Origin: Pirellulales bacterium
GTDB taxonomy: Bacteria > Planctomycetota > Planctomycetia > Pirellulales > Lacipirellulaceae
DNA: 64,000 bases
Direction of reading: 5' to 3'
Assembly: GCA_019636345.1 (NCBI GenBank)
Contig: JAHBXQ010000010.1
Span: 62,001 to 126,000 of the forward strand
The translations under genes and the position numbers were made by a program. The notes under the pieces were generated by a model that had not been told where the DNA came from, made no database searches, and saw only the letters and a list, made by a program, of their open reading frames with translations. Positions 1 through 64,000 of this stretch are shown piece by piece (position 1 is the stretch's first letter; every line of letters begins with the position of its first letter).

Positions 1-465
1 CGGTTGCACGGCCTCGGCAGCACGGAGGCGGGGTTGCGTTTTCTCGACGGGTCGTGGCGCCGGCGTCTCCTTTTTGCCGCATTGGATGCATGCAAAATCA
101 CTATTAATGCGTCCATGTGCAGTTGTTGCGTCTCCTAGCTCACGCAGCACTCCTCCAGAGGGGGGCGAAACGCGAGCGAGTGATTTGACTTTGGTCATGG
201 GCGGCATACGGTTTTTACGCCAAGGTCGACGGGCTTGTTGCGGTTTTCCGCGTGAGCGCGATTCTGCCTGGGCCGAGTCCTGGCGGCCGATCGACGACGA
301 GGGAGGATGCGCGCACCTCCCCTCCTCGGAGTTGACGGCGCTCGAAGGGCGTCCGACCTGCCGCTGCCCGTCGTCCGCTTCCCTGCGGCGACGATTCACG
401 ATTCGCGGAGTCCGACTGATCCTGACAGCCGTCCCGACAAATTGCCGCATCCCGAGGCGAGTGCC
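1..465. other. Upstream region without a supported gene
   Basis: No reading frame here looks like a protein: the open frames give low-complexity Arg/Ser-rich translations typical of GC-rich noncoding frames. Base composition is lower in GC around 80-230 than in the genes downstream, which fits a promoter region for the Hpt gene at 466. A weak sigma-70-like pair is visible (TTGACT at 185-190, then TACGGT about 16 bases on), but this is only suggestive. Confidence 0.4.
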
Positions 466-813
466 ATGAGCACGACCATGGTGGCCGATGCCCACGTGAT
501 AGAGTTTGACGAGCTCTTGGATCGCTGTTTAGGCAATCTGGAACTCATGGAGCGGGCCATCGAGGCGTTCGTCGCCCAGTTTCCCGCCGAGCTCGATCAG
601 GTGGAAGACGCGCTGGCCCGAGGCTGCAAGACCGAGGCGGCCGCCGTCGCTCATCGGATGAAAGGGTCCGCCTCGAACATTTCGGCGACTGCGCTGGTGA
701 CGGAAATCGCGAATCTCGAAACGGCCTCGCTCCGCAGCAGCGGAGACTGTGCGACGCAATCGTGCTCGCGACTCCGCTCGGAATGGGAGCGACTGCTGCA
801 AGCCATCGGTTGA
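466..813 (+). CDS. Hpt-domain phosphotransfer protein
   Basis: A 115-residue protein made almost wholly of one histidine-phosphotransfer domain. Residues 62-71 read AHRMKGSASN, the usual Hpt phosphorylation motif, with His63 as the expected phosphoacceptor. The rest is predicted helical, as in the four-helix Hpt bundle. Hpt proteins carry phosphoryl groups from the receiver of a hybrid kinase to a separate response regulator. The next gene (HD-GYP regulator, 55 bases on, same strand) is a plausible acceptor, and the hybrid kinase at 3560 ends in a receiver that could donate. The ATG at 466 was chosen because everything upstream in frame is Arg/Pro-rich and unlike Hpt proteins. Cytoplasmic. 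The family is certain; the partners are inferred from position. Confidence 0.85.
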   Translation: MSTTMVADAHVIEFDELLDRCLGNLELMERAIEAFVAQFPAELDQVEDALARGCKTEAAAVAHRMKGSASNISATALVTEIANLETASLRSSGDCATQSCSRLRSEWERLLQAIG

Positions 814-868
814 ACGAATCGCGGCCGTCGCCGCGCGTTTGACGACCGACCTCAACGAGACGCCCGTT

Positions 869-1927
869 ATGCAAGTTCTGGTCGCAGACGACGATCCCAT
901 CTCGGTGATGATGCTCGAGGGGGTCCTCACAAACCTCGGGTACTCCGTCGTCGTGGCCAAAGACGGCATCGACGCCTGGGAGAAACTGCGCCGTTGCGAT
1001 TGCCGGATCGTCGTCTCCGATTGGGAGATGCCCGGCATGGACGGCCTGGAGCTGTGCCGCCGAATCCGCAGCCGAGACGTCGGCTCGTACGTTTACGTCA
1101 TCCTGCTGACCTCGCGTCGCGGATCGCAGAATCTGGTCGAAGGGCTCCGCGCCGGCGCCGACGACTTCGCCACCAAGCCGTTCGATTCCGCCGAGCTTCG
1201 GGTGCGCATGTACGTGGGCGAACGGATCGCCTCGATGGAGAGTCGCGATCTCGTGATCTTCACGCTCGCCAAGCTGGCCGAGTCGCGCGATCCGGAAACC
1301 GGGTCTCACCTCGAACGGGTCCGCGAGTACGTCCGCACCCTGGGCGAACGCCTGGCGACCCACGCGAAGTACCAAAGCGAGATCGATCCCGACTTCATCC
1401 GAATGATGTACCTCACCAGCCCGCTGCACGACATCGGCAAGGTGGGGATCCCCGACAACGTGCTGCTCAAGCCGGGCAAGCTCACCCCCGAAGAAATGGA
1501 CTGCATGAAGCAGCACACGATCATCGGGGGAAAAACGCTCGACGCGGCCCTCCGCTCGCATCCGTCGGCGTCGTACCTGCGGATCGCGCGGGACATCGCG
1601 TGGACGCATCACGAGCGGTTCGACGGCACGGGGTATCCCAGCGGACTTGCCGGGAATCAAATCCCCCTGTGCGGCCGGATCATGGCGGTCGCCGACGTGT
1701 ACGATGCGCTCACCACGAAGCGGGTCTACAAAGAGGCGATGCCCCACAGCGAGGCCAAAGAGATCGTCCTCGCCGGCGCCGGCACGCAGTTCGACCCCGT
1801 CGTCGTCGAGGCGTTCCTCGAGAGCGAAATCGAATTCCTCCGCATCAAAGAAATGATGGAGGATTTCTGCAATCCCGACGGCGGCGAGGAGATCGACTCC
1901 CCGACCCTGGCGAACTCGCTCAATTGA
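869..1927 (+). CDS. Response regulator with HD-GYP output domain
   Basis: A 352-residue two-domain regulator. Residues 1-120 are a receiver: acidic pocket at 7-9, phosphoacceptor Asp51 in SDWEMPGMDG, conserved Lys103 in TKPF. Residues about 135-330 are an HD-GYP domain with LHDIGKVGIPD (metal-binding His187/Asp188), a HHER pair at 247-250 and FDGTGYP at 251-257. HD-GYP domains hydrolyse cyclic di-GMP to GMP, and all signature residues are present, so activity is expected. The ATG at 869 starts exactly at a typical receiver N-terminus. It probably forms an operon with the Hpt gene upstream, and its stop overlaps by 8 bases the stop of the convergent methyltransferase gene. The likely output of the relay is lower cyclic di-GMP (inferred). 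Confidence 0.92.
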   Translation: MQVLVADDDPISVMMLEGVLTNLGYSVVVAKDGIDAWEKLRRCDCRIVVSDWEMPGMDGLELCRRIRSRDVGSYVYVILLTSRRGSQNLVEGLRAGADDFATKPFDSAELRVRMYVGERIASMESRDLVIFTLAKLAESRDPETGSHLERVREYVRTLGERLATHAKYQSEIDPDFIRMMYLTSPLHDIGKVGIPDNVLLKPGKLTPEEMDCMKQHTIIGGKTLDAALRSHPSASYLRIARDIAWTHHERFDGTGYPSGLAGNQIPLCGRIMAVADVYDALTTKRVYKEAMPHSEAKEIVLAGAGTQFDPVVVEAFLESEIEFLRIKEMMEDFCNPDGGEEIDSPTLANSLN

Positions 1928-3017
1928 GCTGACGGGTCTCCGCCGGAGTCGCGACGTCGACGCTCGCCGGGCGCGGCGTCTCGACGTGAGCGGCGTCGAC
2001 GCGCTCGATCGCGACGGCGCGGGCCGCGAAGTTCATGATGATCCCCGTGGCGTCGCGCTCCATCGTCAATTCTTCCGGCTTGTAACCGGCGTCGAGGAAC
2101 AACTGCCGGCAATCCTCTTCCTCGCGTTCCAGGAAGAACCAATCGACGAGCCATTGATAGTCGGTCTTGTCGTAGCAGTTCATGTCCTTGAAGGCGACGT
2201 ACAGAACGCCCCCGGCCTTGAGCATCTCGCGCCAGCCCTTGAACATGGCGATCAGCTGCCGGTCGTTAAGATAGTCGCACAGCCCGACGCTGTAGACCAC
2301 GTCGTACTTGCCGTGCTCGGCGATGAACTTCGCCGGGGCCTGCATCCGCAGGGCGTTGTAGCGGACGAACTCGTACGCCAATCCCTCAGGAGCCGGGGAA
2401 AGGGCTCGTTCGGCAAACGACAGCGAGTCCTCGTCGTAGTCGACGAACGTCACCCGCACGTTCTTGCCGGCGGGAATCTCGATCCCGTCGGCAAATTCCC
2501 GGCACGGACCGCAGGCGATGTCGACGACCGCCACGTCCCCTTCGCGAGCGGCGATTTCGTCGCTCAAGAACCGTTGAAGGGCGTTCTTGCGGGCCGGCAC
2601 GGCACGGCCGAGCTCCGTATCCAAAAAGAACAAATCAAGGTAACCGCCCAGGCCGGACGATCTGGGCTGCGCTTCGTAAATCGTGGTCAGCATTTGATAA
2701 TCGCCGGCGTAGCCTTGAGGCTTCGTCCGGGCGTGATTCATCATCCAGCTTTGGGAAAACCACGGGGCGATCACCTCCTGAAATCGCTGTTGAACGTCCC
2801 GAAGCACGGTGTCGTTCAGGCCGATTTCGCCCTCCAGTTGCTTGCAGGCAGACCGAATCTGGTCGAGCAAATCCAGCAACTCGCGATAGCGAGCGTTGCG
2901 AGTCGGTTGCTCGTTCGGATCGATCTCCGACTCCAACCGAGCAAGTCCTTCGGTCAACGCCGCCACGTCGACTGCAAAGAAATTCTCAACAACTTCCGGC
3001 TGATAAGCGATGGACAT
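1920..3017 (-). CDS. Class I SAM-dependent methyltransferase, PhcB-like
   Basis: A 365-residue protein. Residues 161-178 hold the SAM-binding motif I (VVDIACGP at 164-171), followed by a Rossmann-like segment with an acidic VDYDE at 192-196. The N-terminal 90 residues are helical. Residues 96-114 read ARTKPQGYAGDYQMLTTIY, a GY-GDY motif I associate with the family annotated as 3-hydroxypalmitic acid methyl ester biosynthesis (PhcB of Ralstonia). That assignment is from memory and unverified; the substrate is unknown. The start is ATG at 3017, with CGGAG about 10 bases upstream. The gene has its own promoter-like sequence and a structured leader. It lies tail-to-tail with the HD-GYP regulator and head-to-head with the hybrid kinase, which suggests a link to that signalling system. 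Confidence 0.8.
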   Translation of the reverse strand: MSIAYQPEVVENFFAVDVAALTEGLARLESEIDPNEQPTRNARYRELLDLLDQIRSACKQLEGEIGLNDTVLRDVQQRFQEVIAPWFSQSWMMNHARTKPQGYAGDYQMLTTIYEAQPRSSGLGGYLDLFFLDTELGRAVPARKNALQRFLSDEIAAREGDVAVVDIACGPCREFADGIEIPAGKNVRVTFVDYDEDSLSFAERALSPAPEGLAYEFVRYNALRMQAPAKFIAEHGKYDVVYSVGLCDYLNDRQLIAMFKGWREMLKAGGVLYVAFKDMNCYDKTDYQWLVDWFFLEREEEDCRQLFLDAGYKPEELTMERDATGIIMNFAARAVAIERVDAAHVETPRPASVDVATPAETRQLN

Positions 3018-3079
3018 GTGCGGCGGCTCCGATTGGGGATTGCGTCGAACCTGGCGCGGGATAGGAGGATTCGGCAACG

Positions 3080-3128
3080 TCGCAAGCGACGTGCATGTCG
3101 CGTGCAAGCGGCTCGTCGCAGCTTGCGA
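3080..3128 (-). promoter_or_regulatory. Inverted repeats in the methyltransferase leader
   Basis: The outer arms TCGCAAGC (3080-3087) and GCTTGCGA (3121-3128) are perfect complements and enclose a second near-palindrome, GCGAC-6-GTCGC at 3086-3101. The whole lies between the predicted promoter and the start codon at 3017, so a minus-strand transcript would begin with a foldable leader. It could be an RNA structure or a protein-binding site. Confidence 0.45.
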
Positions 3129-3135
3129 TTCTCCC

Positions 3136-3164
3136 CTTATACTTGCTCGCAAGAGTCGACTCAA
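3136..3164 (-). promoter_or_regulatory. Sigma-70-like promoter for the methyltransferase gene
   Basis: On the minus strand TTGAGT (3159-3164) and TATAAG (3136-3141) are separated by exactly 17 bases, close to the TTGACA/TATAAT consensus. They lie in an unusually AT-rich patch, about 120 bases upstream of the start codon at 3017. Confidence 0.5.
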
Positions 3165-3559
3165 TTTTTTTCTGACAATTCGAAACAAGTTGCAGGCAAG
3201 AATCCGAGTCGCGCGTTGGCGCATTCCTCAGCGTGCATCAGGTCTTGTTGCGCGTGAGACTCGACGCGATCGTTTTGTCTTATCACGGTCGTCGCCCTTT
3301 CTCATCGAGGCGCCGCGACGCTGTTGCAACATTTCGAAATGCTCAAAACGCAGCGGCGATGCGCGTCGCGAGCTTCCAAGTCCTAGTCGTCATTAGCGTT
3401 ACGATCGGACCGGTTGGAATGCCGGATTCCGCAAACCCCCCTGCGTGGGGGGAGTTTGAGCGATCGCCGGAATGCCCCGCTGCGAGGGGGGGCTATGGTT
3501 GTTTGAATATCCCTGCGCGTCCCGAATCGACTCCCCCCGCCGTATTCCCTTGAGCAGCG
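3165..3559. other. Intergenic region before the large hybrid kinase gene
   Basis: No gene is seen. The stretch holds the divergent upstream regions of the methyltransferase and the kinase. A hairpin at 3432-3459 has arms CAAAC+CCCCC and GGGGG+GTTTG, with one or two unpaired bases and a TGCGT loop. A second C-run/G-run pair follows near 3475-3490. Neither is followed by a T-run, so they look more like repeats or leader structure than terminators. Confidence 0.35.
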
Positions 3560-6500
3560 ATGAGCGACCAGCAGCGCATTGCCAAGGTCGAATCGGAGCG
3601 CGGCGAGCCGAATCAAGGCTCCGACGCCGTCCGCCGTCTCGGCCCGGCGATTGAGGAAGCCTTCGGCGACCGCTTCGTGCCGGTCGGTCTCCTGCGCGAG
3701 ACGGCCAGCTATGTGGCGCTCGAAGCGCGCCAGCGAGATGACGGCGCGCGCCGCGTGATCAAGGCGTTTCCCGAGTCGCGCATGCCTCCCGGCGTGCGGC
3801 TGCGACTCGACCGCGACCTGCCGCTGTTGAAGCGGATCGAGAGCGACTGCCTCGCCAAAGTCGTCGACTGGGGAAGCGCCGCGGACTGGCGGTTCGCCGT
3901 CTTCGCGCGCGTCGAGGGGAGCACCCTCGAGGAGATCGTCCGCCGCCGGCCGTTGGACGTGCTCCAGACGCTCGGCCTTGCCGAGCGAGTTCTGCAGGGT
4001 CTCGGCCAACTCCACGCCGGACAGACGCTCCACGGCAACGTCAGCCTGAGCAATCTCGTGGCGCCGGACGACGATCCGGCCCAAGCCGTGCTGGTCGGCA
4101 TCGGACCGCCGGCGGCCGTCTTCATCGAGTACTGCGACCAGCGCGACGCGCTGCGACTGGCCGAGACCATGCCTCCGGAATGGGCCGGCGCCATTGAACA
4201 AGATCCGGGCCCCTGGTCCGACCTCTATTCGCTGGGGATCGTGCTGTACGCCGCGGCGACGGGCAAGCCCCCGTTTCACGGCGACGACTTGGGGCAGGTG
4301 CTGTACGAGCACATGACGGCTCCGGCGCCCGACCTCGCCTCGCGCGGCGTCGCCGCGCCCCGTGCATTCGAGGAGTTCCTGCAACGGCTCTTGAAAAAGG
4401 ATCCCTCGGCCCGCTACCAGACGGCCGAGGCTGCGCTGGCCGACGTGCGCGCCCTCGCCGAGCGGTTGCGCAGCGGCGAGACCGATCCCGCTGTGATCAT
4501 CGGCGCCCGCGATCGTCGGACCTCCCTCTCGGAACCGGCCTACGTGGGGCGCGAGGCGGAACTGCAGCAGATTCGCGAGATCCTCGCCGAAACCAAGATC
4601 GGTCAGGGGGGACTGCTCTTGCTCGAGGCGAACTCCGGCGGCGGCAAGAGTCGCTTCCTGGCCGAGGCCTCGCAGCTCGCCCGGCGCGAGAATATGTGGG
4701 TCCTCAAAGGGCAGGAAACCCACGACGTCGGACGCCGCACGCTCCAATTGCTCGAAGGGATCGTGGCCGGCGTTCTCGCCCGGGCCGAGGCCGACGGCGT
4801 TTTCGCCGATCGACTGCGGACGCAGTTGCAGGACCAGCGGAGCGCCCTGGCGGCGATTCTTCCCAAGCTCCAGCCTCTGCTCGGCAAGGGCCCGCTCAGC
4901 AAGGGTCCCGAGCAATTCGGCGAGGCCCGCGCCTTGCGCGCCTTGACGGCGTTGCTCGACGCGCTCGGGTCGGCCGACTGCCCGGCGGTCGTCCTGCTGG
5001 ACGACTGCCAGTGGGCGGACGATCTCGCGCTGAAGATGATCCAGCACTGGAACGCCCGGCGTGACGCCGCGACGACCGACAACCACGTCCTGGTGATCAC
5101 GGCTTTCCGCTCCGAGGAGGTCGACGACGACCACCTCCTCCGCCGGACCGAAGCGCGGGGACGCATTCGACTGGCCGGCATGTCCGATCGCGAGCTTCGC
5201 CAGCTCGCCGAGTCGATGGCCGGCGCCCTCCCCGAGGAAGCGCTCGAAGTCGTCGTCCGCTTCGCCGACGGCAGTCCCTTCATGGCCTCGGCCGTGCTGC
5301 GCGGGCTGTTCGAGTGCGGCGCCCTCCGCGCCGGCGAGAACGGATGGCAAGTCGACGCCGAGGCGTTGCGGACCTGCCAGTCTTCCGAGGCCGCCGGCAC
5401 GCTGCTGACCAGCCGCGTCGCGTCGCTCGGCGCCGACGCGGTCGAGCTGCTCTCGATTGGCGCCGTGCTGGGCAAGGAATTCGACCTCGAACGGGTCGCC
5501 AAACTGGCGTCGATCAGCACCAGTCAGCTTGTCGAGAGTTTGGACGAGGCGCGGCAAAAACGCCTCGTCTGGATGCGACCCGACGGGACGAGCTGCGTGT
5601 TCGTCCACGACAAGATCCGCGCAGCGGTGCTCGAGCATCTCACCGAGCAGCGGGCGCGCTACGTCCACCGGCGCGTGGCGGTCCTCCTGTGCGAAACGCC
5701 GGGCGCCTCGGAGGCGGACGTCGCCTACCACTTCGACGCCGCGGGCGATCCGAAGTCGGCCCTGCCGTACGCCCTGACCGCCGCGACCGAAGCCCGGGGA
5801 CGCTACGCCCTGGCGATCGCCCGGCAGCAGTACTTGATCGCCGAACGCGGGGCCGCGGAGACCGACCGCGCGACGCGGTTCCAGGTGCTCGAAGGCCTGG
5901 GGGACGTCGATCTGCTGCAGGGTCGGTACGAGGACGCCGCGCGATCGCTCACCCAAGCCAGCGTGTACGCCGAGGGCTGGCAAGCCCAGGCGGGCATCCG
6001 CGGCAAGCTGGCCGAGCTGTCGCTCAAACGGGGGGACATGGAGCAGGCGGTCACCGAGGTCGAAGCGGCGCTGCGCATCCTGGGGATCTATGTGCCGAGG
6101 AACTTCGCCGTTTTCACGCTGATGTTCCTCGTTCAGGCCGCGACGCAGGCGCTGCATACCCTGGCGCCGCGGTTCTTCCTGCATCGTCGGCGCCGGCTGC
6201 CCGACCCCAAATCGCGCCTGCAAATCAAGCTGCTCAACGGCATGGCGCATGCGTGCTTCTACGCCCGCAGTCGCGTGGTCATGCTGTGGGCCCACCTGTA
6301 CTGTCTGAACAAAGCCGAGCAGTTTCTCCCCTCGGAGGAACTCGCCGAAGCGTATGCGTCGCACGGAATCGGCGTGTCTCTGTACTCGCTCTACGCGCGG
6401 GCCGACGTTTACTGCCAGCGCTCGCTCGAAATCCGCCAGTCGCTGGGCAACGTTTGGGGACAGGGACAGTCGCTCCACTACTGGGGCATCGCCCTGTACA

Positions 6501-9500
6501 CGGGGTCGCGATTCCACGAATGCGTCGCCAAGTGCCGCGAGGCGGTCCGCCTGCTCGAACGGACCGGCGACTACCAGCAGGTGCATACGGCCCGCTATCA
6601 GATCGCCGCGTCGTTGTACCATCTAGGAGACCACGCCCAGGCGATCGAGGAGGCGGACCGCAATCGCCGCTCGGGGCTGTTCACGGGAGACGCCCAGGCC
6701 GCCGGGATCAACCTTGAAGTCTGGGCCCGGGCCGATCTCGAAAACATCCCTATCGACGCGATCCTTTCCGAACGCACGCGCGATCGGTCCGACCCGCAGG
6801 GAACCGCTCAGGTCGCCCTGGCGTACGCATTGTGGTTGATCACGCAGCAGCGCGAGGCGGAAGCGGCCGACGAGCTCCGCCAGGCCGTCCGCATCACGCA
6901 TGATCGGGGAATCAAAAACTCGTACACGCTGCCGCTGTTGACCTGGCTGGCCGTCGCCTTGCGGCAAGCCGGACAGCGGCAAAGTCTCTACTCCCCCCGG
7001 CGCCGGATGCGCCTGCTGCGCGAGGCGCGCCGCGCCGCCGCGGAGGCCGTGCGAGCCTCGTGGATGTGCAAAAACGACGTCCCGCGGGCCTTGCGCGAAG
7101 GGGCGCTGGCCAGCGCAATGATCGGCCGCCCGCGGCAGGCCCGTTGGCTCTTGGCCCGCAGTCTCAAATTGGCCAAACGGCAGCGGGCTCGCTACGACTT
7201 CGCGCTGTCGCTCATCGCCCTCGGAGAGATTGGCGCCGATCTCGGCTGGCCCGACGCACAGCGCCGACGCCGCGCCGGCTTGCGACTCAAAAGCCAGCTC
7301 GATCTGCGGTTGCACGAGGGCCGCGGGGGCAAGCACCACGCCGACGAAAATGCGTCGCTGTCGTTGATCGACCGATTCGACACGGTGCTCGATTCAGGCC
7401 GCCGTATCGCCTCGGCCCTCGAGGAAGCGGCGATCTACGATCAAACCCGCGCCGCCGCGCTGCGGCTCCTGCGCGGCCAGGAGTGCGTCGTCTGGGAACT
7501 CGACGGCGACGCCCCGCGCCAGGTCTCGGCTGCGTCGTCGGGCGAGTCGCCGACCACGGTCGATGCGCAGATCGTCGAGAGCTATCGCGTCGCGCTCGGC
7601 GACGCGCCGCCGACGCCCCTTGATCTACGACAACTGGCCGACGGCCAACCGGTCGCCGGGTCGTGCCTGGCGGCGCCGGTGTTCGTTCGCGGCGCCCTGC
7701 GGGCCCTGCTGGTCGTCTCGCACGAAGAGCTTTCGGGCCTCTTCGGCGAGAACGAGCTGCGGCTGGCGTCGTTCGTCGCCACGATCGCGGGTGCGGCGCT
7801 CGAAAACGCGGCCGGTTTCCGCGAACTCCAAGAGCTCAACCTGACCCTCGAAAGTCGCGTCGCCGAGCGGACCGCCGCCGCCGAGACCAAGACGCGCCAG
7901 CTCGCCGAGTCGTACGAGGAACTGAAGCGAGTCGCCGACGAGCTCAAGCTCAAGGAAGAGCAGCTTCGCATCGCCAAGCTCGCCGCCGAGGCCGCCAGCA
8001 ACGCCAAGAGCCAGTTCCTGGCCACCATGAGCCACGAAATCCGCACCCCCATGAACGGCATCCTGGGCATGGCCGAACTCGCGCTCCGGTCGCCGCTCAC
8101 CCCGCAGATTCAGTCGTACGTCACCACCGTCAAGCAGTCGGGCGAGGCGCTCCTCACGCTGCTCAACGACGTCCTCGATTTGTCCAAGATCGAAGCCGGC
8201 AAGATGGAACTCGAAGAGATCGAGTTCGATCTCCGCCAGGTCGTCGGCGACGCCGTCAAGCTGATGTCGGCCGCCGCGACCAAGAAACGCCTCGAACTGC
8301 TCTGCGACGTCCCCGCGCGGGCCCCCGCGACGATCGTCGGCGATCCCAGCCGCCTGCGGCAGATCATCGTCAACCTCGTCGGCAACGCGATCAAGTTCAC
8401 CGATGCGGGCGAGGTGCGCGTCTCGATCGCCCTGGTCCCCAAGCTGCGCGGCGGGGGCGTCCTCCGATTCGCCGTCGCCGACACCGGCCCCGGCATCCCC
8501 CAGGACAAACAACAGCACGTCTTCGGCGCCTTCCAGCAAAGCGACGGCTCGACGACCCGCAAGTACGGCGGCACCGGGCTGGGGCTCTCGATCTCCTCCG
8601 AACTGGTCGAACTGATGAAGGGCCGCATCTGGCTCGAAAGCGAAGTCGGCGTCGGCACGACCTTCTTCTTCGAAATCCCGCTCAACGTCCCCGGCGGGCG
8701 GATCGAGCCCGGGCAACCGGCCGACGCGCTCGAGGGCGTGCGGGCCCTGGTCCTCAGCGGCCACGCCCCCGCGCTGCAGCTCTACGGCGATGCGCTCCAG
8801 CGGAGCGGAGCCGACGTCGTCCGCCTTGCCGATCTCAGCCAATGGAACGAAGCCGCTTCCCCCGGTCGCGACGTCGATGGGGTCGGTGGAGAGACGCAAC
8901 GTCGCATCGCGGTGATCGACCTGAGTCTCGTTGAGGAGGACCGCCTCGCCGCGATCGCCGCCTGGCGTCCGGCGGCTGAGGGCGGCGCGTGGCAGACGAT
9001 CTGGCTGTCGCCCATTGATTGGCTCAGCGACGAAGCCGAGCCGCTGGACGGACTCGTGCTGACCAAACCGGTGCTCGGCGCGCAGCTCGTCCAGGCGGCC
9101 CGGCAACTGCTGCGAGGCGAGGACGCAGGGGCCGACCTGCTCGGGGCGGCCCAACCGGCCGGGCCCCGGCGACTGCTCAACATCCTGTTGGTCGACGACA
9201 GTCCCGTGAACCAACAGGTCGGCGTCGGCCTGCTGCAAACCCTGGGGCACACGGTCGCCACGGCTGATGACGGGTTCCAGGCCCTCGAGCGCCTGCAGGC
9301 CGACGCGTTCGACGTCGTGCTGATGGACCTGGAGATGCCGGGGATGGACGGCTTCGAGGCGACCCGCCGCATCCGCAGTCTGGAGTCGAACGCGAAGAAC
9401 TCGACGCCGGTGATTGCCATGACCGCCCACGCCGTCGCACAAGTCCACCAGCGATGCCGCGAAGCGGGCATGAACGCCTGCCTCACCAAGCCCGTCCGTC

Positions 9501-9571
9501 CGGCGCAACTCTTCGCCGAACTCGACGCCGTCGCCGCCCGCCTCCCGGCGGAACCCGCGCTGGCGGAATGA
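3560..9571 (+). CDS. Kinase-like/AAA ATPase/TPR/GAF hybrid histidine kinase
   Basis: A 2003-residue cytoplasmic signalling protein. (1) Residues about 35-290 are a Ser/Thr protein-kinase fold. Lys68 (VIKAF) is kept, but the catalytic HRD is HGN (158-160) and DFG is GIG (180-182), so it is probably a pseudokinase. (2) About 325-690 is a predicted ATPase with Walker A-like ANSGGGKS near 357-364 and Walker [10 protein letters not shown]. (3) About 730-1270 is helical TPR-like. (4) About 1280-1420 is a GAF-like sensor, then a coiled coil. (5) HisKA has phospho-His1492 in [11 protein letters not shown], and HATPase has DTGPGIP and GTGLGLS. (6) A degenerate receiver lies near 1710-1845. (7) An intact receiver has Asp1923 in [11 protein letters not shown]. 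No membrane segment is seen. The order matches known kinase-ATPase-histidine kinase fusions. The phosphorelay partners are probably the Hpt and HD-GYP genes. Confidence 0.92.
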
Positions 9572-9680
9572 GTCCTCCGAACATGAGCCGACCGACGCTA
9601 ACCGCTGCGAAGCTTGATCGAGGCGTTTATGGCAGCTCGCCGGCGGTCAGCGCCGTCCGCTCATGGTCTTGGGACAATGC

Positions 9681-10985
9681 CTAATACTTCACCGTGAACC
9701 CGGCCGAGAGCGCGTCCGCGGAGATCGTGCTCGTGACCGACGACCCCGGCACGGCCCCGATGCCCGGCAACACCCACGGGCCGGTGTTCGAGGACTCAAA
9801 GGCGTGCAGGTACGCCGCGTGGAGCGTCGCGTTGCGACTCACGCGCAACGAGGCGCCGACCGACACGATGTGCTCCAGAATGAGCGGCGAGGCGATGTTG
9901 AAGAACGTGTTCGCGTCGCTGATCGGGTTTTCCTGGTAGCTGTAGCCCAGCCGCATGACAAGCCGCTCGGTCGTCTGGATCTGCAGCGCGGTCGAGACGG
10001 CGAAGATGTTGTCCCACCCGAGTCCCGTCGCGTTGCCGAACGCCGTGTAACCGGCCGGGCGAAAGCCGTTGGTGTTTTTGTAATCGACGTACCGGACGTC
10101 GGTCGCCCAGAGGACGTTCTCGAAGCCGCGGTACGAGCAGCCGGCCGAGACGATCATCGGCAGATTGAGGTCGAGCTTGTCGAGCCGCGGGGCGCCGACT
10201 TCGTCGGTCGTGAAGAACCGGAAATCCTCGAACCAGGTGGGCGATTTGATCGACGAACCGAGCGCCCAGTCGCCGCCCGGATCGTAGTACACGCCCAACT
10301 GGACCGCTCCGCCGTAGTGGTATCGCGTCCCCATGCCATCGCGGTAGGTGAACGCGGTGTCGCCGTTGGCGTCGTCGGGCGGCGCCAGGAACAGCGGCAT
10401 CGCGTCGAGCGAACCGATCGCCAGGATCGGCGAAAAGCCGACCGACAGCTCGGGGGTCAACTGCAACGACGCAGCCGGCGCCACCTCGAACACTTGCAAC
10501 TCGGCGAACACGCGCCCTAAACCGCTGGGTTGCGGCGCGAGGATGGGGTTGGTGAGGCTCGACGGGTAGTTCGACTTGAACCCCGCCACGCCGTACATCC
10601 CCAGCCCCAAGGTCAGCGGACTGTCGTCGAGACGATGGACCCACCCGACCGACGGGATGAGCGAAGCCCCCGCCTCGGCGTCGGTCGACCCGCTCCCCGC
10701 AAGGGGAAACGTGGATGACAGGTTCTCGGTCATCAAGAGCAACTCGGCGCCGACGGAGACTTCCGACGAGCGGAAGCCCGACATCGTGGCCGGGTTGCGG
10801 TACACGGCCCCGGCGGCGTCGACCGGCGCGGCCGTGCCGACTCCCGCCATCGCGCGATTGACCGTCCCGACCCCCTGCATAATGATCCCCTGCGCTTGGG
10901 CCGAAGCGCAGCAGGCCGCCAGGGTTGAGAACGACAACAAGCCGAGAACCGCGCCCGAAGGGCGCCTACGACGTGTCTGGCGCAT
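9681..10985 (-). CDS. Outer membrane porin of the OmpP1/FadL family
   Basis: A 434-residue predicted outer-membrane beta-barrel. It has an N-terminal signal peptide (Arg-rich start, hydrophobic core, cleavage near AQA-QG at about 31-33). Near the mature N-terminus it shows the FadL-like pattern of a Gly-rich stretch, an AMAG segment and then GAVYRNPATMSG, which resembles the NPA-motif hatch region of FadL/TodX proteins. The protein ends in an aromatic-terminated strand (VKY), as barrel proteins do. FadL proteins let hydrophobic compounds such as long-chain fatty acids cross the outer membrane; the substrate here is unknown. The start is ATG at 10985. The gene converges on the hybrid kinase with a 109-base gap that holds no clear terminator hairpin. 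No fatty-acid genes are adjacent. Confidence 0.82.
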   Translation of the reverse strand: MRQTRRRRPSGAVLGLLSFSTLAACCASAQAQGIIMQGVGTVNRAMAGVGTAAPVDAAGAVYRNPATMSGFRSSEVSVGAELLLMTENLSSTFPLAGSGSTDAEAGASLIPSVGWVHRLDDSPLTLGLGMYGVAGFKSNYPSSLTNPILAPQPSGLGRVFAELQVFEVAPAASLQLTPELSVGFSPILAIGSLDAMPLFLAPPDDANGDTAFTYRDGMGTRYHYGGAVQLGVYYDPGGDWALGSSIKSPTWFEDFRFFTTDEVGAPRLDKLDLNLPMIVSAGCSYRGFENVLWATDVRYVDYKNTNGFRPAGYTAFGNATGLGWDNIFAVSTALQIQTTERLVMRLGYSYQENPISDANTFFNIASPLILEHIVSVGASLRVSRNATLHAAYLHAFESSNTGPWVLPGIGAVPGSSVTSTISADALSAGFTVKY

Positions 10986-11241
10986 GTGCGTACTCCAAGT
11001 CTCTTCGCCTCCCCGCGTCGTCGGGAATCGACGCGGGCCGCATGGTGATGGGCAACGCGCTAGATATCGGCTGATCGGCGATCCGGCAGAACGCGAACAA
11101 GCGGCACGATCGGCAGAATCCGATCGGCGTGAGCCGGATAATCGGCAGAGTTTCCCCAGAGTCGCGTCGGGCGCCCCCCCGCCGCGGGAATCGTCCCCCT
11201 GCTAGCGAAGCTGGCGACGGCGAGCGATGCGCGCCGCGCCC

Positions 11242-12405
11242 TCAGTCCTGCTGCATGAACTTCGCGTTCGCCGTCGTGTCCTTCGGCCCGAAGTCGTACA
11301 CGCGGTACTGCTTGTTGATCTTCGCGCCCCCCTTTTTAAGCGTCTTGTAGCTCAGGTCGTTGCTTTCCAGCACCCACGAAAACTCGGCCTCCTCGATGCC
11401 CCACTGCATGGCGTCGGGGACCAGCCGGCTGACCAGCGCCAGACCGATGCCCCAGCTTTGGTACTCGGGCAGGACGTTCGTGCTGATCAGCCGCACTCGT
11501 TTGATCGCTCGCTTGTTGCTCAGCAGCTTGATGAAACCGAAGGGGAACAACTTGCCGTCAATCTGTTTGATCCGCGGGTTGTAGTCCAGCAACCCGAACA
11601 TCGTGCCGACCGGCTTGCCGTCGATCTCGCCGATCGTCGTCAGCTCGGGGACGATCATCCGCTTCATCCCCGCTGCCTGCTTCTTCACCTCGCCGTCGCT
11701 CATGGGGACGAAGCCCCAGGTGCTCACGAGGCTTTTGTTGTAGATGTCCAGAAACGTGCGAATCTCCGCGTCGAAGTTCCGCGGGTCCATCCGCCGGCAC
11801 TTCAGGTTCATCCGATCGAGCACGCTGCCGGCGAGGTGGCCGATCTGCTTGGTCACCTGCTCGAGCATGCTCACATGGCCCCAAAACGCGAACATGTCCT
11901 GGGCCTTGCGGAAGCCGTACGCCTCGATCAGCCGCGCGTAGTACGGCTTGTTGTAGGTCATCATGAACCAAGGGGTGTCCTGGAACCCGTCCAAGAGCAG
12001 CCCCAGTTCGTAGTTCAGCGACGGGTTGACCGGGCCGCGAATCGCTTCGATCTCTTGCGCGGCGAACCATGTCCGGGCGTGGTCGAACAGGGCCCCGCTG
12101 ACCGCCTCGTCGTCGATCGACTCGAAGAATCCGAAGAACCCTCGTCGTTCCTTGTACCAGTCGTTGTGCGCGTGGTTGACGATCGCCGACAACCGTCCGA
12201 CCGGCCGGCCGTCGCGGAGCGCCAGGAAGTGCCGCATCTCGGCCTGGTCATGGAACGGATGCCGATGGAACCCCAGCAACTCCTTCTGGACGATCCGAAT
12301 CGGCGGCACCCAGAACGGATCGCCCGCGTACAGCTCCCACGGCAGGTGAAAGAATTGCTTGCGCAGGCGGCGCGAATCGACGGGGACGACTTCCACGGCA
12401 GGCAT
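11242..12405 (-). CDS. GNAT-like N-acetyltransferase family protein
   Basis: A 387-residue cytoplasmic protein without signal peptide or membrane segments. The C-terminal half has a GNAT-type layout: a strand with TIGEIDGKPVGTMFGL, then NVLPEYQSWGIGLAL, which resembles the acetyl-CoA loop, then a long helix. The N-terminal half (FHLPWELYAGDPFWVPP and GRPVGRLSAIVN) looks like a second, degenerate GNAT fold, so this may be a double-GNAT protein. I recognise it as a conserved uncharacterised bacterial family of about 370-390 residues but know no substrate. The start was set at the ATG at 12405, because the frame continues upstream with unrelated Arg-rich sequence. It is head-to-head with the PEP-CTERM gene at 12601. 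Confidence 0.7.
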   Translation of the reverse strand: MPAVEVVPVDSRRLRKQFFHLPWELYAGDPFWVPPIRIVQKELLGFHRHPFHDQAEMRHFLALRDGRPVGRLSAIVNHAHNDWYKERRGFFGFFESIDDEAVSGALFDHARTWFAAQEIEAIRGPVNPSLNYELGLLLDGFQDTPWFMMTYNKPYYARLIEAYGFRKAQDMFAFWGHVSMLEQVTKQIGHLAGSVLDRMNLKCRRMDPRNFDAEIRTFLDIYNKSLVSTWGFVPMSDGEVKKQAAGMKRMIVPELTTIGEIDGKPVGTMFGLLDYNPRIKQIDGKLFPFGFIKLLSNKRAIKRVRLISTNVLPEYQSWGIGLALVSRLVPDAMQWGIEEAEFSWVLESNDLSYKTLKKGGAKINKQYRVYDFGPKDTTANAKFMQQD

Positions 12406-12541
12406 GGCGACAAACGGGGCAGGAGACCGGCGACCAAGGGGAACGTTTTGCGAGCCCGCCAGCATACCGCAACGGCGCCTGCCCGACGATCCGGAGTTTT
12501 CCGCGGGAAGCTCGCGTCTGTGAGCATCCCCGCGAACGCCT

Positions 12542-12550
12542 TGGTACAAT
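12542..12550 (+). promoter_or_regulatory. Extended -10 promoter element
   Basis: TGGTACAAT matches an extended -10 (TGnTAnAAT) and sits 50 bases upstream of the PEP-CTERM gene at 12601. No good -35 is visible. Similar TAGAAT elements precede the PIN-TRAM and DUF1549 genes. Confidence 0.4.
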
Positions 12551-12600
12551 CGGCTCCGGCGAAACCGCACCTTCTCCTGCTTCTCAACGACGAGCCGCTC

Positions 12601-13356
12601 ATGATGCGCACTTGGCTTTACGTCGCCGCCGTTGGAACGATTCTGGCGAGCTTCGAGCTGGGATTCCTTCAAGCCGCGGCCCTCTCGGGGCCGCCGCAGC
12701 AAGTGATCGCCTCGTCGCTCGGCCCAGCCGGCGAATACAACGGCAATCTCACGTACGTCGCCCAGTGGTTCTCGGGAATCACCCGCAGCGAGCTGGCGGT
12801 CCAGTTCACGCCTGTCGACGGCGACTACTTGCTGACGACGACCCGGCTCGCATTGTTCAAACAGTTTGCAGGAGCGCCGACGCCGCGGCTCGATCTCGCC
12901 GAGAGCGCCGGGCGCGTCCCCGGCGCGGTCATCGCGTCGCGTTTGTTGGAAAACGTGCCCGTCGATCCGCTGACGGTCGATCACACCGAGTTGTACGACG
13001 TCGATTGGTCGCCGCTGGGCCTTCGCCTTCGCCAAGGCGTGTCCTACTGGTTGGTGCTGGGGCAGACCGCGGCGAGCAACTTCTCGGAGCTGCGCTGGTT
13101 TGTCAACGGGATCGGCTCGCGGGCGCTCTGGGCCGCGCGCGATTTCAGTCAAACGACTGGCGCGCCGAATCCGTGGGTCAACAACGATTTCTTCACCCTC
13201 GAGATCCCCGCGTTCAGCGTGTCGGGCACGCCGATTCCCGAACCTTCGCCAGCGATCGGCCTGATCCTGACCGCCGCAGGCGCAGTGATTGTTCGCCGCG
13301 GACGACGCCTTCCGAACGAAGCGTCGACACAACCACGGCCGCAGCCCGAAGGTTAG
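12601..13356 (+). CDS. PEP-CTERM protein, choice-of-anchor type
   Basis: A 251-residue exported protein. An N-terminal hydrophobic signal covers residues 1-28. The middle is beta-rich and carries GQTAASNFSELRWFVN, which resembles the choice-of-anchor R domain. The C-terminus has the PEP-CTERM layout: PIPEPSP near 213-219, a hydrophobic helix (AIGLILTAAGAVIV), then an RRGRR basic cluster, with about 14 further residues after it. PEP-CTERM tails are recognised by exosortase and direct the protein to the cell surface. The start is the first of two ATGs at 12601 and 12604. Its stop overlaps the stop of the convergent dehydratase gene. Function of the ectodomain is unknown. Confidence 0.8.
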   Translation: MMRTWLYVAAVGTILASFELGFLQAAALSGPPQQVIASSLGPAGEYNGNLTYVAQWFSGITRSELAVQFTPVDGDYLLTTTRLALFKQFAGAPTPRLDLAESAGRVPGAVIASRLLENVPVDPLTVDHTELYDVDWSPLGLRLRQGVSYWLVLGQTAASNFSELRWFVNGIGSRALWAARDFSQTTGAPNPWVNNDFFTLEIPAFSVSGTPIPEPSPAIGLILTAAGAVIVRRGRRLPNEASTQPRPQPEG

Positions 13357-13718
13357 GCTCCGCGCAGTTCGATCGGCAGCCGGTCGATCTTCGCCGCGAC
13401 AATGAAGTCGTTTTCCGACAGGCCGCCGATGGCGTGAGTCCACAACTCGACCGACACGTTCCGGTATCCCTCGATGTGCAAGTCGGGATGGTGCCCGTCC
13501 TCTTCAGCGACCTCGGCGCAGCGATTGAAAAAATCCATCCCGGCCATGAAGTTCTTGACGGTCCAATCCTTGCGAATCCGCTGCCCGTCGCGGGTCAGCC
13601 GCCACCCGGGCAACTCGCTGAGCTGAGCCGCGGCTTGCTCGGGGGTGAACGGCTCCACTCCCCCTTCGCAGGGAAGGCACTTCTTGCGGGTCAATTGATC
13701 GCACGACAGGGCGGACAT
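13353..13718 (-). CDS. 4a-hydroxytetrahydrobiopterin (pterin carbinolamine) dehydratase
   Basis: A 121-residue protein of the PCD/DCoH family. It dehydrates 4a-hydroxy-tetrahydrobiopterin, the by-product of aromatic amino-acid hydroxylases. The family core is complete: PGWRLTRDGQRIRKDWTVKNF, then EEDGHHPDLHIEGYRNVSVELWTH, whose HHPD motif carries the catalytic histidines, and a C-terminal GLSENDFIVAAKID. No hydroxylase gene is adjacent. In many bacteria this gene stands alone and may have a moonlighting role. The ATG at 13718 gives the usual family length plus a short N-terminal tail with two cysteines. It is convergent with the PEP-CTERM gene, overlapping by 4 bases. Confidence 0.9.
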   Translation of the reverse strand: MSALSCDQLTRKKCLPCEGGVEPFTPEQAAAQLSELPGWRLTRDGQRIRKDWTVKNFMAGMDFFNRCAEVAEEDGHHPDLHIEGYRNVSVELWTHAIGGLSENDFIVAAKIDRLPIELRGA

Positions 13719-13973
13719 CGCGGCAGCCTCCGAATTCGGGGGGGCGGTTGATTTCGGGGAGCGGTCGATCTGCGCAGCCCTGGCGCCGTGCCGAGGCCGA
13801 CGCTGGCGACCGAATTTGCATTATCTCCCTCCGCGGCGAGAATGAACAGATTCACGGACGAGCCCCCCAGGCGAGCAGAAATGTCCTGGGATGGAAAACA
13901 AATTTCATGCAGAGAGGCGCGAAAACAACCGCCGTGCAGTTTGCGCAAACTCGCCGAGGACGCTAAAAGCCCG

Positions 13974-14213
13974 ATGTCGCCTATCCCTCCTTCTTTCACC
14001 GGCCCCGACGACGAGCGGCTTAGGCTTGTCGAAGAGCGGCTCACGTTTCAGCAGAAGCTGATCGACGACCTCAACGCGGCGATTCTCGCCCAACAGGGGG
14101 ATTTGGGGCGATTGCGGCGCGAGCTCCACGAATGCCGGGCGGCCCTGGAGCGACTCGCTGCCGCGGGCTCCGAGGGGGACGATCTGCCGTACGAGAAGCC
14201 GCCGCATTATTGA
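13974..14213 (+). CDS. SlyX-family small coiled-coil protein
   Basis: A 79-residue protein. Residues about 13-60 form one amphipathic coiled coil (ERLRLVEERLTFQQKLIDDL, then further heptads), and the C-terminus is LPYEKPPHY, matching the PPHY end of SlyX proteins. Function in the family is unknown; SlyX is named from its place beside slyD in Escherichia coli. The ATG at 13974 was chosen because the frame upstream is not coiled-coil and does not belong to the family. The gene stands alone, followed by a promoter-like sequence for the next gene. Confidence 0.8.
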   Translation: MSPIPPSFTGPDDERLRLVEERLTFQQKLIDDLNAAILAQQGDLGRLRRELHECRAALERLAAAGSEGDDLPYEKPPHY

Positions 14214-14239
14214 TACTTGGTCTTCGGATTCTCTATAGA
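14210..14239 (+). promoter_or_regulatory. Sigma-70-like promoter after slyX-like gene
   Basis: TTGATA (14210-14215) and TATAGA (14234-14239) are 18 bases apart. The element overlaps the SlyX stop codon, points toward the LuxR-type gene and would give a leader of about 410 bases. A second CTATAG copy follows at about 14246. Confidence 0.35.
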
Positions 14240-14657
14240 GCGGACTATAGAAGAGTCACTTGAAGTGAAACCCCCTGATTTTGCGAGTCGCGTGCCATCG
14301 CAATTCTTCGCCTCCCCCTCGTCTTGGGGGATTGCCCCAATCTGGGCGAACCGTCATCGTAACTTTTCGGGTGTCATCGGCATGACGCCCTGGCGCCAAC
14401 GTTCGTCGTCTCGCGTCGAGCCGTAACGACTTGCGGGCACATGCTCTGCGGCTCCTCCTGTCACGAGTCGACGTACAGCGCATCTGTGAATTGGACATCC
14501 CGGTTCGAGTTGGGCGATTCCGCCTGAGGCGGAAAGATCGCCGAACACTGGACCATGTGGTTCGCCGCGAACCGCGGATGTCCGTTCACGGGGTCGCCGT
14601 CGGCCTGCCCTGCGATCGCGCCTCAGGCCTTCGATGCACGCCAGGGAGAAACATCCG
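14240..14657. other. Intergenic leader before LuxR-type gene
   Basis: There is no supported gene. The region would be the leader of the LuxR-type gene if the promoter at 14210 is used. A weak sigma-54-like sequence (GGGCACATGCTCTGC, 14435-14449) has correct GG-N10-GC spacing, but its -12 part is CTGC rather than TTGC, so it is not called as a promoter. Confidence 0.35.
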
Positions 14658-15374
14658 ATGCACACGGTTCCTGCCGAGTCGGACGCCCATGCGCCGGGGC
14701 AGCGCCTCCGGCTCGGGACGGCCGTCGCTCCGTGCATCTCCCTCGCCTTGGAGAGCAAGCTGGACGACGAGGCCGTGGGGGTCTGGCTGCAACGGTCGTA
14801 CCCGGCCGTGCGGATCGTTCCCGGCGTTCGCGCCGATGCAAGTCACGATGCGCCGCGACCGCCGGAGGCGGACTTGGCGATTCACGACGCCGTCGGGATC
14901 GCCATCGGCGCGACTCGCGCCTCGTTGTGGCGACGGGCCCAGGTAGGGACTCGGCTGCTGATCCTCGATCGGCTGCCGCGCGAAGCGATCATGCTCGCCG
15001 TTCTTCCCCACGCGGGCGTCAGTTACCTCTCGCGCCAAGCCGGGCCCGAGGCGCTTGCCTCGGCCGTTGCGACGATCTTCAATCTCGACCAGCGCGTGTT
15101 CGATCCCGAGTTTGCCTTCCGGGTGCTGCGCACGACGCGCGGCTACCGCCTGCAACCGCTGGACGAGGGATCGATTGCCGGACTGACCCCGCGCGAGATC
15201 GACGTGTGGCGCGAACTGGCCCTGGGGCTCAGCGTCGCCGAGTGCGCCGAGAAGCTCCAACTCTCGTCGAGCACCATCGACAATCACCGCTCGCGACTCA
15301 TGAAGAAGCTCGGGCTTCACAAGGCCTCGCTCCTCACCCGCCGCGCAATCCGCGACGGGCTGATCGAACCGTAG
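14658..15374 (+). CDS. LuxR/NarL-type HTH regulator with degenerate receiver
   Basis: A 238-residue regulator. Residues 175-235 are a clear LuxR-type DNA-binding domain (LTPREIDVWRELALGLSVAE, then STIDNHRSRLMKKLG). The N-terminal 165 residues follow the tail of a receiver fold (AVLPHAGVSYLSRQAGPEAL resembles the alpha4-beta5-alpha5 part of NarL receivers), but the acidic pocket and phospho-Asp are not recognisable. It is probably a pseudo-receiver that responds to something other than phosphorylation. The start at 14658 is preceded by AGGGAGA at a good distance, which favours it over the in-frame ATG at 14634. It stands alone, ahead of an M1 peptidase gene; the targets are unknown. Confidence 0.8.
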   Translation: MHTVPAESDAHAPGQRLRLGTAVAPCISLALESKLDDEAVGVWLQRSYPAVRIVPGVRADASHDAPRPPEADLAIHDAVGIAIGATRASLWRRAQVGTRLLILDRLPREAIMLAVLPHAGVSYLSRQAGPEALASAVATIFNLDQRVFDPEFAFRVLRTTRGYRLQPLDEGSIAGLTPREIDVWRELALGLSVAECAEKLQLSSSTIDNHRSRLMKKLGLHKASLLTRRAIRDGLIEP

Positions 15375-15560
15375 CCGAGGGCCGTGCGGAGGCGGCGCGA
15401 GCGGCGTGCTCACGCGAATTGCCCGGGGATCCGCAACTCGGCGAACCCCCTCGGGATTCCGGCGGTCCTTCCGAGGTGGTGCGGCCCGCTTCGTTGCGAG
15501 CTAAACTAGAGTGCTCGTACCGCTTCGTGCGGCTCTGATTCGGCTCCGGGGATGTTCGTG

Positions 15561-18224
15561 ATGCGCGCTGCGCTTGCCAGTCGGTTGTCTTGGTTGCTTC
15601 TTCACTTCGCGGCGGCCAGCGGGATTGCCCTAGCTCCGGCTTGGGCCGGCGAAGGTCTGCAGGTCTGCCGAGACAACGCCGCCGCCCGGCTCGACGACGG
15701 CGAAGTCGACGCCGCGGAACTCCGCACGCGCCAGTACGCTCCCGACCGGCTGGCGGACGTGTTGCACATCAAGCTCGACGTCACCCCCGACTTCCGTCGC
15801 CGCACGATCGGCGGCACGGCGACGCTGCGGTTCGCCCCGATCGCCCAGCCGCTGACGACGCTCAAGCTCGACGCAGTCGACCTCGACGTGTCGGCGGTCC
15901 GTTCGTCGCACGCGGTGCGCGACTTCTCGGTCGATCGCGAGCGACTCGCGATCGTGTTCGCCGCGCCGATTCCCGTGCAGGAAGAAGCGTGGGTCGAGAT
16001 CGACTACGCGGCCGAGCCGAAGCTGGGGCTTTACTTCCGCACCCGCGAAACGGGCGTCCCCGAGTCGGACGAGCACGTCTGGTCGCAGGGCGAACCGCAC
16101 GAGGCCCGGCACTGGTACCCGGCGTTCGACTATCCCAACGAGCGTTCGAGCACCGAAGTCGTGCTCCACGTGCCGGCCGATATGACTGCGCTCTCCAACG
16201 GCCGGCTGGTGAGCGAGACGCCGGAACCGGCGACCGACGGCGGCGCAACCCCGCTGAAGCGGGTCCATTGGCTGCAGGAGAAGCCGCACGCCAACTACTT
16301 GCTGTGCATCGTCGCGGGCCGGCTGGCGAAGATCGAGAAGCAGCTCGGCGATCTGCCGTTGGCGTTCTTCACGCAGCCGTCGCTCGCCGAGCACGCGGCC
16401 AACTCGTTTGCCGACACGGCCGACATCATCGAGTTCTACCAGCAGGAAACCGGGGTGCGCTACCCGTGGGACAAGTACTACCAGACCACGATCGCCGACT
16501 TCATGTGGGGGGGCATGGAGAACACCTCGCTGACTACGTTGACGCAGGACACCTTGTTCTCCGACGCGACCGAAAACGTGTACGCCAGCCGCGGCCTCGA
16601 CGCGCACGAGACGGCTCACCAGTGGTTCGGCAACTACGTCACGTGCAAAGACTGGAGCCACTTGTGGCTCAACGAGGGGTTCGCCACCTACTACACGCAT
16701 CTGTACGAGGGGCATAAGCAGGGCCGCGACGCGATGCTGTACGGGCTCTATCTCGACGCCCGCGATCGGGTCCTTTCCAACGGGCACGACCGGCGGCCGA
16801 TCGTCTATCGCCAGTACAAGCGGCCGTTCGAGCAGTTCGACTTTCGCGCTTATCCCAAGGGAAGCTGGCTGCTCCATATGCTCCGCAGCCAGTTGGGCGA
16901 GGACCTCTACCGCCGAGCCGTTCACACGTACTTGCAGCGCTACTCGTGGCGATCGGTGGCGACCGACGACCTGCGCGACACGTTCGAGGACGTCACGGGG
17001 CTGACTCTCGATCGGTTCTTCGACCAGTGGGCGTACCATGCGGGGCATCCCAAGCTCTCGATCAAGTACAAGTGGCTCGCCGAAGAGCGGCTCGCCCACG
17101 TTCATCTCGAGCAGAAGTGCTCGAACGACGCCGGGGCTCACCACTGGTTCCACTTCCCCGCGACGCTGAGATTCGTCGTCGCCGGGAAGAAGGTCGACGA
17201 AATCGTGACGATCGACTCGGCCGAACATGACTTCTACGTGCGGTGCGACGAGGAGCCGACGATCGTGCGGTTCGATCCCGAATACACCGTGCTCGCTGAG
17301 GTCGAATTCGACCTGACGGAGAAGATGCTGCTTGCGCAGCTTGACGATCGCGAGGACATGGTCGGTCGGCTGCTGGCGTGCGAGGCGCTCGCGAAGCGAA
17401 AGACCCAGAAGTCGGTCGAGGCCTTGCAGCGAACCCTCAACGAGGATCCCTTCTTCGGCGTCCGCAAGGAAGCGGCTGAAGCGCTCGCTTCGATTCGCAC
17501 GGACGAAGCGTTCGCGGCGCTGCTTGCCTCGCGCCGGCAGCCTGACGCCCGCGTGAGGCACAAGACGGTCCAGACGCTCGGCCGGCATTACCGCCCCGAG
17601 GCTCGGGCCGCGATGCTCGAGGTCGCCGCGAACGAGTCGAATCCTGCGATCGTCGCTTCGGCGATCCGCGCCCTCGGCAAGCACGGCGGGCCGGAGACGC
17701 ACGCCGCGATCCGCGCGGCGCTCGCTTCGCGACACTTCGGCGACGAAGCGGTCGGCGCCGCGTTTCTGGCGATCAAGCGACTCGGCGACCCGGCGCTGCA
17801 GCCCGATTTGATCGCGACGCTCTCCGAGCGCCGCGACGAACTGCGGGTGCGCCATCTGCGCACCGGCCTTGGCGCCCTCGCGGCGATCTCGCCGAACGAG
17901 CCGCACAAATCTCAGGCGTACGACTTGCTGTGCGAGTTCCTCAATCACCCGCGGACCGAATTGCAGGCCGTCGCGGCCCGCGAGCTGGGCGCCCTGGGGG
18001 ACAAGCGGGCCCGCGCGATTCTCGAGCCGCTCGCCAAGCGAGCGCAGGGGGACCGCGTCGCTGAAGCGGCCGCGGCCGGATTGAAGGCGCTCGACAAGGC
18101 CGCTGCGGTGAATCCTCGTGAGGTCGCCGAGCTCCGCAAGGGGTTGCGCGAGCTGGAGAAGGAGCAGAAGGAACTCGCGGAGCAGGTGAAGGAACTCAAG
18201 GGCAAAGCGTCGGCCGAAGACTAG
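15561..18224 (+). CDS. Exported M1-family aminopeptidase with HEAT repeats
   Basis: An 887-residue protein. An N-terminal signal peptide is cleaved near AWAGEG. Residues about 50-560 are an M1 (aminopeptidase N-like) zinc peptidase: GGMEN near 316-320 binds the substrate amino group, HETAH at 349-353 supplies two zinc histidines and the catalytic Glu, and WLNEGFATY 19 residues on supplies the third ligand. The catalytic set is complete. Residues about 590-840 are HEAT-like helical repeats, and the last 35 residues form a Lys/Glu-rich coiled coil. M1 enzymes remove N-terminal residues from peptides; here probably in the periplasm. ATG 15552 is an alternative start, but 15561 has GGGG 9 bases upstream. 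No operon partner is seen. Confidence 0.9.
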   Translation: MRAALASRLSWLLLHFAAASGIALAPAWAGEGLQVCRDNAAARLDDGEVDAAELRTRQYAPDRLADVLHIKLDVTPDFRRRTIGGTATLRFAPIAQPLTTLKLDAVDLDVSAVRSSHAVRDFSVDRERLAIVFAAPIPVQEEAWVEIDYAAEPKLGLYFRTRETGVPESDEHVWSQGEPHEARHWYPAFDYPNERSSTEVVLHVPADMTALSNGRLVSETPEPATDGGATPLKRVHWLQEKPHANYLLCIVAGRLAKIEKQLGDLPLAFFTQPSLAEHAANSFADTADIIEFYQQETGVRYPWDKYYQTTIADFMWGGMENTSLTTLTQDTLFSDATENVYASRGLDAHETAHQWFGNYVTCKDWSHLWLNEGFATYYTHLYEGHKQGRDAMLYGLYLDARDRVLSNGHDRRPIVYRQYKRPFEQFDFRAYPKGSWLLHMLRSQLGEDLYRRAVHTYLQRYSWRSVATDDLRDTFEDVTGLTLDRFFDQWAYHAGHPKLSIKYKWLAEERLAHVHLEQKCSNDAGAHHWFHFPATLRFVVAGKKVDEIVTIDSAEHDFYVRCDEEPTIVRFDPEYTVLAEVEFDLTEKMLLAQLDDREDMVGRLLACEALAKRKTQKSVEALQRTLNEDPFFGVRKEAAEALASIRTDEAFAALLASRRQPDARVRHKTVQTLGRHYRPEARAAMLEVAANESNPAIVASAIRALGKHGGPETHAAIRAALASRHFGDEAVGAAFLAIKRLGDPALQPDLIATLSERRDELRVRHLRTGLGALAAISPNEPHKSQAYDLLCEFLNHPRTELQAVAARELGALGDKRARAILEPLAKRAQGDRVAEAAAAGLKALDKAAAVNPREVAELRKGLRELEKEQKELAEQVKELKGKASAED

Positions 18225-18238
18225 CTCGCCCTGCGCGA

Positions 18239-19702
18239 TCAGTCTCCCCCGCCGCACCCTCCGCAGCCGCCGCCTCCGCAACCGCCCCCTCCCCCGCCGC
18301 ACCCGCTGCCGGAGCACCCCGAACTGCATCCGGAGCCCCCTCTGTTCCGCGGGGGTTCCAACATGTGCGCGATGGTCGTCATGCCCAACGCGGACGTCGC
18401 GAGCGTCGACAGCCCGAACAGCCCCATCGCGTACGCTTGTTCGCGCGGCTCAGCGACCTCGAAGCGAGTTCCTTGGGCGAGCTCGCTGTACTGATTGCGC
18501 AGCGAGCGCAACAGGCGATCGCCCCGACGGGTGCGCCGCACGGGTCGCAAGAACGTCGCTCCGATGACGGCCGCGCCGAGGCACAGAAGCGCCAGGAACA
18601 GCACCGGCTTGTTCCGGTTGAGGCCGACGTTGATTTTCGCGACGCCGAGCGCGACGACGCCGAAAACCACGAGCGCCGGCAGCAGCGTCGCCGCCAGTCG
18701 TCCCATCGAGCCGGGGACGAGCGCTTGGTCTTCGAGCTTGGCGCCGATCTTCGCCGCCGTCGGCAAGCCCGACTTCATCGCTTGGTCGATCGTCGCCTCG
18801 CCCCGCGCCTCGATCCCGCGATAGACGGCCTGCACCAGCGGGTGAAGCTCCGGCGGTTCCTGTTTGACGATCTGCAGCTTGCGATCGTCGTTGGGGACCG
18901 CTGCCGCGACGTCGGCCAGCATCAACTCGGCCAGCGCAATGCGCGCCGCTCCCTGCTCGCCCGAGGCGAGGACGGCCGTCTCGTAGGGGTCGAGCTCCGG
19001 CAGCGGAGCGAATTCATCTCCCCCCGCGAGCGCTTTGCGCAGCACGAACGCCGCCAGCGTCGCACACGCCAGCAGAACGGCGTAGAACCCCAAGAAGCTC
19101 GGCCCCGGCATATCGAGCGGGTTCCATGCCGCCCCGGCCAAGGGAACGATCGCTGCGGCGCCCACGGCGAGCCAACCCTTGGCGCACCGGGCGACATGCG
19201 CGGCGAGCTCGCGCACCGGCGGCTTCGGCACGATCCAGCAGCGACTCGGGTCGACTTCGCGTGGACGGCTTCCGGCGGCGAACCGCTCGTCGACCGAGGG
19301 CCAAATCGCGCGCGGAGGCTGGCAGTCGAACTCGGCCCGATACGTTTCGAGAGTCGCCGCGTAGATCCGCCGATGATAGTCGAGCTGCGCGCCGCCTCCA
19401 GCGGTCGGATCGTGGTGCAACGGCCCCCCGAGCACCCGCCCGCAAAGATCGTCCCAATAGGATCGCGTGTAACACAGATGAAGGTGCCACGCCGCGTCGA
19501 CTTCTTCGGACGGGCACGCCGGCTCCGTCGCCGCGGTCGTCAGGTAAAGGAACCGCCGATACTCTTCGACGACTCGTTGGGCGTCGCGAAGCGACCACCC
19601 CTTTTCGCGAGCCAGCCGCACCGAGAACGGCGTCTCGGCGCCGGGATCGTCCAGCGGAAACGCGGCCAGCTTGGTCCACAACGAAGGCTTCGACAGCGGC
19701 AT
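18239..19702 (-). CDS. TIGR04222-like membrane protein with glycine-rich domain
   Basis: A 487-residue membrane protein. The N-terminal 130 residues resemble the plant/bacterial glycine-rich domain protein family (EVDAAWHLHLCYTRSYWDDL, then HHDP). Two hydrophobic segments follow near 175-235, a soluble stretch, and two more near 340-390. The last 35 residues are almost only Gly, Cys and Ser (GCSSGCSGSGCGGGGGGCGG), the hallmark of TIGR04222 membrane proteins. Function is unknown. The cysteine-rich tail may bind metal or be disordered. The start is ATG at 19702. Its 3' end lies 14 bases from the convergent M1 peptidase gene, so the two genes run tail to tail with no room for a terminator. Confidence 0.78.
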   Translation of the reverse strand: MPLSKPSLWTKLAAFPLDDPGAETPFSVRLAREKGWSLRDAQRVVEEYRRFLYLTTAATEPACPSEEVDAAWHLHLCYTRSYWDDLCGRVLGGPLHHDPTAGGGAQLDYHRRIYAATLETYRAEFDCQPPRAIWPSVDERFAAGSRPREVDPSRCWIVPKPPVRELAAHVARCAKGWLAVGAAAIVPLAGAAWNPLDMPGPSFLGFYAVLLACATLAAFVLRKALAGGDEFAPLPELDPYETAVLASGEQGAARIALAELMLADVAAAVPNDDRKLQIVKQEPPELHPLVQAVYRGIEARGEATIDQAMKSGLPTAAKIGAKLEDQALVPGSMGRLAATLLPALVVFGVVALGVAKINVGLNRNKPVLFLALLCLGAAVIGATFLRPVRRTRRGDRLLRSLRNQYSELAQGTRFEVAEPREQAYAMGLFGLSTLATSALGMTTIAHMLEPPRNRGGSGCSSGCSGSGCGGGGGGCGGGGCGGCGGGD

Positions 19703-19952
19703 GATCGCCTCGCCATTGCGGTGCAGCGACTCGCCAAGCGCGAGCGAGTCGGCGTCAGTCTACCACAGTCGCCCAAATGCGCGTCACGCCAGTCTGGAAT
19801 CGAGATCGGTTTCGGCGCACGAATGCCGTTGCTGCGCGCCGGGGGAGAATGCCCTGGTTCGCTCGACAACCGATGCGGTCGCGGACAAGCGCGTGGCAGC
19901 CTCATGGGGAGCTGACGCTCGCCGTGCAGCGGCGTCCTCGCTGCGCAGATCG
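19703..19952. other. Intergenic gap between gluQ end and TIGR04222-like start
   Basis: No gene, repeat or clear hairpin was found in these 250 bases. They lie between two minus-strand genes and probably carry the promoter of the TIGR04222-like gene. Confidence 0.3.
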
Positions 19953-20915
19953 TTAGCCGCGGCCGGCGGCCAACAGCCAAGCGTCGTCGGCGGGGGTGAA
20001 CGTGATCGGCGTCCGCGGGAGCGCGGCGAGGTCGAACTGCTCGGCGAACTCGGTCGCGGCGAGCTCGCGCCGGGGCCCGAGGCCGCACCACGCGGCGACG
20101 AGACCGATCAGTCGTTCGGGGGGCACGCCCCGCTCGCGGTAGCGGCTCGCCCGGGTGTCGCCGTGACGCTTGGCGAGCCGGCGGCCGTCGGCGCCGACGA
20201 CCAGCGGCACATGCCAGTGCCGCGGGGGCGGACCGAGTTCGAGCCGCTCGTAAAGCAGCCGCTGCCGGTGGGTCGAGCCGAGCAAATCGTCGCCGCGTAC
20301 GACGCAATCGATCCCTTGCCGGGCGTCGTCGACGACTACGGCAAGCTGGTAGCTGGGGAGCCCTTCCTTAGTCGCGACGAGAAAGTCGCCGGTCGTGGCG
20401 CTGACGTCGTGGGAGTGCCGGCCGGCGAATTCGTCGACGAACGTCGTGACCCCCGCGGGAGCGATCAACCGCCACGCGGCTCCCTCGACGTCAGCGGCTG
20501 AAGCCTCCGCGCCGCCACGGGCCGGGGACGCGCTTGGTCGGCACGTGCCGGGGTAACGCAGCTCGTGCTCGTCGCCGTGCGGGGCGCTCATTGCGGCGGC
20601 CTCGATCTCGCGTCGCGTGCAGCGGCACGGATAGGCCCAGCCCCGCTTGACCAGCCGCGCGAGCGCCGCGCGATACGGCGCCAAGTCGGCTCGTTGGTAC
20701 GACGGACCGTCGTCCCAATCGATCCCCAACCAGCGCAGCGTTTCGATCGCCTCGGCCGCGGCCTGGGTTTTGACCCGAGGACCGTCGAGGTCCTCAATGC
20801 GCAGCACGATGCGCCACCCCTTGCGGCGCGCGAGGGCCCAGTTCGCCAGGAATGTTCGCACGTTCCCCAAATGCAACGCGCCGGTCGGCGAAGGTGCGAG
20901 GCGCGTGCAGGACAT
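19953..20915 (-). CDS. gluQ: Glutamyl-Q tRNA(Asp) synthetase
   Basis: A 320-residue truncated class I synthetase that lacks the anticodon-binding domain. It charges glutamate onto the queuosine base of tRNA(Asp). The ATP-binding motif is RLAPSPTGALHLGN (HLGN at 15-18 in place of HIGH), and the second signature appears as RLAKRHGD near residue 248, in place of KMSKS. Cysteines in CRCTRR (near 97) and YPGTC (near 120) match the GluQ zinc site. The length fits GluQ (about 300) rather than full GltX (about 470). Start ATG is at 20915. A small LuxR-type gene lies 110 bases upstream on the same strand. No queuosine genes are nearby. Confidence 0.93.
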   Translation of the reverse strand: MSCTRLAPSPTGALHLGNVRTFLANWALARRKGWRIVLRIEDLDGPRVKTQAAAEAIETLRWLGIDWDDGPSYQRADLAPYRAALARLVKRGWAYPCRCTRREIEAAAMSAPHGDEHELRYPGTCRPSASPARGGAEASAADVEGAAWRLIAPAGVTTFVDEFAGRHSHDVSATTGDFLVATKEGLPSYQLAVVVDDARQGIDCVVRGDDLLGSTHRQRLLYERLELGPPPRHWHVPLVVGADGRRLAKRHGDTRASRYRERGVPPERLIGLVAAWCGLGPRRELAATEFAEQFDLAALPRTPITFTPADDAWLLAAGRG

Positions 20916-21024
20916 ATGCGGGCGATCAGGCGTTCGGAGTTCAGCCGTCAGTGGTCAGCGATCAGCCAGAAGCGAGCCGCTCGACCGATTGCCGACGGCC
21001 GAACGCCGACAGCCCGGCGTGAAG

Positions 21025-21309
21025 CTAATTCCACCCGTCCTTCTTGCGCCCGCTCTTGCGCTTCTCGCCGACGGTGAGAGCGTCGGCCAGCGAACTGATC
21101 TTGTACTTGATCGCCAATCGAGTGACGATCGCGGCCTTGTCGGCGCCGAGGACCTTCATCGCGCGGGCGCGGTGGTTGTCGACCGTGCTGGGCGAGAGGC
21201 CGAGGATGGCCCCGGCTTCATCCATCGTGCATCCCAGCGAAACGAGGCGGACGACCTCGCGTTGCCGCTCGGTGAGTCGAGCGACGCGATTTTTCATGGT
21301 GTCGGACAT
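21025..21309 (-). CDS. Small stand-alone LuxR-type HTH protein
   Basis: A 94-residue protein that is little more than a LuxR/NarL DNA-binding domain: LTERQREVVRLVSLGCTMDE at about 11-30, then STVDNHRARAMKVLG, and a Lys/Arg-rich tail. There is no receiver or ligand domain, so it must be regulated by level or by partners. Start ATG at 21309 (or 21297) is preferred over the longer frame, which adds an unrelated His/Arg-rich segment. It sits upstream of gluQ on the same strand and downstream of recQ. It resembles the DNA-binding half of the LuxR-type protein at 14658 (the same STxDNHRxRxMK core), so the two may be distant paralogues. Confidence 0.75.
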   Translation of the reverse strand: MSDTMKNRVARLTERQREVVRLVSLGCTMDEAGAILGLSPSTVDNHRARAMKVLGADKAAIVTRLAIKYKISSLADALTVGEKRKSGRKKDGWN

Positions 21310-21662
21310 GACGGGCGAACCCCGCTTGCGCAGGGCGATCCAAAGAAAGTGAAGTGGATGGCGCCCGTGCTTAATTATCACGATTCGGGCCTAGGTGACA
21401 ACACTCCCAGCGGAAACCCGCGAATTGCCTTGGCGGAAAAACCGCAGTGCAAGCCGGACAGGGAAGAAACCCACGACGTCCGCGAACCGCCCTCCGATTC
21501 GTGCGGCCGAGGCGAAGTGCGGAAATTTCGCCTGGAAATGCGCTTCGACGGGACAAAACCGTATGGACGGAAGCGCTTGGCGTTTGTCACGCGCTATTTT
21601 CCGTTTCGTTTCCCGTAGATTTGCGCACGGGCCGATTCGCGGCATGCCGTCAGCCGGGGACC
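21310..21662. other. Intergenic region downstream of recQ
   Basis: Short frames here are Arg-rich and unconvincing. The stretch holds the presumed promoter of the small LuxR-type gene. The GC content drops in 21370-21620. I see no tRNA, repeat or strong hairpin. Confidence 0.35.
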
Positions 21663-23882
21663 TCACCGATTGGCGACGCAGGCCAGCACGATGCGAATTT
21701 CATCGTAGGGGACCTCTCCCTGGAGCTTCTCGAAGATCGGTTTGAGCCGCTCTCCCCCGACCTCCTCCGCGGCCGTCTCGATTCGCACGGCGAGTTGCGG
21801 ATCGATCCATGGGCTGGAGTCCATCAACTGCTCGTGCTGAATGAAATCGAGCAGGTACTTCACCGCCGTCGAGCGGACGCGGCCGAGACGCTCGGCGACC
21901 GCGTCGACGTTCAGGCCTTGTTGAAACAATTCGAACGCCGGCAGCGACGACAGCGGCGGGACGAGCGCCTCGTCGCCAGGGTCAAAGCGGCGCACCGCCG
22001 AGCCCTCGTCCGGCGCGATCGCGTCGGTCTCGACCCCCGCGGCGGTGCAGTGGTCGACGATCGCCTCGACGAACGCACGGCCGTAGTCGTCGCGCTTCTT
22101 CTCGCCGACCCCCTTCACGTCCAACAGCGAGTCGAGCGACGCGGGTCGGCGGCGGGCCATGTCACGCAGCGTCGCGTCGCTGAACACCACGTAGGGAGGG
22201 ACGCCCCGCTCGGCGGCGAACTCCAGCCGCAATTGGCGCAGCTTCTCGAACAGCTCGCGATCGACCCCCTCCCACGATTCGGCGCTTGCCGCGCCTGAGC
22301 CGCTGCGTCGCGCGGCGGCTCGCTTCGTCTCGGTCGGTTTGAGCAGTTGCGGCGTCCGCTCGCCGCGGAGCAACTCGCGGCCGTCGGGGGTGATCTCGAG
22401 CGTGTTGTACTCGCCGACCCGCCGCAGATAGCCTTGTCCGACGAGCTGGTCGATCCACTGCCGCACGCTTTGCAACCGCTGGTCGGCAAGCAGTCCGTAG
22501 GTGCTCAGCCGGTCGTGCCCGCTCGCGAGGATTCGCTCCTCGGTCGAGCCGACGAGAACCTTGGCTGTGTAATCGGCCCCGTAGCGCTGATCGAGCCGGG
22601 CGACGCACGACAGGATCTTTTGCCCCAGTACGGTCGGGTCGGCCACTAGGTCGACCTCCTGCAGGCAGACGTCGCACGCCTCGCAGTCGGGGCGGTCGTA
22701 CTCCTGGCCGAAGTACTCGACGATCGACCGGTGGCGACAGCCGGCGCCGTCGACGAATCGGCTCATCGCGTCCAGGGCCCGCAATGCCCCGGCGGCAGCC
22801 TCGGGGCCGTCCCCCTCGATCATTCTCCGCCACAGAACCGCGTCGGCCCCTGACGCCAGCAGCAGACAGTCGGCCTCGAGCCCGTCCCGCCCGGCCCGGC
22901 CGCTCTCCTGAACATAGTGCTCCAAGCTCTTGGGCATGCCGTTGTGGATGACAAATCGGACGTTCGATTTGTCAATTCCCATGCCAAACGCGACGGTCGC
23001 GACTACAATGTCGATACGCTCCTCGAGGAACGCGTCCTGGTTGCGGTGGCGGACGTCGTCGCTCAGCCCCGCGTGGTAGGGGGCGGCTCGATGGCCCAAC
23101 TGGGCGAGCCCCGCCGCCGTTTTCTCCACTTCTTTGCGGCTAATGCAGTAGACGATCCCCGACTCGCCCCGCCGCTGCTCGACGAGCCGACTTAGCTTGC
23201 CGAACCGGTCGCTCCCGCCGCGCACGATGCGGTAGGTCAAGTTCGGCCGATCGAACGAGCCGACCAGCATGACCGCGTCGGCCAGTCCCAGTTGCTCGGC
23301 GATGTCGCGCCGCACCGGTTCCGAGGCCGTCGCCGTGAAGGCGTGGACGCTCGCCCCCGGGAAGACCTCCTTGAGGATCCGCAGCCCGCGGTACTCGGGG
23401 CGAAAGTCGTGCCCCCACGCGCTGATGCAGTGGGCCTCGTCGATCGCCGCGAACGTCACGTTCGCCGAACTGAGAAACTCCAGCGTGCGCGACATGACCA
23501 GCCGCTCGGGCGCCACGTACAGCAGCTTCAACTCGCCGTTGCGAACTTGCGCGGCCACGTCGCGGCGCTCCGCGTCCGACAGGGTGCTGTTGATCGCCGC
23601 GGCCGGCACGCCGCATTGCCGCAGCGCGTCGACTTGGTCCTTCATCAGCGAGATGAGCGGCGAGACGACCAGCGCCAGCCCGTCGCGACAGACCGCGGGG
23701 ACCTGAAAGCAGAGGCTCTTGCCGCCGCCGGTGGGGAGGACCGTCACCGAGTCGCGCCGCCCCATGACGCAGGTCATCGACTCCCGCTGCAGCGGCCGAA
23801 ACGCGTCGTAGCCCCAGTAACGCCGCATGGCGTCCAGCAGCGTTTCGGCCAACGACGAACCCGAAGAACCCACGGCAGCCAC
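21663..23882 (-). CDS. recQ: ATP-dependent DNA helicase RecQ
   Basis: A 739-residue RecQ helicase, a 3'-5' DNA unwinding enzyme of recombination and replication repair. The N-terminal helicase core has LPTGGGKSLCFQVP (Walker A, about residue 50), the DEAHC box near 149, TATA.SEPVRRDI, and VATVAFGMGIDKSNVRFVIH with QESGRAGRDG. A RecQ zinc module follows (CRHRSIVEYFGQ, then CEACDVC), then a winged helix, an HRDC domain near 530-610 (DSLLDVKGVGEKKRDDYG) and a C-terminal helix-turn-helix. All parts are intact. The start is a GTG at 23882 preceded by GAGGTGA 8 bases upstream. The frame remains open further upstream, but that part is not RecQ-like and overlaps the divergent gene. Confidence 0.95.
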   Translation of the reverse strand: MAAVGSSGSSLAETLLDAMRRYWGYDAFRPLQRESMTCVMGRRDSVTVLPTGGGKSLCFQVPAVCRDGLALVVSPLISLMKDQVDALRQCGVPAAAINSTLSDAERRDVAAQVRNGELKLLYVAPERLVMSRTLEFLSSANVTFAAIDEAHCISAWGHDFRPEYRGLRILKEVFPGASVHAFTATASEPVRRDIAEQLGLADAVMLVGSFDRPNLTYRIVRGGSDRFGKLSRLVEQRRGESGIVYCISRKEVEKTAAGLAQLGHRAAPYHAGLSDDVRHRNQDAFLEERIDIVVATVAFGMGIDKSNVRFVIHNGMPKSLEHYVQESGRAGRDGLEADCLLLASGADAVLWRRMIEGDGPEAAAGALRALDAMSRFVDGAGCRHRSIVEYFGQEYDRPDCEACDVCLQEVDLVADPTVLGQKILSCVARLDQRYGADYTAKVLVGSTEERILASGHDRLSTYGLLADQRLQSVRQWIDQLVGQGYLRRVGEYNTLEITPDGRELLRGERTPQLLKPTETKRAAARRSGSGAASAESWEGVDRELFEKLRQLRLEFAAERGVPPYVVFSDATLRDMARRRPASLDSLLDVKGVGEKKRDDYGRAFVEAIVDHCTAAGVETDAIAPDEGSAVRRFDPGDEALVPPLSSLPAFELFQQGLNVDAVAERLGRVRSTAVKYLLDFIQHEQLMDSSPWIDPQLAVRIETAAEEVGGERLKPIFEKLQGEVPYDEIRIVLACVANR

Positions 23883-24082
23883 GATTGCTTCACCTCGCCT
23901 CGCGAACAGTCGCCTCGCAAACTCCGACCATGGTACCGCCTGACCGCCGTCCAAGCCATGCAACCGGCAGAATCGTCCTCCGCGAGTCCCGCTGGCGCCC
24001 CCCGTCGTCTGCCGGACAGTCGTTTCCCCCGCAGCCGCCAAACACAATGAACTTCGTCTCCGTCACCCCGAAATTCGCCGCC

Positions 24083-25159
24083 ATGACGCCCAAGACACGT
24101 ATGCCAATTCGCCGATTCCTGGTCCTCGCCCTGCTGCTGGTCGCGCCGACGCGCGGCATGGCGTTCAATCTGCAGTTCACGCTCGTGGACAATGCGCTCG
24201 GCTTCACGCCGACCCAACGGGCCCTCGTCCAGGAAGCGGTCGACCGGGCCGAGGCGATGTGGGAGACGGTCCTCCGCGGTTACCAGCCGGGGATCACCAT
24301 TCCGGTCGTCCCGATCACGGTGATCCCGACCACCAGCGGGCTCGCGTCGGCGACGTTCAGCAGCACGACGAGCCAAGGCGGATTCACGCTCACCACGAGC
24401 GGATTCGTCAACATCAACGTCAACGAGATCGTCAACTTCTCGAACTGGCAGGGCCCCGGAGCCAACGGGCTGAACTTTCTCGACGAGCTAATTGCCCACG
24501 AGGTCGGCCACGCGCTGGGAATCGGCACGCTGTGGACCGCCAACGGGGTCTACTCGGGCAACTTTCAATACACGGGTCAATACGGCGTCGCCGCGTACCA
24601 GGCCGAGTTCGATCCGCTGGCGACCTTCGTCCCGGTGGAAAACGCCGGCGGGCCCGGCACCCCTCACTCCCATTGGGACCAGATGATGCGCTCCAGCGGC
24701 GAGGCCGGCGATCCCAACGGACCGGGCGGCCCGTGGGTCCTCTCGCCGCTGACCGGCGTGGTCGACCCCTGGGGCCGCGACCGGGCTTTCGAACTGATGA
24801 CCGGCGCCATCGATCCCGACCACATCGAACCGTTCGTCAGCCGGACCACCGTCCAGTCGATGCGAGATCTGGGCTACCTCGTCAACGAGTTCGAGGACGT
24901 CAACGGCGATGGCGTGATTGATCATCTCGATCGGGACGTCATCCTGGCCAACATGGGCGCCATGGGCCTGCAGGTCGACAGCATGCGCTTCGGCGACGTC
25001 AATCGCGACCGGACGGTCGACCACATCGACCTCGCGCTGTGGCGCGCCGCCGCCGGCGTGCCGGAACCGGGGACGACGATTCTTGCGCTGCTCGCCGCGA
25101 CGGGATTGCTCGTTCGCCGCAAGAGCTCAGCCCCGGGCTCCGCCCGGGGGTCTGTCTAA
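24083..25159 (+). CDS. Secreted leishmanolysin-like metallopeptidase, PEP-CTERM
   Basis: A 358-residue exported zinc protease. A signal peptide covers the first 28 or so residues (RRFLVLALLLVAP). The metal site is HEVGHALGIGTLW (HEXXH at 139-143). A distal His in PHSHWD and a Met in FELMTG match the third ligand and Met-turn of metzincins of the M8 type. Residues about 270-315 hold two dockerin-like calcium repeats (DVNGDGVIDHLD and DVNRDRTVDHID). A PEP-CTERM tail follows (VPEPGTT, hydrophobic helix, RRK). The last nine residues before Val, SAPGSARGS, are encoded by a REP repeat. The start is uncertain: ATGs at 24047 and 24101 are also in frame. It is divergent from recQ and convergent with the PEP-CTERM gene ending at 25965. 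Confidence 0.85.
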   Translation: MTPKTRMPIRRFLVLALLLVAPTRGMAFNLQFTLVDNALGFTPTQRALVQEAVDRAEAMWETVLRGYQPGITIPVVPITVIPTTSGLASATFSSTTSQGGFTLTTSGFVNINVNEIVNFSNWQGPGANGLNFLDELIAHEVGHALGIGTLWTANGVYSGNFQYTGQYGVAAYQAEFDPLATFVPVENAGGPGTPHSHWDQMMRSSGEAGDPNGPGGPWVLSPLTGVVDPWGRDRAFELMTGAIDPDHIEPFVSRTTVQSMRDLGYLVNEFEDVNGDGVIDHLDRDVILANMGAMGLQVDSMRFGDVNRDRTVDHIDLALWRAAAGVPEPGTTILALLAATGLLVRRKSSAPGSARGSV

Positions 25160-25341
25160 GCTTTGTCCCAAAAGGATGAGCGGACGGCGCTAGCCAGGCG
25201 GCGAACTGCCGAACACGCTTGAAACGGGGTTCGTCGGGGGCAAGCGCCGGCTGCTCATTTTTAGGTTATCGGACAAAGTTTAGTCGGGGCGCCGCGTCGT
25301 TCGACCTCTGGGCGGACCCCCGGGCTCCGCCCGGGGCTGAG
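25126..25341. repeat. Composite inverted-repeat element bounded by REP palindromes
   Basis: A 216-bp element. Its ends are 27-bp REP sequences in opposite orientation, 25126-25152 and 25315-25341, each a CCCCGGGC-3-GCCCGGGG stem with CTCAG on the outer side and GTC inside. Between them lies a second imperfect palindrome: CTAAGCTTTGTCC (25156-25168) against GGACAAAGTTTAG (25271-25283), 12 of 13 paired, and GATGAGC..CGGCGCT against AGCGCCGG..GCTCATT. This is the structure of a BIME or a small nonautonomous element. It overlaps the last codons of the metallopeptidase gene and lies just upstream of the RAYT gene. Confidence 0.8.
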
Positions 25342-25387
25342 CAGAATGTTCTTGCGGTCGCTGGTCGGCTCGTCGACACTCGGCCGT

Positions 25388-25861
25388 ATGGAATCGTTCG
25401 TGCGGGCGACGCTGATCACGACCACCACGTACGGCACGTGGTTGCCCGGCGATGCCCGGGGATATGTCGAAGGGGGCCGCATCCTGCCCCCCGCGCCGCG
25501 GCTTGCGGCGTATGCGAGCCGGCAGCTTCGTCGCGAACCGATGCTGCTCAGCGAACTTCAACGACACCGCGTCTTTGAATCGCTCTGCGCGGCCGCCGAC
25601 GAATTCGCTTACCGTTTGAGCGACATCGTCGTCGAAACGACCCATGTGCATTGGATCGTGGGGCACGACGACGCAATGGCCGCAATGGTCGGACGCTTGA
25701 AGACGCGCACGCGGCAAGCCTTGCAGGTCGGCCGCGTTTGGACGAACGGTTACTGCGGACGACGTTTGGAGACGCTCGCCGAGTTGCAGACGGCGCGCGA
25801 GTATCTGGCGAGTCATGCCGGCGTGAAAATGATTGCCGGAAAGCCCCGATTCGCCAACTGA
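25388..25861 (+). CDS. IS200-like REP-associated tyrosine transposase (RAYT)
   Basis: A 157-residue Y1-type transposase of the RAYT group, which acts on REP palindromes. The HUH metal motif is THVHWIV (His86, His88). The C-terminal part follows the RAYT pattern VWTNGYCGRRLETLAELQTA, then REYLASH. Tyr139 sits where IS200-type enzymes carry the nucleophile; Tyr122 is the other candidate. The N-terminus ITTTTYGTWLPGDARGYVEG is typical of the subfamily common in planctomycetes. The ATG at 25388 was preferred over 25346, which lies in sequence continuous with the repeat. REP copies lie on both sides (25315-25341 upstream, 25863-25889 one base after the stop). No second transposase gene is present, so mobility would be of the REP type. 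Confidence 0.88.
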   Translation: MESFVRATLITTTTYGTWLPGDARGYVEGGRILPPAPRLAAYASRQLRREPMLLSELQRHRVFESLCAAADEFAYRLSDIVVETTHVHWIVGHDDAMAAMVGRLKTRTRQALQVGRVWTNGYCGRRLETLAELQTAREYLASHAGVKMIAGKPRFAN

Positions 25862-25862
25862 C

Positions 25863-26007
25863 CTCAGCCCCGGGCTCCGCCCGGGGGTTGAATACCGCGT
25901 CGCCCCGCCTTCATGGACTCCCGGGCGGAGCCGGAAAAGATTGGAACGCGGTGTGCGGGCATAGCTATTGTGCCGTCTTCGACCCCCGGGCGGAGCCCGG
26001 GGCTGAG
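25863..26007. repeat. Second inverted REP pair downstream of RAYT
   Basis: REP copies at 25863-25889 (CTCAG outer flank on the left) and 25981-26007 (CTGAG on the right) are near-exact inverted copies of each other. Each has the 8-bp CCCCGGGC/GCCCGGGG stem with a 3-base loop. A shortened copy lies between them at 25916-25934. The pair mirrors the pair upstream of the RAYT gene. The copy at 25981-26007 lies inside the 3' end of the minus-strand PEP-CTERM gene. Confidence 0.8.
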
Positions 26008-27014
26008 AATAGGCGAGAGAGCAGCATCGGGGCCGACAGGACCAACGCAACGGCGACCAACTCCATGGCCGGCGGTTCCGGCACGGCGGCCAGAGGCGGG
26101 GCGGCTGCCGGCTGGGCCCCGGCTCCGAATCCCTCGGTCCACACGACGAGGTCCTCGGTTCCGACCGTTCCGTCGCCGTCGCCGTCCGGCTTGGCGCCGT
26201 CGAGCGGAAACGGTCCGCTCATCCCGTATTGTCGTTGCCAGACGAGGAAGTCGCCGCCGTCGACGCGGCCGTCGAAGGTGAAGTCGCCGGGACGAACCAG
26301 CTCGTCGACGCGCGCGTCGATCCAGGGGACGACCGTGCCGTCGAGTACGGCGAGCGACGCCCCCAGCGTCCCCCAGGCGACGTAGAACGGCTCGGTTGCA
26401 CGGAGGTCGTTCATCCGCAATTGGAGCGCGACGAGGTAAAACCCCTCGGCCGGCGTCTCCCCGCCGTCGATCTCCAGCGAGAAGAACTGGTGGGCGTGCA
26501 GCCGCAGCGAGCCGCTCGTGAGCGTGCGCTCCAGCACTTTGCCGGGGATCATCTGCGGCGTGCCGTCGGCCGATGCGGCTTGGTTGTTGCGGCCGTACAG
26601 CGTCATCTTCAATCCGGCTTGACTCGACGTGGCGAACGCAACGTCTTCGAGCGTCCCGCCGGCGCCGTCCCAGTACAGCAGGTTCGACGTGACGCCCCCC
26701 ACGGTCATCGGCAAGAAGTCCCAGAAGACCTCCTGCCCGGTCGGCAACGCGCCGTACCCGGCCGGCGGGTTGGACAACGACAGAAACCCGGGGTCGTTCC
26801 AGGCGAAGAAGCTGGGGAACTGTCCGGAAAACGCGCGAACCCCCATGATCTCTTGGTTGTTGAGGTCGTCGTCGTATCCCATCACAAGCTTGCCGTCGAG
26901 CGTTTGCACGAGCATGCCGCCGCCGTGTCCCGCGGCCAGGCTGGCGAGCAAGCAGTTGGCGACGGCGATCGCCAGAGCGATCGAAAAATGCGGTTGGTGT
27001 CGACCGGTCATCAT
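25965..27014 (-). CDS. PEP-CTERM protein with His-rich motif and dockerin-like repeats
   Basis: A 349-residue exported protein. A signal peptide should be cleaved after SLAAG, leaving HGGGML as the mature N-terminus. The middle carries LHAHQFFSLEI, then a GFYLVALQL..ATEPFYVAW segment, a pattern I associate with the all3515-type PEP-CTERM proteins of Zur-regulated loci (from memory). Two dockerin-like repeats follow near residues 245-290 (FDGRVDGGDF and GDGTVGTEDL), then VPEPPAM, a hydrophobic helix and a basic Arg. The terminal SAPGSARGS is encoded by a REP repeat. It is the last of four closely spaced minus-strand genes and a divergent paralogue of the gene upstream. A zinc or copper role is inference. 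Confidence 0.78.
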   Translation of the reverse strand: MMTGRHQPHFSIALAIAVANCLLASLAAGHGGGMLVQTLDGKLVMGYDDDLNNQEIMGVRAFSGQFPSFFAWNDPGFLSLSNPPAGYGALPTGQEVFWDFLPMTVGGVTSNLLYWDGAGGTLEDVAFATSSQAGLKMTLYGRNNQAASADGTPQMIPGKVLERTLTSGSLRLHAHQFFSLEIDGGETPAEGFYLVALQLRMNDLRATEPFYVAWGTLGASLAVLDGTVVPWIDARVDELVRPGDFTFDGRVDGGDFLVWQRQYGMSGPFPLDGAKPDGDGDGTVGTEDLVVWTEGFGAGAQPAAAPPLAAVPEPPAMELVAVALVLSAPMLLSRLFSAPGSARGSKTAQ

Positions 27015-27107
27015 ATTTGCTTCGTTGCGAGAGGGCCGAGTCGGCGCACACGCGCCGAGGGGCGAGCGTCGACTCGCGCAGCATCGATTTCGCGCTCGTC
27101 GCGAGGC

Positions 27108-27932
27108 CTAGCGCCGCCGACGGACGCACAGCAACCCTAGGACGCTTGCCGCGCACAACAAGGCGCCGGTCGGCTCCGGCACGTTGGCGAACGATTCGTA
27201 ATGAGCAACGGCCGCCGCAAGGTAGGCGTAGCTGACGCCGCCGTAGGTCGGCTCGGGGTTGCCCAGCGGGTCTTCCTGGTACGCCATGATCGCCTCGCCA
27301 AGCTGTTCGGCCGCGTCCGCGGGGTCCGGGTCGGCGCCGAGCGCATCGATCACCAGGGCGAGCATGTAGAACGGATCCGAGTCCAAGAGCCCCGTGACCG
27401 ACAGGCTCAGCTTGGCGGCGTACACGCCATCGGGGAGCGGCAAGCCGTCGGGCGTGAGATCGCGAATGCCGAACAGCGGATGGTGGTGGAAGGAACCGTT
27501 CGCGCTGATCGACACCGGCCCGGCGAAGAACGACGCCTCGGCCCACACGGGCGGAGCGAAGCTCGGCGTCCCGACGCCGTCCCAGTACTCAAGCCCCAGC
27601 ACGTTGTAGGTCAACTGGGCGCCCGGCGGCAGATCGCCCGGAAAGGCGTCGTAGCCCGGCTCGGTCGAGCCGACGGCCAATCCCCCCAGGACCTGCGGGA
27701 CGAGAATCGTCTGGAACACGCTGTCGGCAGGGTCGAAGAACTCGCGGAACTCGTCGTTGTCGTCGAGCACGGCGAAGCCGACGTCGACCTGCCCCCCCGT
27801 GGTGAAGACGGCGACGTCCCCCCCCGCCCCGTGGCCCCAGGCGTCGCCAACCGTCGCCGCGACGAGCAGCGACGCCAGCGCGGCGGTTCGCAGAACGATT
27901 GAAAAGCAGAGATGTGAAGATCGAGTCGTCAT
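27108..27932 (-). CDS. PEP-CTERM protein, His-rich, related to next gene
   Basis: A 274-residue exported protein. A signal peptide is probably cleaved after GDAWG, giving mature HGAGGDVAV. It shares with the neighbouring gene the leading His-Gly, a YWDG motif, and an FHHHPLFGI segment followed by GVYAAKLSLS..DSDPFYMLA. There is no dockerin repeat here. The C-terminus is PEP-CTERM (VPEPTGALLCAASVLGLL, then RRRR). The pattern suggests the all3515-type family with a histidine cluster that could bind metal; this is a family recollection, not a test. The ATG at 27932 has AGGAA 7 bases upstream; the ATG at 27947 is also in frame. The spacing of 93 bases to the following gene and 90 to the preceding one fits an operon. 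Confidence 0.78.
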   Translation of the reverse strand: MTTRSSHLCFSIVLRTAALASLLVAATVGDAWGHGAGGDVAVFTTGGQVDVGFAVLDDNDEFREFFDPADSVFQTILVPQVLGGLAVGSTEPGYDAFPGDLPPGAQLTYNVLGLEYWDGVGTPSFAPPVWAEASFFAGPVSISANGSFHHHPLFGIRDLTPDGLPLPDGVYAAKLSLSVTGLLDSDPFYMLALVIDALGADPDPADAAEQLGEAIMAYQEDPLGNPEPTYGGVSYAYLAAAVAHYESFANVPEPTGALLCAASVLGLLCVRRRR

Positions 27933-28022
27933 GGAGGCGTTCCTCATGAGCGTTTCAAGGAGTTGAGTCAGGATGATCTGCCGGTCGACGGCGGATGCTT
28001 CACGCCGCCGACGCGAGCTTCG

Positions 28023-28772
28023 TCACATCGTCGCCGGCTTGGCGAAATTCCATCCGTCGAGGCACCACGATTGCACCTCGTCGGCCGTGATGGCGCCGAC
28101 ATGACCGTCGGCATAGAGATAGTTGGCGATCTTGCCGAGATGTCGGCCGACGGCGACTTCCTTCTGAACTTCGGTCCACACCTTGTAGGTCGGCGCCCCG
28201 CGATTCGCGAGATTCTGCTCGCTGAACCACAAGTAGCTGTGAACGTGGTCGTAGTCGATCCGCAGTCGGGCCGCGATCCCTTCGAACACCATGATCGTGT
28301 CGTGCGTCTTGCTCAGATTATGGAAGCTGCCCGCCATGCCGTCGTTCTGCGCTTCCAGCGCGGCGACGACGCCGGGAGGCAGCCCCGGGTCGATCGGCTG
28401 CGGCTCGCGCAGGTAACCGTTCATCGCGTAGCTCGTGGCGGCGTCGTAGACCCCCTCGATCCGATCGAGGTCCTCCGGGCAAAGTCGGATCGCGTCGACC
28501 GCTTCCGTGTAGGGCTCGAGCGTCATGATCCACGATTGCTCTTCCCCGGCTGCTTGCGCGTTGTGATACGCGATCAGCGGAAAGCGGCCGCGATGGACGT
28601 CGACGTACTGGTGAATCCCCAGCCCGATCTGCCGCAGGTTGCTGCCGCACTCGGTCCGCCGCGCGGCGCCGCGGGCCGCTTGCACGGCCGGCAGCAACAG
28701 CGCGACCAAGACGCCGATGATCGCGACGACCACCAGCAGCTCGATCAACGTAAAGCCGCGACCATGGCGCAT
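28023..28772 (-). CDS. DUF1559-type prepilin-like protein
   Basis: A 249-residue protein with a class III prepilin leader: a short basic MRHGRG, then [20 protein letters not shown], expected to be cut by a prepilin peptidase after Gly6 and methylated. The C-terminal [12 protein letters not shown] carries the ADGHV motif of DUF1559 (H-X9-DG) proteins, which are greatly expanded in planctomycetes and resemble type II secretion pseudopilins. The role is unknown. It stands between a His-rich exported protein and two PEP-CTERM proteins on the same strand (gaps of 67 and 90 bases), which suggests joint expression. Confidence 0.88.
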
Positions 28773-28839
28773 GGAGAGACGGGCCCGTACGAGACGCGTG
28801 ACGCGTGCGCCGGCCTGGCGAATCGTCGCCGACGGGCGC

Positions 28840-29421
28840 TTAAGAGCAAGATGCGCTCGGTGCAGAAGGAGGGCCCCGACAACCGCCGACGTGCATGCTC
28901 AGTCCGCTCGACGACGCGACCGGCGTCGGACGCCACGGAGCGGACCCGGGACGCCAATCCCAGAGGCCCGCGCGGGTCGGATGGCTTTGTTGTAACAGCC
29001 GGCACAGCGAGATCGCCGGGCATGCATGGTCCGCATGGACGAACGTCGGGGCCGTCAGCCGCGGCGCCCTACGGGGCGAAGGCGCCGACGAACTTGCGGC
29101 CGGCGTCGCGGCGATCTCCTCGTCGTCGTCCCCCAATTCGTCGCCCGCCGCGGCGCAGGCTGGCGCATGGTGCCAGTGCCCGTGAAAATCGGGGCCGTGG
29201 ACGTGGAAGTAGCTCGTCCCGTTGCGCCGATTCGCCTTGGGCGAGTTCGACGAGTCGCTCGTCGCCGGATCGGCGACGCCGTCGCCCGCAATGCCGGCAA
29301 TGGGTAGAATCGCATGACCGGCAAGCCCCGCCCACTCCTCGACGGTCGCGCCGCCGACGCCGAGCAGCAGATACAACGCCGCCAGCGTCAACGTCGTCGT
29401 GCGTCGGTGGGTGTCGCCCAT
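28840..29421 (-). CDS. Small histidine- and cysteine-rich protein with signal anchor
   Basis: A 193-residue protein I do not recognise as a named family. Residues 9-24 form a hydrophobic signal peptide or anchor. Residues 73-85 are histidine-dense ([14 protein letters not shown], then a Cys at 89), and 129-140 read [12 protein letters not shown], a second His/Cys motif. Between them lies an acidic run ([10 protein letters not shown]). These look like metal-binding tracts, and the protein is the first of the four-gene minus-strand set with the two His-containing PEP-CTERM proteins. The C-terminal 50 residues are Pro/Ser-rich. The ATG at 29421 was chosen because it begins a normal signal sequence; an in-frame start at 29529 adds an uncharacteristic 36 residues. 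Confidence 0.6.
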
Positions 29422-29616
29422 GGAACTGCGTCGGGGCAAGAGATACGGGGCTATTGATTCTCCCCGCGGATTGCGCCCCGGGTCAAGAACCGCCGCACTG
29501 CTCGCCGCCGGGTTTTGCGAAACCTTCATTCAGCCGCGCGGTTGAATGGCTGGCGAGGACCGCTGCTCGATTCCTTTTACGCTTCTCCGCTCACCGCGTT
29601 CCGCGAGGTCGATGCC

Positions 29617-30324
29617 ATGTCCAGCCTGTTTGCGCTTCCACGGCTGATCCAACGTCAGGCCCGAATCGCGGGCCGGCGGGAGTTTTTGCACGGCTGCGGC
29701 GCCCTGGGCGTCGCCGGTCTGCTGGCGCCGGGGGCCTTCGCCGAGTTGCTGACCCTCACTCCCGCCCAGACCGAGGGGCCGTTCTATCCCGATCGACTCC
29801 CCCTCGACACCGACAACGACCTGTTGATCATCAACGATGCGATCACCCCCGGCGTCGGCCAGATCGTGCATGTCGCCGGCAAGGTGACCGACGCCGCCGG
29901 CAATCCGATCCGCAACGCGCTGGTCGAGATCTGGCAGGTCGACGGCCACGGCGCCTATCTCCACACCCGCAGCGGGGGAGAACGACGTGACGCCAACTTC
30001 CAGGGTTACGGCCGATTCCTGACCGGCTCGAAGGGGGAGTACTGCTTCCGCACCGTCAAGCCCGTGCCGTATCCGGGGCGCACGCCCCACATCCACTTCG
30101 CGATCAGCCGCGGCGAGCGGCGGGTCCTCACGACGCAGATGTATCTCAAGGGCCACCCGCAAAACGAACGCGACGGGGTGTTCCGCAGCATCCGCGACGA
30201 GAAGCAGCGCGCCGCGGCCGAGGTCGACCTGACGCCGCTCCCTGATTCGTCGATTGGCGAACTCGGCGGCGAGTTCAACATCGTCCTCGGCCTCACCCCT
30301 GCCGACCCGCCGCGGGAGTCGTAG
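29617..30324 (+). CDS. Tat-exported intradiol ring-cleavage dioxygenase-like protein
   Basis: A 235-residue protein. RREFLHGCGALGVAGLLAPG at about residues 20-39 looks like a Tat-type signal. The mature part follows the intradiol dioxygenase (protocatechuate 3,4-dioxygenase-like) core: TEGPFYPD, GKVTDAAGNPIRNALVEIWQ, DGHGAYLHT, QGYGRFLT and PYPGRTPHIHF. The HIH pair and tyrosines in these segments match the Fe(III) ligands (two Tyr, two His). Such enzymes open catechol rings between the hydroxyls; the planctomycete exported versions have no known substrate. The ATG at 29617 was chosen over the longer frame because it starts 20 residues before the twin arginines. It is divergent from the His-rich gene. 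No aromatic catabolism operon is present. Confidence 0.85.
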   Translation: MSSLFALPRLIQRQARIAGRREFLHGCGALGVAGLLAPGAFAELLTLTPAQTEGPFYPDRLPLDTDNDLLIINDAITPGVGQIVHVAGKVTDAAGNPIRNALVEIWQVDGHGAYLHTRSGGERRDANFQGYGRFLTGSKGEYCFRTVKPVPYPGRTPHIHFAISRGERRVLTTQMYLKGHPQNERDGVFRSIRDEKQRAAAEVDLTPLPDSSIGELGGEFNIVLGLTPADPPRES

Positions 30325-30403
30325 GGGCTCTCGTTGGCTCGTCGAGGAGTCCGCCGGCTTCGAATCTTGCGTCTGGGCGCGCCGGTTTCCGGACCTCGAG
30401 CGC

Positions 30404-31063
30404 TCAGCGCCCTGTGATGAGTTCCGCGATCCGTTCCGGCGTCAGCTCGGCGTGCGAGTCGACCACCAGCCGCGCATGGGCGAGCGCGGCGCGGGTCGCC
30501 GTGCCGGTGATTGCGATGCTCGTCATTCCCGCGCGGTTGGCCGCCTCGATCCCCTGCGGCGCGTCCTCGACCACGGCGCACTGAGCCGGCGGCACGCCCA
30601 ATTTCGCGGCCCCCTTGAGAAACACCTCCGGCTCGGGCTTGCCGCGAGTCACGTCGGCCCCGGTGATCACGGCGCCGAATTTGTCGGCCCGCGCCAGCTT
30701 TTCCAACGACAGGTGCACGTTCTCCGGCGGACCCGACGACCCGACCCCCAGCATGAACCCCGCGGCCGCCAGGGCGTCGATCAACTCCGCGGCGCCCGGC
30801 ATGGGCGTGAACTCCGTGCGAACGATCTCGCGGTAGAGAATTTCTTTCCGATCGCCGAGCTCCTTCATCCGCTCGGGGGAGAGTTGCCCCGGATAGAGTT
30901 GCCGAAAGATGTCGGGATTGGTGCGCCCGAATGTTGCGCGAAAGTCCGCCTCGGTGAACTCGGCGTCGATCTCGGCGAACATCCGTTGCCACGACAGAAA
31001 GTGGGGGCGATACGAATCGGCGAGCACCCCGTCGACGTCGAACAACACGGCAAGCTGAGACAT
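30404..31063 (-). CDS. HAD-superfamily hydrolase, beta-phosphoglucomutase-like
   Basis: A 219-residue cytoplasmic phosphatase of HAD subfamily IA. Motif I is FDVDGVLADS (nucleophile Asp9, acid/base Asp11), motif II is the GSSG near residue 108, motif III the Lys in RGKPEPEVF, and motif IV VVEDAPQGIEAA. An alpha-helical cap lies between motifs I and II. The cap and motifs resemble beta-phosphoglucomutase and phosphoglycolate phosphatase, but the substrate cannot be read from sequence. Start ATG is at 31063. It lies downstream of uvrA on the same strand with a 155-base gap, and may or may not be co-transcribed. Confidence 0.9.
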   Translation of the reverse strand: MSQLAVLFDVDGVLADSYRPHFLSWQRMFAEIDAEFTEADFRATFGRTNPDIFRQLYPGQLSPERMKELGDRKEILYREIVRTEFTPMPGAAELIDALAAAGFMLGVGSSGPPENVHLSLEKLARADKFGAVITGADVTRGKPEPEVFLKGAAKLGVPPAQCAVVEDAPQGIEAANRAGMTSIAITGTATRAALAHARLVVDSHAELTPERIAELITGR

Positions 31064-31218
31064 GGCGAATCACGAAGAGCGAAGGCGGCGGACGGATCAA
31101 TAGGCATTCGTACGACGCGGACTTGGCGTCGGGAGACAATCGTATCGCGTCGCTCCGTTCCAGTCCGCCCCCTGCGCGGGGAGGGGACCCGGAACGAGGA
31201 GATGTCGCGAGTCGCGCC

Positions 31219-34200
31219 TCACACGGGCGCCGCCCGACTGGCGGCCAAGTGTTCGGCGAGGAACCCCGCGAGGTCGCCGCGGTGCAGGTCTTCGGAGTTG
31301 GCGAATCGCAGCTTGACTTGGTCGCCGCCGTCGGCGGCGACGATCGCTCGCCGCGCGGCCAACTCGGCGATCCGCCCCGTGGCGAACGCGCCGCCGGGGC
31401 CGGACAGCACCAGATCCACCCCCGCGAGCCGCTTGGTGTGGACCGTCGCCCACGGCTCGCTGCGGCCGCGGACCATCACGTGGACCACTTGCTGGTTGTT
31501 CCACAAGAACTGCCCGCCGGCGCCGTCGGCGCCCGCGTCGGCCTGCGCGCCGTCGCCGGCCGTTTCGTGGAGCAGCTCCAACAACTCTTCAAGCACTTCG
31601 ACCGACCACTCGACCTTCTTCCCGGGCGGAAAGCCCTTGCGCGCCAGGTGCCACTTGCGGCCCAGTTTCTTCCACGGCATCAGGTCCTCGGGGTTCTCCG
31701 CCGCCTGGGCGGCGAAGTGACCGAACCCGGCGACTGCTTTTTCCAGGAAGCTCCAAAACGCGGGGACGTCGATCTCCTCCCAACTGTGGGCGTTGATCTG
31801 CACCTCCTGGAACGGCCCGCGGAGGTTCTTGCACTTCACCCGCGGGTCGTTGCCGTATTGTTCGATGTGGTCGACTTGGTTGAGGGGCGCCAGGTTCAGG
31901 TCGGCGAGCAGTTGCTCGCGGCGAAACGTGCTGCGGCCCGTGCGGAACTTGAGCTTCAGCAGCCATGGTTCGCCGGTGATGGCGTGAAAGAACCAGCCGT
32001 CCGATTTCTTCGCGGCGGCAATCTCGACGACGGTGCGACTGCTGCTCCAGTCGGTGGGGCTGAACTCGCCCAGTTCGTGGATCCGCCGTTCGATCGCGTC
32101 GAGGATCCGCCCGTCCCACCGGCAGGGCGCGCCGCTGCGGCTTACGCGGTCGCGGGTGTGCCAGCCCCGGCCGTCGATCTCCCACGGCATGCGAATGTCG
32201 CGCCCCAGGTCCTCGATGTCGAGGTCGCCGGCACGCCGCTTCTCCGCCGCCGCGGGATCGTAACGCTTCCGCTCGACCTGCGGCCCCGCGGCCAGCACGG
32301 GGGCGAGCGCCAGCGCGGTATGAGAAACCAAGGAGGGGGGCGGAAGGGGGATGAGGGAATTGGCGGCGGTCGTTCGGCTCGATGGCGTCGACCCCTTTCG
32401 CTTGTCGTCTGCCGCCTTCCCTCCTTGCCGGACAATCATCTCCGGCGTTCCGCACGCCACGATCGTCCCGCCTCCGTCGCCCGCTTCGGGCCCGACGTCG
32501 ATGATCCAGTCGCACTGCTTGACGACGTCGAGATTGTGCTCGATCACCACCACCGTGTTCCCCAGATCGACCAACCGGTGGAGCACCTCCAGCAGCTTGG
32601 CGACGTCGTCGAAGTGGAGCCCCGTGGTCGGTTCGTCGAGCAGATACAGGGTTCGGCCGGTATCGGGGCGGGCCAGTTCGGCGGCCAGTTTGACGCGCTG
32701 CGCTTCGCCCCCCGAGAGGGTCGCGGCGCTTTGCCCCAACGCGACGTAATCGAGCCCCACGTCGCACAGCGTCTGCAGGATGCGGCGAATCTTCGGGATG
32801 TTGGCGAACAGCAGAGCCGCCTCGCCGCACGACATCTCGAGCACCTCGGCGATCGACCGCCCGCGGTACTTCACGCCCAGCGTCTCGGGGTTGTAGCGAT
32901 GGCCGCCGCATTCGTCGCAGTCGACCCAAACGTCGGGCAGAAAGTGCATCTCGATGCACAACTGTCCGGCCCCCTCGCACGATTCGCACCGCCCTCCCGG
33001 CACGTTGAAGCTGAACCGCCGGGCCGAGTACCCGCGCAACTTCGACTCGGGCAGCTGCGCGAACAGTTGCCGAACGAGGTCGAACACGCCGGTGTACGTC
33101 GCCGGGTTCGACGAGGGGGTGTTTCCCAGCGGTCGCTGGTCGACGCGGATCACCTTGTCGATCTGCTCGATTCCGGCAATTCGGTCGTGAGCGCCCGGGT
33201 TGGCGTTCGCCCGGTGAAGCGTCCGGGCGAGGCTCGCGTACAGCACGTCCTCCACGAGCGAGCTCTTCCCCGACCCCGACACCCCGGTCACGGCCGTGAG
33301 CGTCCCGAGGGGGAAATCGACGGTGACGTTCTTGAGATTATGGTGGCGGGCGCCGACGACGCGCAGCGCAGGAGTAGAAGACGTTGGTTGATTGATTGCC
33401 GATGCGGGGGAGTTTGCGTTGCGTGTGACTTTGCCCCGCTTCAGTCCCTCGACATTCTCGCATCCCGCATCGAACGCCACGCGTCTGCTCTTCGGCACGC
33501 CGATCGCCTTCTTCCCGCTGAGATACGGTCCGGTGACGCTGCGGCGGCGTTTGGGGAGTTCGGCGGGGGCTCCCTCGGCGACGATCTCGCCCCCCAGTCG
33601 GCCCGCGGCGGGGCCGAAGTCGAGCAGGCAGTCGGCGCCGGCGATCACCTCGCGATCATGCTCGACCACCAGCAGCGTGTTGCCCAGGTCGCGCAACTTG
33701 TGAAGCGCCCCGAGCAGCCGCGTGTTGTCGCGCGGGTGGAGGCCGATCGTCGGTTCGTCGAGCACGTACAACACGCCGCACAGCCCGCTGCCGACTTGGC
33801 TGGCGAGCCGGATGCGTTGCGACTCGCCCCCCGACAGGGTCGGCGCCCCGCGCCCCAGCGTCAGATACTCCAGTCCCACGTCGACCAGAAACGTGAGCCG
33901 GTTGCGGATCTCGCGCACCAGTTCGCCGGCGATCTTCTTCTGCGCCGCGGGGAGCTTCCACGTCTCGACGGTCGGCAGCAACTCGCCCAGCGGCAGTCGG
34001 CAATACTGGTCGATCGACCGGCCCTGAAATTTCGCCGCCGCGGCGTCGTCGCGCAGCCGCGTCCCGCCGCACTGGCTGCATTCGATCTCGCCGACCAAGT
34101 GCTCGAGCCGCCCCCGCAACCGCGGCGACAATCGCGACGCCTCCTCCAGCGCGGGGTAAAGCCCTTTGTATTGAAAGCGAAACGAGGCGCGAGTTGCGGG

Positions 34201-37200
34201 GCGCCCGCTGCGCGCCTTGGCAAGATTGCTCTTCCCCGCGCTCCGCGCCTCGAAACCCGCGCCTAGCTCCGCCTCAATCCACTCCTCTCCCGTCCCGTAC
34301 AGCACCGTGCGACGATGCTTGGGCGAGAGTTGGCTGAACGGCACGTCGAGCGGCAGCCCGGTGCGTTCCGACAGGCCGGCGAGCATTGCCGCGAACAGCG
34401 GCTCGTCGATCTTCGGCCACACCAGCACCGCTCCTTCAGCCAGGGTGAAGTTGAGGCTGCGGAACAGCGCGGTCGGGTCGGCGCCGACCTCGCTCCCCAA
34501 CCCCTCGCACGCCGGGCACCACCCCAGGGCGCTGTTGAACGAAAAGTGATGCGGCGAGAGCGGCTCGAAACTGCGCCCGCAGCCGTTGCACACCCGATGC
34601 TGGCTGTACGTGTGAATGCCCCAGCGATCCTCGGGGACGTTGTCGTCGACGATCGCCAGCCGCATCACTCCCCGACCCAGGGCGAGCGCACTCTCGATGC
34701 TGTCGGCCAACCGCGAGCGACTCTCCTTCTTGATCGTCGCCCGATCGACCACGACGTCGACCTCGTGCTTGCTGCGGCGATCGACCTCGGGCGCCTTGTC
34801 GAGGGGATAGGTCGTGCCGTCGATCCGCACCCGCTGAAACCCGTCGCCGCGCAGTTTTTCCCACAGGTGCGCGTACTTCTCCCCTTGGGCCAGCTCGACC
34901 GGCGCCATGACGTACGCCCGCGTCCCCTCGGGCTCCTTGAGCACCGCGTCGACGATCTCCTGCGGCGATTGCGTGCCGACCGGCAGGTCGCACTCGGGGC
35001 AGTGCATTTGACCCAGCCGGGACAGCAGGATGCGGAAGTAGTCGTAGATCTCGGTGACCGTTCCGACGGTCGACCGCGGCGTGTGTCCCGCAGAGCGCTG
35101 CTCGATGGCGATCGCCGGCGACAATCCCTCGACGCGCTCGACCGCGGGCTTCTGCATCTGCCCGACGAACTGCCGGGCGTAGCTGGACAGGCTCTCGACG
35201 TACCGCCGCTGCCCTTCGGCGTAGATCGTGTCCATGGCGAGCGAGGTCTTGCCGCTGCCGCTCGGGCCGCACAGCACGGTCATCGCGTCGCGAGGGATCT
35301 TGACCGAGACGTCGCGCAGGTTGTGCTGCCGGGCGCCCTCGACCGTGATATGCGTCGCCTGTTTCGCTGCGGGCCGCTTCGCCTTGCGCGCCGCCGCGGC
35401 CTCGGGTAGAGCGACGCCGAGGTAGGGAGCCAGGGCGAGAGCCGTAGGCGAAACGCAGTCCGCGGGCGGCGACGCGCAGGCGGCGACGATTTGCTCGGGA
35501 GTTCCCGCCGCCACGACCCGGCCTCCCCCCGCTCCGCCGTCGGGGCCGACGTCGATGATCCAGTCGGCCGTCTTGATCACGTCCAGGTTGTGTTCGACCA
35601 CCAGCACCGTGTTTCCCGCATCGACGAAGTCGTGCAGCACCTTGAGCAGCAGCTCGATGTCGGCGAAGTGGAGCCCGGTGGTCGGTTCGTCGAGCAGATA
35701 GAGCGTTCGCCCGGTCGACTTCTTCACCAGTTCGCGAGCCAGCTTGATCCGCTGCGCCTCGCCCCCGGAGAGCGTCGGCGACGGCTGGCCCAGCTTCATG
35801 TAGTCGAGCCCCACGGCGTGGAGCGTCGCCAGTCGATCGTGGATCGCGGGGATGTTCTCGAAGTGCTCGAGCGCCTGTTGAACGTCCATCTCCAACACGT
35901 CGGCGATCGAGGCGCCTTTGTACTCGACCTGCAGCGTCTCGTGCTCGAACCGGCGCCCCTGGCACACGGGGCACGTAAGCCACACGTCGGCCAGAAAGTC
36001 CATCTCCAGCTTGTTCGAGCCGTTTCCCTGGCACGCCTCGCACCGCCCCCCCGCGACGTTGAAGCTGAACCGTCCCGCCTTGTACCCGCGCCGCTTCGAT
36101 TCGGGGAGCTGCGTGTACAGCTTGCGGATTTCGTCGAACACCTTGATGTACGTCGCGGGGTTCGAGCGCGGCGTGCGGCCGATGGGGGACTGATCGATCG
36201 CGATCATTTTGTCGAGATGCTCGAGTCCCTCGATCCGGTCGTGGTCGCCCGGCTCCCCTTTCCCGCCGTTGAGATCGCGGCGCAGGGCCTCGACGACGAT
36301 GTCGTTGACCAGCGAGCTTTTTCCGCTCCCCGAGGCGCCGGTGACGCACACGAACGCCCCCAGCGGGACGTCGACCGTGACGTTCTTCAGATTGTTGTGC
36401 CGGGCCCCGACGATGCGCAGGATCGCGGGAGCAGCAGGGGGGAGGACGGGCGGCGGAGCTGCGGCGTCGCCCTTTTCCCTCCCGACGTCTCCCGTGAGGT
36501 CCGTTCCGGCATGGCTCGACGAGACCATTCTTCGCTTCGCCGGCACGGCGATCCCGCGCTTGCCGCTCAAGAACGCCCCCGTCACGCTGTCGCGCTTCTT
36601 GGCGATCTCGGCGGCGGTCCCCTCGGCGACGACGTAGCCGCCGCGCACGCCGGGGCCGGGGCCGAAGTCGATGACGTGGTCCGCGGCCCGCATCGTGTCT
36701 TCGTCGTGCTCGACGACGACGACCGTGTTGCCCAGGTCGCGCAGCTGCTCGAGCGTTCCCAGCAAGCGGTCGTTGTCGCGGGGATGGAGGCCGATCGACG
36801 GCTCGTCGAGGATGTAGGTCACTCCGACCAGTCCGCAGCCGATCGCCCCGGCGAGGCGAATCCGCTGCGACTCGCCTCCCGACAACGTCGGCGCCGTCCG
36901 CTCGAGCGACAGGTATTCGAGCCCCACGTTCGTCAGGAATCCCAGCCGGCCGCGGACCTCCTTGAGCAGTTCCGTCGCGATCGTCGTCTGCGTCGCGTCG
37001 AGCACAAGCGCGCTGAAGAATTCGGCCGCATCGCTCACCGGCAACGCGCACACCTCCGGCAGCGAACGAGTCGGTTTGTCCTCAAATCGGGGGCTCGCGG
37101 TCGCGAGCGTCACCGCGCATGCCTGCGGGTTGAGCCGCCGCCCCTGGCAGTCGGGACAGCGGATGACGTTCATGAACTGTTCGAGCTTGGCGATCAGCGA

Positions 37201-38553
37201 CTTCGCCTTCGCGTTGCGATACTTCTCGAGCAGTTCGGGAATGATTCCGTCAAAGGTCCCGCCGTACTTCTGGGCGCTCTTTCCGCCGCGCCAGGTGAAG
37301 GTGATGTGCTCCTTGCCCGTCCCCCACAGCCACAATCGGCGATGGTCTTCTGTCAGCTCTTGCCACGGGGTTTCGAGCAAATGGCCCGGCGCGAGCTCCA
37401 GCTTCCGTTCCATCGTCTCGGCGACGCCGGCGTAGATATGCCGTTTCCACCGGCCGAGGTCCTTCCACGGGCCGACCAGTTCGATGGCGCCCTGGGCGAA
37501 GGACTTCTCGGGGGCGCTGGCCAGCCGTTGCGGGTCGAAGCTGAACATGTCCCCCAGCCCGTCGCACGCGGGACACATCCCCTGCGGGCTGTTGAAGCTG
37601 AACAGTTGCGGCGTCGGCGCCTGGAAGCTGAGCCCGCACGGCGTGCAGGCGTAGTCGGCGCTGAGGAACAGGTCGCTCGTGACGGCGGCAGTCGTCGGCA
37701 CGCCGGGGTCGCCGTCGGCAGCGTCCCCAGGCGTTTCGTCGGCCGCATCGTCGACGTCTTTTTCCCGCCGCCGGGGGTTGCGCTTGGCTGCGACCTCAGC
37801 CGCTCGCGGGGAGTCGTCCGACGACCCTGCGCCGGATTCGCTCGCGATGACGAGATTGCCCTCGCCCAGCTTGAGCGCCAATTCGACCGCCTCGGCCAGG
37901 CGCGAGCGCACGTTCGGCCCGGCGACGAGCCGATCGACGACCACTTCGATGTCGTGCCGCATCTGCCGATCGAGCGCCAAATCGTCGGTCAGCAGCGCCA
38001 CCTTGCCGTCGACCCGCGCGCGGACGAAGCCCTGCTTGCGGAGATCTTCCAGCAGGTCGCGGAACTCACCCTTCTGCCGCCGCGCGACCGGCGCGAGCAC
38101 CGAGAACTTCGTCTTGGTCGGCAGTTGCATGATCCGCGCGAGGATCGCCTCGCGCGACTGCGCGGTGATCGGCAGCCCGCACTGCGGACAGTGCCCCAAC
38201 CCGACCCGTGCGTACAGCACGCGCAGGAAGTCGTAGATCTCGGTGATCGTCCCGACGGTCGAGCGGGGATTCGTGCCCGACGACTTCTGCGAGATCGAGA
38301 TCGACGGCGACAACCCGCTGATGTGATCGACGTCGGGCTTGGGCATCTGCCCCAGGAACTGCCGGGCGAACGTCGAGAGGCTTTCGACGTACCGCCGCTG
38401 TCCCTCGGCGTACAGCGTGTCGAACGCCAGCGAGCTCTTGCCGCTCCCCGACACGCCGGTCAGGCAAATGAGCTTGTTGCGCGGCAAGCGGACGTCGACG
38501 CTGCGCAAGTTGTGCTCGCGGGCGCCTTTGATGATGATGTCGGAGGCGGGCAT
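31219..38553 (-). CDS. uvrA: Excinuclease ABC subunit A, tandem double-length form
   Basis: A 2444-residue protein; ordinary UvrA is about 950. It holds two full UvrA copies head to tail. Copy 1 (about 1-1000) and copy 2 (about 1065-2060) each have two ABC ATPase domains, giving four Walker A motifs: GVSGSGKS at 33-40, GASGSGKSS near 740, GPSGSGKTS near 1095, GVSGSGKSS near 1758. There are four LSGGE signatures, and zinc modules such as [12 protein letters not shown] and [12 protein letters not shown] in the two halves. Residues about 2085-2444 are an extra C-terminal domain with no motif I recognise. UvrA finds bulky DNA lesions and loads UvrB in nucleotide excision repair, normally as a dimer, so this polypeptide may be a covalent dimer. 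The ATG at 38553 starts the canonical [14 protein letters not shown]. No frameshift is seen. Confidence 0.95.
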
Positions 38554-38845
38554 ATCGCAGGAGGCCGCAAAGCGGGCCGCGGGGAGTTCGAGACGCAAGG
38601 CGGGTCGGTCAAGGCGGGCAGAGCGGCGCCACGGCGCTGAAGCGAACCCGACATTGTACGCCCCCCGCACCGCAAGCCAACGCCGAAGATCAAGCTCCCA
38701 AACCCCCGAGCCGGGCAGCGTAAGCTCCCGGAGCCCTCGAGTCCCCCCGACGACCCTTGGCGAATCGCCCCGATTCCCGAGAATAAAGCTGCGATTTCCG
38801 CACGCCCCCTCTCCGCGTCCGTTCTGCACCCCGCGAGCGACACCC
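38554..38845. other. Divergent intergenic region of uvrA and SGNH gene
   Basis: These 292 bases carry the upstream regions of uvrA (minus) and the SGNH hydrolase (plus). No SOS-type LexA box, gene or strong hairpin was found by eye. Confidence 0.3.
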
Positions 38846-39598
38846 ATGCTGCGACGCACTTTGCTTGTTCTTGTCCTGACCGCTGCGGCCCTCGCGTCCG
38901 CCCCCGGCAGTTTCGCTCGCGAGGGCCTGACTCCCAGCGATGGCGCCAAGCGCGCGAAGACTTGGGAGAAGGAGATCGCCGCGATCGAGAACCGCCACGC
39001 CAAGACCCCTGTTCCCGAGCGAGCGATCATCTTCACCGGCTCCAGCAGCGTGCGCCTGTGGGACGTCGCCAAGGGATTCCCCGATCTGCCGGTCGTGAAT
39101 CACGGCTTCGGCGGCTCGCAGATTTGCGATGCGACCCACTTCGCCGAGCGACTGGTCCTCAAGCACAAGCCGAGCGTGATCGTCTTCTACTCCGGCGACA
39201 ACGACGCCGCGGGCGGATTGTCGGTCGAACAAATCCATCGCGACTTTCAAGAGTTCGTCGCCACGGTCCGCGCGGAGCTCCCCGCGACGCCGATCATCGT
39301 CATCAGCGCCAAGCCGAGCGTCGCCCGCTGGAAGCTGGCCGACAAGATGAGCGCCGCGAACCAGCGGATCGCCGCCGACTGCCGACGGGACGAGACGCTC
39401 GAATTCGTCGACGTCTGGCCGGCGATGCTGGGCGACGACGGCCGGCCCCGCCCCGAGATCTTCCGCGAAGACGGGCTCCACCTGAACGATGTAGGCTACG
39501 CGGCCTGGGTCGAGGTCCTCTCCCCAGTGCTTGCCAAGGCCTACGCCGATTCCCGCCCCCCGGCGCTCGACAAACGCTTGCAGCCGATCGCCGAGTGA
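38846..39598 (+). CDS. Secreted SGNH/GDSL-family hydrolase
   Basis: A 250-residue exported esterase-like protein. A signal peptide covers residues 1-24 (LLVLVLTAAALASAPGSFA). The SGNH blocks are visible: FTGSSSVRLW (block I, Ser in place of the GDSL serine), GFGGSQ (block II Gly), YSGDNDAAGG (block III, Asn) and DGLHLNDVGY (block V, Asp and His of the triad). This fits the GDSL-like lipase/acylhydrolase group, which acts on esters or acetylated glycans; the substrate is unknown. Start ATG is at 38846. It is followed by dgt on the same strand after 19 bases, so the two may be co-transcribed although the functions are unrelated. Confidence 0.87.
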   Translation: MLRRTLLVLVLTAAALASAPGSFAREGLTPSDGAKRAKTWEKEIAAIENRHAKTPVPERAIIFTGSSSVRLWDVAKGFPDLPVVNHGFGGSQICDATHFAERLVLKHKPSVIVFYSGDNDAAGGLSVEQIHRDFQEFVATVRAELPATPIIVISAKPSVARWKLADKMSAANQRIAADCRRDETLEFVDVWPAMLGDDGRPRPEIFREDGLHLNDVGYAAWVEVLSPVLAKAYADSRPPALDKRLQPIAE

Positions 39599-39617
39599 GC
39601 GGTCGAGGCCCCCTGCC

Positions 39618-40739
39618 GTGAATGACCCGATTCCCCCCTGGATCGCCCGCGAAACCGCGCTGCTCGCGCCGTTTGCGATGCATGCCGCGAACTCCGCGGG
39701 GCGGGTCCACCCCGAGCCGAGCCACGGTTACCGCAGCCCGTACCAGCGCGACCGCGACCGGATCGTCCACTCGAGCGCCTTTCGCCGCCTGGCCCATACG
39801 ACGCAGGTCTTCACCGGCGAGATGGGGGACTACCACCGGTCGCGGCTGACCCATACGCTCGAGGTCGCCTCGATTGCCCGCACCGTTGCCCGCACGCTGC
39901 GGCTCAACGAGGACTTGGCCGAGGCGCTCGCCCTGGCCCACGACATGGGGCACCCCCCGTTCGGCCACGCGGGCGAGGACGTGCTCAACGAATGCCTCGC
40001 CGACCGCGGCGGGTTCAATCACAACCGCCAGGGGTTGCGAGTCGTCGAACTGCTGGAGACGCGCTACCCCGAATTCCCCGGGCTGAATCTCTCGCTGGAG
40101 GTGCTCGAGGGTCAGCGCACGCGGGCCGACAAATCGCGGAGCGATCCGACCGCGCCCGCGCCGCTGTTGGAGACGCAGGCCGTCGACGCGGCCGACAGCA
40201 TCGCCTACGACGCCCACGACGCCGACGACGCGGTCGAACTGGGGCTGTTGGACCTCGCGGCGCTCGAGGAGATCGAGCTGTGGCGCCAGGCAGGGCGGCG
40301 CGCCCGGCGGCGTTATGCGGCGCTCGACGACGTCCAATATCGCCGCGCAGCGGTGCACGAACTGATCGATCTGTTGGCCGGCGACCTGCTTTCGACCAGC
40401 GCCGGACGAATCGCCGCGGCCGACTTCCGCGACGTCGTCGAGGTGCGCTCGCGGGGCCGCGATGCGATCGGGCTCTCCGCGGAGTTGGCCGAGCAGAAGG
40501 GAGCCCTCGAACGGCTGCTGTTCGCTCGCGTCTATCGCCATCCCGCGGTCGTCGCCAGCCGCGGGACCGCCGCCCAGGCCCTGAGGGCGGTGTTCGAATT
40601 CTATGCCCGGCATCCGGACCAGCTCCCCGATCGGCTGGCCGTGGTGCTGGCGGCGGAAGGCCCCGAACGGGCCGCGGCGGACTACCTAGCCGGACTGACC
40701 GACCGCAGTGCCGTCGAAGAATCGCGGCGAATCCCGTAA
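39618..40739 (+). CDS. dgt: dGTP triphosphohydrolase family protein
   Basis: A 373-residue HD-domain enzyme of the dNTP triphosphohydrolase type, which splits dGTP to deoxyguanosine and triphosphate. Near the N-terminus it has the family motif YRSPYQRDRDRIVHSSAFRR, then QVFTGEMGDYHRSRLTHTLEV and LALAHDMGHPPFGHAGE; His and Asp of these segments form the metal site (H..HD..D). ETQAVDAADSIAYDAHDADD supplies the last Asp. The start is a GTG at 39618, 19 bases after the SGNH gene stop, which fits the normal Dgt N-terminus; no strong Shine-Dalgarno is seen. A nested hairpin begins 8 bases after the stop codon. Confidence 0.92.
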   Translation: MNDPIPPWIARETALLAPFAMHAANSAGRVHPEPSHGYRSPYQRDRDRIVHSSAFRRLAHTTQVFTGEMGDYHRSRLTHTLEVASIARTVARTLRLNEDLAEALALAHDMGHPPFGHAGEDVLNECLADRGGFNHNRQGLRVVELLETRYPEFPGLNLSLEVLEGQRTRADKSRSDPTAPAPLLETQAVDAADSIAYDAHDADDAVELGLLDLAALEEIELWRQAGRRARRRYAALDDVQYRRAAVHELIDLLAGDLLSTSAGRIAAADFRDVVEVRSRGRDAIGLSAELAEQKGALERLLFARVYRHPAVVASRGTAAQALRAVFEFYARHPDQLPDRLAVVLAAEGPERAAADYLAGLTDRSAVEESRRIP

Positions 40740-40747
40740 CGGCGGAC

Positions 40748-40808
40748 TTTGCGCCCCCCTGGGGGCTCCGCTGCGCTGCGACCCCAGGCACGCGTCCCAG
40801 GGCGCAAA
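40748..40808. repeat. Nested hairpin after dgt
   Basis: The outer arms TTTGCGCCC (40748-40756) and GGGCGCAAA (40800-40808) are perfect complements. Inside them CCTGGGG (40758-40764) pairs with CCCCAGG (40782-40788). The inner loop GCTCCGCTGCGCTGCGA resembles an intergenic repeat common in planctomycetes (recollection). No T-run follows, so it may be a Rho-independent-like end for dgt or simply a repeat. Confidence 0.5.
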
Positions 40809-40855
40809 TGGGATCACGACCCCCGGAAGCTCGCGGTGGTGTCGCGGCGTGGCGC

Positions 40856-40864
40856 TGGTAGAAT
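40856..40864 (+). promoter_or_regulatory. Extended -10 promoter for PIN-TRAM gene
   Basis: TGGTAGAAT fits an extended -10 and lies 68 bases upstream of the start codon at 40932, with no clear -35. Confidence 0.4.
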
Positions 40865-40931
40865 TGAGATCCACAGGGCAGTCGATCCGTCTTGTTCCTT
40901 GGCGCCCCCGTCCGACCCCGTTCGCCTGCCC

Positions 40932-41957
40932 ATGGCTCTCATCATCTTGCGAACCGTGTTCCTGCTGATTGCGGCGGGGTTCGGCGCTCAATTCGCACAA
41001 TCCGACATCCTTCCCCGCGAGCCGGCGTACGTCCCCTGGCTCGTGTTCGCAGCCATCGTGACGCTAGCCGTCGCGGTGGTCGTCCTCGACGTCCTGGCCC
41101 GGCACAAGCGGCTCGACACGATCACGGCCGTCTATTTCGGCCTGATCATCGGGCTGTTTCTCACGTACATTCTCAAGACGGCGTTCGGCACGGCGCTCGA
41201 CCCCAAGAGCCCCTACACCCCCTGGACGCTGCTGATCCTAGGGATGGTCCTTTGCTACACCTGCATCAGCATCCTGCTGCAGACCAAGGACGATTTCCGG
41301 TTCATCATCCCCTACGTCGAGTTCGCCAAGGAAGTCAAAGGGCTCAAGCCCTACGTCCTCGACACGAGCGTGGTGATCGACGGCCGGATCGCCGACGTGG
41401 TCGAGACCCGGATCGTCGACAACCAGCTTGTGATGCCCCAGTTCGTCATCGCCGAGCTGCAAGCGATCGCCGACAGCGGCGACAAGCTCAAGCGGGGCCG
41501 GGGTCGCCGGGGGCTCGACATCCTCAACCGCCTCCGCAGCGATCCCAAGGTCGATCTGGTCGTTTACGACCGCGATCTCCCGGAATTCGCCGGCCAACCG
41601 GTCGACCAGCGGCTAGTGCTGTTGGCCAAAAACCTGGGGGGGAAGGTCGTCACGAACGACTACAACCTGAACAAGGTCGCCAAGCTCCACAACGTGGGTG
41701 TCATCAACCTGAACGATCTGGCCAACTCGCTCAAGCCGATCTTCCTGCCGGGCGAGTCGGTCGAGGTGCGGATCATCAAGCCGGGCGAGGAGCCGGGCCA
41801 AGGGGTCGGATACCTTGAGGACGGCACGATGGTCGTCATCGAAGGGGGCCGCGACCACGTCGGCGAGAAGGTCCTGGCCCTTGTGACCAGCGTCCTGCAA
41901 ACCAGCGCGGGCCGGATGGTGTTCGGCAAATTCGAGCACGCCGTCGGCGGCGAATGA
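40932..41957 (+). CDS. Membrane-anchored PIN-TRAM domain protein (YacL-like)
   Basis: A 341-residue protein. Four hydrophobic segments lie at about 4-22, 35-54, 66-83 and 98-116. A PIN nuclease domain covers residues 140-265 with its first acidic residue at Asp144 (VLDTSVVIDGRI) and later acids in FVIAELQAIADSGD and VVTNDYNL. The TRAM domain (nucleic-acid-binding) covers the last 60 residues. The layout matches Bacillus YacL. Its PIN domain probably cuts RNA, but no substrate is settled. Start ATG at 40932 precedes the first membrane segment. It is alone on its transcript; the stop is followed by 724 bases without a recognised gene. Confidence 0.9.
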   Translation: MALIILRTVFLLIAAGFGAQFAQSDILPREPAYVPWLVFAAIVTLAVAVVVLDVLARHKRLDTITAVYFGLIIGLFLTYILKTAFGTALDPKSPYTPWTLLILGMVLCYTCISILLQTKDDFRFIIPYVEFAKEVKGLKPYVLDTSVVIDGRIADVVETRIVDNQLVMPQFVIAELQAIADSGDKLKRGRGRRGLDILNRLRSDPKVDLVVYDRDLPEFAGQPVDQRLVLLAKNLGGKVVTNDYNLNKVAKLHNVGVINLNDLANSLKPIFLPGESVEVRIIKPGEEPGQGVGYLEDGTMVVIEGGRDHVGEKVLALVTSVLQTSAGRMVFGKFEHAVGGE

Positions 41958-42064
41958 GATTCGTCGTCCCGCTCCGCTGTCCGAAATCCTGGGCGGTCGC
42001 AGAAACAAGCTGGCTATCGATCTTGAGATCTTGGCGGACCACCCTCGCCATTCTCACGGGCCGC

Positions 42065-42081
42065 TTGGCACGCTGCTTGCA
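42065..42081 (+). promoter_or_regulatory. Sigma-54 (RpoN) promoter of unknown transcript
   Basis: TTGGCACGCTGCTTGCA matches the sigma-54 consensus TGGCACG-N4-TTGCA at every conserved position, with GG (42067-42068) and GC (42079-42080) separated by 10 bases. Transcription would start near 42092. No gene follows within 590 bases on this strand, so the product may be an RNA or a small peptide. Confidence 0.75.
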
Positions 42082-42092
42082 CAATTACTCTT

Positions 42093-42380
42093 GCCGCCCA
42101 GGCAACGGTCGCATTCGCTTGGAACACGAATGAACGGGCCGGATCAGAGATGAGGCTATCTGTCGGGGCCGGTAAGGCGAAGAGGCGCCTTGATGTAAGG
42201 ATCCGCAATCAGTTGATATTCAGTCACTTACGTCGACTCTTCCCCTCCCGTCGGGTCGACGACAAGCGGCTGAGCGGGTCCAGGCAAACGGGCGAGTCCG
42301 GGCTGTTGAAGAGGCTCCCCGGGCTCGCCTGTTCTGCTTTGTGTGTATCGAAATCGAACATGTGTTTGATTTTGATACAC
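42093..42380 (+). ncRNA. Candidate sigma-54-driven small RNA
   Basis: A transcript from the promoter at 42065 would run through gene-free sequence into the hairpin at 42343-42380. The limits given are the predicted start and the end of that hairpin. The idea rests only on promoter position, lack of coding frames and the G-U-containing stem, so it is tentative; the transcript could instead be a long leader of the DUF1549 gene. Confidence 0.3.
42343..42380 (+). repeat. 18-bp hairpin with G-U pairs
   Basis: GTGTATCGAAATCGAACA (42343-42360) pairs with TGTTTGATTTTGATACAC (42363-42380) over 18 positions, 16 Watson-Crick and 2 G-U, around the TG at 42361-42362 (the innermost pairs must open to form a loop). 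The G-U pairs exist only in plus-strand RNA; the minus strand would have A-C mismatches. This favours an RNA structure made from the plus strand. Confidence 0.7.
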
Positions 42381-42607
42381 CTCTCGGGGTCGATCCCTGG
42401 CCCTTTGACGCCCACGGCTGCCGAACTGGTTTGAAGAGCGCGCCGGAACCGAGATGGTCTCCCCGGTTCGGGGCGGCATGCGGACCGGTGAGAGGCGCGT
42501 CCGCGTTGGAGGAGCTCCGTGGGCATGGCGCCCGGCGGTCGTCCGCTGCCGAGAAATCAGCTACGAGAAACGACGCATCACGGCGAAACGATTCGGCGTG
42601 TCGTCGG

Positions 42608-42613
42608 TAGAAT
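42608..42613 (+). promoter_or_regulatory. -10-like element before DUF1549 gene
   Basis: TAGAAT in the context CGGTAGAATACG lies 69 bases upstream of the start at 42682, in a local dip of GC content. No -35 is evident. Confidence 0.35.
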
Positions 42614-42681
42614 ACGTTAGGGGGCGACTGCCGCCAGCCTGTCCCGCGTCTTTTCCTCACGCCCTTGCCCAGGCGCCTGCT

Positions 42682-44490
42682 ATGCCGCACTGCGCGACGC
42701 TCTGCCGCCTGACGCCCGCACTGGCGAGCGTCGTCGCCGTCCTGGCGCTGGGGCTTCTGCCGCTCACGGCCCGCGCCGCCGAGAGCGTCCCCTCGGGCGA
42801 CGCCCTGCTCGAATCGGCTGCCGTCGCCAAGATCGATGAACTGGTCGCCCGCAACTGGGGCGAGCACGGCGTGCGTCCCGCCGCCGCGGCCACCGACGGC
42901 GAATGGTGTCGCCGCGTGTTTCTCGATCTCGTCGGGCGCGTCCCCACGGTCGAGGAACTTGACGCCTTCCTCGCCGTCAAATCGCCGCGCAAACGCGCCG
43001 AGCTTGTCAATCGCCTGCTGGGGAGCGAGTACGAAGCCGAATACGCCCGCAATTGGGGGACGATCTGGACCAATCTCCTCATCGGCCGTACGGGAGGAAC
43101 GCAGCGGCGATCGTTGACCAGCCGCGCGGGGATGACGCGCTACCTCCACGACGCGATGCTCGCCAACAAACCCTACGACCGGCTGGTGCACGAACTGCTG
43201 ACCGCCGTCGGCGACGCCCGGCCCGACATGCCCAATTTCAACGGGGCCGTGAACTTTCTTATCGAGAAGCTCGACGAGGGGGGCGTCCAGGCGACCGCCA
43301 AGACGGCCCAAATCTTCCTCGGGATGGGGGTCCAGTGCACGCAGTGCCACGACCATCCCTCGAACGAGTATCGTCAGAACCAGTTTTGGGAACTCAACGC
43401 CTTCTTCCGGCAGACGCGCGTTCGCTTCACCCGCGACGAGGACGACCCCCGCAGTCGCGAGGCGACGCTGTACGACGTCGACTTCGCCGGCGAGGGGAAA
43501 GGAGACGGCGGCGACTACCGCAGCGACATCGTGCTCGAGTTGCGCGACGGCAAGCTCGTCGATCGCGACGCGGCCGCGATTCGCGAGGCGCCGATCTTTT
43601 TCGAGCAGCGCAACGGCTTGGTTCGAGCCGCGTTTCCGGCGTTCATCGACGGCACGGCCCTGGCCGAGGTGCTGGCCGATCGCGGAACCGAGTACGGCAA
43701 CAGCGGCCGACTGGCCGACGTCCGCCGGCGCGACGAGTTGGCGAAACTGGTCCTCGGGGCGCCCGAACTGTCGCGGGCCGCGGTCAATCGGATGTGGGCC
43801 CACTTCTTCGGCTACGCCTTCACCAAGCCGATCGACGACATGGGCCCCCATAACCCGCCGTCGAATCCCGAACTGCTCGACTTTCTGGCCGAAAACTTCG
43901 CGGCCGGCGGCTACGACCTCAAGGAACTAATCCGGGCGATCGTCCTCAGTCGGCCGTACGCCCTGTCGAGCAAGACCAGCGCCGGCAATGCGGCCGACGA
44001 CCCGCAGCAAGGCCGGCCGCCGCTGTTCGCGCGGTTCTACCTGCGGCAGATGACCGCCGAGCAGTTGTACGACTCGCTGTTGGCCGCGACTCAGGCCGAC
44101 GCCGCCGCTCCCGACGATAGGCGCGACGCGCTGAAGGCCCGCTGGCTCGCCCAGTTCAACACCGCGTTCGGCAACGACGAAGGGACCGAGGGGACGACCT
44201 TCAACGGTTCGATTCCCCAGGCGCTCACTCTGATGAACGGCGAGTTGGTGCGCCGGGCCTGCCGGACCGACGGGGGGAGCTTTCTGGCGAGCGTCGCCAA
44301 CAACGCGTCGCTCTCCAACCGCGAGAAGATCAACTACCTGTACCGCGCGGCGCTCGCCCGCACGCCGACGGGCGAGGAGACCAAGGCGTGCAACAGCCTG
44401 CTGGCGGCCCGCGGCGGCGACGTCCCCGCCACCCTCGCCGACGTCTGGTGGGCCGTGCTGAACAGCAACGAGTTCATTTTGGTGCATTAG
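42682..44490 (+). CDS. Exported DUF1549/DUF1553 domain protein
   Basis: A 602-residue protein. A signal peptide is cleaved near ARAAES (residue 33). The N-terminal part is DUF1549 (VARNWGEHGV, WCRRVFLDLVGRVPTVEELD), and the middle has VQCTQCHDHPSNEY, a CXXCH motif that could bind heme c. The C-terminal part is DUF1553 (RRDELAKLVLGAPELSRAAVNRMWAHFFG). Such proteins are almost confined to Planctomycetes and relatives, usually in pairs with a DUF1501 gene, as here (next gene, 95 bases on). Function is unknown; a secreted redox or glycan-degrading role is often guessed. The ATG at 42682 starts the signal peptide. Confidence 0.92.
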   Translation: MPHCATLCRLTPALASVVAVLALGLLPLTARAAESVPSGDALLESAAVAKIDELVARNWGEHGVRPAAAATDGEWCRRVFLDLVGRVPTVEELDAFLAVKSPRKRAELVNRLLGSEYEAEYARNWGTIWTNLLIGRTGGTQRRSLTSRAGMTRYLHDAMLANKPYDRLVHELLTAVGDARPDMPNFNGAVNFLIEKLDEGGVQATAKTAQIFLGMGVQCTQCHDHPSNEYRQNQFWELNAFFRQTRVRFTRDEDDPRSREATLYDVDFAGEGKGDGGDYRSDIVLELRDGKLVDRDAAAIREAPIFFEQRNGLVRAAFPAFIDGTALAEVLADRGTEYGNSGRLADVRRRDELAKLVLGAPELSRAAVNRMWAHFFGYAFTKPIDDMGPHNPPSNPELLDFLAENFAAGGYDLKELIRAIVLSRPYALSSKTSAGNAADDPQQGRPPLFARFYLRQMTAEQLYDSLLAATQADAAAPDDRRDALKARWLAQFNTAFGNDEGTEGTTFNGSIPQALTLMNGELVRRACRTDGGSFLASVANNASLSNREKINYLYRAALARTPTGEETKACNSLLAARGGDVPATLADVWWAVLNSNEFILVH

Positions 44491-44585
44491 AGAGAGTGAT
44501 GAGAGTTCGGAGGCGAGCGCAGACCTCTCGCCTTTTGGCTCCCCCCACCCTTGTCGAACCTTCGCCCCGAACCCCTTCTTGCCCG

Positions 44586-45839
44586 ATGATCCCTCCTGTC
44601 GGCATGACGCGTCGTCACTTTATGTCCCATCTGGCCGGGGCGAGCGCGCTGGCCGGATCGGCGCTGGCCCTGGGTCGGTCGCTGCGGGCCAACGCGGCGC
44701 AGCTCAAACGGAGTCGCAAGTCGTGCATTCTGCTGTGGATGGGCGGCGGACCGCCCACCATCGACATCTGGGACATGAAGCCCGGCGCCACGACCGGCGG
44801 CGAGTTCAAGCCGATCGCCACCACCGGCGAGGTCCAGATCAACGAGCTCATGCCGAAGCTCGCCAAGCAAATGCACCAGCTTACGGTGGTGCGCTCGATG
44901 AGCACTCGCGAGGCGGACCACACCCGCGGCACGTACTACCTTCACACCGGGTTCGTCCCCAACCCCAACGTCGTCCACCCCAGCTACGGCAGCGTCGTGG
45001 CCAAGGAGGTCCCCGTCCCGGGGCTTGAGATCCCCCCCTTCGTCTCGATCGGCGGCGCCAGCGAGGGGCCCGGCTTCCTCGGCATGGCCTACGCCCCGTT
45101 CCAGGTCGACTCGAACGGCCGCGTCCGCGATCTCGAACGGACGCCCGACGCCGCGCGGATGAACGACCGGATGCAACTGTTGGGGCTGTTGGAGCGTCGC
45201 TTCATCCGCGAAAACCGCGGCAGCGCCGCCGAGGAGCACGCCAAGGTCCTGGAAAGCGCCCGACAACTGATGACGACCGAGCAGATGTCGGCGTTCCGCG
45301 TCGATCAGGAATCCCCGACCACGCGCGAGAAGTACGGCGCCACCGGCTTCGGCCGCGGGTGCCTCATGGCCCGGCGACTCGTCGAGGCGGGCGTGCCGTT
45401 CGTCGAGGTGACGATGGGGGGCTGGGATCTCCATCAAAACTGCTTCGACACGCTCCAGACGAAACTTCCCGAACTCGATCAGGCGATGAGCGCCTTGGTC
45501 GAGGACCTCGTCGACCGCGGGTTGTACGACGACACGATCGTCCTATGGATGGGCGAATTCGGCCGCACTCCGCGGATCAACGCCAACGCGGGCCGCGACC
45601 ACTGGGCCCGCAGTTGGAGCGTGGTCGCCGGCGGCGGCCGGCTCGCCCGCGGCGGCGTCATCGGCGCCACCAATGACGACGGCACGCGCGTCGAGACCGC
45701 CCCCTACAGCAGCGAAGACCTCATGGCGACCGTCTGCCAAGCGATGGGCATCTCGCTCGCCACGACCTATACCGCCTCGAACGGCCGACCGATGAAGATC
45801 GCCGGCGGGGGGAAGACGATCGAGGGGTTGATTGCGTAG
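44586..45839 (+). CDS. Tat-exported DUF1501 family protein
   Basis: A 417-residue protein with a Tat signal (MTRRHFMSHLAGASALAGSA) beginning at the internal Met7. The body is DUF1501, a sulfatase/alkaline-phosphatase-like fold: ILLWMGGGPPTIDIWDMKPG near the N-terminus, STREADHTRGTYYLHTG, and the C-terminal TIVLWMGEFGRTPRINANAG and GRDHWARSW. The His/Asp/Glu residues of these motifs suggest metal binding, though no activity is established for the family. It is paired with the DUF1549 gene upstream, the standard planctomycete arrangement. The start could be ATG 44586 or ATG 44604; neither has a strong ribosome binding site. Confidence 0.92.
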   Translation: MIPPVGMTRRHFMSHLAGASALAGSALALGRSLRANAAQLKRSRKSCILLWMGGGPPTIDIWDMKPGATTGGEFKPIATTGEVQINELMPKLAKQMHQLTVVRSMSTREADHTRGTYYLHTGFVPNPNVVHPSYGSVVAKEVPVPGLEIPPFVSIGGASEGPGFLGMAYAPFQVDSNGRVRDLERTPDAARMNDRMQLLGLLERRFIRENRGSAAEEHAKVLESARQLMTTEQMSAFRVDQESPTTREKYGATGFGRGCLMARRLVEAGVPFVEVTMGGWDLHQNCFDTLQTKLPELDQAMSALVEDLVDRGLYDDTIVLWMGEFGRTPRINANAGRDHWARSWSVVAGGGRLARGGVIGATNDDGTRVETAPYSSEDLMATVCQAMGISLATTYTASNGRPMKIAGGGKTIEGLIA

Positions 45840-45917
45840 GGGCCTTGCTCTGAAGGCGGCGCCCAAAACAGGTTGCCGATTGACCGAGGCGCAGGCCGGA
45901 AACTCGCCAACGCCGCA

Positions 45918-46628
45918 ATGCAAACGCGCACCCATCGCCGCAACGTGCTCTACGGTCTGATCGCCGCGGCGGGGATCGTCCAGTTCGTCGTCGCCGTCTC
46001 GATCGCGATCAGCCACTATCCCGAGCGGTATTCGCTTGCGAGCAACTTCCTCAGCGACCTGGGACGCGGCGTGACGCACGCCGGCGCCGACAATCGCACG
46101 GCGGCGACCGTCTTCAACGGCGCGATTCTCTGTCTGGGCGCATCGCTCGTGCCGTTTTTCGTCGTGATGCCGGCCTCGCTGGCGTTCGGACGGGGCGCCA
46201 TGTCGGTCCTCGGCATCCTGACCGCCTTGGGATTGGCGGCGCTTGGGCTTACGCCGTACGACCGATACGAGCAGGCCCACTACGCGGCCTTGGCCCTGTG
46301 GCTCGGGCCGTTGGTCCTGATGGTCCCCCTGTACCTGGCGAGTCAGGCGGCGACGGGCGCGGTGACGCGCGCGTCGCTTGGCGCCGGAGCCGGGCTTGTC
46401 TTGGCGACCGTGCTGTACGCCGCCGTCGGCGGCACGAGCGGAGCGATGCTTGTGCAAAAGCTCGTTGTCGCCGCGGCCGCCTGCTGGTTTGCGTGTCTGG
46501 TCGCGGGCGTGTCGATCGAAACCTACCGTTCGGTCGCCACGCGACAACAGATCGCCGACCGGCAAGCGCGCCGTTACCTCGAGCGCATGGGCGACCGATT
46601 GCCGCTGCGAGCTCGAGCGCGGGATTGA
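45918..46628 (+). CDS. DUF998-type integral membrane protein
   Basis: A 236-residue protein with about six hydrophobic helices. After the first helix it has YPERYSLASNFLSDLGRG, which resembles the conserved loop of DUF998 membrane proteins. The C-terminus is a basic cytoplasmic tail (RQQIADRQARRYLERM). Function in this family is unknown. The ATG at 45918 starts just before the first helix; an upstream in-frame start at 45873 would add 15 polar residues. It stands between the DUF1501 gene and the convergent floA. Confidence 0.72.
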   Translation: MQTRTHRRNVLYGLIAAAGIVQFVVAVSIAISHYPERYSLASNFLSDLGRGVTHAGADNRTAATVFNGAILCLGASLVPFFVVMPASLAFGRGAMSVLGILTALGLAALGLTPYDRYEQAHYAALALWLGPLVLMVPLYLASQAATGAVTRASLGAGAGLVLATVLYAAVGGTSGAMLVQKLVVAAAACWFACLVAGVSIETYRSVATRQQIADRQARRYLERMGDRLPLRARARD

Positions 46629-46780
46629 GCGGACCGTCGTTCGGTTGATCGCGAGTGCGTCGTCGCCACCCCAAGAAATGCGAGTTGACGACGCACTGAG
46701 CATGTCAATGCGCTAGGTGCGAACAGGCATCGCAGCGCATAAGAGGACGCGCTGCTTTCGAGGGCGAGCCGCTGCGCAGC

Positions 46781-47773
46781 TCACTGCGCCGACAGCGTTT
46801 CCAGTCGGCCTTCGCGGAACGCCTCGGCCATCGCCAGGGGGACCTCGGCCTGCGCCAGCAGAACCACCGCGCGGTTCTCGGCGGTCTTCGCCTTCATCTG
46901 CTGCTCGCGAGCGATCGCGTCGGCCCGGCGTTGTTCGGCCAGGGCCCGGGCCTTGCGCGTGTCGGCCTCGGCCTGATCGGCCTGCAATCTCGCGCCGATG
47001 TTTTCGCCGATGTCGATGTCCGCGATGTCGATCGATACGATCTCGAACGCCGTATGGGCGTCGAGTCCCCGGGCGAGCACCGCCTTGCTGATCTTGTCGG
47101 GGTTCTCCATCACCTCAAGGTGATCCCCCGACGAGCCGATCGCGGTGATGATCCCCTCGCCGACGCGCGCGATGACCGTCTCTTCGGTCGCCCCGCCGAT
47201 GAGCTGGCCCAGATTCGTCCGCACGGTGACGCGGGCGCGAATCTTGAGCTCGACCCCGTTCTTGGCGACCGCGCTGAGGGTCGTCTTGGGGGACTTGTCG
47301 GGGTCGGGGCAGTCGATCACTTTCGGGTAAACGCTCGTCCGCACCGCGTCGAGCACGTCGCGCCCGGCGAGGTCGATCGCCGCGGCACGGTCGAAATCCA
47401 AGTCGATGTCGGCCCGGTGAGCCGCGATGATCGCGTCGATCACCCGCGGCACGTCGCCGCCGGCGAGATAGTGGGCTTCGAGCCGCTGGGTCGTGATCCC
47501 CGTGTCGGGGTCGGTCCCCACGCCGGCCTGCATCGCCATGATCTTGGCGTCGACGATCGTCGCGGCGTTCACCTGCCGCAGTTTCATCCCGATGAGGCTC
47601 AAGGGGCTGACCCGGGCGTTTGACGTGAAGGCCCGAATCCATAGGCCGAACACGTTGAACAACAGCAGCAGAAACACCAAGCCGATGATGCCCAAGAAGA
47701 CCGCGGCGACGATCCAGGCGATCTGTGCGTTGGTCAAGGCGAGCGGCGGCGCAAAGGCGAGCAGAGTCGACAC
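46781..47773 (-). CDS. floA: Flotillin-like protein FloA
   Basis: A 330-residue membrane scaffold protein of the FloA (YqfA) type. Residues about 14-46 are a hydrophobic hairpin or single membrane segment ([22 protein letters not shown]). The rest is the conserved SPFH-like/flotillin region: [36 protein letters not shown], then a long Ala/Glu helix with [14 protein letters not shown]. Bacterial flotillins organise ordered membrane regions and affect fluidity. The start is a GTG at 47773 with GAGGA 9 bases upstream. The C-terminus is at the usual point. It is downstream of the sigma-54 regulator gene on the same strand (181-base gap), so an operon is possible but not shown. Confidence 0.93.
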
Positions 47774-47954
47774 GGCGAAATCCTCACAAGCAGGTACGTC
47801 GCGGCCCCGGCGCCGCCGACGTGATCATACGCGATTTCGCCCCCGAAAACCAAGGCGCGTCCAGCGAAGCGGCGAAGCAGGGCGGCGCCGCCTCCCGCCA
47901 GCCGCACCGCACAGGTTCGGCGTCTCCCGCGAAACCGTCGACCTGTCGCTCAGG

Positions 47955-49319
47955 TCACCCCCGGATCTCTTCCTTTTTGATGTCGTACTTCTCCAGCAGC
48001 CGGTACAGGCTGCGGCGGCTGACTCCCAGGCTGCGGGCCGCGCGCAGCTTGTTGCCGTTCTCGCGGGTGAGCGTCTGCACGACGTGCGCACGAGTGATCG
48101 CGGCCAGATCGGCCTCGGGGTCCATCAAGGCGCTTTGCGGGTTCGCCTCGGCGGCCAGCACCTCGGCCGGCAGGTTGTCGCGTCGCAGCACTTCGTCGTC
48201 GGCCAGAATCTTCATCCGCTCGATCGCGTTGATGAGCTGCCGGACGTTGCCCGGCCAGCTGTAGCGGCGGATCGCCTCGATCGCCGAGGGCTCGAATCGC
48301 CACCCCGGGCCGCGCAGGTGATCGGCGATCAACAACACGTCCTCGCCCCGTTGGCGCAAGGGGGGCAAGTCGATCGTCATGATGTTGATTCGATAGTACA
48401 GGTCGCTGCGGAACCGATGCTCCTCGACCTCCTCGGCCAAGTCGCGATTCGTCGCCGCGACGACGCGCACGTCGACGCGCCGCTCCTTGAGCGACCCGAC
48501 TCGCCGCAGCGAGCCGTCCTCAAGCACCCGCAACAGCTTCGGCTGCAGCGCGGGGGCCAATTCGCCGATCTCGTCGATGAACAGCGTCCCGCCGTCGGCC
48601 ACCTCGAACAACCCGGGCTTGGCGACCGCGGCGCCGGTGAACGCCCCCTTCTCGTGGCCGAACAGTTCGCTTTCCAGGAGCGGCTCGGGGAGCGCCGCGC
48701 AGTTGATCACCACCAGCGGCTTGTCGGCCCGGGGGCTCACCTGATGCAGGGCCCGGGCGACCAGTTCCTTGCCCGTGCCGCTTTCGCCTTGGATGAGGAT
48801 CGGCTTGTCGCTCGGGCCGGCGCGGTCGATGAGCCGGAACACGGCCTTCATCGCCGTCGACTCGCCGATCATCGGCTTCTCGCCGTCGGTGCGATTGATC
48901 AGCGCCCGCAATTGTTCGTTCTCGCGCCGCAGCTTGCGGGTCTCGAGCGCCTTCTTCAGCACGGCGTCGAGCTGCTTCATCCGCACCGGCTTGGTGAGGA
49001 AGTCGCTGGCCCCCAGCTTCATCGCTTCGACGGCCGATTCGATCGTCCCTTCGCCCGTGAGCATGATCGCTTCGGTGTCGGGGCTCTCGGCTTTGATGCG
49101 GCCCAGCAGATCGATCCCCGACATCCCGGGCATGGCCATGTCCAGCACGGCGAGCTGAAACTCGCGTTCCCGGGCCAGGGGGAGGGCGGCCTCGCCGGTC
49201 CCCGCTTCGGCGACAGCGTAGCCGAGTTCCCCGAAGTAACGCGCCATGCCGCGACGAAGATCGTCGTCGTCGTCGACCAACAGGAGATCCACAGGGACTG
49301 AAGAGTGCGAAGCGGGCAT
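47955..49319 (-). CDS. Sigma-54-dependent response regulator (NtrC type)
   Basis: A 454-residue transcriptional activator. It has a receiver (residues 10-125, phospho-Asp60 in AVLDMAMPG, Lys110 in FLTKP) and an AAA+ sigma-54 interaction domain (about 150-380). The latter has Walker A GESGTGKE at 178-185, the sigma-54 contact loop GAFTGA at 225-230, Walker [13 protein letters not shown] and the Arg-finger region [11 protein letters not shown] Fis-type HTH ends the protein ([20 protein letters not shown]). All parts needed to drive sigma-54 promoters are intact. The start is ATG at 49319. Its kinase is not adjacent. Across the 510-base divergent gap lies a consensus sigma-54 promoter reading into hemerythrin, a likely target. 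Confidence 0.95.
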
Positions 49320-49743
49320 GGCAAGTCTCAATCTAACGCGCCGCACACCGACCGAGGAGCGCAGGGCGCGCTGCAGAACTCGTCGGCGTTTGCGGTGGGA
49401 GGAGCGGAGTCGGGACTCCAACTCATGCCCCAAAAATACGGCTGGGGGCCGGCTCAAGCGGCGAACTTGATCCCGAGGGGACCGCCAGTCCCCAGCCGTC
49501 CCATCGGGTGTGCAAGTCGTGCGCCGGAGCGAACGCTCGCTCTGGTTTCGATGGAAACCGGGGATTCCTGCCCCCGAGTTCCGCTGAGCTGACCGCGACC
49601 GGCGTCGACCGGCAGGCCGCGGGCCCCGACTGTGCGGCCTCGCACACCAACGTCGACACGACGGCTCAGCGCCCCGCTTCCCCCGGCGGAACCTGGGCGC
49701 TGGCCACGCCGAAAATCGCCGCCTTCCCTCGCAAAATCTCCCG
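49320..49743. other. Divergent control region of sigma-54 regulator and hemerythrin
   Basis: No gene is supported. This is the space in which an activator site for the sigma-54 promoter at 49744 would be expected. A minus-strand sigma-54-like sequence at 49512-49525 has the right spacing and a TTGC element but a poor -24 (CGGCGCA), so it is only possible autoregulation. Confidence 0.4.
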
Positions 49744-49760
49744 TTGGCACGCGGCTTGCC
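49744..49760 (+). promoter_or_regulatory. Sigma-54 (RpoN) promoter of hemerythrin gene
   Basis: TTGGCACGCGGCTTGCC matches TGGCACG-N4-TTGC fully, with GG at 49746-49747 and GC at 49758-49759 (10 apart). Transcription would begin near 49771, giving a leader of about 60 bases with AGGAG before the hemerythrin start. Confidence 0.85.
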
Positions 49761-49829
49761 TTTCCTCCCTCCGTGTTTCCAGGCGCCGCTTGACGAACTG
49801 CTTTTCGTCCTTACACAGGAGCCCCCAGC

Positions 49830-50276
49830 ATGGCGCAAGACGTCACGAATCACAAGCTCGCCGACGCCGTGCAGGTCGACCATCACGAGCTCAACGGTCT
49901 GCTGGCCGACATCCGCAAACAGTTCGCGGACCAGCGGCGTTCGAAACGAGCCCTCGAGAAACTCGTCACTCAGCTCGCCGAGTTGTGCGAAGGCCACTTT
50001 CAGCGCGAGGAGGAGGGGGGATACATGCGCGAAGCCGTGCATCAGGCCCCGCAACTCGCCTCGCGCGCCAAGACCCTGGGGGACGAGCACGAACCGCTCC
50101 AGGAAGCGATCGAGAAACTGCGGATCCTCGTCCACTCGGGGGTCGAATCCGCCGCGTGGTGGGTCCGCGTGCAGAGCGACTTCAGCAGCTTCGCCAAGAC
50201 GATCTCCCGCCACGAGTCGGAAGAGAACGCGCTGCTGCAGGAAGCCTTCACCCAAGACGTCGGAACGAAGGATTAG
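49830..50276 (+). CDS. Hemerythrin-like protein
   Basis: A 148-residue four-helix protein of the hemerythrin/HHE type, which binds a di-iron centre and carries or senses oxygen, nitric oxide or iron. Candidate ligands are His18/His19 in QVDHHELN, His56 with Glu60 in EGHFQREEE, His87 in DEHEPL and His128 with Glu132 in SRHESEEN. There is no signal peptide. Start ATG 49830 has AGGAG 10 bases upstream. It lies behind a consensus sigma-54 promoter and divergent from a sigma-54 activator gene, so expression is very probably switched on by such an activator. The following CBS gene, 154 bases on, may be part of the same unit. Confidence 0.88.
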   Translation: MAQDVTNHKLADAVQVDHHELNGLLADIRKQFADQRRSKRALEKLVTQLAELCEGHFQREEEGGYMREAVHQAPQLASRAKTLGDEHEPLQEAIEKLRILVHSGVESAAWWVRVQSDFSSFAKTISRHESEENALLQEAFTQDVGTKD

Positions 50277-50430
50277 AGGATTCAACGAGCGATAACAGAT
50301 TCCAGCGCCAAGCTCCGGCTCCCGTCGGTATTGTTCTTGGCTGATCCCGATCGTGCGCGGCGGTTCCCGCGCCTTGCGCGGTTCTCACAAGGCCCGCCCC
50401 CTCGGCTCATGTTGGAGAGGAACGCTTGCC

Positions 50431-50937
50431 ATGGAACACCTCACCGCCGCCGATATTCTTCAGCGCGACCTCGTCACCATCGGTCCGCGGGATTCGCTCC
50501 GCGACGCGCTCGATTTGATGACGGAAAACCATGTCTCCGGACTGCCGGTGGTCGACGAGCGCGACGTGTGCGTCGGGCTGATCTCGGCCACCGACATCCT
50601 CAACCACGAGGAAGAACACGCCGGCGACGCGACCGCCGACGGCGCCGACATGGTCGAGTTCTTCAATGCCGAGACCGGCAAGTGGGAGTCGCTGCGGGCC
50701 AGTTCGTTTTCGCTCGAGAAGTTCGGCGACACCCTGGTCCAGGAACTCATGACCCGCGAGTTGATCTGCGTGCCTCTGGAAGCGACGATTCCCGAGATCG
50801 CCCGCACGCTGGCCGACGCCGACGTCCACCGGGCCCTGGTGTTGACCCGATCGGGGGGGCTGCGGGGGATTATCTCGGCGATGGATCTGGTCCGCGTCAT
50901 CGCCGGCCGGCACGCGAAATCGCCCGCGCCGAAGTGA
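50431..50937 (+). CDS. Tandem CBS-domain protein
   Basis: A 168-residue cytoplasmic protein of two CBS domains. CBS1 (about 7-62) has TIGPRDSLRDALDLMTENHV and VGLISATDILNH; CBS2 (about 105-162) has VPLEATIPEIARTLADADVH and GIISAMDLVRVI. The two are joined by an acidic linker of about 45 residues. CBS pairs bind adenosine nucleotides and regulate partner proteins; stand-alone ones have varied roles. The ATG at 50431 is preceded by GGAGAGGAA. It follows hemerythrin on the same strand, which suggests an adaptive or stress role, but no partner is identified. Confidence 0.88.
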   Translation: MEHLTAADILQRDLVTIGPRDSLRDALDLMTENHVSGLPVVDERDVCVGLISATDILNHEEEHAGDATADGADMVEFFNAETGKWESLRASSFSLEKFGDTLVQELMTRELICVPLEATIPEIARTLADADVHRALVLTRSGGLRGIISAMDLVRVIAGRHAKSPAPK

Positions 50938-51009
50938 CGCCCCTCCCGGGCGTGTGGTATCCTGGCGGCTTCGCCGACCAGTGTGCCGCCGTCCCCGGGA
51001 GCCTCGGGC

Positions 51010-51759
51010 GTGTCTCGATGTCCGACCAATCGCCAAGCGCATCTGTTCGCCGGCTCGCTGCTGGCCGTCGCCGTCTCGTCGATCTGGTCGTCGCTCGCTC
51101 CGGCCGCTGAGCCCCGGCGCGAGGTTCCGCGCCCGCGGCTGTACGTCGCGGCCCGCGCGTGGGGCTCAAAGCCCGACCCCATCCCCGCCGAGCGGCGCCA
51201 CAAGCCGAAGTACGTGACGCTCCACCACGCTGGCGTGCTGTGGACCGCGGATCGCGACCCGGTCGAGTTCCTGCGCAACATGCAAAGCTGGGGGAAGCGC
51301 CGCCCCGAGATCGAACAACCCCCGCGCAACACCTACTGGCCCGACCTGCCGTATCACTTTCTCATCGCCCCCGACGGCCGGGTGTTCGAGGGCCGCCCCC
51401 TCGAGTACGAGCCCGAGTCGAACACCAAGTACGACCTGGCGGGACACGTCGGCGTCGAACTGATGGGGAACTTCGAGGAGCAGCGACCCAGCCTTGCCCA
51501 GGTCGACGCCGCGGTGCGCACCGTCGCCTGGCTGATTGATTCGCAGGGGCTGAAGCTGGCCGACGTCAGCACGCACGCCAAAGCGGCTCCGGGGCAAACG
51601 AGTTGCCCGGGGCGCGATTTTGCCCGGTACTTCGACGACGGCCAGTTTCCCAAGTGGGTCGAGTTCGTGCTGACGGGCAAGGACCCGGAAATCGAGCTGG
51701 GGCCCCCGCTCCCCGACGGGCCGACGGTCCTGATCACCGACACGAAACCGCGAAAGTGA
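51010..51759 (+). CDS. Exported N-acetylmuramoyl-L-alanine amidase (PGRP/Ami_2 type)
   Basis: A 249-residue secreted zinc amidase that cuts the lactyl-peptide bond of peptidoglycan. A signal peptide covers roughly residues 1-33 (LFAGSLLAVAVSSIWSS). The amidase fold shows YVTLHHAG (first zinc His), YHFLIAPDGRVFEGRP, GHVGVELMGNF and THAKAAPGQTSCPG (second His and the zinc Cys). The order and spacing agree with peptidoglycan recognition/T7 lysozyme-like enzymes. The start is a GTG at 51010 with GGGAG 7 bases upstream; an earlier in-frame GTG at 50983 is less likely. The lactonase gene begins 4 bases after its stop, so the two are probably co-transcribed. Confidence 0.85.
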   Translation: MSRCPTNRQAHLFAGSLLAVAVSSIWSSLAPAAEPRREVPRPRLYVAARAWGSKPDPIPAERRHKPKYVTLHHAGVLWTADRDPVEFLRNMQSWGKRRPEIEQPPRNTYWPDLPYHFLIAPDGRVFEGRPLEYEPESNTKYDLAGHVGVELMGNFEEQRPSLAQVDAAVRTVAWLIDSQGLKLADVSTHAKAAPGQTSCPGRDFARYFDDGQFPKWVEFVLTGKDPEIELGPPLPDGPTVLITDTKPRK

Positions 51760-51763
51760 ACGC

Positions 51764-52909
51764 ATGCCCGTTCAAACGACTTGCGCCCTGGCGGCGCTGC
51801 TGGTGGCGTCGTTCGCTCGCCTCGCCTGCGCGGAGGAGACCTTGCTGTTCGTCGGCGCCTACACCCGCGGAACCGACAGCCGCGGCATCACTACGCTGCT
51901 GTTTGACGACGAGACTGGCGCCCTGGCCCCCGGGCCGGTGACGACGGGAGTCGAGAACCCGTCGTTCCTGGCGCTCGACCCTGCCGGCGCGACCCTGTAC
52001 AGCTCCGACGAGGTCAACGAGTACGAGGGCAAACCGTCCGGGGCAGTGACGGCGTTTCGCATCGATCGCGACGCCGGGACGTTGGAACTTGTGAGCCGCC
52101 AGCCCGCGGGGGGGACGAGCCCCTGCCATCTTGCGGTCGATGGCGGCGGCAAGAACGTGTTGGTGGTCGGCTACGGCAGCGGCACGGTCGGCGTGCTGCC
52201 GACCGGCCCCCGCGGAGCGCTCAAGCCGCTGGCGACATTGCTCACGCACGAGGGTTCGAGCGTCGACCCCGCGCGGCAGACCTCGCCCCATCCGCATCAA
52301 ATCGTGCTCTCGCCCGACGAACGATTCGCCTTCGTCCCCGATCTGGGGCTCGACCGGATCGTGCAGTACCGCTTTGACGCCGCCGCCGGGACCCTCGAAC
52401 CGAACGATCCCCCGTTCGCAGCGACCGCTCCCGGCGCCGGCCCGCGACACATCGCGTTTCACCCCGACGGCCGGCGTGCGTACTCGATCAACGAGTTGGA
52501 TCTGACCGTCGACCAGTTCGACTACGATCCCCGGCGCGGCGTGTTGAGCGATCGCCGCACGGTCGACGCGATGCCGACGAGCGCGGATCGCGCGGGCGTC
52601 TCCGGCGCCGAAATCGCCGTCCATCCCGGGGGAGAGACGCTGTACGCCTCGCTCCGCGGTCGCGACGAGATCGTCGTCTTCCGCCTCGAACCCGCGACGG
52701 GCGAGCCAAAGTTCTTGGAACGCGTCTCTACTGGCGGCAAGACGCCGCGCCATTTCACGTTCTCGCCCGGCGGCCAGTGGCTGCTGGCCGCCAACCAAAA
52801 CAGCGGCACGATCACGGTCTTCCGCATCGCCGCCGACGGCCGGTTGCAGGCGACTGACAAGCAGGCGAACGTGCCGGCGCCAGTTTGTTTGCTGTTTGCA
52901 GAGCCCTGA
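51764..52909 (+). CDS. Exported lactonase-family beta-propeller protein
   Basis: A 381-residue protein. A signal peptide lies at 1-23 (ALLVASFARLACA). The rest is a seven-bladed propeller of the 6-phosphogluconolactonase/YbhE type (PF10282): LLFVGAYTRGTDSRGI, GTSPCHLAVDGGGKNVLVVGY, SPHPHQIVLSPDERFAFVPDLG, GPRHIAFHPDGRRAYSINEL and TPRHFTFSPGGQWLLAANQN. E. coli Pgl hydrolyses 6-phosphogluconolactone in the cytoplasm; exported planctomycete members have no proven substrate. The start is ATG 51764, directly after the amidase stop, with GAAAGTGA upstream. It ends convergent with the minus-strand barrel protein gene. Confidence 0.9.
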   Translation: MPVQTTCALAALLVASFARLACAEETLLFVGAYTRGTDSRGITTLLFDDETGALAPGPVTTGVENPSFLALDPAGATLYSSDEVNEYEGKPSGAVTAFRIDRDAGTLELVSRQPAGGTSPCHLAVDGGGKNVLVVGYGSGTVGVLPTGPRGALKPLATLLTHEGSSVDPARQTSPHPHQIVLSPDERFAFVPDLGLDRIVQYRFDAAAGTLEPNDPPFAATAPGAGPRHIAFHPDGRRAYSINELDLTVDQFDYDPRRGVLSDRRTVDAMPTSADRAGVSGAEIAVHPGGETLYASLRGRDEIVVFRLEPATGEPKFLERVSTGGKTPRHFTFSPGGQWLLAANQNSGTITVFRIAADGRLQATDKQANVPAPVCLLFAEP

Positions 52910-52996
52910 ACTCGGTGCGAAGACGGCATGATCGTCGAGCGGTCGCGCCTTCGCATCTTGTCGCGAACTCGATTCTCGTGAAGCCCCGGATGACGC

Positions 52997-53013
52997 CGGC
53001 GGAGCCTCCGCCG
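52997..53013. terminator. Possible bidirectional terminator stem
   Basis: CGGCGG-AGCCT-CCGCCG is a GC-rich perfect 6-bp stem in the 116-base convergent gap between the lactonase and barrel protein genes. No T-run follows on either side, so termination is only possible. Confidence 0.3.
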
Positions 53014-53025
53014 CTTCGCCCCCGT

Positions 53026-53862
53026 TCAGAACGTGTAGATCGCCCGCAGGCCCGCGATCGGCAGGCTCTCTTCGTCGACGAATTCCGCTCCGCAGCCAAG
53101 CTGCATCATGACGTGGTCCGTGACTTCCCAATGAAGTTGCGGCATGACCAGCAGCGAGCCGGCCCCGTCGACGAACGTCGCTCGGTTCGTCTCGATCCCC
53201 ACGGTCACTTCCTGGCACAAGTGATAGAAGATCGACAGGTTGAAGAGCCCCGCGGCGTTCTCGTCCGGTTCGTTTCGGCCCATGAACGTGCGAAAGCCCG
53301 CCATCGCCAGCGCGCTCCAGCGCTCGTCGAACTGGATGCCGGCCAAATAAAGAAGCGTCAGCTCGGAGACTCCCGGGTCGAGCACCTGCTCGAAGATCAT
53401 CTGGCACCCGTGGACGTACGCGTTGTCCAGGCTCGTGCCGAAGGTGTACTGGGCGGCCGCTTTGTAGGCCTCGACTTGGGAATCCTCGCACGGCAACTCG
53501 AACTCCACAGCGAAGTCGTCAAACAGGGCGTACTCGATCTCCGGCGCCCAAGCCGTCCCCGCGCGGCGCTCGAACGCAGCCGGGTCGCCGCTCGCGGGGC
53601 CGCGCAACCGTCGCAACGGAAACAAGGCCAGCGTGTTGACTTCCAACTCCCCCCGCCGAGCGCCCAGCGAGCGGACGAGGTCGAACACCATCGGCTCGGG
53701 AATGCGAGGAACGTCGTTCTCGGAGTGGGGATCCTCGGCGCCGAACGGCTCGGCGGCGTCCGATCCTTGCCAGAACAGGATCGATTGGCTGACAGCCCGT
53801 TCGACGCCCGGCGGCGCCATGGCAGCCAGGGCGGTCAGCAGCAGAAGTCGGAGCAGCGACAT
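53026..53862 (-). CDS. Putative outer-membrane beta-barrel protein
   Basis: A 278-residue exported protein (signal at 1-25, LLRLLLLTALAAMAPPG). The mature part alternates short hydrophobic strands with polar turns and ends with the aromatic strand AGLRAIYTF, as outer membrane barrels do. Segments such as NTLALFPL, EIEYALFDDFAVEFELP and PQLHWEVTDHVMMQLGCGAEF resemble the MetA/phenol-degradation-type porin-like family, but I cannot assign it firmly. Function is unknown. The ATG at 53862 is the only start before the signal. It lies alone on its strand between the lactonase and the next secreted gene. Confidence 0.55.
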   Translation of the reverse strand: MSLLRLLLLTALAAMAPPGVERAVSQSILFWQGSDAAEPFGAEDPHSENDVPRIPEPMVFDLVRSLGARRGELEVNTLALFPLRRLRGPASGDPAAFERRAGTAWAPEIEYALFDDFAVEFELPCEDSQVEAYKAAAQYTFGTSLDNAYVHGCQMIFEQVLDPGVSELTLLYLAGIQFDERWSALAMAGFRTFMGRNEPDENAAGLFNLSIFYHLCQEVTVGIETNRATFVDGAGSLLVMPQLHWEVTDHVMMQLGCGAEFVDEESLPIAGLRAIYTF

Positions 53863-54065
53863 CGTCCGGCTCGGAGATAGACCCGCGTGATTGCAGCCCC
53901 TTGCCGCGTCCGATCTGGTCCCGGCCGAGGGGGTCGGAACCGTAGCGGAACGGGCCGGAGCGGGTCAAGTCGAAGTGGCGCCGCTGCTTCGCCGCGGGCG
54001 AGGACGCCGCGGCTCGCTGCGAAGTTCTGACTGGCGTCAATCTACTACCCGCAACCGAATGGCCG

Positions 54066-54875
54066 CTACTCCCGCACGTAGCGCCGTGCCGCTTGCCGTG
54101 CCTCGGGGTCTCCCGCGAGGTAGAGGGCCGTCTCGGCGACGGTGCTCGCCCAAGTTTTTCGCTGCTTGACCCACAACACCTTGCTGGCGCCGGAGGCGGT
54201 GCATGCGACCCGTAGCGAATCGCCGCGCCACTTCTCAGAGACGACCAGCCGGACGGTGAATTCGTGCATCCCCTCGAGCGTCGTCTGCGGCGAGGGGCGC
54301 AGTTTGAACGCCACGCCATGGGCCTCGTCGATCGTCCCCGCGGCGACCGCGACCAGTTTGGGCGGAATGCGGCACTGCTTCTCGGTGACGATCTCGCGAT
54401 TGGTCATCCCCGTGGTCGCCGAAGGAGTGACGTTTGCGATCGCCCCGCCGATGGGAGTGGGCAATTGCCCCCCCAGCGACAGCCCGAGCGTCTGGCCTTG
54501 CTCGACTGTCTTCACGTACTCGATGTCCTGCGAGAAGCTGCTCTCGAGCTTCGTCTGCGGCGAGAAGTCGATCACCCGCATGCGGCGATCGGGGTCAGTC
54601 AGTTCGACGCGCAGTTCTTCGACCCGCGCCGCGTCGCCGGCCAGCAGGTGCACGCTCAACTGCAGCGTCGCCTCGATGACCTTCTCGCCGGGGTAGAGTT
54701 GCGGAAAGTCCTCGGCCGGCAGTTCGCGGCACTCGACGGTGCGGGCGAAGTCGAAGACGACCGACGGGTCGCCGGCGCCGGCGGCGACGGGAATCGCGGC
54801 GACCAGGGCGGCGGCGACCGGCAGCAGCGACGCCGCCCGAGCAAGGACGAAGGGCCCGACGATTGAGGCGGTCAT
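54066..54875 (-). CDS. Exported protein of unknown function
   Basis: A 269-residue protein I do not recognise. A signal peptide ends near AAGAGD (about residue 35). The mature part is rich in beta-strand and polar residues; it carries PQLYPGEKVIEATLQLSVHL, VEELRVELTDPDRRMRVIDF and GTIDEAHGVAFKLRPSPQTT, with a lone Cys in TEKQCRIPPKL and another near RVACTASG. The terminal helix (ETALYLAGDPEARQAARRY) is charged. The ATG at 54875 starts a clean signal peptide. It is divergent from the superoxide dismutase gene, with 358 bases between. Nothing nearby hints at its job. Confidence 0.6.
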   Translation of the reverse strand: MTASIVGPFVLARAASLLPVAAALVAAIPVAAGAGDPSVVFDFARTVECRELPAEDFPQLYPGEKVIEATLQLSVHLLAGDAARVEELRVELTDPDRRMRVIDFSPQTKLESSFSQDIEYVKTVEQGQTLGLSLGGQLPTPIGGAIANVTPSATTGMTNREIVTEKQCRIPPKLVAVAAGTIDEAHGVAFKLRPSPQTTLEGMHEFTVRLVVSEKWRGDSLRVACTASGASKVLWVKQRKTWASTVAETALYLAGDPEARQAARRYVRE

Positions 54876-55233
54876 GGCGGGTTGGACTCCGAGAGGCCGC
54901 GTCGGTCCGCCTCTCTGGGACCGACTCGGACCAGCCAACCCGCTCTTCCTGCCGCGGGGGTCGTGTGGTCGTATTGTCTGGAACTGGGTACGCACAATCC
55001 GCAGCGCGGGTTCGCGGGGAATCGGCATTCGCCGCCCGACTCTCGCTAGCACGGGTCGCTGAGCGACGTCCGCGGTTCTGTAAACCGCGTCACGACCCGC
55101 ACGTTGCCGCTGCTGGTTCGCCCTCGGCGGGGCCAGTAGGATAAGGGTCGAGCGTCGCGGAGTCGTCTCGCACAAGGCCCGCCGCCACGCCTGGGAACCC
55201 GCTCGCCTGCCTTCCACCGGGAGTCGCCGCACC
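54876..55233. other. Divergent region before superoxide dismutase
   Basis: No gene. A short hairpin GCGGTT-5-AACCGC lies near 55070-55087 and a -10-like TAGGAT at 55137-55142, 92 bases before the superoxide dismutase start. I found no Fur-type palindrome by eye. Confidence 0.35.
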
Positions 55234-55980
55234 ATGACCTCGCCGAACGATCGCCGTCCCGCTTCCCCCGACCGCCGTGAATTTCTGGGCCGCTCGGCCG
55301 CGACCGCGCTGGCCGTCGGCGCCGCGGGCCTCGCCGCCACGACGCCCCGTCGTGCCGCCGCCGCCGCGCCGGGCGCCGCCTACGCGCTCCCCAAACTGCC
55401 GTACGGCTACGACGCGCTCGAGCCGTTCATCGACGCCGAGACCATGACGATCCACCACACGAAGCACCATCAGGCGTACATCGACAAGCTGCTCGCCGCG
55501 CTCGCCGGGCACGACGATCTGCTCGCTCAATCGCCGACCGAGCTCGTGACGAACTTAGCGAGCGTCCCCGAGTCGATTCGCACCGCCGTGCAGAACCACG
55601 GCGGCGGGCACGTGAACCACACGTTCTTCTGGACGATCATGGGACCCGGCCAGGGAGGCGCCCCGACCGGCGCTCTGGCCGCCGCGATCGACGCCAAGTT
55701 CGGCGGGTTCGACAAGTTCAAGGAGCAGTTCGCGGCGGCGGCCGGAAGCCGATTCGGCAGCGGCTGGGCTTGGCTGGTCAAAGGTCCCCAGGGGCTCGAA
55801 ATCACCACCACCGCCAACCAGGACAGTCCGCTGTCGCTCGGCCAGACGCCCGTCATCGGGCTCGACGTGTGGGAGCACGCCTACTACCTGAAGTACCGCA
55901 ACCTGCGGCCCGACTACGTCACGGCGTGGTGGAACGTCGTCAATTGGGAGCAGGCGGCGGCGAATTTCGCCGCGGCGTAG
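55234..55980 (+). CDS. Tat-exported superoxide dismutase, Mn type
   Basis: A 248-residue Fe/Mn-family superoxide dismutase with an N-terminal Tat signal ([20 protein letters not shown]) and cleavage near AAAAAP. The catalytic part begins about residue 50. Metal ligands by family alignment are His74, His129, Asp211 and His215 ([21 protein letters not shown]). GGHVNH and NQDSPL point to the manganese rather than iron subtype. Export means it protects the periplasm or paryphoplasm against superoxide. The ATG at 55234 has GGGAG 10 bases upstream. A GC-rich hairpin follows at 56021-56056, probably its terminator. Confidence 0.93.
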
Positions 55981-56020
55981 CGTGCCGCGCTCAGTGAAAC
56001 CGTCGCTGCAAGCCGATCAT

Positions 56021-56070
56021 CGCAAACCGAGTGTGCGGACGCGCGCTCGGTTTGCGTCGTTATCCGCACA
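56021..56070 (+). terminator. Nested hairpins after superoxide dismutase
   Basis: CGCAAACCGAG (56021-56031) pairs with CTCGGTTTGCG (56046-56056), an 11-bp perfect stem with a 14-base loop. A second pair, TGTGCGGA (56032-56039) and TCCGCACA (56063-56070), uses the loop of the first, so the two stems interlock. It probably ends the superoxide dismutase transcript. No long T-run follows. Confidence 0.5.
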
Positions 56071-56108
56071 GCTCTAGCGGCCGCAGGCGACAGTTTTCCG
56101 CCCGCAGC

Positions 56109-56125
56109 ACGGCACGCAACTTGCT
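56109..56125 (+). promoter_or_regulatory. Sigma-54 (RpoN) promoter of small membrane protein gene
   Basis: ACGGCACGCAACTTGCT fits the sigma-54 pattern, GG (56111-56112) and GC (56123-56124) 10 apart, with a consensus TTGCT. The -24 part is CGGCACG rather than TGGCACG. It lies 73 bases upstream of the start at 56198. Confidence 0.65.
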
Positions 56126-56197
56126 CTTCCCTGTCACGGACAGTCCCGCTTTCACGGGGCCGCTGGCCCGGGTCCGTTGTTTCAGGAGAAGGGTTCG

Positions 56198-56587
56198 ATG
56201 AGCGCGATTCAAGCCTACCGCGCCAACTGCTGTTGCACCTATCGCTGGCTTGCGCGGGCCAGCGCCGCCATCCTCGCAGTGACGTGGCTGCTTGCCGTGT
56301 TATGGGAGGGGATTCCCGACCACGGCGTCAATCTGCCGCTCGCGGTGCAGACGGGGATCATCGCCGTCGTGTTCGGCGGGTACGCCCTCGGCTTGCGGTA
56401 CGAACTGGCCGGAGCGATCGTCTCGCTGGTCGGCGTGCTCGGATTCTTCGCGGCCAACAAACTGCTCCTGGGCGCCTTCCCCACGCTCGGCTTTGCCTGG
56501 TTCGCCCTGCCGGCCGTCCTGCTGATCGTGTCATGGGAGCTGCAGAACAAAGAGCGTCGCGAGACCGCCCCCAGCGACCCCGCCTGA
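56198..56587 (+). CDS. Small membrane protein with about three helices
   Basis: A 129-residue protein I do not recognise. Hydrophobic segments lie at about 24-42, 50-66, 72-88 and 95-112. The N-terminus holds a CCC run (residues 11-13) ahead of TYRW. The tail is charged (LQNKERRETAP). The start ATG at 56198 has AGGAGAAGG 6-12 bases upstream. It stands behind a sigma-54-like promoter, so its expression is probably conditional. Lacking motifs, it could be a stress or sensor subunit, but this is a guess. Confidence 0.65.
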   Translation: MSAIQAYRANCCCTYRWLARASAAILAVTWLLAVLWEGIPDHGVNLPLAVQTGIIAVVFGGYALGLRYELAGAIVSLVGVLGFFAANKLLLGAFPTLGFAWFALPAVLLIVSWELQNKERRETAPSDPA

Positions 56588-56642
56588 CGCTTTGCTCCGA
56601 GCCGGATCGCGCGGCGATCCGGCTCGAGGCGGAAGTTGCGAC

Positions 56643-57452
56643 TTACTCCTCAAGCCGCTTCAGTTCCACTTTGCGGAACTCGACGGGGTGGCTTTCCGAC
56701 TGCAGCGAGATCGTCCCCTGGGCGAGCATCTTCTTCGCCCCCTTCTCAAGCAGCGCTCGGGCGTCGGCGTCGCGATCGTCGAGTTGCGGCTCGGAATACT
56801 CGATGACCGTCTTGCCGTTGATCTTGTGGCGCAGAAGTCGGTTGCCGCGCACCTCGATTTCAACGGTCACCCACTCGCCGTTGAGATAGGTGTCGCTCGT
56901 GCTCAGGGTGCAGTGCTCGGTGTGGAGCTTCCCCTGATAGACGACGTTCGTCCCCGGCGTGCACAGGTTGCCGGTGGGGCGCGGGTTGACGCCGTCGCCG
57001 GCCAGCAGTTGCACCTCAAGCGACACCGGAAAATCTTGATCCTTGCGCATCGTCTCGGGCCGCTGGCCGTGGATCATCAGTCCGCTGTTGCGCACCGCCC
57101 ACGCGGGTCCGCCGGGGGCCTGCTCGCCGACCATTCGGTACTCGACCCGCAGGACGTAGTGCGAAAACTCGTCCTTGTAGAACAGATGCCCGAATCGCCC
57201 GCGGAACTCGCCTTCATACTTGTCGCAGGCGCCGACGAGCACGCCGTTCTCGACGCGAAACGTCTCGGCATGGTTGTCGCCAGCCTCGTACCCCTTGATC
57301 TTGGGGATCCACCCGTCAAGGTCCTTGCCGTTGAAGAGCTGAATCCATTCGCCGTCAGTTTTTGATTCCTCCGCGGCGACGCCGACCCGCGCGATCCAAA
57401 GAGTCGGACAAAGGGCCAGCAGCGTCGCGATGATTCTCAGTCGTGTCGTCAT
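56643..57452 (-). CDS. DUF1080 (3-keto-disaccharide hydrolase) secreted protein
   Basis: A 269-residue exported protein. A signal peptide covers residues 1-27 (IIATLLALCPTLWIARVGVA). The remainder is one DUF1080 jelly-roll domain: EWIQLFNGKDLDGWIPKIKG, FRVENGVLVG, HYVLRVEYRMVG, RNSGLMIHGQRPE and WVTVEIEVRGNRLLRHKING. Some members hydrolyse 3-keto-glucosides, and the fold resembles laminarinases. The family is abundant in Planctomycetes. Start is ATG 57452. It is convergent with the small membrane protein gene, 55 bases away. Confidence 0.92.
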   Translation of the reverse strand: MTTRLRIIATLLALCPTLWIARVGVAAEESKTDGEWIQLFNGKDLDGWIPKIKGYEAGDNHAETFRVENGVLVGACDKYEGEFRGRFGHLFYKDEFSHYVLRVEYRMVGEQAPGGPAWAVRNSGLMIHGQRPETMRKDQDFPVSLEVQLLAGDGVNPRPTGNLCTPGTNVVYQGKLHTEHCTLSTSDTYLNGEWVTVEIEVRGNRLLRHKINGKTVIEYSEPQLDDRDADARALLEKGAKKMLAQGTISLQSESHPVEFRKVELKRLEE

Positions 57453-57602
57453 GATGAACTGCGCCTATCGTGTTTGCTGAGGTGAATAGGAGTCCCGCCA
57501 GACGGGGCGAAACGATTACGGACGGCCCTTGATGCGCCTTGTCACGGCCATTTTCATGCGAGTCCTTGGCGGTCGTTCGGCCTGGACATGGACTTCCGGC
57601 GG

Positions 57603-58877
57603 TCACGTCGCATCCCCCGCGAGGGCGCCGGTGCTGAACGCCGCCTGGAAATTGTAACCGCCGATCGGCCCGTCGAGGTCGAGGATTTCCCCGGCAAAAA
57701 ACAGCCCTGGGCAGAGCTTGCTCGCCATGGTCCGCGAGTCGACTTCGCGGAGATCGACTCCGCCGGCGGTCACTTCTGCCTTCTTGAATCCCTGCGTCCC
57801 TGTGATCGGCACGGCCGTGCTCTTGATTGCCGCGACCAGCGCGGCCCGGTCGGCCTTGCTAAGCTCGGCGAGCCGACGTTCGCCGGAGACGCCGGCGTGC
57901 GACGCGAGCGACTCGGCCAGGCGCCGCGGCAGCAAGTCGGCCAGCCAGCTCGTCGCGGTCCGCTTGCCCGAGTCCTGAGCGGCCGCGGCCAGCGCGGCGG
58001 CGAGCGATTCGGCCGTCGCGTCGGGGGCGAAATCGCACGACGCCGACCACCCCCCCGCGTGCGGCTGCGCCGTCACGATCCCGCTGGCGTTCATCGGCGC
58101 CGGCCCCGACAGGCCAAAGTGGGTGAACAACAGCGCCCCGCGAACGCCCTGCGCCCCGCGCTCGGTTTGCCTTCTGCCTCGCGACCGCGGCGCTGGCGGC
58201 AAATCGCTCGCCGACCGCATCGTGACGACCGCGTCGGCAATCGCCACGCCTTGCAACTCCGCGACCCAAGCCGCCGGGGACAACAGCGGCACGAGCGCCG
58301 GCCGCGGGGGGACGATCCGATGGCCGAAGGCCTTCGCCCAGGCGTAACCGTCGCCCGTCGTGCCGCACCCGGGGTACGACTGCCCGCCGACCGTCAGGAC
58401 GACCCGCTCGGCCGCGATCTCGCCCGCGGGGGTCGTCGCCACGAAGTCGTCGCCGCGCCGCTCGACGTTCGTCACGGGCGTTTTCAGCCGCAACTCGGCC
58501 CCGCTCGCGGCGAGTATCGCGAGCAACGCCCGCTGCACGTCGACCGCGCTGTCGCTCGCCGGGAACACCTTGCCGCCGGGCTCGACCTTGGTCGCCACTC
58601 CCGCGGCGCGAAACATGGCGACGACCCCCTCGGGATCAAGCCGAGCGAGGGCCGAGCGGAGAAACGACCCTTGCTCGCGCCCGAACGCCGCGGCGATCCC
58701 GGCCGCATCGGTCGCCTGGGTGAGATTGCAGCGGGTCCCCCCCGACATGAGCACTTTCACGCCCGCCTTGGCGTTTTTCTCGACGAGCAGCACGGAGCGT
58801 CCCCGCGCTGCCGCGCGCGACGCCGCCACCAATCCGGCCGCGCCGGCGCCGATGACAAGGACCTCGAACCGCTCCAT
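57603..58877 (-). CDS. YhiN/HI0933-family NAD(P)/FAD-dependent oxidoreductase
   Basis: A 424-residue flavoprotein. The N-terminal dinucleotide-binding loop is VIGAGAAGLVAASRAA (GxGxxG at 10-15). The next block, GVKVLMSGGTRCNLT, is the family's Lys-x3-SGGGRCN variant, with Thr in place of the third Gly. The C-terminal half has GVDLREVDSRTMASKLCPGL and LFFAGEILDLDGPIGGYNFQ, both typical of HI0933/BaiN enzymes. The physiological substrate of most members is unknown. No signal peptide. Start ATG is at 58877, 114 bases from the end of putA on the same strand, so the two could share a transcript. Confidence 0.9.
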   Translation of the reverse strand: MERFEVLVIGAGAAGLVAASRAAARGRSVLLVEKNAKAGVKVLMSGGTRCNLTQATDAAGIAAAFGREQGSFLRSALARLDPEGVVAMFRAAGVATKVEPGGKVFPASDSAVDVQRALLAILAASGAELRLKTPVTNVERRGDDFVATTPAGEIAAERVVLTVGGQSYPGCGTTGDGYAWAKAFGHRIVPPRPALVPLLSPAAWVAELQGVAIADAVVTMRSASDLPPAPRSRGRRQTERGAQGVRGALLFTHFGLSGPAPMNASGIVTAQPHAGGWSASCDFAPDATAESLAAALAAAAQDSGKRTATSWLADLLPRRLAESLASHAGVSGERRLAELSKADRAALVAAIKSTAVPITGTQGFKKAEVTAGGVDLREVDSRTMASKLCPGLFFAGEILDLDGPIGGYNFQAAFSTGALAGDAT

Positions 58878-58991
58878 CCCCCCAAGTTAGCAGTCGCCGC
58901 GAGGCGGCGATATCCGCCTGGACCGAAGCGCCCGCCGAACGAAAACTCGCGCCGAGGCGCGAAACGTTTTTGGTCGAGCAGATTGGCGGAC

Positions 58992-61900
58992 TCACAAGAC
59001 CGGACTGCGTTCTTCGTTCGCGCGGCGGCCCAGGTTGCCGTAGCGATGGTACACGTGCGCCAGGGATTGCTCCTGACAGTACCAGAGCAGCTCGAGCCGG
59101 CCCATGGCGAGGACCGGCTCGTCGGCGACGTGGACGAACCCCTCGGCCGCGGCGCGGCGGATCGTCTCGGGGACGCGGTCAGGCGCCGCGTAGCGCAGCC
59201 GACCGACCGGGCTGGCGACGAACGGCCCCCCCTCCTCGCCGCCGGCCTGTTCCAGAAGAGCGACGAGCTCGTCGTCGCTCTCCTCGACGAACTCGATCGC
59301 CCCCGCCCACAGGTCGGTCGCCGCGTCGAGCACCGCGACTGCGGGGTGATCGAGCCCCGGGGGGCTGCTGACCACCGCGCGGCAGCCGGCCGCCCGCGCC
59401 GCCGTGGCGCGGGCCAGCACGTCCCAAGTCGTATCCTCGGGCGCCACGCGAATCCACAGATTCGGCACGGGCAGGTAGCGGCGCACGTTGTCCTCGCCCA
59501 CGAGTCGAACGTGATCGTGCGCCGCGTCGAATTCGGTTTGCGCCGCGTCCAGGCAGCTCGTCGCGGCGCGGCGCAAGTCCGTCAATTCCTCTTCCGACAC
59601 GCGCCCTTGCAGCGCCGTGCAGAACGAATCCAAATGCTCGCGCCGTACGGCAAGCGTCTCGTGCGGCAGCACCAGCGACCCCGCCGCCATGCCTTCGGTC
59701 TCGACCGCGCTGAGGCCCGCTCCGCTGCAACCTTCACCCTCGGTCGCCGCCTCGAACTCCATCAGCGTCGCCACGTAGTTCGGCCCCCCGGCCTTGATCC
59801 CGGGACCAAACGCGCTTTTGCCCATCCCGCCGAACGGCTGCCGCAGCACGATGGCGCCGGTCGTGGGGCGATTGACGTACAGGTTCCCCGCGCGGACCGA
59901 CTCCTGCCACAACTGCTGCTCGCGATCGTCGAGCGTCTCGATGTCCGAGGTGAGTCCGTACCCCGTGGCGTTGACCAGATCGATCGCGTCGTGCAAGTTG
60001 CGAGCCGGCAGCACCCCCAACAGCGGGCCGAAGAACTCGGTCGCGTGCGTGAATCCGTGCGGGGCGACGCCCCACTTGACCCCCGGGCCCACCAGGCACG
60101 GGTTGCCGTCGACGTGCAGTCGCGGCATCACCGCCCACGACTCGCCCGGTTCGAGTTCCTTGAGCCCGCGCTCCAACTCGCCCGCGGGGGGGCGAATGAG
60201 CGGGCCGACCTTCGTGGCCAGCTCCCACGCCGAGCCGACGCGCAGGCTCTCGACCGCGTCGCACAACGCCGCGCGGAAGCCGGCGTCGTGGTAGACCTCT
60301 TCCTCCAAGACCAACAGCGACGTCGCCGAGCATTTCTGCCCGCTGTGGCTCAGCGCACTGTGCAACACGTTCTTGATCGCCAGATCGCGATCGGCCAGAG
60401 CGGTGACAATCGTGGCGTTCTTGCCCCCCGTTTCGGCCAGCAGCCGCATTCGCGGCGCGGCGGCCAGCATCGCCAGCGCGGTCGCGGTCCCGCCGGTCAG
60501 CACCACGGCGTCGACCGCCGGGTGGGCCGCCAGCCGCTGCCCCGCGCCGCTGCCGCGACAGGGGGCGAACTGCAGCGCCGTACGCGGCACGCCGGCGTCC
60601 CAGAAGCACGCGCACAGTTTGTACGCCGTCAGCGCCGTATCGGTCGCCGGTTTGAGGATCGCCGTGTTCCCCGCCGCCAGCGCCGCGGCGACGCCGCCGC
60701 AGGGGATCGCCAGCGGAAAGTTCCACGGCGAGACGACCGCGACGACCCCCTTGCCGCGGGCCGCGAGCCCCGGCGTCGCGAACCACTCCTCCGCGCTGCG
60801 GGCGTAGAACCGGCAGAAGTCGATCGCTTCGGAAACCTCGGGATCGCCCTCGGCGAGCAGCTTTCCCCCCTCGGCAAGCATGACGCCCAACAGCTCGCCG
60901 CGCCGCGCGGCGATCGTGTCGGCGACGCGATCGAGAACCGCGGTTCGCTCGCGCGGAGTCATCCGCCGCCAGCCGCTCGGGTCGTCGACCGCGCAGCCGA
61001 CGGCCCGGTCGACGTCCTCCTCGCTCGCCAGGCGGCAGCGGGCGACGACCGTCCCGGGACGCGACGGGTCGAGCGAGTCGACCGTCGACCGACCCTCGGC
61101 GAGCGACTCGCCCGCAATCGCCGCGGGCACGTCCGCCGCCGCGGCGCCGCACTGGTCGCGCCACGCGGCGAGGATCGAATCGGCCCACTCGCCGTTCTGC
61201 GGCAGCGCCCAATCGGTGTCGGGCGCGTTGCCAAGGCGACGCCAATCGCGGCAGGCGGCGTCGGTCGCGACGCTCGCCCCGGCAAGCGCCTCCCGACGCC
61301 GATCCTGCACCCGCCGCGGCGCCTCGCTCGTCGTCTCCATCCGCGCAAAGCTCGCCACGAACCCCGCCTCGAGCGCACGCCACACGTCGCTGCCGGCTTG
61401 CAGGCTGAACGCGTGCCGCAGAAAGTTCTGCTCGCCCGTGTTCTCGTCGAGCCGCCGCACGAGGTACCCGATCGCACTGGTGAACTCCTCCTGCCGGCAC
61501 GCCGGGGCGTACAGCAGCAGGTCGATCGCCAACTCGTGCAGGGCCCGCCGCTGATGGTTCGCCATGCCTTCGAGCATCTCGAACTGCACCCGGTCGAACT
61601 GCCCGAACTCGTGGGCGAGCGTCAATCCGTAGGCCAACGAGAACAGGTTGTGCGACGCGATCCCCAGCCGCGCTGCCTCGATGTTCTCCCCCCGCAGGCC
61701 GTAGGCGAGCATGCGGTGATAGTTGGCGTCGGTGTCGAGCTTGTCGGCGTACGTGGCCAAGGGCCAGCCGCGGACCGAGGCCTCGACCCGTTCCATCTCC
61801 ATGTTGGCGCCCTTCACAAGCCGAATCGTGATCGGCCCCCCGCCGCGCCGCACGCGCTGCCGGGCCCACTCGGTGAGTCGCCGCTGCGTGGCGAACGAAT

Positions 61901-62810
61901 CGGGAACGTACGCCTGCAGCGCGATCCCGGCCTGGGCCTGTTCGAGCCCCGGACGATCGAGCGTCGTCATGAACGCCTCGGCCGTGATCTCCTTGTCGCG
62001 GTACTCTTCCATGTCGAGATAGACGAACTTCGGCGTTCGCGTCCCGTCGGCCCGCGTGAAGCGGTGCTTCGCCGCGGCGCGGAACAGCAGTTCCAACCGA
62101 TCGCACAGCACCTCGACCGTGTGCCGCCGGGCCAAGGGCGAGATCTGCGAGTAGATCGTCGAGATCTTCACCGAGATCACCTCGATCTCCGGCCGGGCGA
62201 GCGCCTGCAGATACGCCTGCAGCCGCCGCTGGGCGTCGCGCTCTCCCAAGAGCGCCTCGCCCAGGAAGTTGACGTTCATCCGCACCCCCTCGCGCCGCCG
62301 CTCGCGCAGGTGCTCGGCCAGCAACTCCTCCTCGGCCGGCAACACCACGTTGGCCGTCTCGTGCTGCATCTTCTCCTTCACCAGCGGCATCGCGACGCCG
62401 GGCAAGTACCCGCCGAACGACTGAAACCCGCGCAGCAGCGTGCGCTCGACGGCGCTGAAGAACCGGGGAACCCCCTGCACGTCGAGGATGTGAATGAGCT
62501 GGTCGGCCGCCCGCCCGGGGATTCTCGCCCGGAACGCCTGGTCGGTCATCTGCACCAGCGTCGCCCGATCGGCTGGGGCGGCAATCATCCGATCGAGCTC
62601 GGCCTGTTGGCGACGTTCAGCCGAGGTCTGCAGCTCTCGGGCGCGCTCCTGCAGCCGCGCCGCCAGAGAGACGGCTTGCTGCACGTCGCGCGGCCAGGAC
62701 GAATCGGGGTCGGGCCGAAAGCCCGCGAGCAACTCGCCGACCCGCGCGCGAAGGGCCGACGAAGCGGAGGGGGAGGGACGGGAGGGCGAAGCGGAGGCGG
62801 GAGAGGTCAT
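58992..62810 (-). CDS. putA: Bifunctional proline dehydrogenase / P5C dehydrogenase
   Basis: A 1272-residue enzyme that oxidises proline to glutamate in two steps. Residues about 100-480 are the flavin-dependent proline dehydrogenase barrel (TTLDRPGLEQAQAGIALQAY, VKGANMEMERV, IASHNLFSLAYG). Residues about 540-1035 are the aldehyde dehydrogenase (VVSPWNFPLAIPCGG; catalytic Cys827 in SHSGQKCSATS; NATGYGLT). The last 230 residues are an extra domain of lower similarity. It lacks the ribbon-helix-helix DNA-binding segment of E. coli PutA, so it should not be a repressor. The start ATG at 62810 follows a GC-rich leader. It has no clear terminator. Confidence 0.94.
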   Translation of the reverse strand: MTSPASASPSRPSPSASSALRARVGELLAGFRPDPDSSWPRDVQQAVSLAARLQERARELQTSAERRQQAELDRMIAAPADRATLVQMTDQAFRARIPGRAADQLIHILDVQGVPRFFSAVERTLLRGFQSFGGYLPGVAMPLVKEKMQHETANVVLPAEEELLAEHLRERRREGVRMNVNFLGEALLGERDAQRRLQAYLQALARPEIEVISVKISTIYSQISPLARRHTVEVLCDRLELLFRAAAKHRFTRADGTRTPKFVYLDMEEYRDKEITAEAFMTTLDRPGLEQAQAGIALQAYVPDSFATQRRLTEWARQRVRRGGGPITIRLVKGANMEMERVEASVRGWPLATYADKLDTDANYHRMLAYGLRGENIEAARLGIASHNLFSLAYGLTLAHEFGQFDRVQFEMLEGMANHQRRALHELAIDLLLYAPACRQEEFTSAIGYLVRRLDENTGEQNFLRHAFSLQAGSDVWRALEAGFVASFARMETTSEAPRRVQDRRREALAGASVATDAACRDWRRLGNAPDTDWALPQNGEWADSILAAWRDQCGAAAADVPAAIAGESLAEGRSTVDSLDPSRPGTVVARCRLASEEDVDRAVGCAVDDPSGWRRMTPRERTAVLDRVADTIAARRGELLGVMLAEGGKLLAEGDPEVSEAIDFCRFYARSAEEWFATPGLAARGKGVVAVVSPWNFPLAIPCGGVAAALAAGNTAILKPATDTALTAYKLCACFWDAGVPRTALQFAPCRGSGAGQRLAAHPAVDAVVLTGGTATALAMLAAAPRMRLLAETGGKNATIVTALADRDLAIKNVLHSALSHSGQKCSATSLLVLEEEVYHDAGFRAALCDAVESLRVGSAWELATKVGPLIRPPAGELERGLKELEPGESWAVMPRLHVDGNPCLVGPGVKWGVAPHGFTHATEFFGPLLGVLPARNLHDAIDLVNATGYGLTSDIETLDDREQQLWQESVRAGNLYVNRPTTGAIVLRQPFGGMGKSAFGPGIKAGGPNYVATLMEFEAATEGEGCSGAGLSAVETEGMAAGSLVLPHETLAVRREHLDSFCTALQGRVSEEELTDLRRAATSCLDAAQTEFDAAHDHVRLVGEDNVRRYLPVPNLWIRVAPEDTTWDVLARATAARAAGCRAVVSSPPGLDHPAVAVLDAATDLWAGAIEFVEESDDELVALLEQAGGEEGGPFVASPVGRLRYAAPDRVPETIRRAAAEGFVHVADEPVLAMGRLELLWYCQEQSLAHVYHRYGNLGRRANEERSPVL

Positions 62811-63172
62811 GCCGGAATTGTAACGACTTGCCGCGGGGGACAAAGCGCGCAAGGGGCGTGAGGGCCAAGCGGCTGTCGGCGCACGGCGACATGAGCCGAC
62901 CGGCGGCTCGCCGCGGGCGAACTGCCGCCCAGGCTTCATGCTTTGACGCAGCCCAAACTGCTCGAGCTGACAAAGCATGTGATCGAACGTCATCGGCGGC
63001 TAGCGCCCGCCGCTCATCACCTTTGGAACACAGCTTGGCCGGCTGCTGAAAAAAAGGGGGCTGGCTCGCGGACCAAGATCAAGAACCTCCTGAACGTTGC
63101 GCTCGATGCGCGTGGCTTGTCCCCTTGTTCAACTCTCGTCTCTTGCAGCAACCTGCCGGGGGAGCGGAGAAC

Positions 63173-63208
63173 GTGTCGTCATTTTGCCGGCGAGCAAAAT
63201 GACGACAC
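63173..63208. repeat. Perfect 15-bp inverted repeat with 6-base loop
   Basis: GTGTCGTCATTTTGC (63173-63187) and GCAAAATGACGACAC (63194-63208) are exact complements around CGGCGA. The arms are far less GC-rich than the surroundings. No T-run follows, so it is not a standard terminator. A related GCAAAAC motif recurs at 63318-63352. Confidence 0.75.
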
Positions 63209-63308
63209 TCTCTCGTGCAAAACCCCGGGCTGCGGGGCGGGGGAGGCTGTGCCGAACTTGTTGGGAGCCAACGTCTTGCGCGCCGGGACGCCGATCGCGG
63301 GGCGACTG

Positions 63309-63324
63309 GTTTTGCTAGCAAAAC
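63309..63324. repeat. 16-base perfect palindrome GTTTTGCTAGCAAAAC
   Basis: A fully self-complementary site, followed by two GCAAAACTCGC direct copies (63318-63328 and 63338-63348). It looks like a protein-binding site or a repeat remnant; no matching gene lies nearby. Confidence 0.55.
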
Positions 63325-63610
63325 TCGCAGCGGGCGAGCAAAACTCGCGACCAGCCGCGGACGCGCCCGCGCGCGATTGCGTCGCAAGCGCGGGCGAAGC
63401 ACGCGGCTGGCAGCATCTGTTCTACGCGATGCGATGGCCCATTTTCCACTTGAATCCCGTGGGAAATTGAGCGGACGATCCCGGCTTTGTCGCGCCCCTA
63501 CCATGGGTAGCACCGGTTGTTCGCAAGGGAGTGCGCAAGCAAGAAGCATCTCTCCCGCCGCCGCCGCCAACTGGAGCGCCGCGCCCAAATCAATGCCTCC
63601 CGCGCGCAGG

Positions 63611-63700
63611 CAGCCCCGGCCTCTGGCCGGGGGTTGCGCACCAAAGGCGCAACGCTCGTGCCAACGGACATCGACCCCCCGGCAGAGCCGGGGGCTGATG
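63611..63700. repeat. Inverted pair of REP-like palindromes
   Basis: CAGCCCCGGCCTCTGGCCGG (63611-63630, extending to 63636) and the copy at 63672-63700, which reads CAGCCCCCGGCTCTGCCGG on the minus strand, face each other across 35 bases. Both share the CAGCCCC..GGGGGT frame of the REP copies around the RAYT gene at 25.1-26.0 kb but differ in stem and loop. Between them lies GTTGCGC..GCGCAAC, and after them GTTGCC-ATT-GGCAAC. Confidence 0.65.
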
Positions 63701-63794
63701 TTGCCATTGGCAACGTTGCGTGCGGCGCGGCTGACTTGCGTGCCGCTGACCTCCACCCCGCAGCGTTCCGCGGTGATTGCGGCGAGAGCGTCGC

Positions 63795-64000
63795 TCAAAT
63801 CTCCTGCTCGATCAGCACCGGCGCCCGGTCGTGCTTCGTCATCGTCTGGTAATAGTGGCTGGCCTGCTGGGTGAGCATGTAGACGCGAGGCCGTTGCCGC
63901 TCGTCGCGGACGACGATTCCCTCGATCCCCTGCTCGATATGAAACCAGACCCCCTTCTCCAGCCCGAAGTTGGCCGGAATGACGACTTTCTCGGGCTCCA
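63795..64000 (-). CDS. Partial gene, C-terminal end of unknown protein
   Basis: Only the last 68 codons lie in the window; the gene runs past the right edge. The readable part includes KVVIPANFGLEKGVWFHIEQ, then VVRDERQRPRVYMLTQQASH and ends PVLIEQEI before a TGA. Codon use fits the strand, and the sequence is not low-complexity, so it is probably real. I do not recognise the family. There is no signal for its start or function inside the window. Confidence 0.65.
   Translation of the reverse strand, partial: EPEKVVIPANFGLEKGVWFHIEQGIEGIVVRDERQRPRVYMLTQQASHYYQTMTKHDRAPVLIEQEI

Follow-up and report, generated by a model that had tools for sequence, protein, structure and literature searches.

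What does a sigma-54 promoter control when no convincing gene lies directly behind it? This question was raised by a locus in a 64,000-nucleotide stretch of DNA from a Pirellulales bacterium (Lacipirellulaceae), which we refer to as the window. An earlier note, made from the sequence of the window, had described a promoter of this type followed by a hairpin and had proposed either an undescribed sigma-54-controlled small RNA (sRNA) or a long regulated leader of the downstream DUF1549 gene. Based on a comparison with related genomes, we consider it reasonably probable that the locus would be a gene for a small regulatory RNA that is driven by sigma-54, terminated at a hairpin we call P4, controlled through a second element, P5, serving as the enhancer of an activator, and active in trans. 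The features on which this reading is built are collected in Table 1.

Table 1. Predicted features of the sRNA locus and its downstream genes, in window coordinates.
Feature	Position	Strand	Basis
Sigma-54 (-24/-12) promoter, TTGGCACGCTGCTTGCA	42065..42081	+	Sequence; score of at least 20 of 22 in 72/75 loci
Predicted small RNA, ~250 nt	42092..42341	+	Conserved block in relatives; sense fold preferred
Hairpin P2, TTGGAAC loop	42112..42132	+	Window fold; similar hairpin in most of 12 aligned loci
Motif copy 1, GGGCCGGATCAGAGATGAGGC	42136..42156	+	Sequence and comparison
Motif copy 2, GGGGCCGGTAAGGCGAAGAGGC	42165..42186	+	Sequence and comparison
Hairpin P3, apical part, CCCCTCCC loop	42231..42261	+	Window fold; CCTCCC-type loop in relatives
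P4, predicted intrinsic-terminator hairpin with weak T tract, GAAGAGGC in loop	42287..42341	+	Covariation, G-U bias
Putative tandem DNA site 1, TGT-N11-ACA dyad (first arm of the hairpin described earlier)	42344..42360	.	Comparison
Putative tandem DNA site 2, TGT-N11-ACA dyad (second arm of the hairpin described earlier)	42363..42379	.	Comparison
DUF1549 (PSCyt2) and DUF1553 (PSD1) gene	42682..44490	+	Pfam; start by signal-peptide-like N-terminus
DUF1501 gene	44580..45839	+	Pfam

A DNA search with positions 41960-42700 in 59 genomes, the window's own included, returned a match in the same genus that covered exactly 42065-42380 (83%, E 1.3e-88), i.e., from the start of the promoter to the end of the second hairpin, P5. 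Partial matches were found in 11 further genomes. In 10 of them, the matched stretch formed part of the same unit, in which the promoter and the two motifs GGGGCCGG and AGAGAAGAGGC are accompanied by a hairpin resembling a terminator and by P5; in the eleventh, G004, the match lay elsewhere, and a covariance model located the unit at another place of that genome. The covariance model R1, which comprises the terminator and P5 and was built from 12 family sequences, matched 35 of the 43 family genomes (own included) at E <=0.1. Across the order Pirellulales, it matched 125 of 396 genomes at E <=0.001, 35 of these 125 being members of the family, and 74 of the 144 genera were represented. The match was nearly always at a single place per genome, with second matches being mostly its complementary strand. 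A class-level sample of 297 genomes gave 38 with a match at E <=1e-4, and the two hits outside the order (G583 and G584) were both short. A pattern scan of named genomes yielded 11 records, 10 with an R1 match; Aeoliella straminimaris (Pirellulales, Lacipirellulaceae) carries the unit and has an R1 match, and a Singulisphaera record (L171) has a pattern hit without one. The A. straminimaris match agrees in coordinates and score with the one in G021, which points to Lacipirellulaceae as the probable family of the window. As judged by these sequence comparisons, the unit is confirmed to be real and conserved far beyond chance. Its anatomy was studied in 75 loci, 35 from the family and 40 from other families, which are a subset of the 125 matching order genomes; one analysis of the 12 related loci took 11 of them, leaving out that of G018.

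A search of the window against Rfam with E values up to 5 gave only two miRNA matches (E 2 and E 4), both of which we took as chance, and no match was found at the gathering level in the 12 related loci. The excerpts of the literature on planctomycete sRNAs, sigma-54/RpoN, DUF1549/DUF1501, and downstream enhancers that we consulted held nothing recognized as this RNA.

The promoter that the earlier note had placed at 42065-42081 is present and is the sole exact match to TGGCACNNNNNTTGCW in the window; the sigma-54-like site of the hemerythrin gene at 49745-49760 (+), to which it had been likened, has one mismatch. As a lone motif it carries little weight, with five exact matches in the own genome versus four for the reversed pattern. 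It is its conservation across the homologous loci that makes the predicted promoter convincing: a score of at least 20 of 22 was reached in 72 of the 75 loci, versus 3 of 75 when the identical stretch was read as its reverse complement, so the conservation check suggested in the note came out in its favor. The locus thus appears to have the -24/-12 promoter expected of a sigma-54-dependent small RNA gene. The median distance from the promoter to the downstream P4 is about 220 bases (72 loci), and from the promoter type, transcription would be expected to start near 42092. The motif and folding counts given below were restricted to the 72 loci with a promoter score of at least 20, and the invariance of the promoter letters among them is partly due to this selection.

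Two inverted repeats lie toward the end of the unit. The 18-bp hairpin of the earlier note was readily recovered, with its two G-T positions, at 42343-42360/42363-42380 (P5), and a repeat absent from that note, P4, has 16 bp at 42287-42302/42318-42333, also with two G-T positions. A helix formed in plus-strand RNA should give more G-U than A-C cells across relatives, and we counted both in the 62 best-scoring of the 75 loci and again in all 75. P4 had 97 G-U versus 10 A-C cells in the 62 loci (p 5e-19) and 112 versus 10 in the 75. Its pairing held in 90% of cells, with double-sided changes at 16 of 18 pairs (62 loci), in alignments (A4 and A5) that were fitted to the structure of R1, itself from 12 family members, and therefore lean to pairs for P4 and P5 equally. 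On this covariation and plus-strand G-U bias, P4 is an RNA-specific hairpin and the predicted intrinsic terminator that closes a non-coding unit. The T tract behind it is weak in the window itself.

The same counts gave a different result for P5. It could in principle belong to the RNA as a second hairpin that stabilizes or terminates the transcript, and its 18-bp inverted repeat, with 74% of cells paired and 14 of 18 pairs changed on both sides, agrees with this, as does a within-locus inverted likeness of the arms (11.05 of 17) above all 2,000 between-locus permutations (mean 10.19). However, pairing and double changes would also be expected from a DNA palindrome, and the inverted likeness may be caused by kinship between loci. 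The covariation check on 42343-42380, which had been proposed along with the hairpin, accordingly revealed double changes, yet the G-U and A-C cells were nearly balanced at 75 versus 70 (p 0.74, 62 loci; 81 versus 78 in all 75 loci), and next to the counts for P4 the step from G-U pairs to an RNA fails. In addition, each arm taken singly forms a dyad. Of 150 sites, 127 read as TGT-N11-ACA dyads with an A/T center; the two dyads are separated by two bases in 68 of the 75 loci, and the likeness of the arms was greater in direct than in inverted orientation in 23 of 75 loci (the reverse in 48, with 4 ties). Altogether, P5 is most likely a DNA site that does not behave as an RNA helix, and its being part of the RNA seems very unlikely. 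More generally, what looks like an RNA hairpin can be a palindrome that happens to contain G-T positions, and counts of G-U versus A-C cells over relatives discriminate between the two.

A pattern for the dyad pair alone, drawn up from the studied loci, occurred at exactly one place in 28 of the 59 genomes, own included, versus 1 of 59 for the control. Twenty-six of these places were at R1 hits; the remaining two, in G039 and G046, were missed by R1 and have a sigma-54 promoter and a terminator-like hairpin (by eye) at the expected place, G039 also having the RNA motifs. The G046 locus, L149, may have three sites, since just ahead of the tandem pair there is another TTGCAAAACGCAA-like dyad, which overlaps the first of the two. 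P5 is barely recognizable in L064-L066, three loci that belong to a single genus. Single TGT-N11-ACA sites numbered 12 per strand in the own genome and 9 in the control, and a regulon based on them was dropped, as none was clear. We also dropped a LexA-type box in the center of P5 because relatives do not keep it.

Sigma-54 promoters require an activator bound at an enhancer, and P5 is probably the enhancer of this one. It lies directly 3' of the terminator, including in loci without a DUF1549 neighbor, and no comparable dyad pair was found in the 280 bases upstream of the promoters, where the best pair scores were shuffle-like (median, -16.6; maximum, -5.6). At P5, the median score was 36.9, a value that is circular because the matrix was made from P5. 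We propose that an AAA+ enhancer-binding activator would bind the two tandem 17-bp dyads directly behind the terminator, loop back over about 260 bp, and open the promoter. A few downstream sigma-54 enhancer sites are known elsewhere, and an enhancer directly behind the terminator, if true, would be an unusual sigma-54 layout. The tandem dyads would also offer a bait for the activator and hence for the signal.

As for an activator gene beside the RNA, a search of the loci for GAFTGA/GSFTGA revealed the window's own activator at 48647 and a single frame in the G018 loci, the latter looking unrelated. Among the 7 scored of the 16 PF00158 matches in the genome, none qualified as a LuxO orthologue, with the best at 367 bits and the NCBIfam cut-off at 800. 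The window itself has a sigma-54 activator gene at 47955-50285 (-), which has a receiver-like N-terminus and adjoins the hemerythrin gene. Its product had the highest LuxO-model score of the seven tested, far under the cut-off.

Between the promoter and P4, the predicted RNA contains repeated AGAGAAGAGGC and GGGGCCGG motifs. Compared with shuffles that kept single-base content only, the purine motif occurred 1.96 versus 0.08 times and GGGG(C/T)CGG 1.65 versus 0.10 times per RNA (72 loci). The predicted unpaired fraction was 0.67 for the purine motif, 0.86 for CCUCCC, and 0.27 for GGGG(C/T)CGG, with 0.37 for whole RNAs. A CCTCCC-type loop was present in 33 of the 72 RNAs (27 of the 33 in the window's family), and in 21 of these 33 it sat on a stem of at least 6 bp whose sequence differed between loci, compared with 9% for flanks shuffled with single-base content kept. 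RNAalifold predicted no pairs for the P3 region in 32 of the 35 family loci (L064-L066 left out), and the analysis of P3 was therefore anchored on the C-rich loop; for the 12-locus alignment, it returned P4 and doubtful promoter-P5 pairs. When P4 and P5 were removed and dinucleotide-keeping shuffles were used, the remaining RNA body had the better fold on the sense strand in 58 of the 72 loci. Positions 42092-42400 of the window had a z of -5.4 on the plus strand and -2.6 on the minus strand. The comparison indicates the plus strand as the one transcribed. In a G018 locus (L024, 2994-3333), the P2 hairpin is doubled in tandem with a GGAACAC loop.

That the transcript would be an mRNA encoding a small peptide we regard as highly improbable, close to negligible. 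The window does have overlapping frames, such as one of 94 aa at 42150-42434, but an ATG frame of at least 25 aa lying wholly between start and terminator was found in only 18 of the 72 homologues (GTG and TTG not counted). This low share speaks against a conserved open reading frame at this place, the alternative that the earlier note had set against its own proposal.

C-rich loops complementary to purine-rich ribosome-binding sites are found in some known sRNAs, and because the exposed C-rich loop here has this complementarity, trans pairing is our preferred putative function. In this mechanism, transcription from the sigma-54 promoter would yield a folded RNA some 250 nt long, which we infer to end at P4, and the exposed C-rich loop and the unpaired purine repeats would pair with messenger RNAs in trans, the target of the C-rich loop probably being ribosome-binding sites. 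Trans action of the RNA, taken on its own, is the weakest step of the mechanism and is put forward tentatively, as somewhat doubtful.

The purine motif, repeated and mostly unpaired, would also suit a role as sponge for an RNA-binding protein, along the lines of CsrB/CsrA or CrcZ/Hfq-Crc. CsrA (PF02599) was found in all 39 genomes searched, i.e., the own (G000) and 38 relatives, with 3 to 14 matches each, whereas the search for Hfq (PF17209) gave no hit in any of these 39 and was positive in 5 of 14 controls. Unpaired GGA in the 72 RNAs was slightly above dinucleotide-keeping shuffles (1.46 versus 1.06 per RNA), but GGA overall was not (4.6 versus 5.4), nor was unpaired (A)NGGA (0.53 versus 0.58 with the same dinucleotide-keeping shuffles). 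The many unpaired GGA sites of a CsrB-type RNA were thus not seen in these RNAs, and a CsrA sponge is disfavored because GGA shows no clear enrichment. A sponge role appears unlikely as a whole, although the RNA may titrate a protein other than CsrA or Hfq-Crc. The combination of a multiplied CsrA with no Hfq found in the 39 genomes is an unusual set-up for RNA regulation. The putative sRNA gene, normally present once per genome and spread over 74 of the 144 genera searched, would offer a handle on RNA regulation under such conditions.

Returning to the choice between an independent sRNA and a leader, we examined the genes downstream. DUF1549 followed on the same strand in all of the first 12 loci and in 59 of the 75 (30 of 35 in the family), and DUF1501 lay behind it in all 29 DUF1549-bearing loci among the 40 non-family ones. 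This synteny suggests some tie to the DUF1549 operon. A sigma-54 promoter of its own before DUF1549, behind P5, is rare, with a score of at least 20 in 1 of 74 loci on the plus strand and in as many on the minus strand; read-through from the RNA may therefore add a cis role. Both points would fit a cis leader of the DUF1549-DUF1501 operon, in which a ligand, a protein, or a trans RNA would decide between a stop at P4 and read-through. On the other hand, DUF1549 was not found downstream in 16 of the 75 loci (5 of 35 in the family), one of the 16 ending at a contig edge, so the RNA apparently does not always stand upstream of this gene. When the next genes were chosen mechanically by frame length, the next frame of at least 100 aa was on the opposite strand in four of the five family loci without DUF1549 (G034, G023, G014, and G020, the last also having a 90-aa plus frame that overlaps the terminator), it was on the same strand in the fifth (G065), and it was on either strand in such loci of other families. 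Given these 16 loci, an independent sRNA is more likely than an obligatory leader, and we consider the leader rather unlikely. Of the pair of possibilities in the earlier note, the undescribed sigma-54 sRNA thus gained support from comparison and the leader was weakened. The gene-free stretch of about 590 bases described there holds if DUF1549 starts at 42682; this start is a judgement, as the frame is already open from 42454.

Several known systems share features with this locus. Qrr RNAs act with Hfq, which differs from the situation here, where none of the 39 genomes yielded an Hfq match. Excerpts of the papers on Vibrio Qrr describe sigma-54-linked sRNAs (PMC3352281, PMC11443567, PMC10162802) that resemble the present case in being sigma-54-dependent sRNA genes, with an activator, LuxO, on one or two dyads; the LuxO sites described in them are upstream of the promoter, whereas the dyads here lie behind the terminator. 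The LuxO consensus TTGCAW3TGCAA in these excerpts resembles the dyad core here (PMC11443567, PMC3352281). Only 1 of 150 sites matched it exactly, with 57 of 150 within three mismatches, and the resemblance is therefore a lead. No match to the Rfam family of Qrr was obtained in the window (E up to 5) or in the 12 related loci (gathering level). That the unit would form an order-wide, Qrr-like sRNA switch of planctomycetes, a phylum far from that of Vibrio, in genomes that yielded no Hfq match, with an enhancer behind its own terminator, a dedicated activator whose DNA preference is LuxO-like, and about one target gene per genome, is a speculative reading that we hold to be doubtful on balance.

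Other sRNAs of this class share some of these features. CrcZ/CrcY of Pseudomonadaceae are RpoN-dependent sRNAs with an NtrC-type activator, CbrB (PMC6292655), and are alike in both respects; they counter Hfq-Crc, whereas here no Hfq match was obtained in 39 genomes and Rfam gave no match. For the Myxococcus sRNA Pxr, a sigma-54 promoter has been predicted and an enhancer region described (PMC5684412), which is similar, but the enhancer region there is upstream, and again no Rfam match was seen here. The Rhodopirellula-1 candidate motif of 2010 is tabled for Planctomycetes and Proteobacteria with no Rfam number beside it (PMC2864571); by this table entry, the motif may or may not be identical with the present RNA. 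A 2025 study of sigma-54 regulons covers Planctomycetia (PMC12316311), and the terms "small RNA," "non-coding," and "DUF" are absent from its main text. Elsewhere in the window, a 2,617-aa frame at 31219-39072 (-) looks, by eye, like two UvrA-type proteins in tandem.
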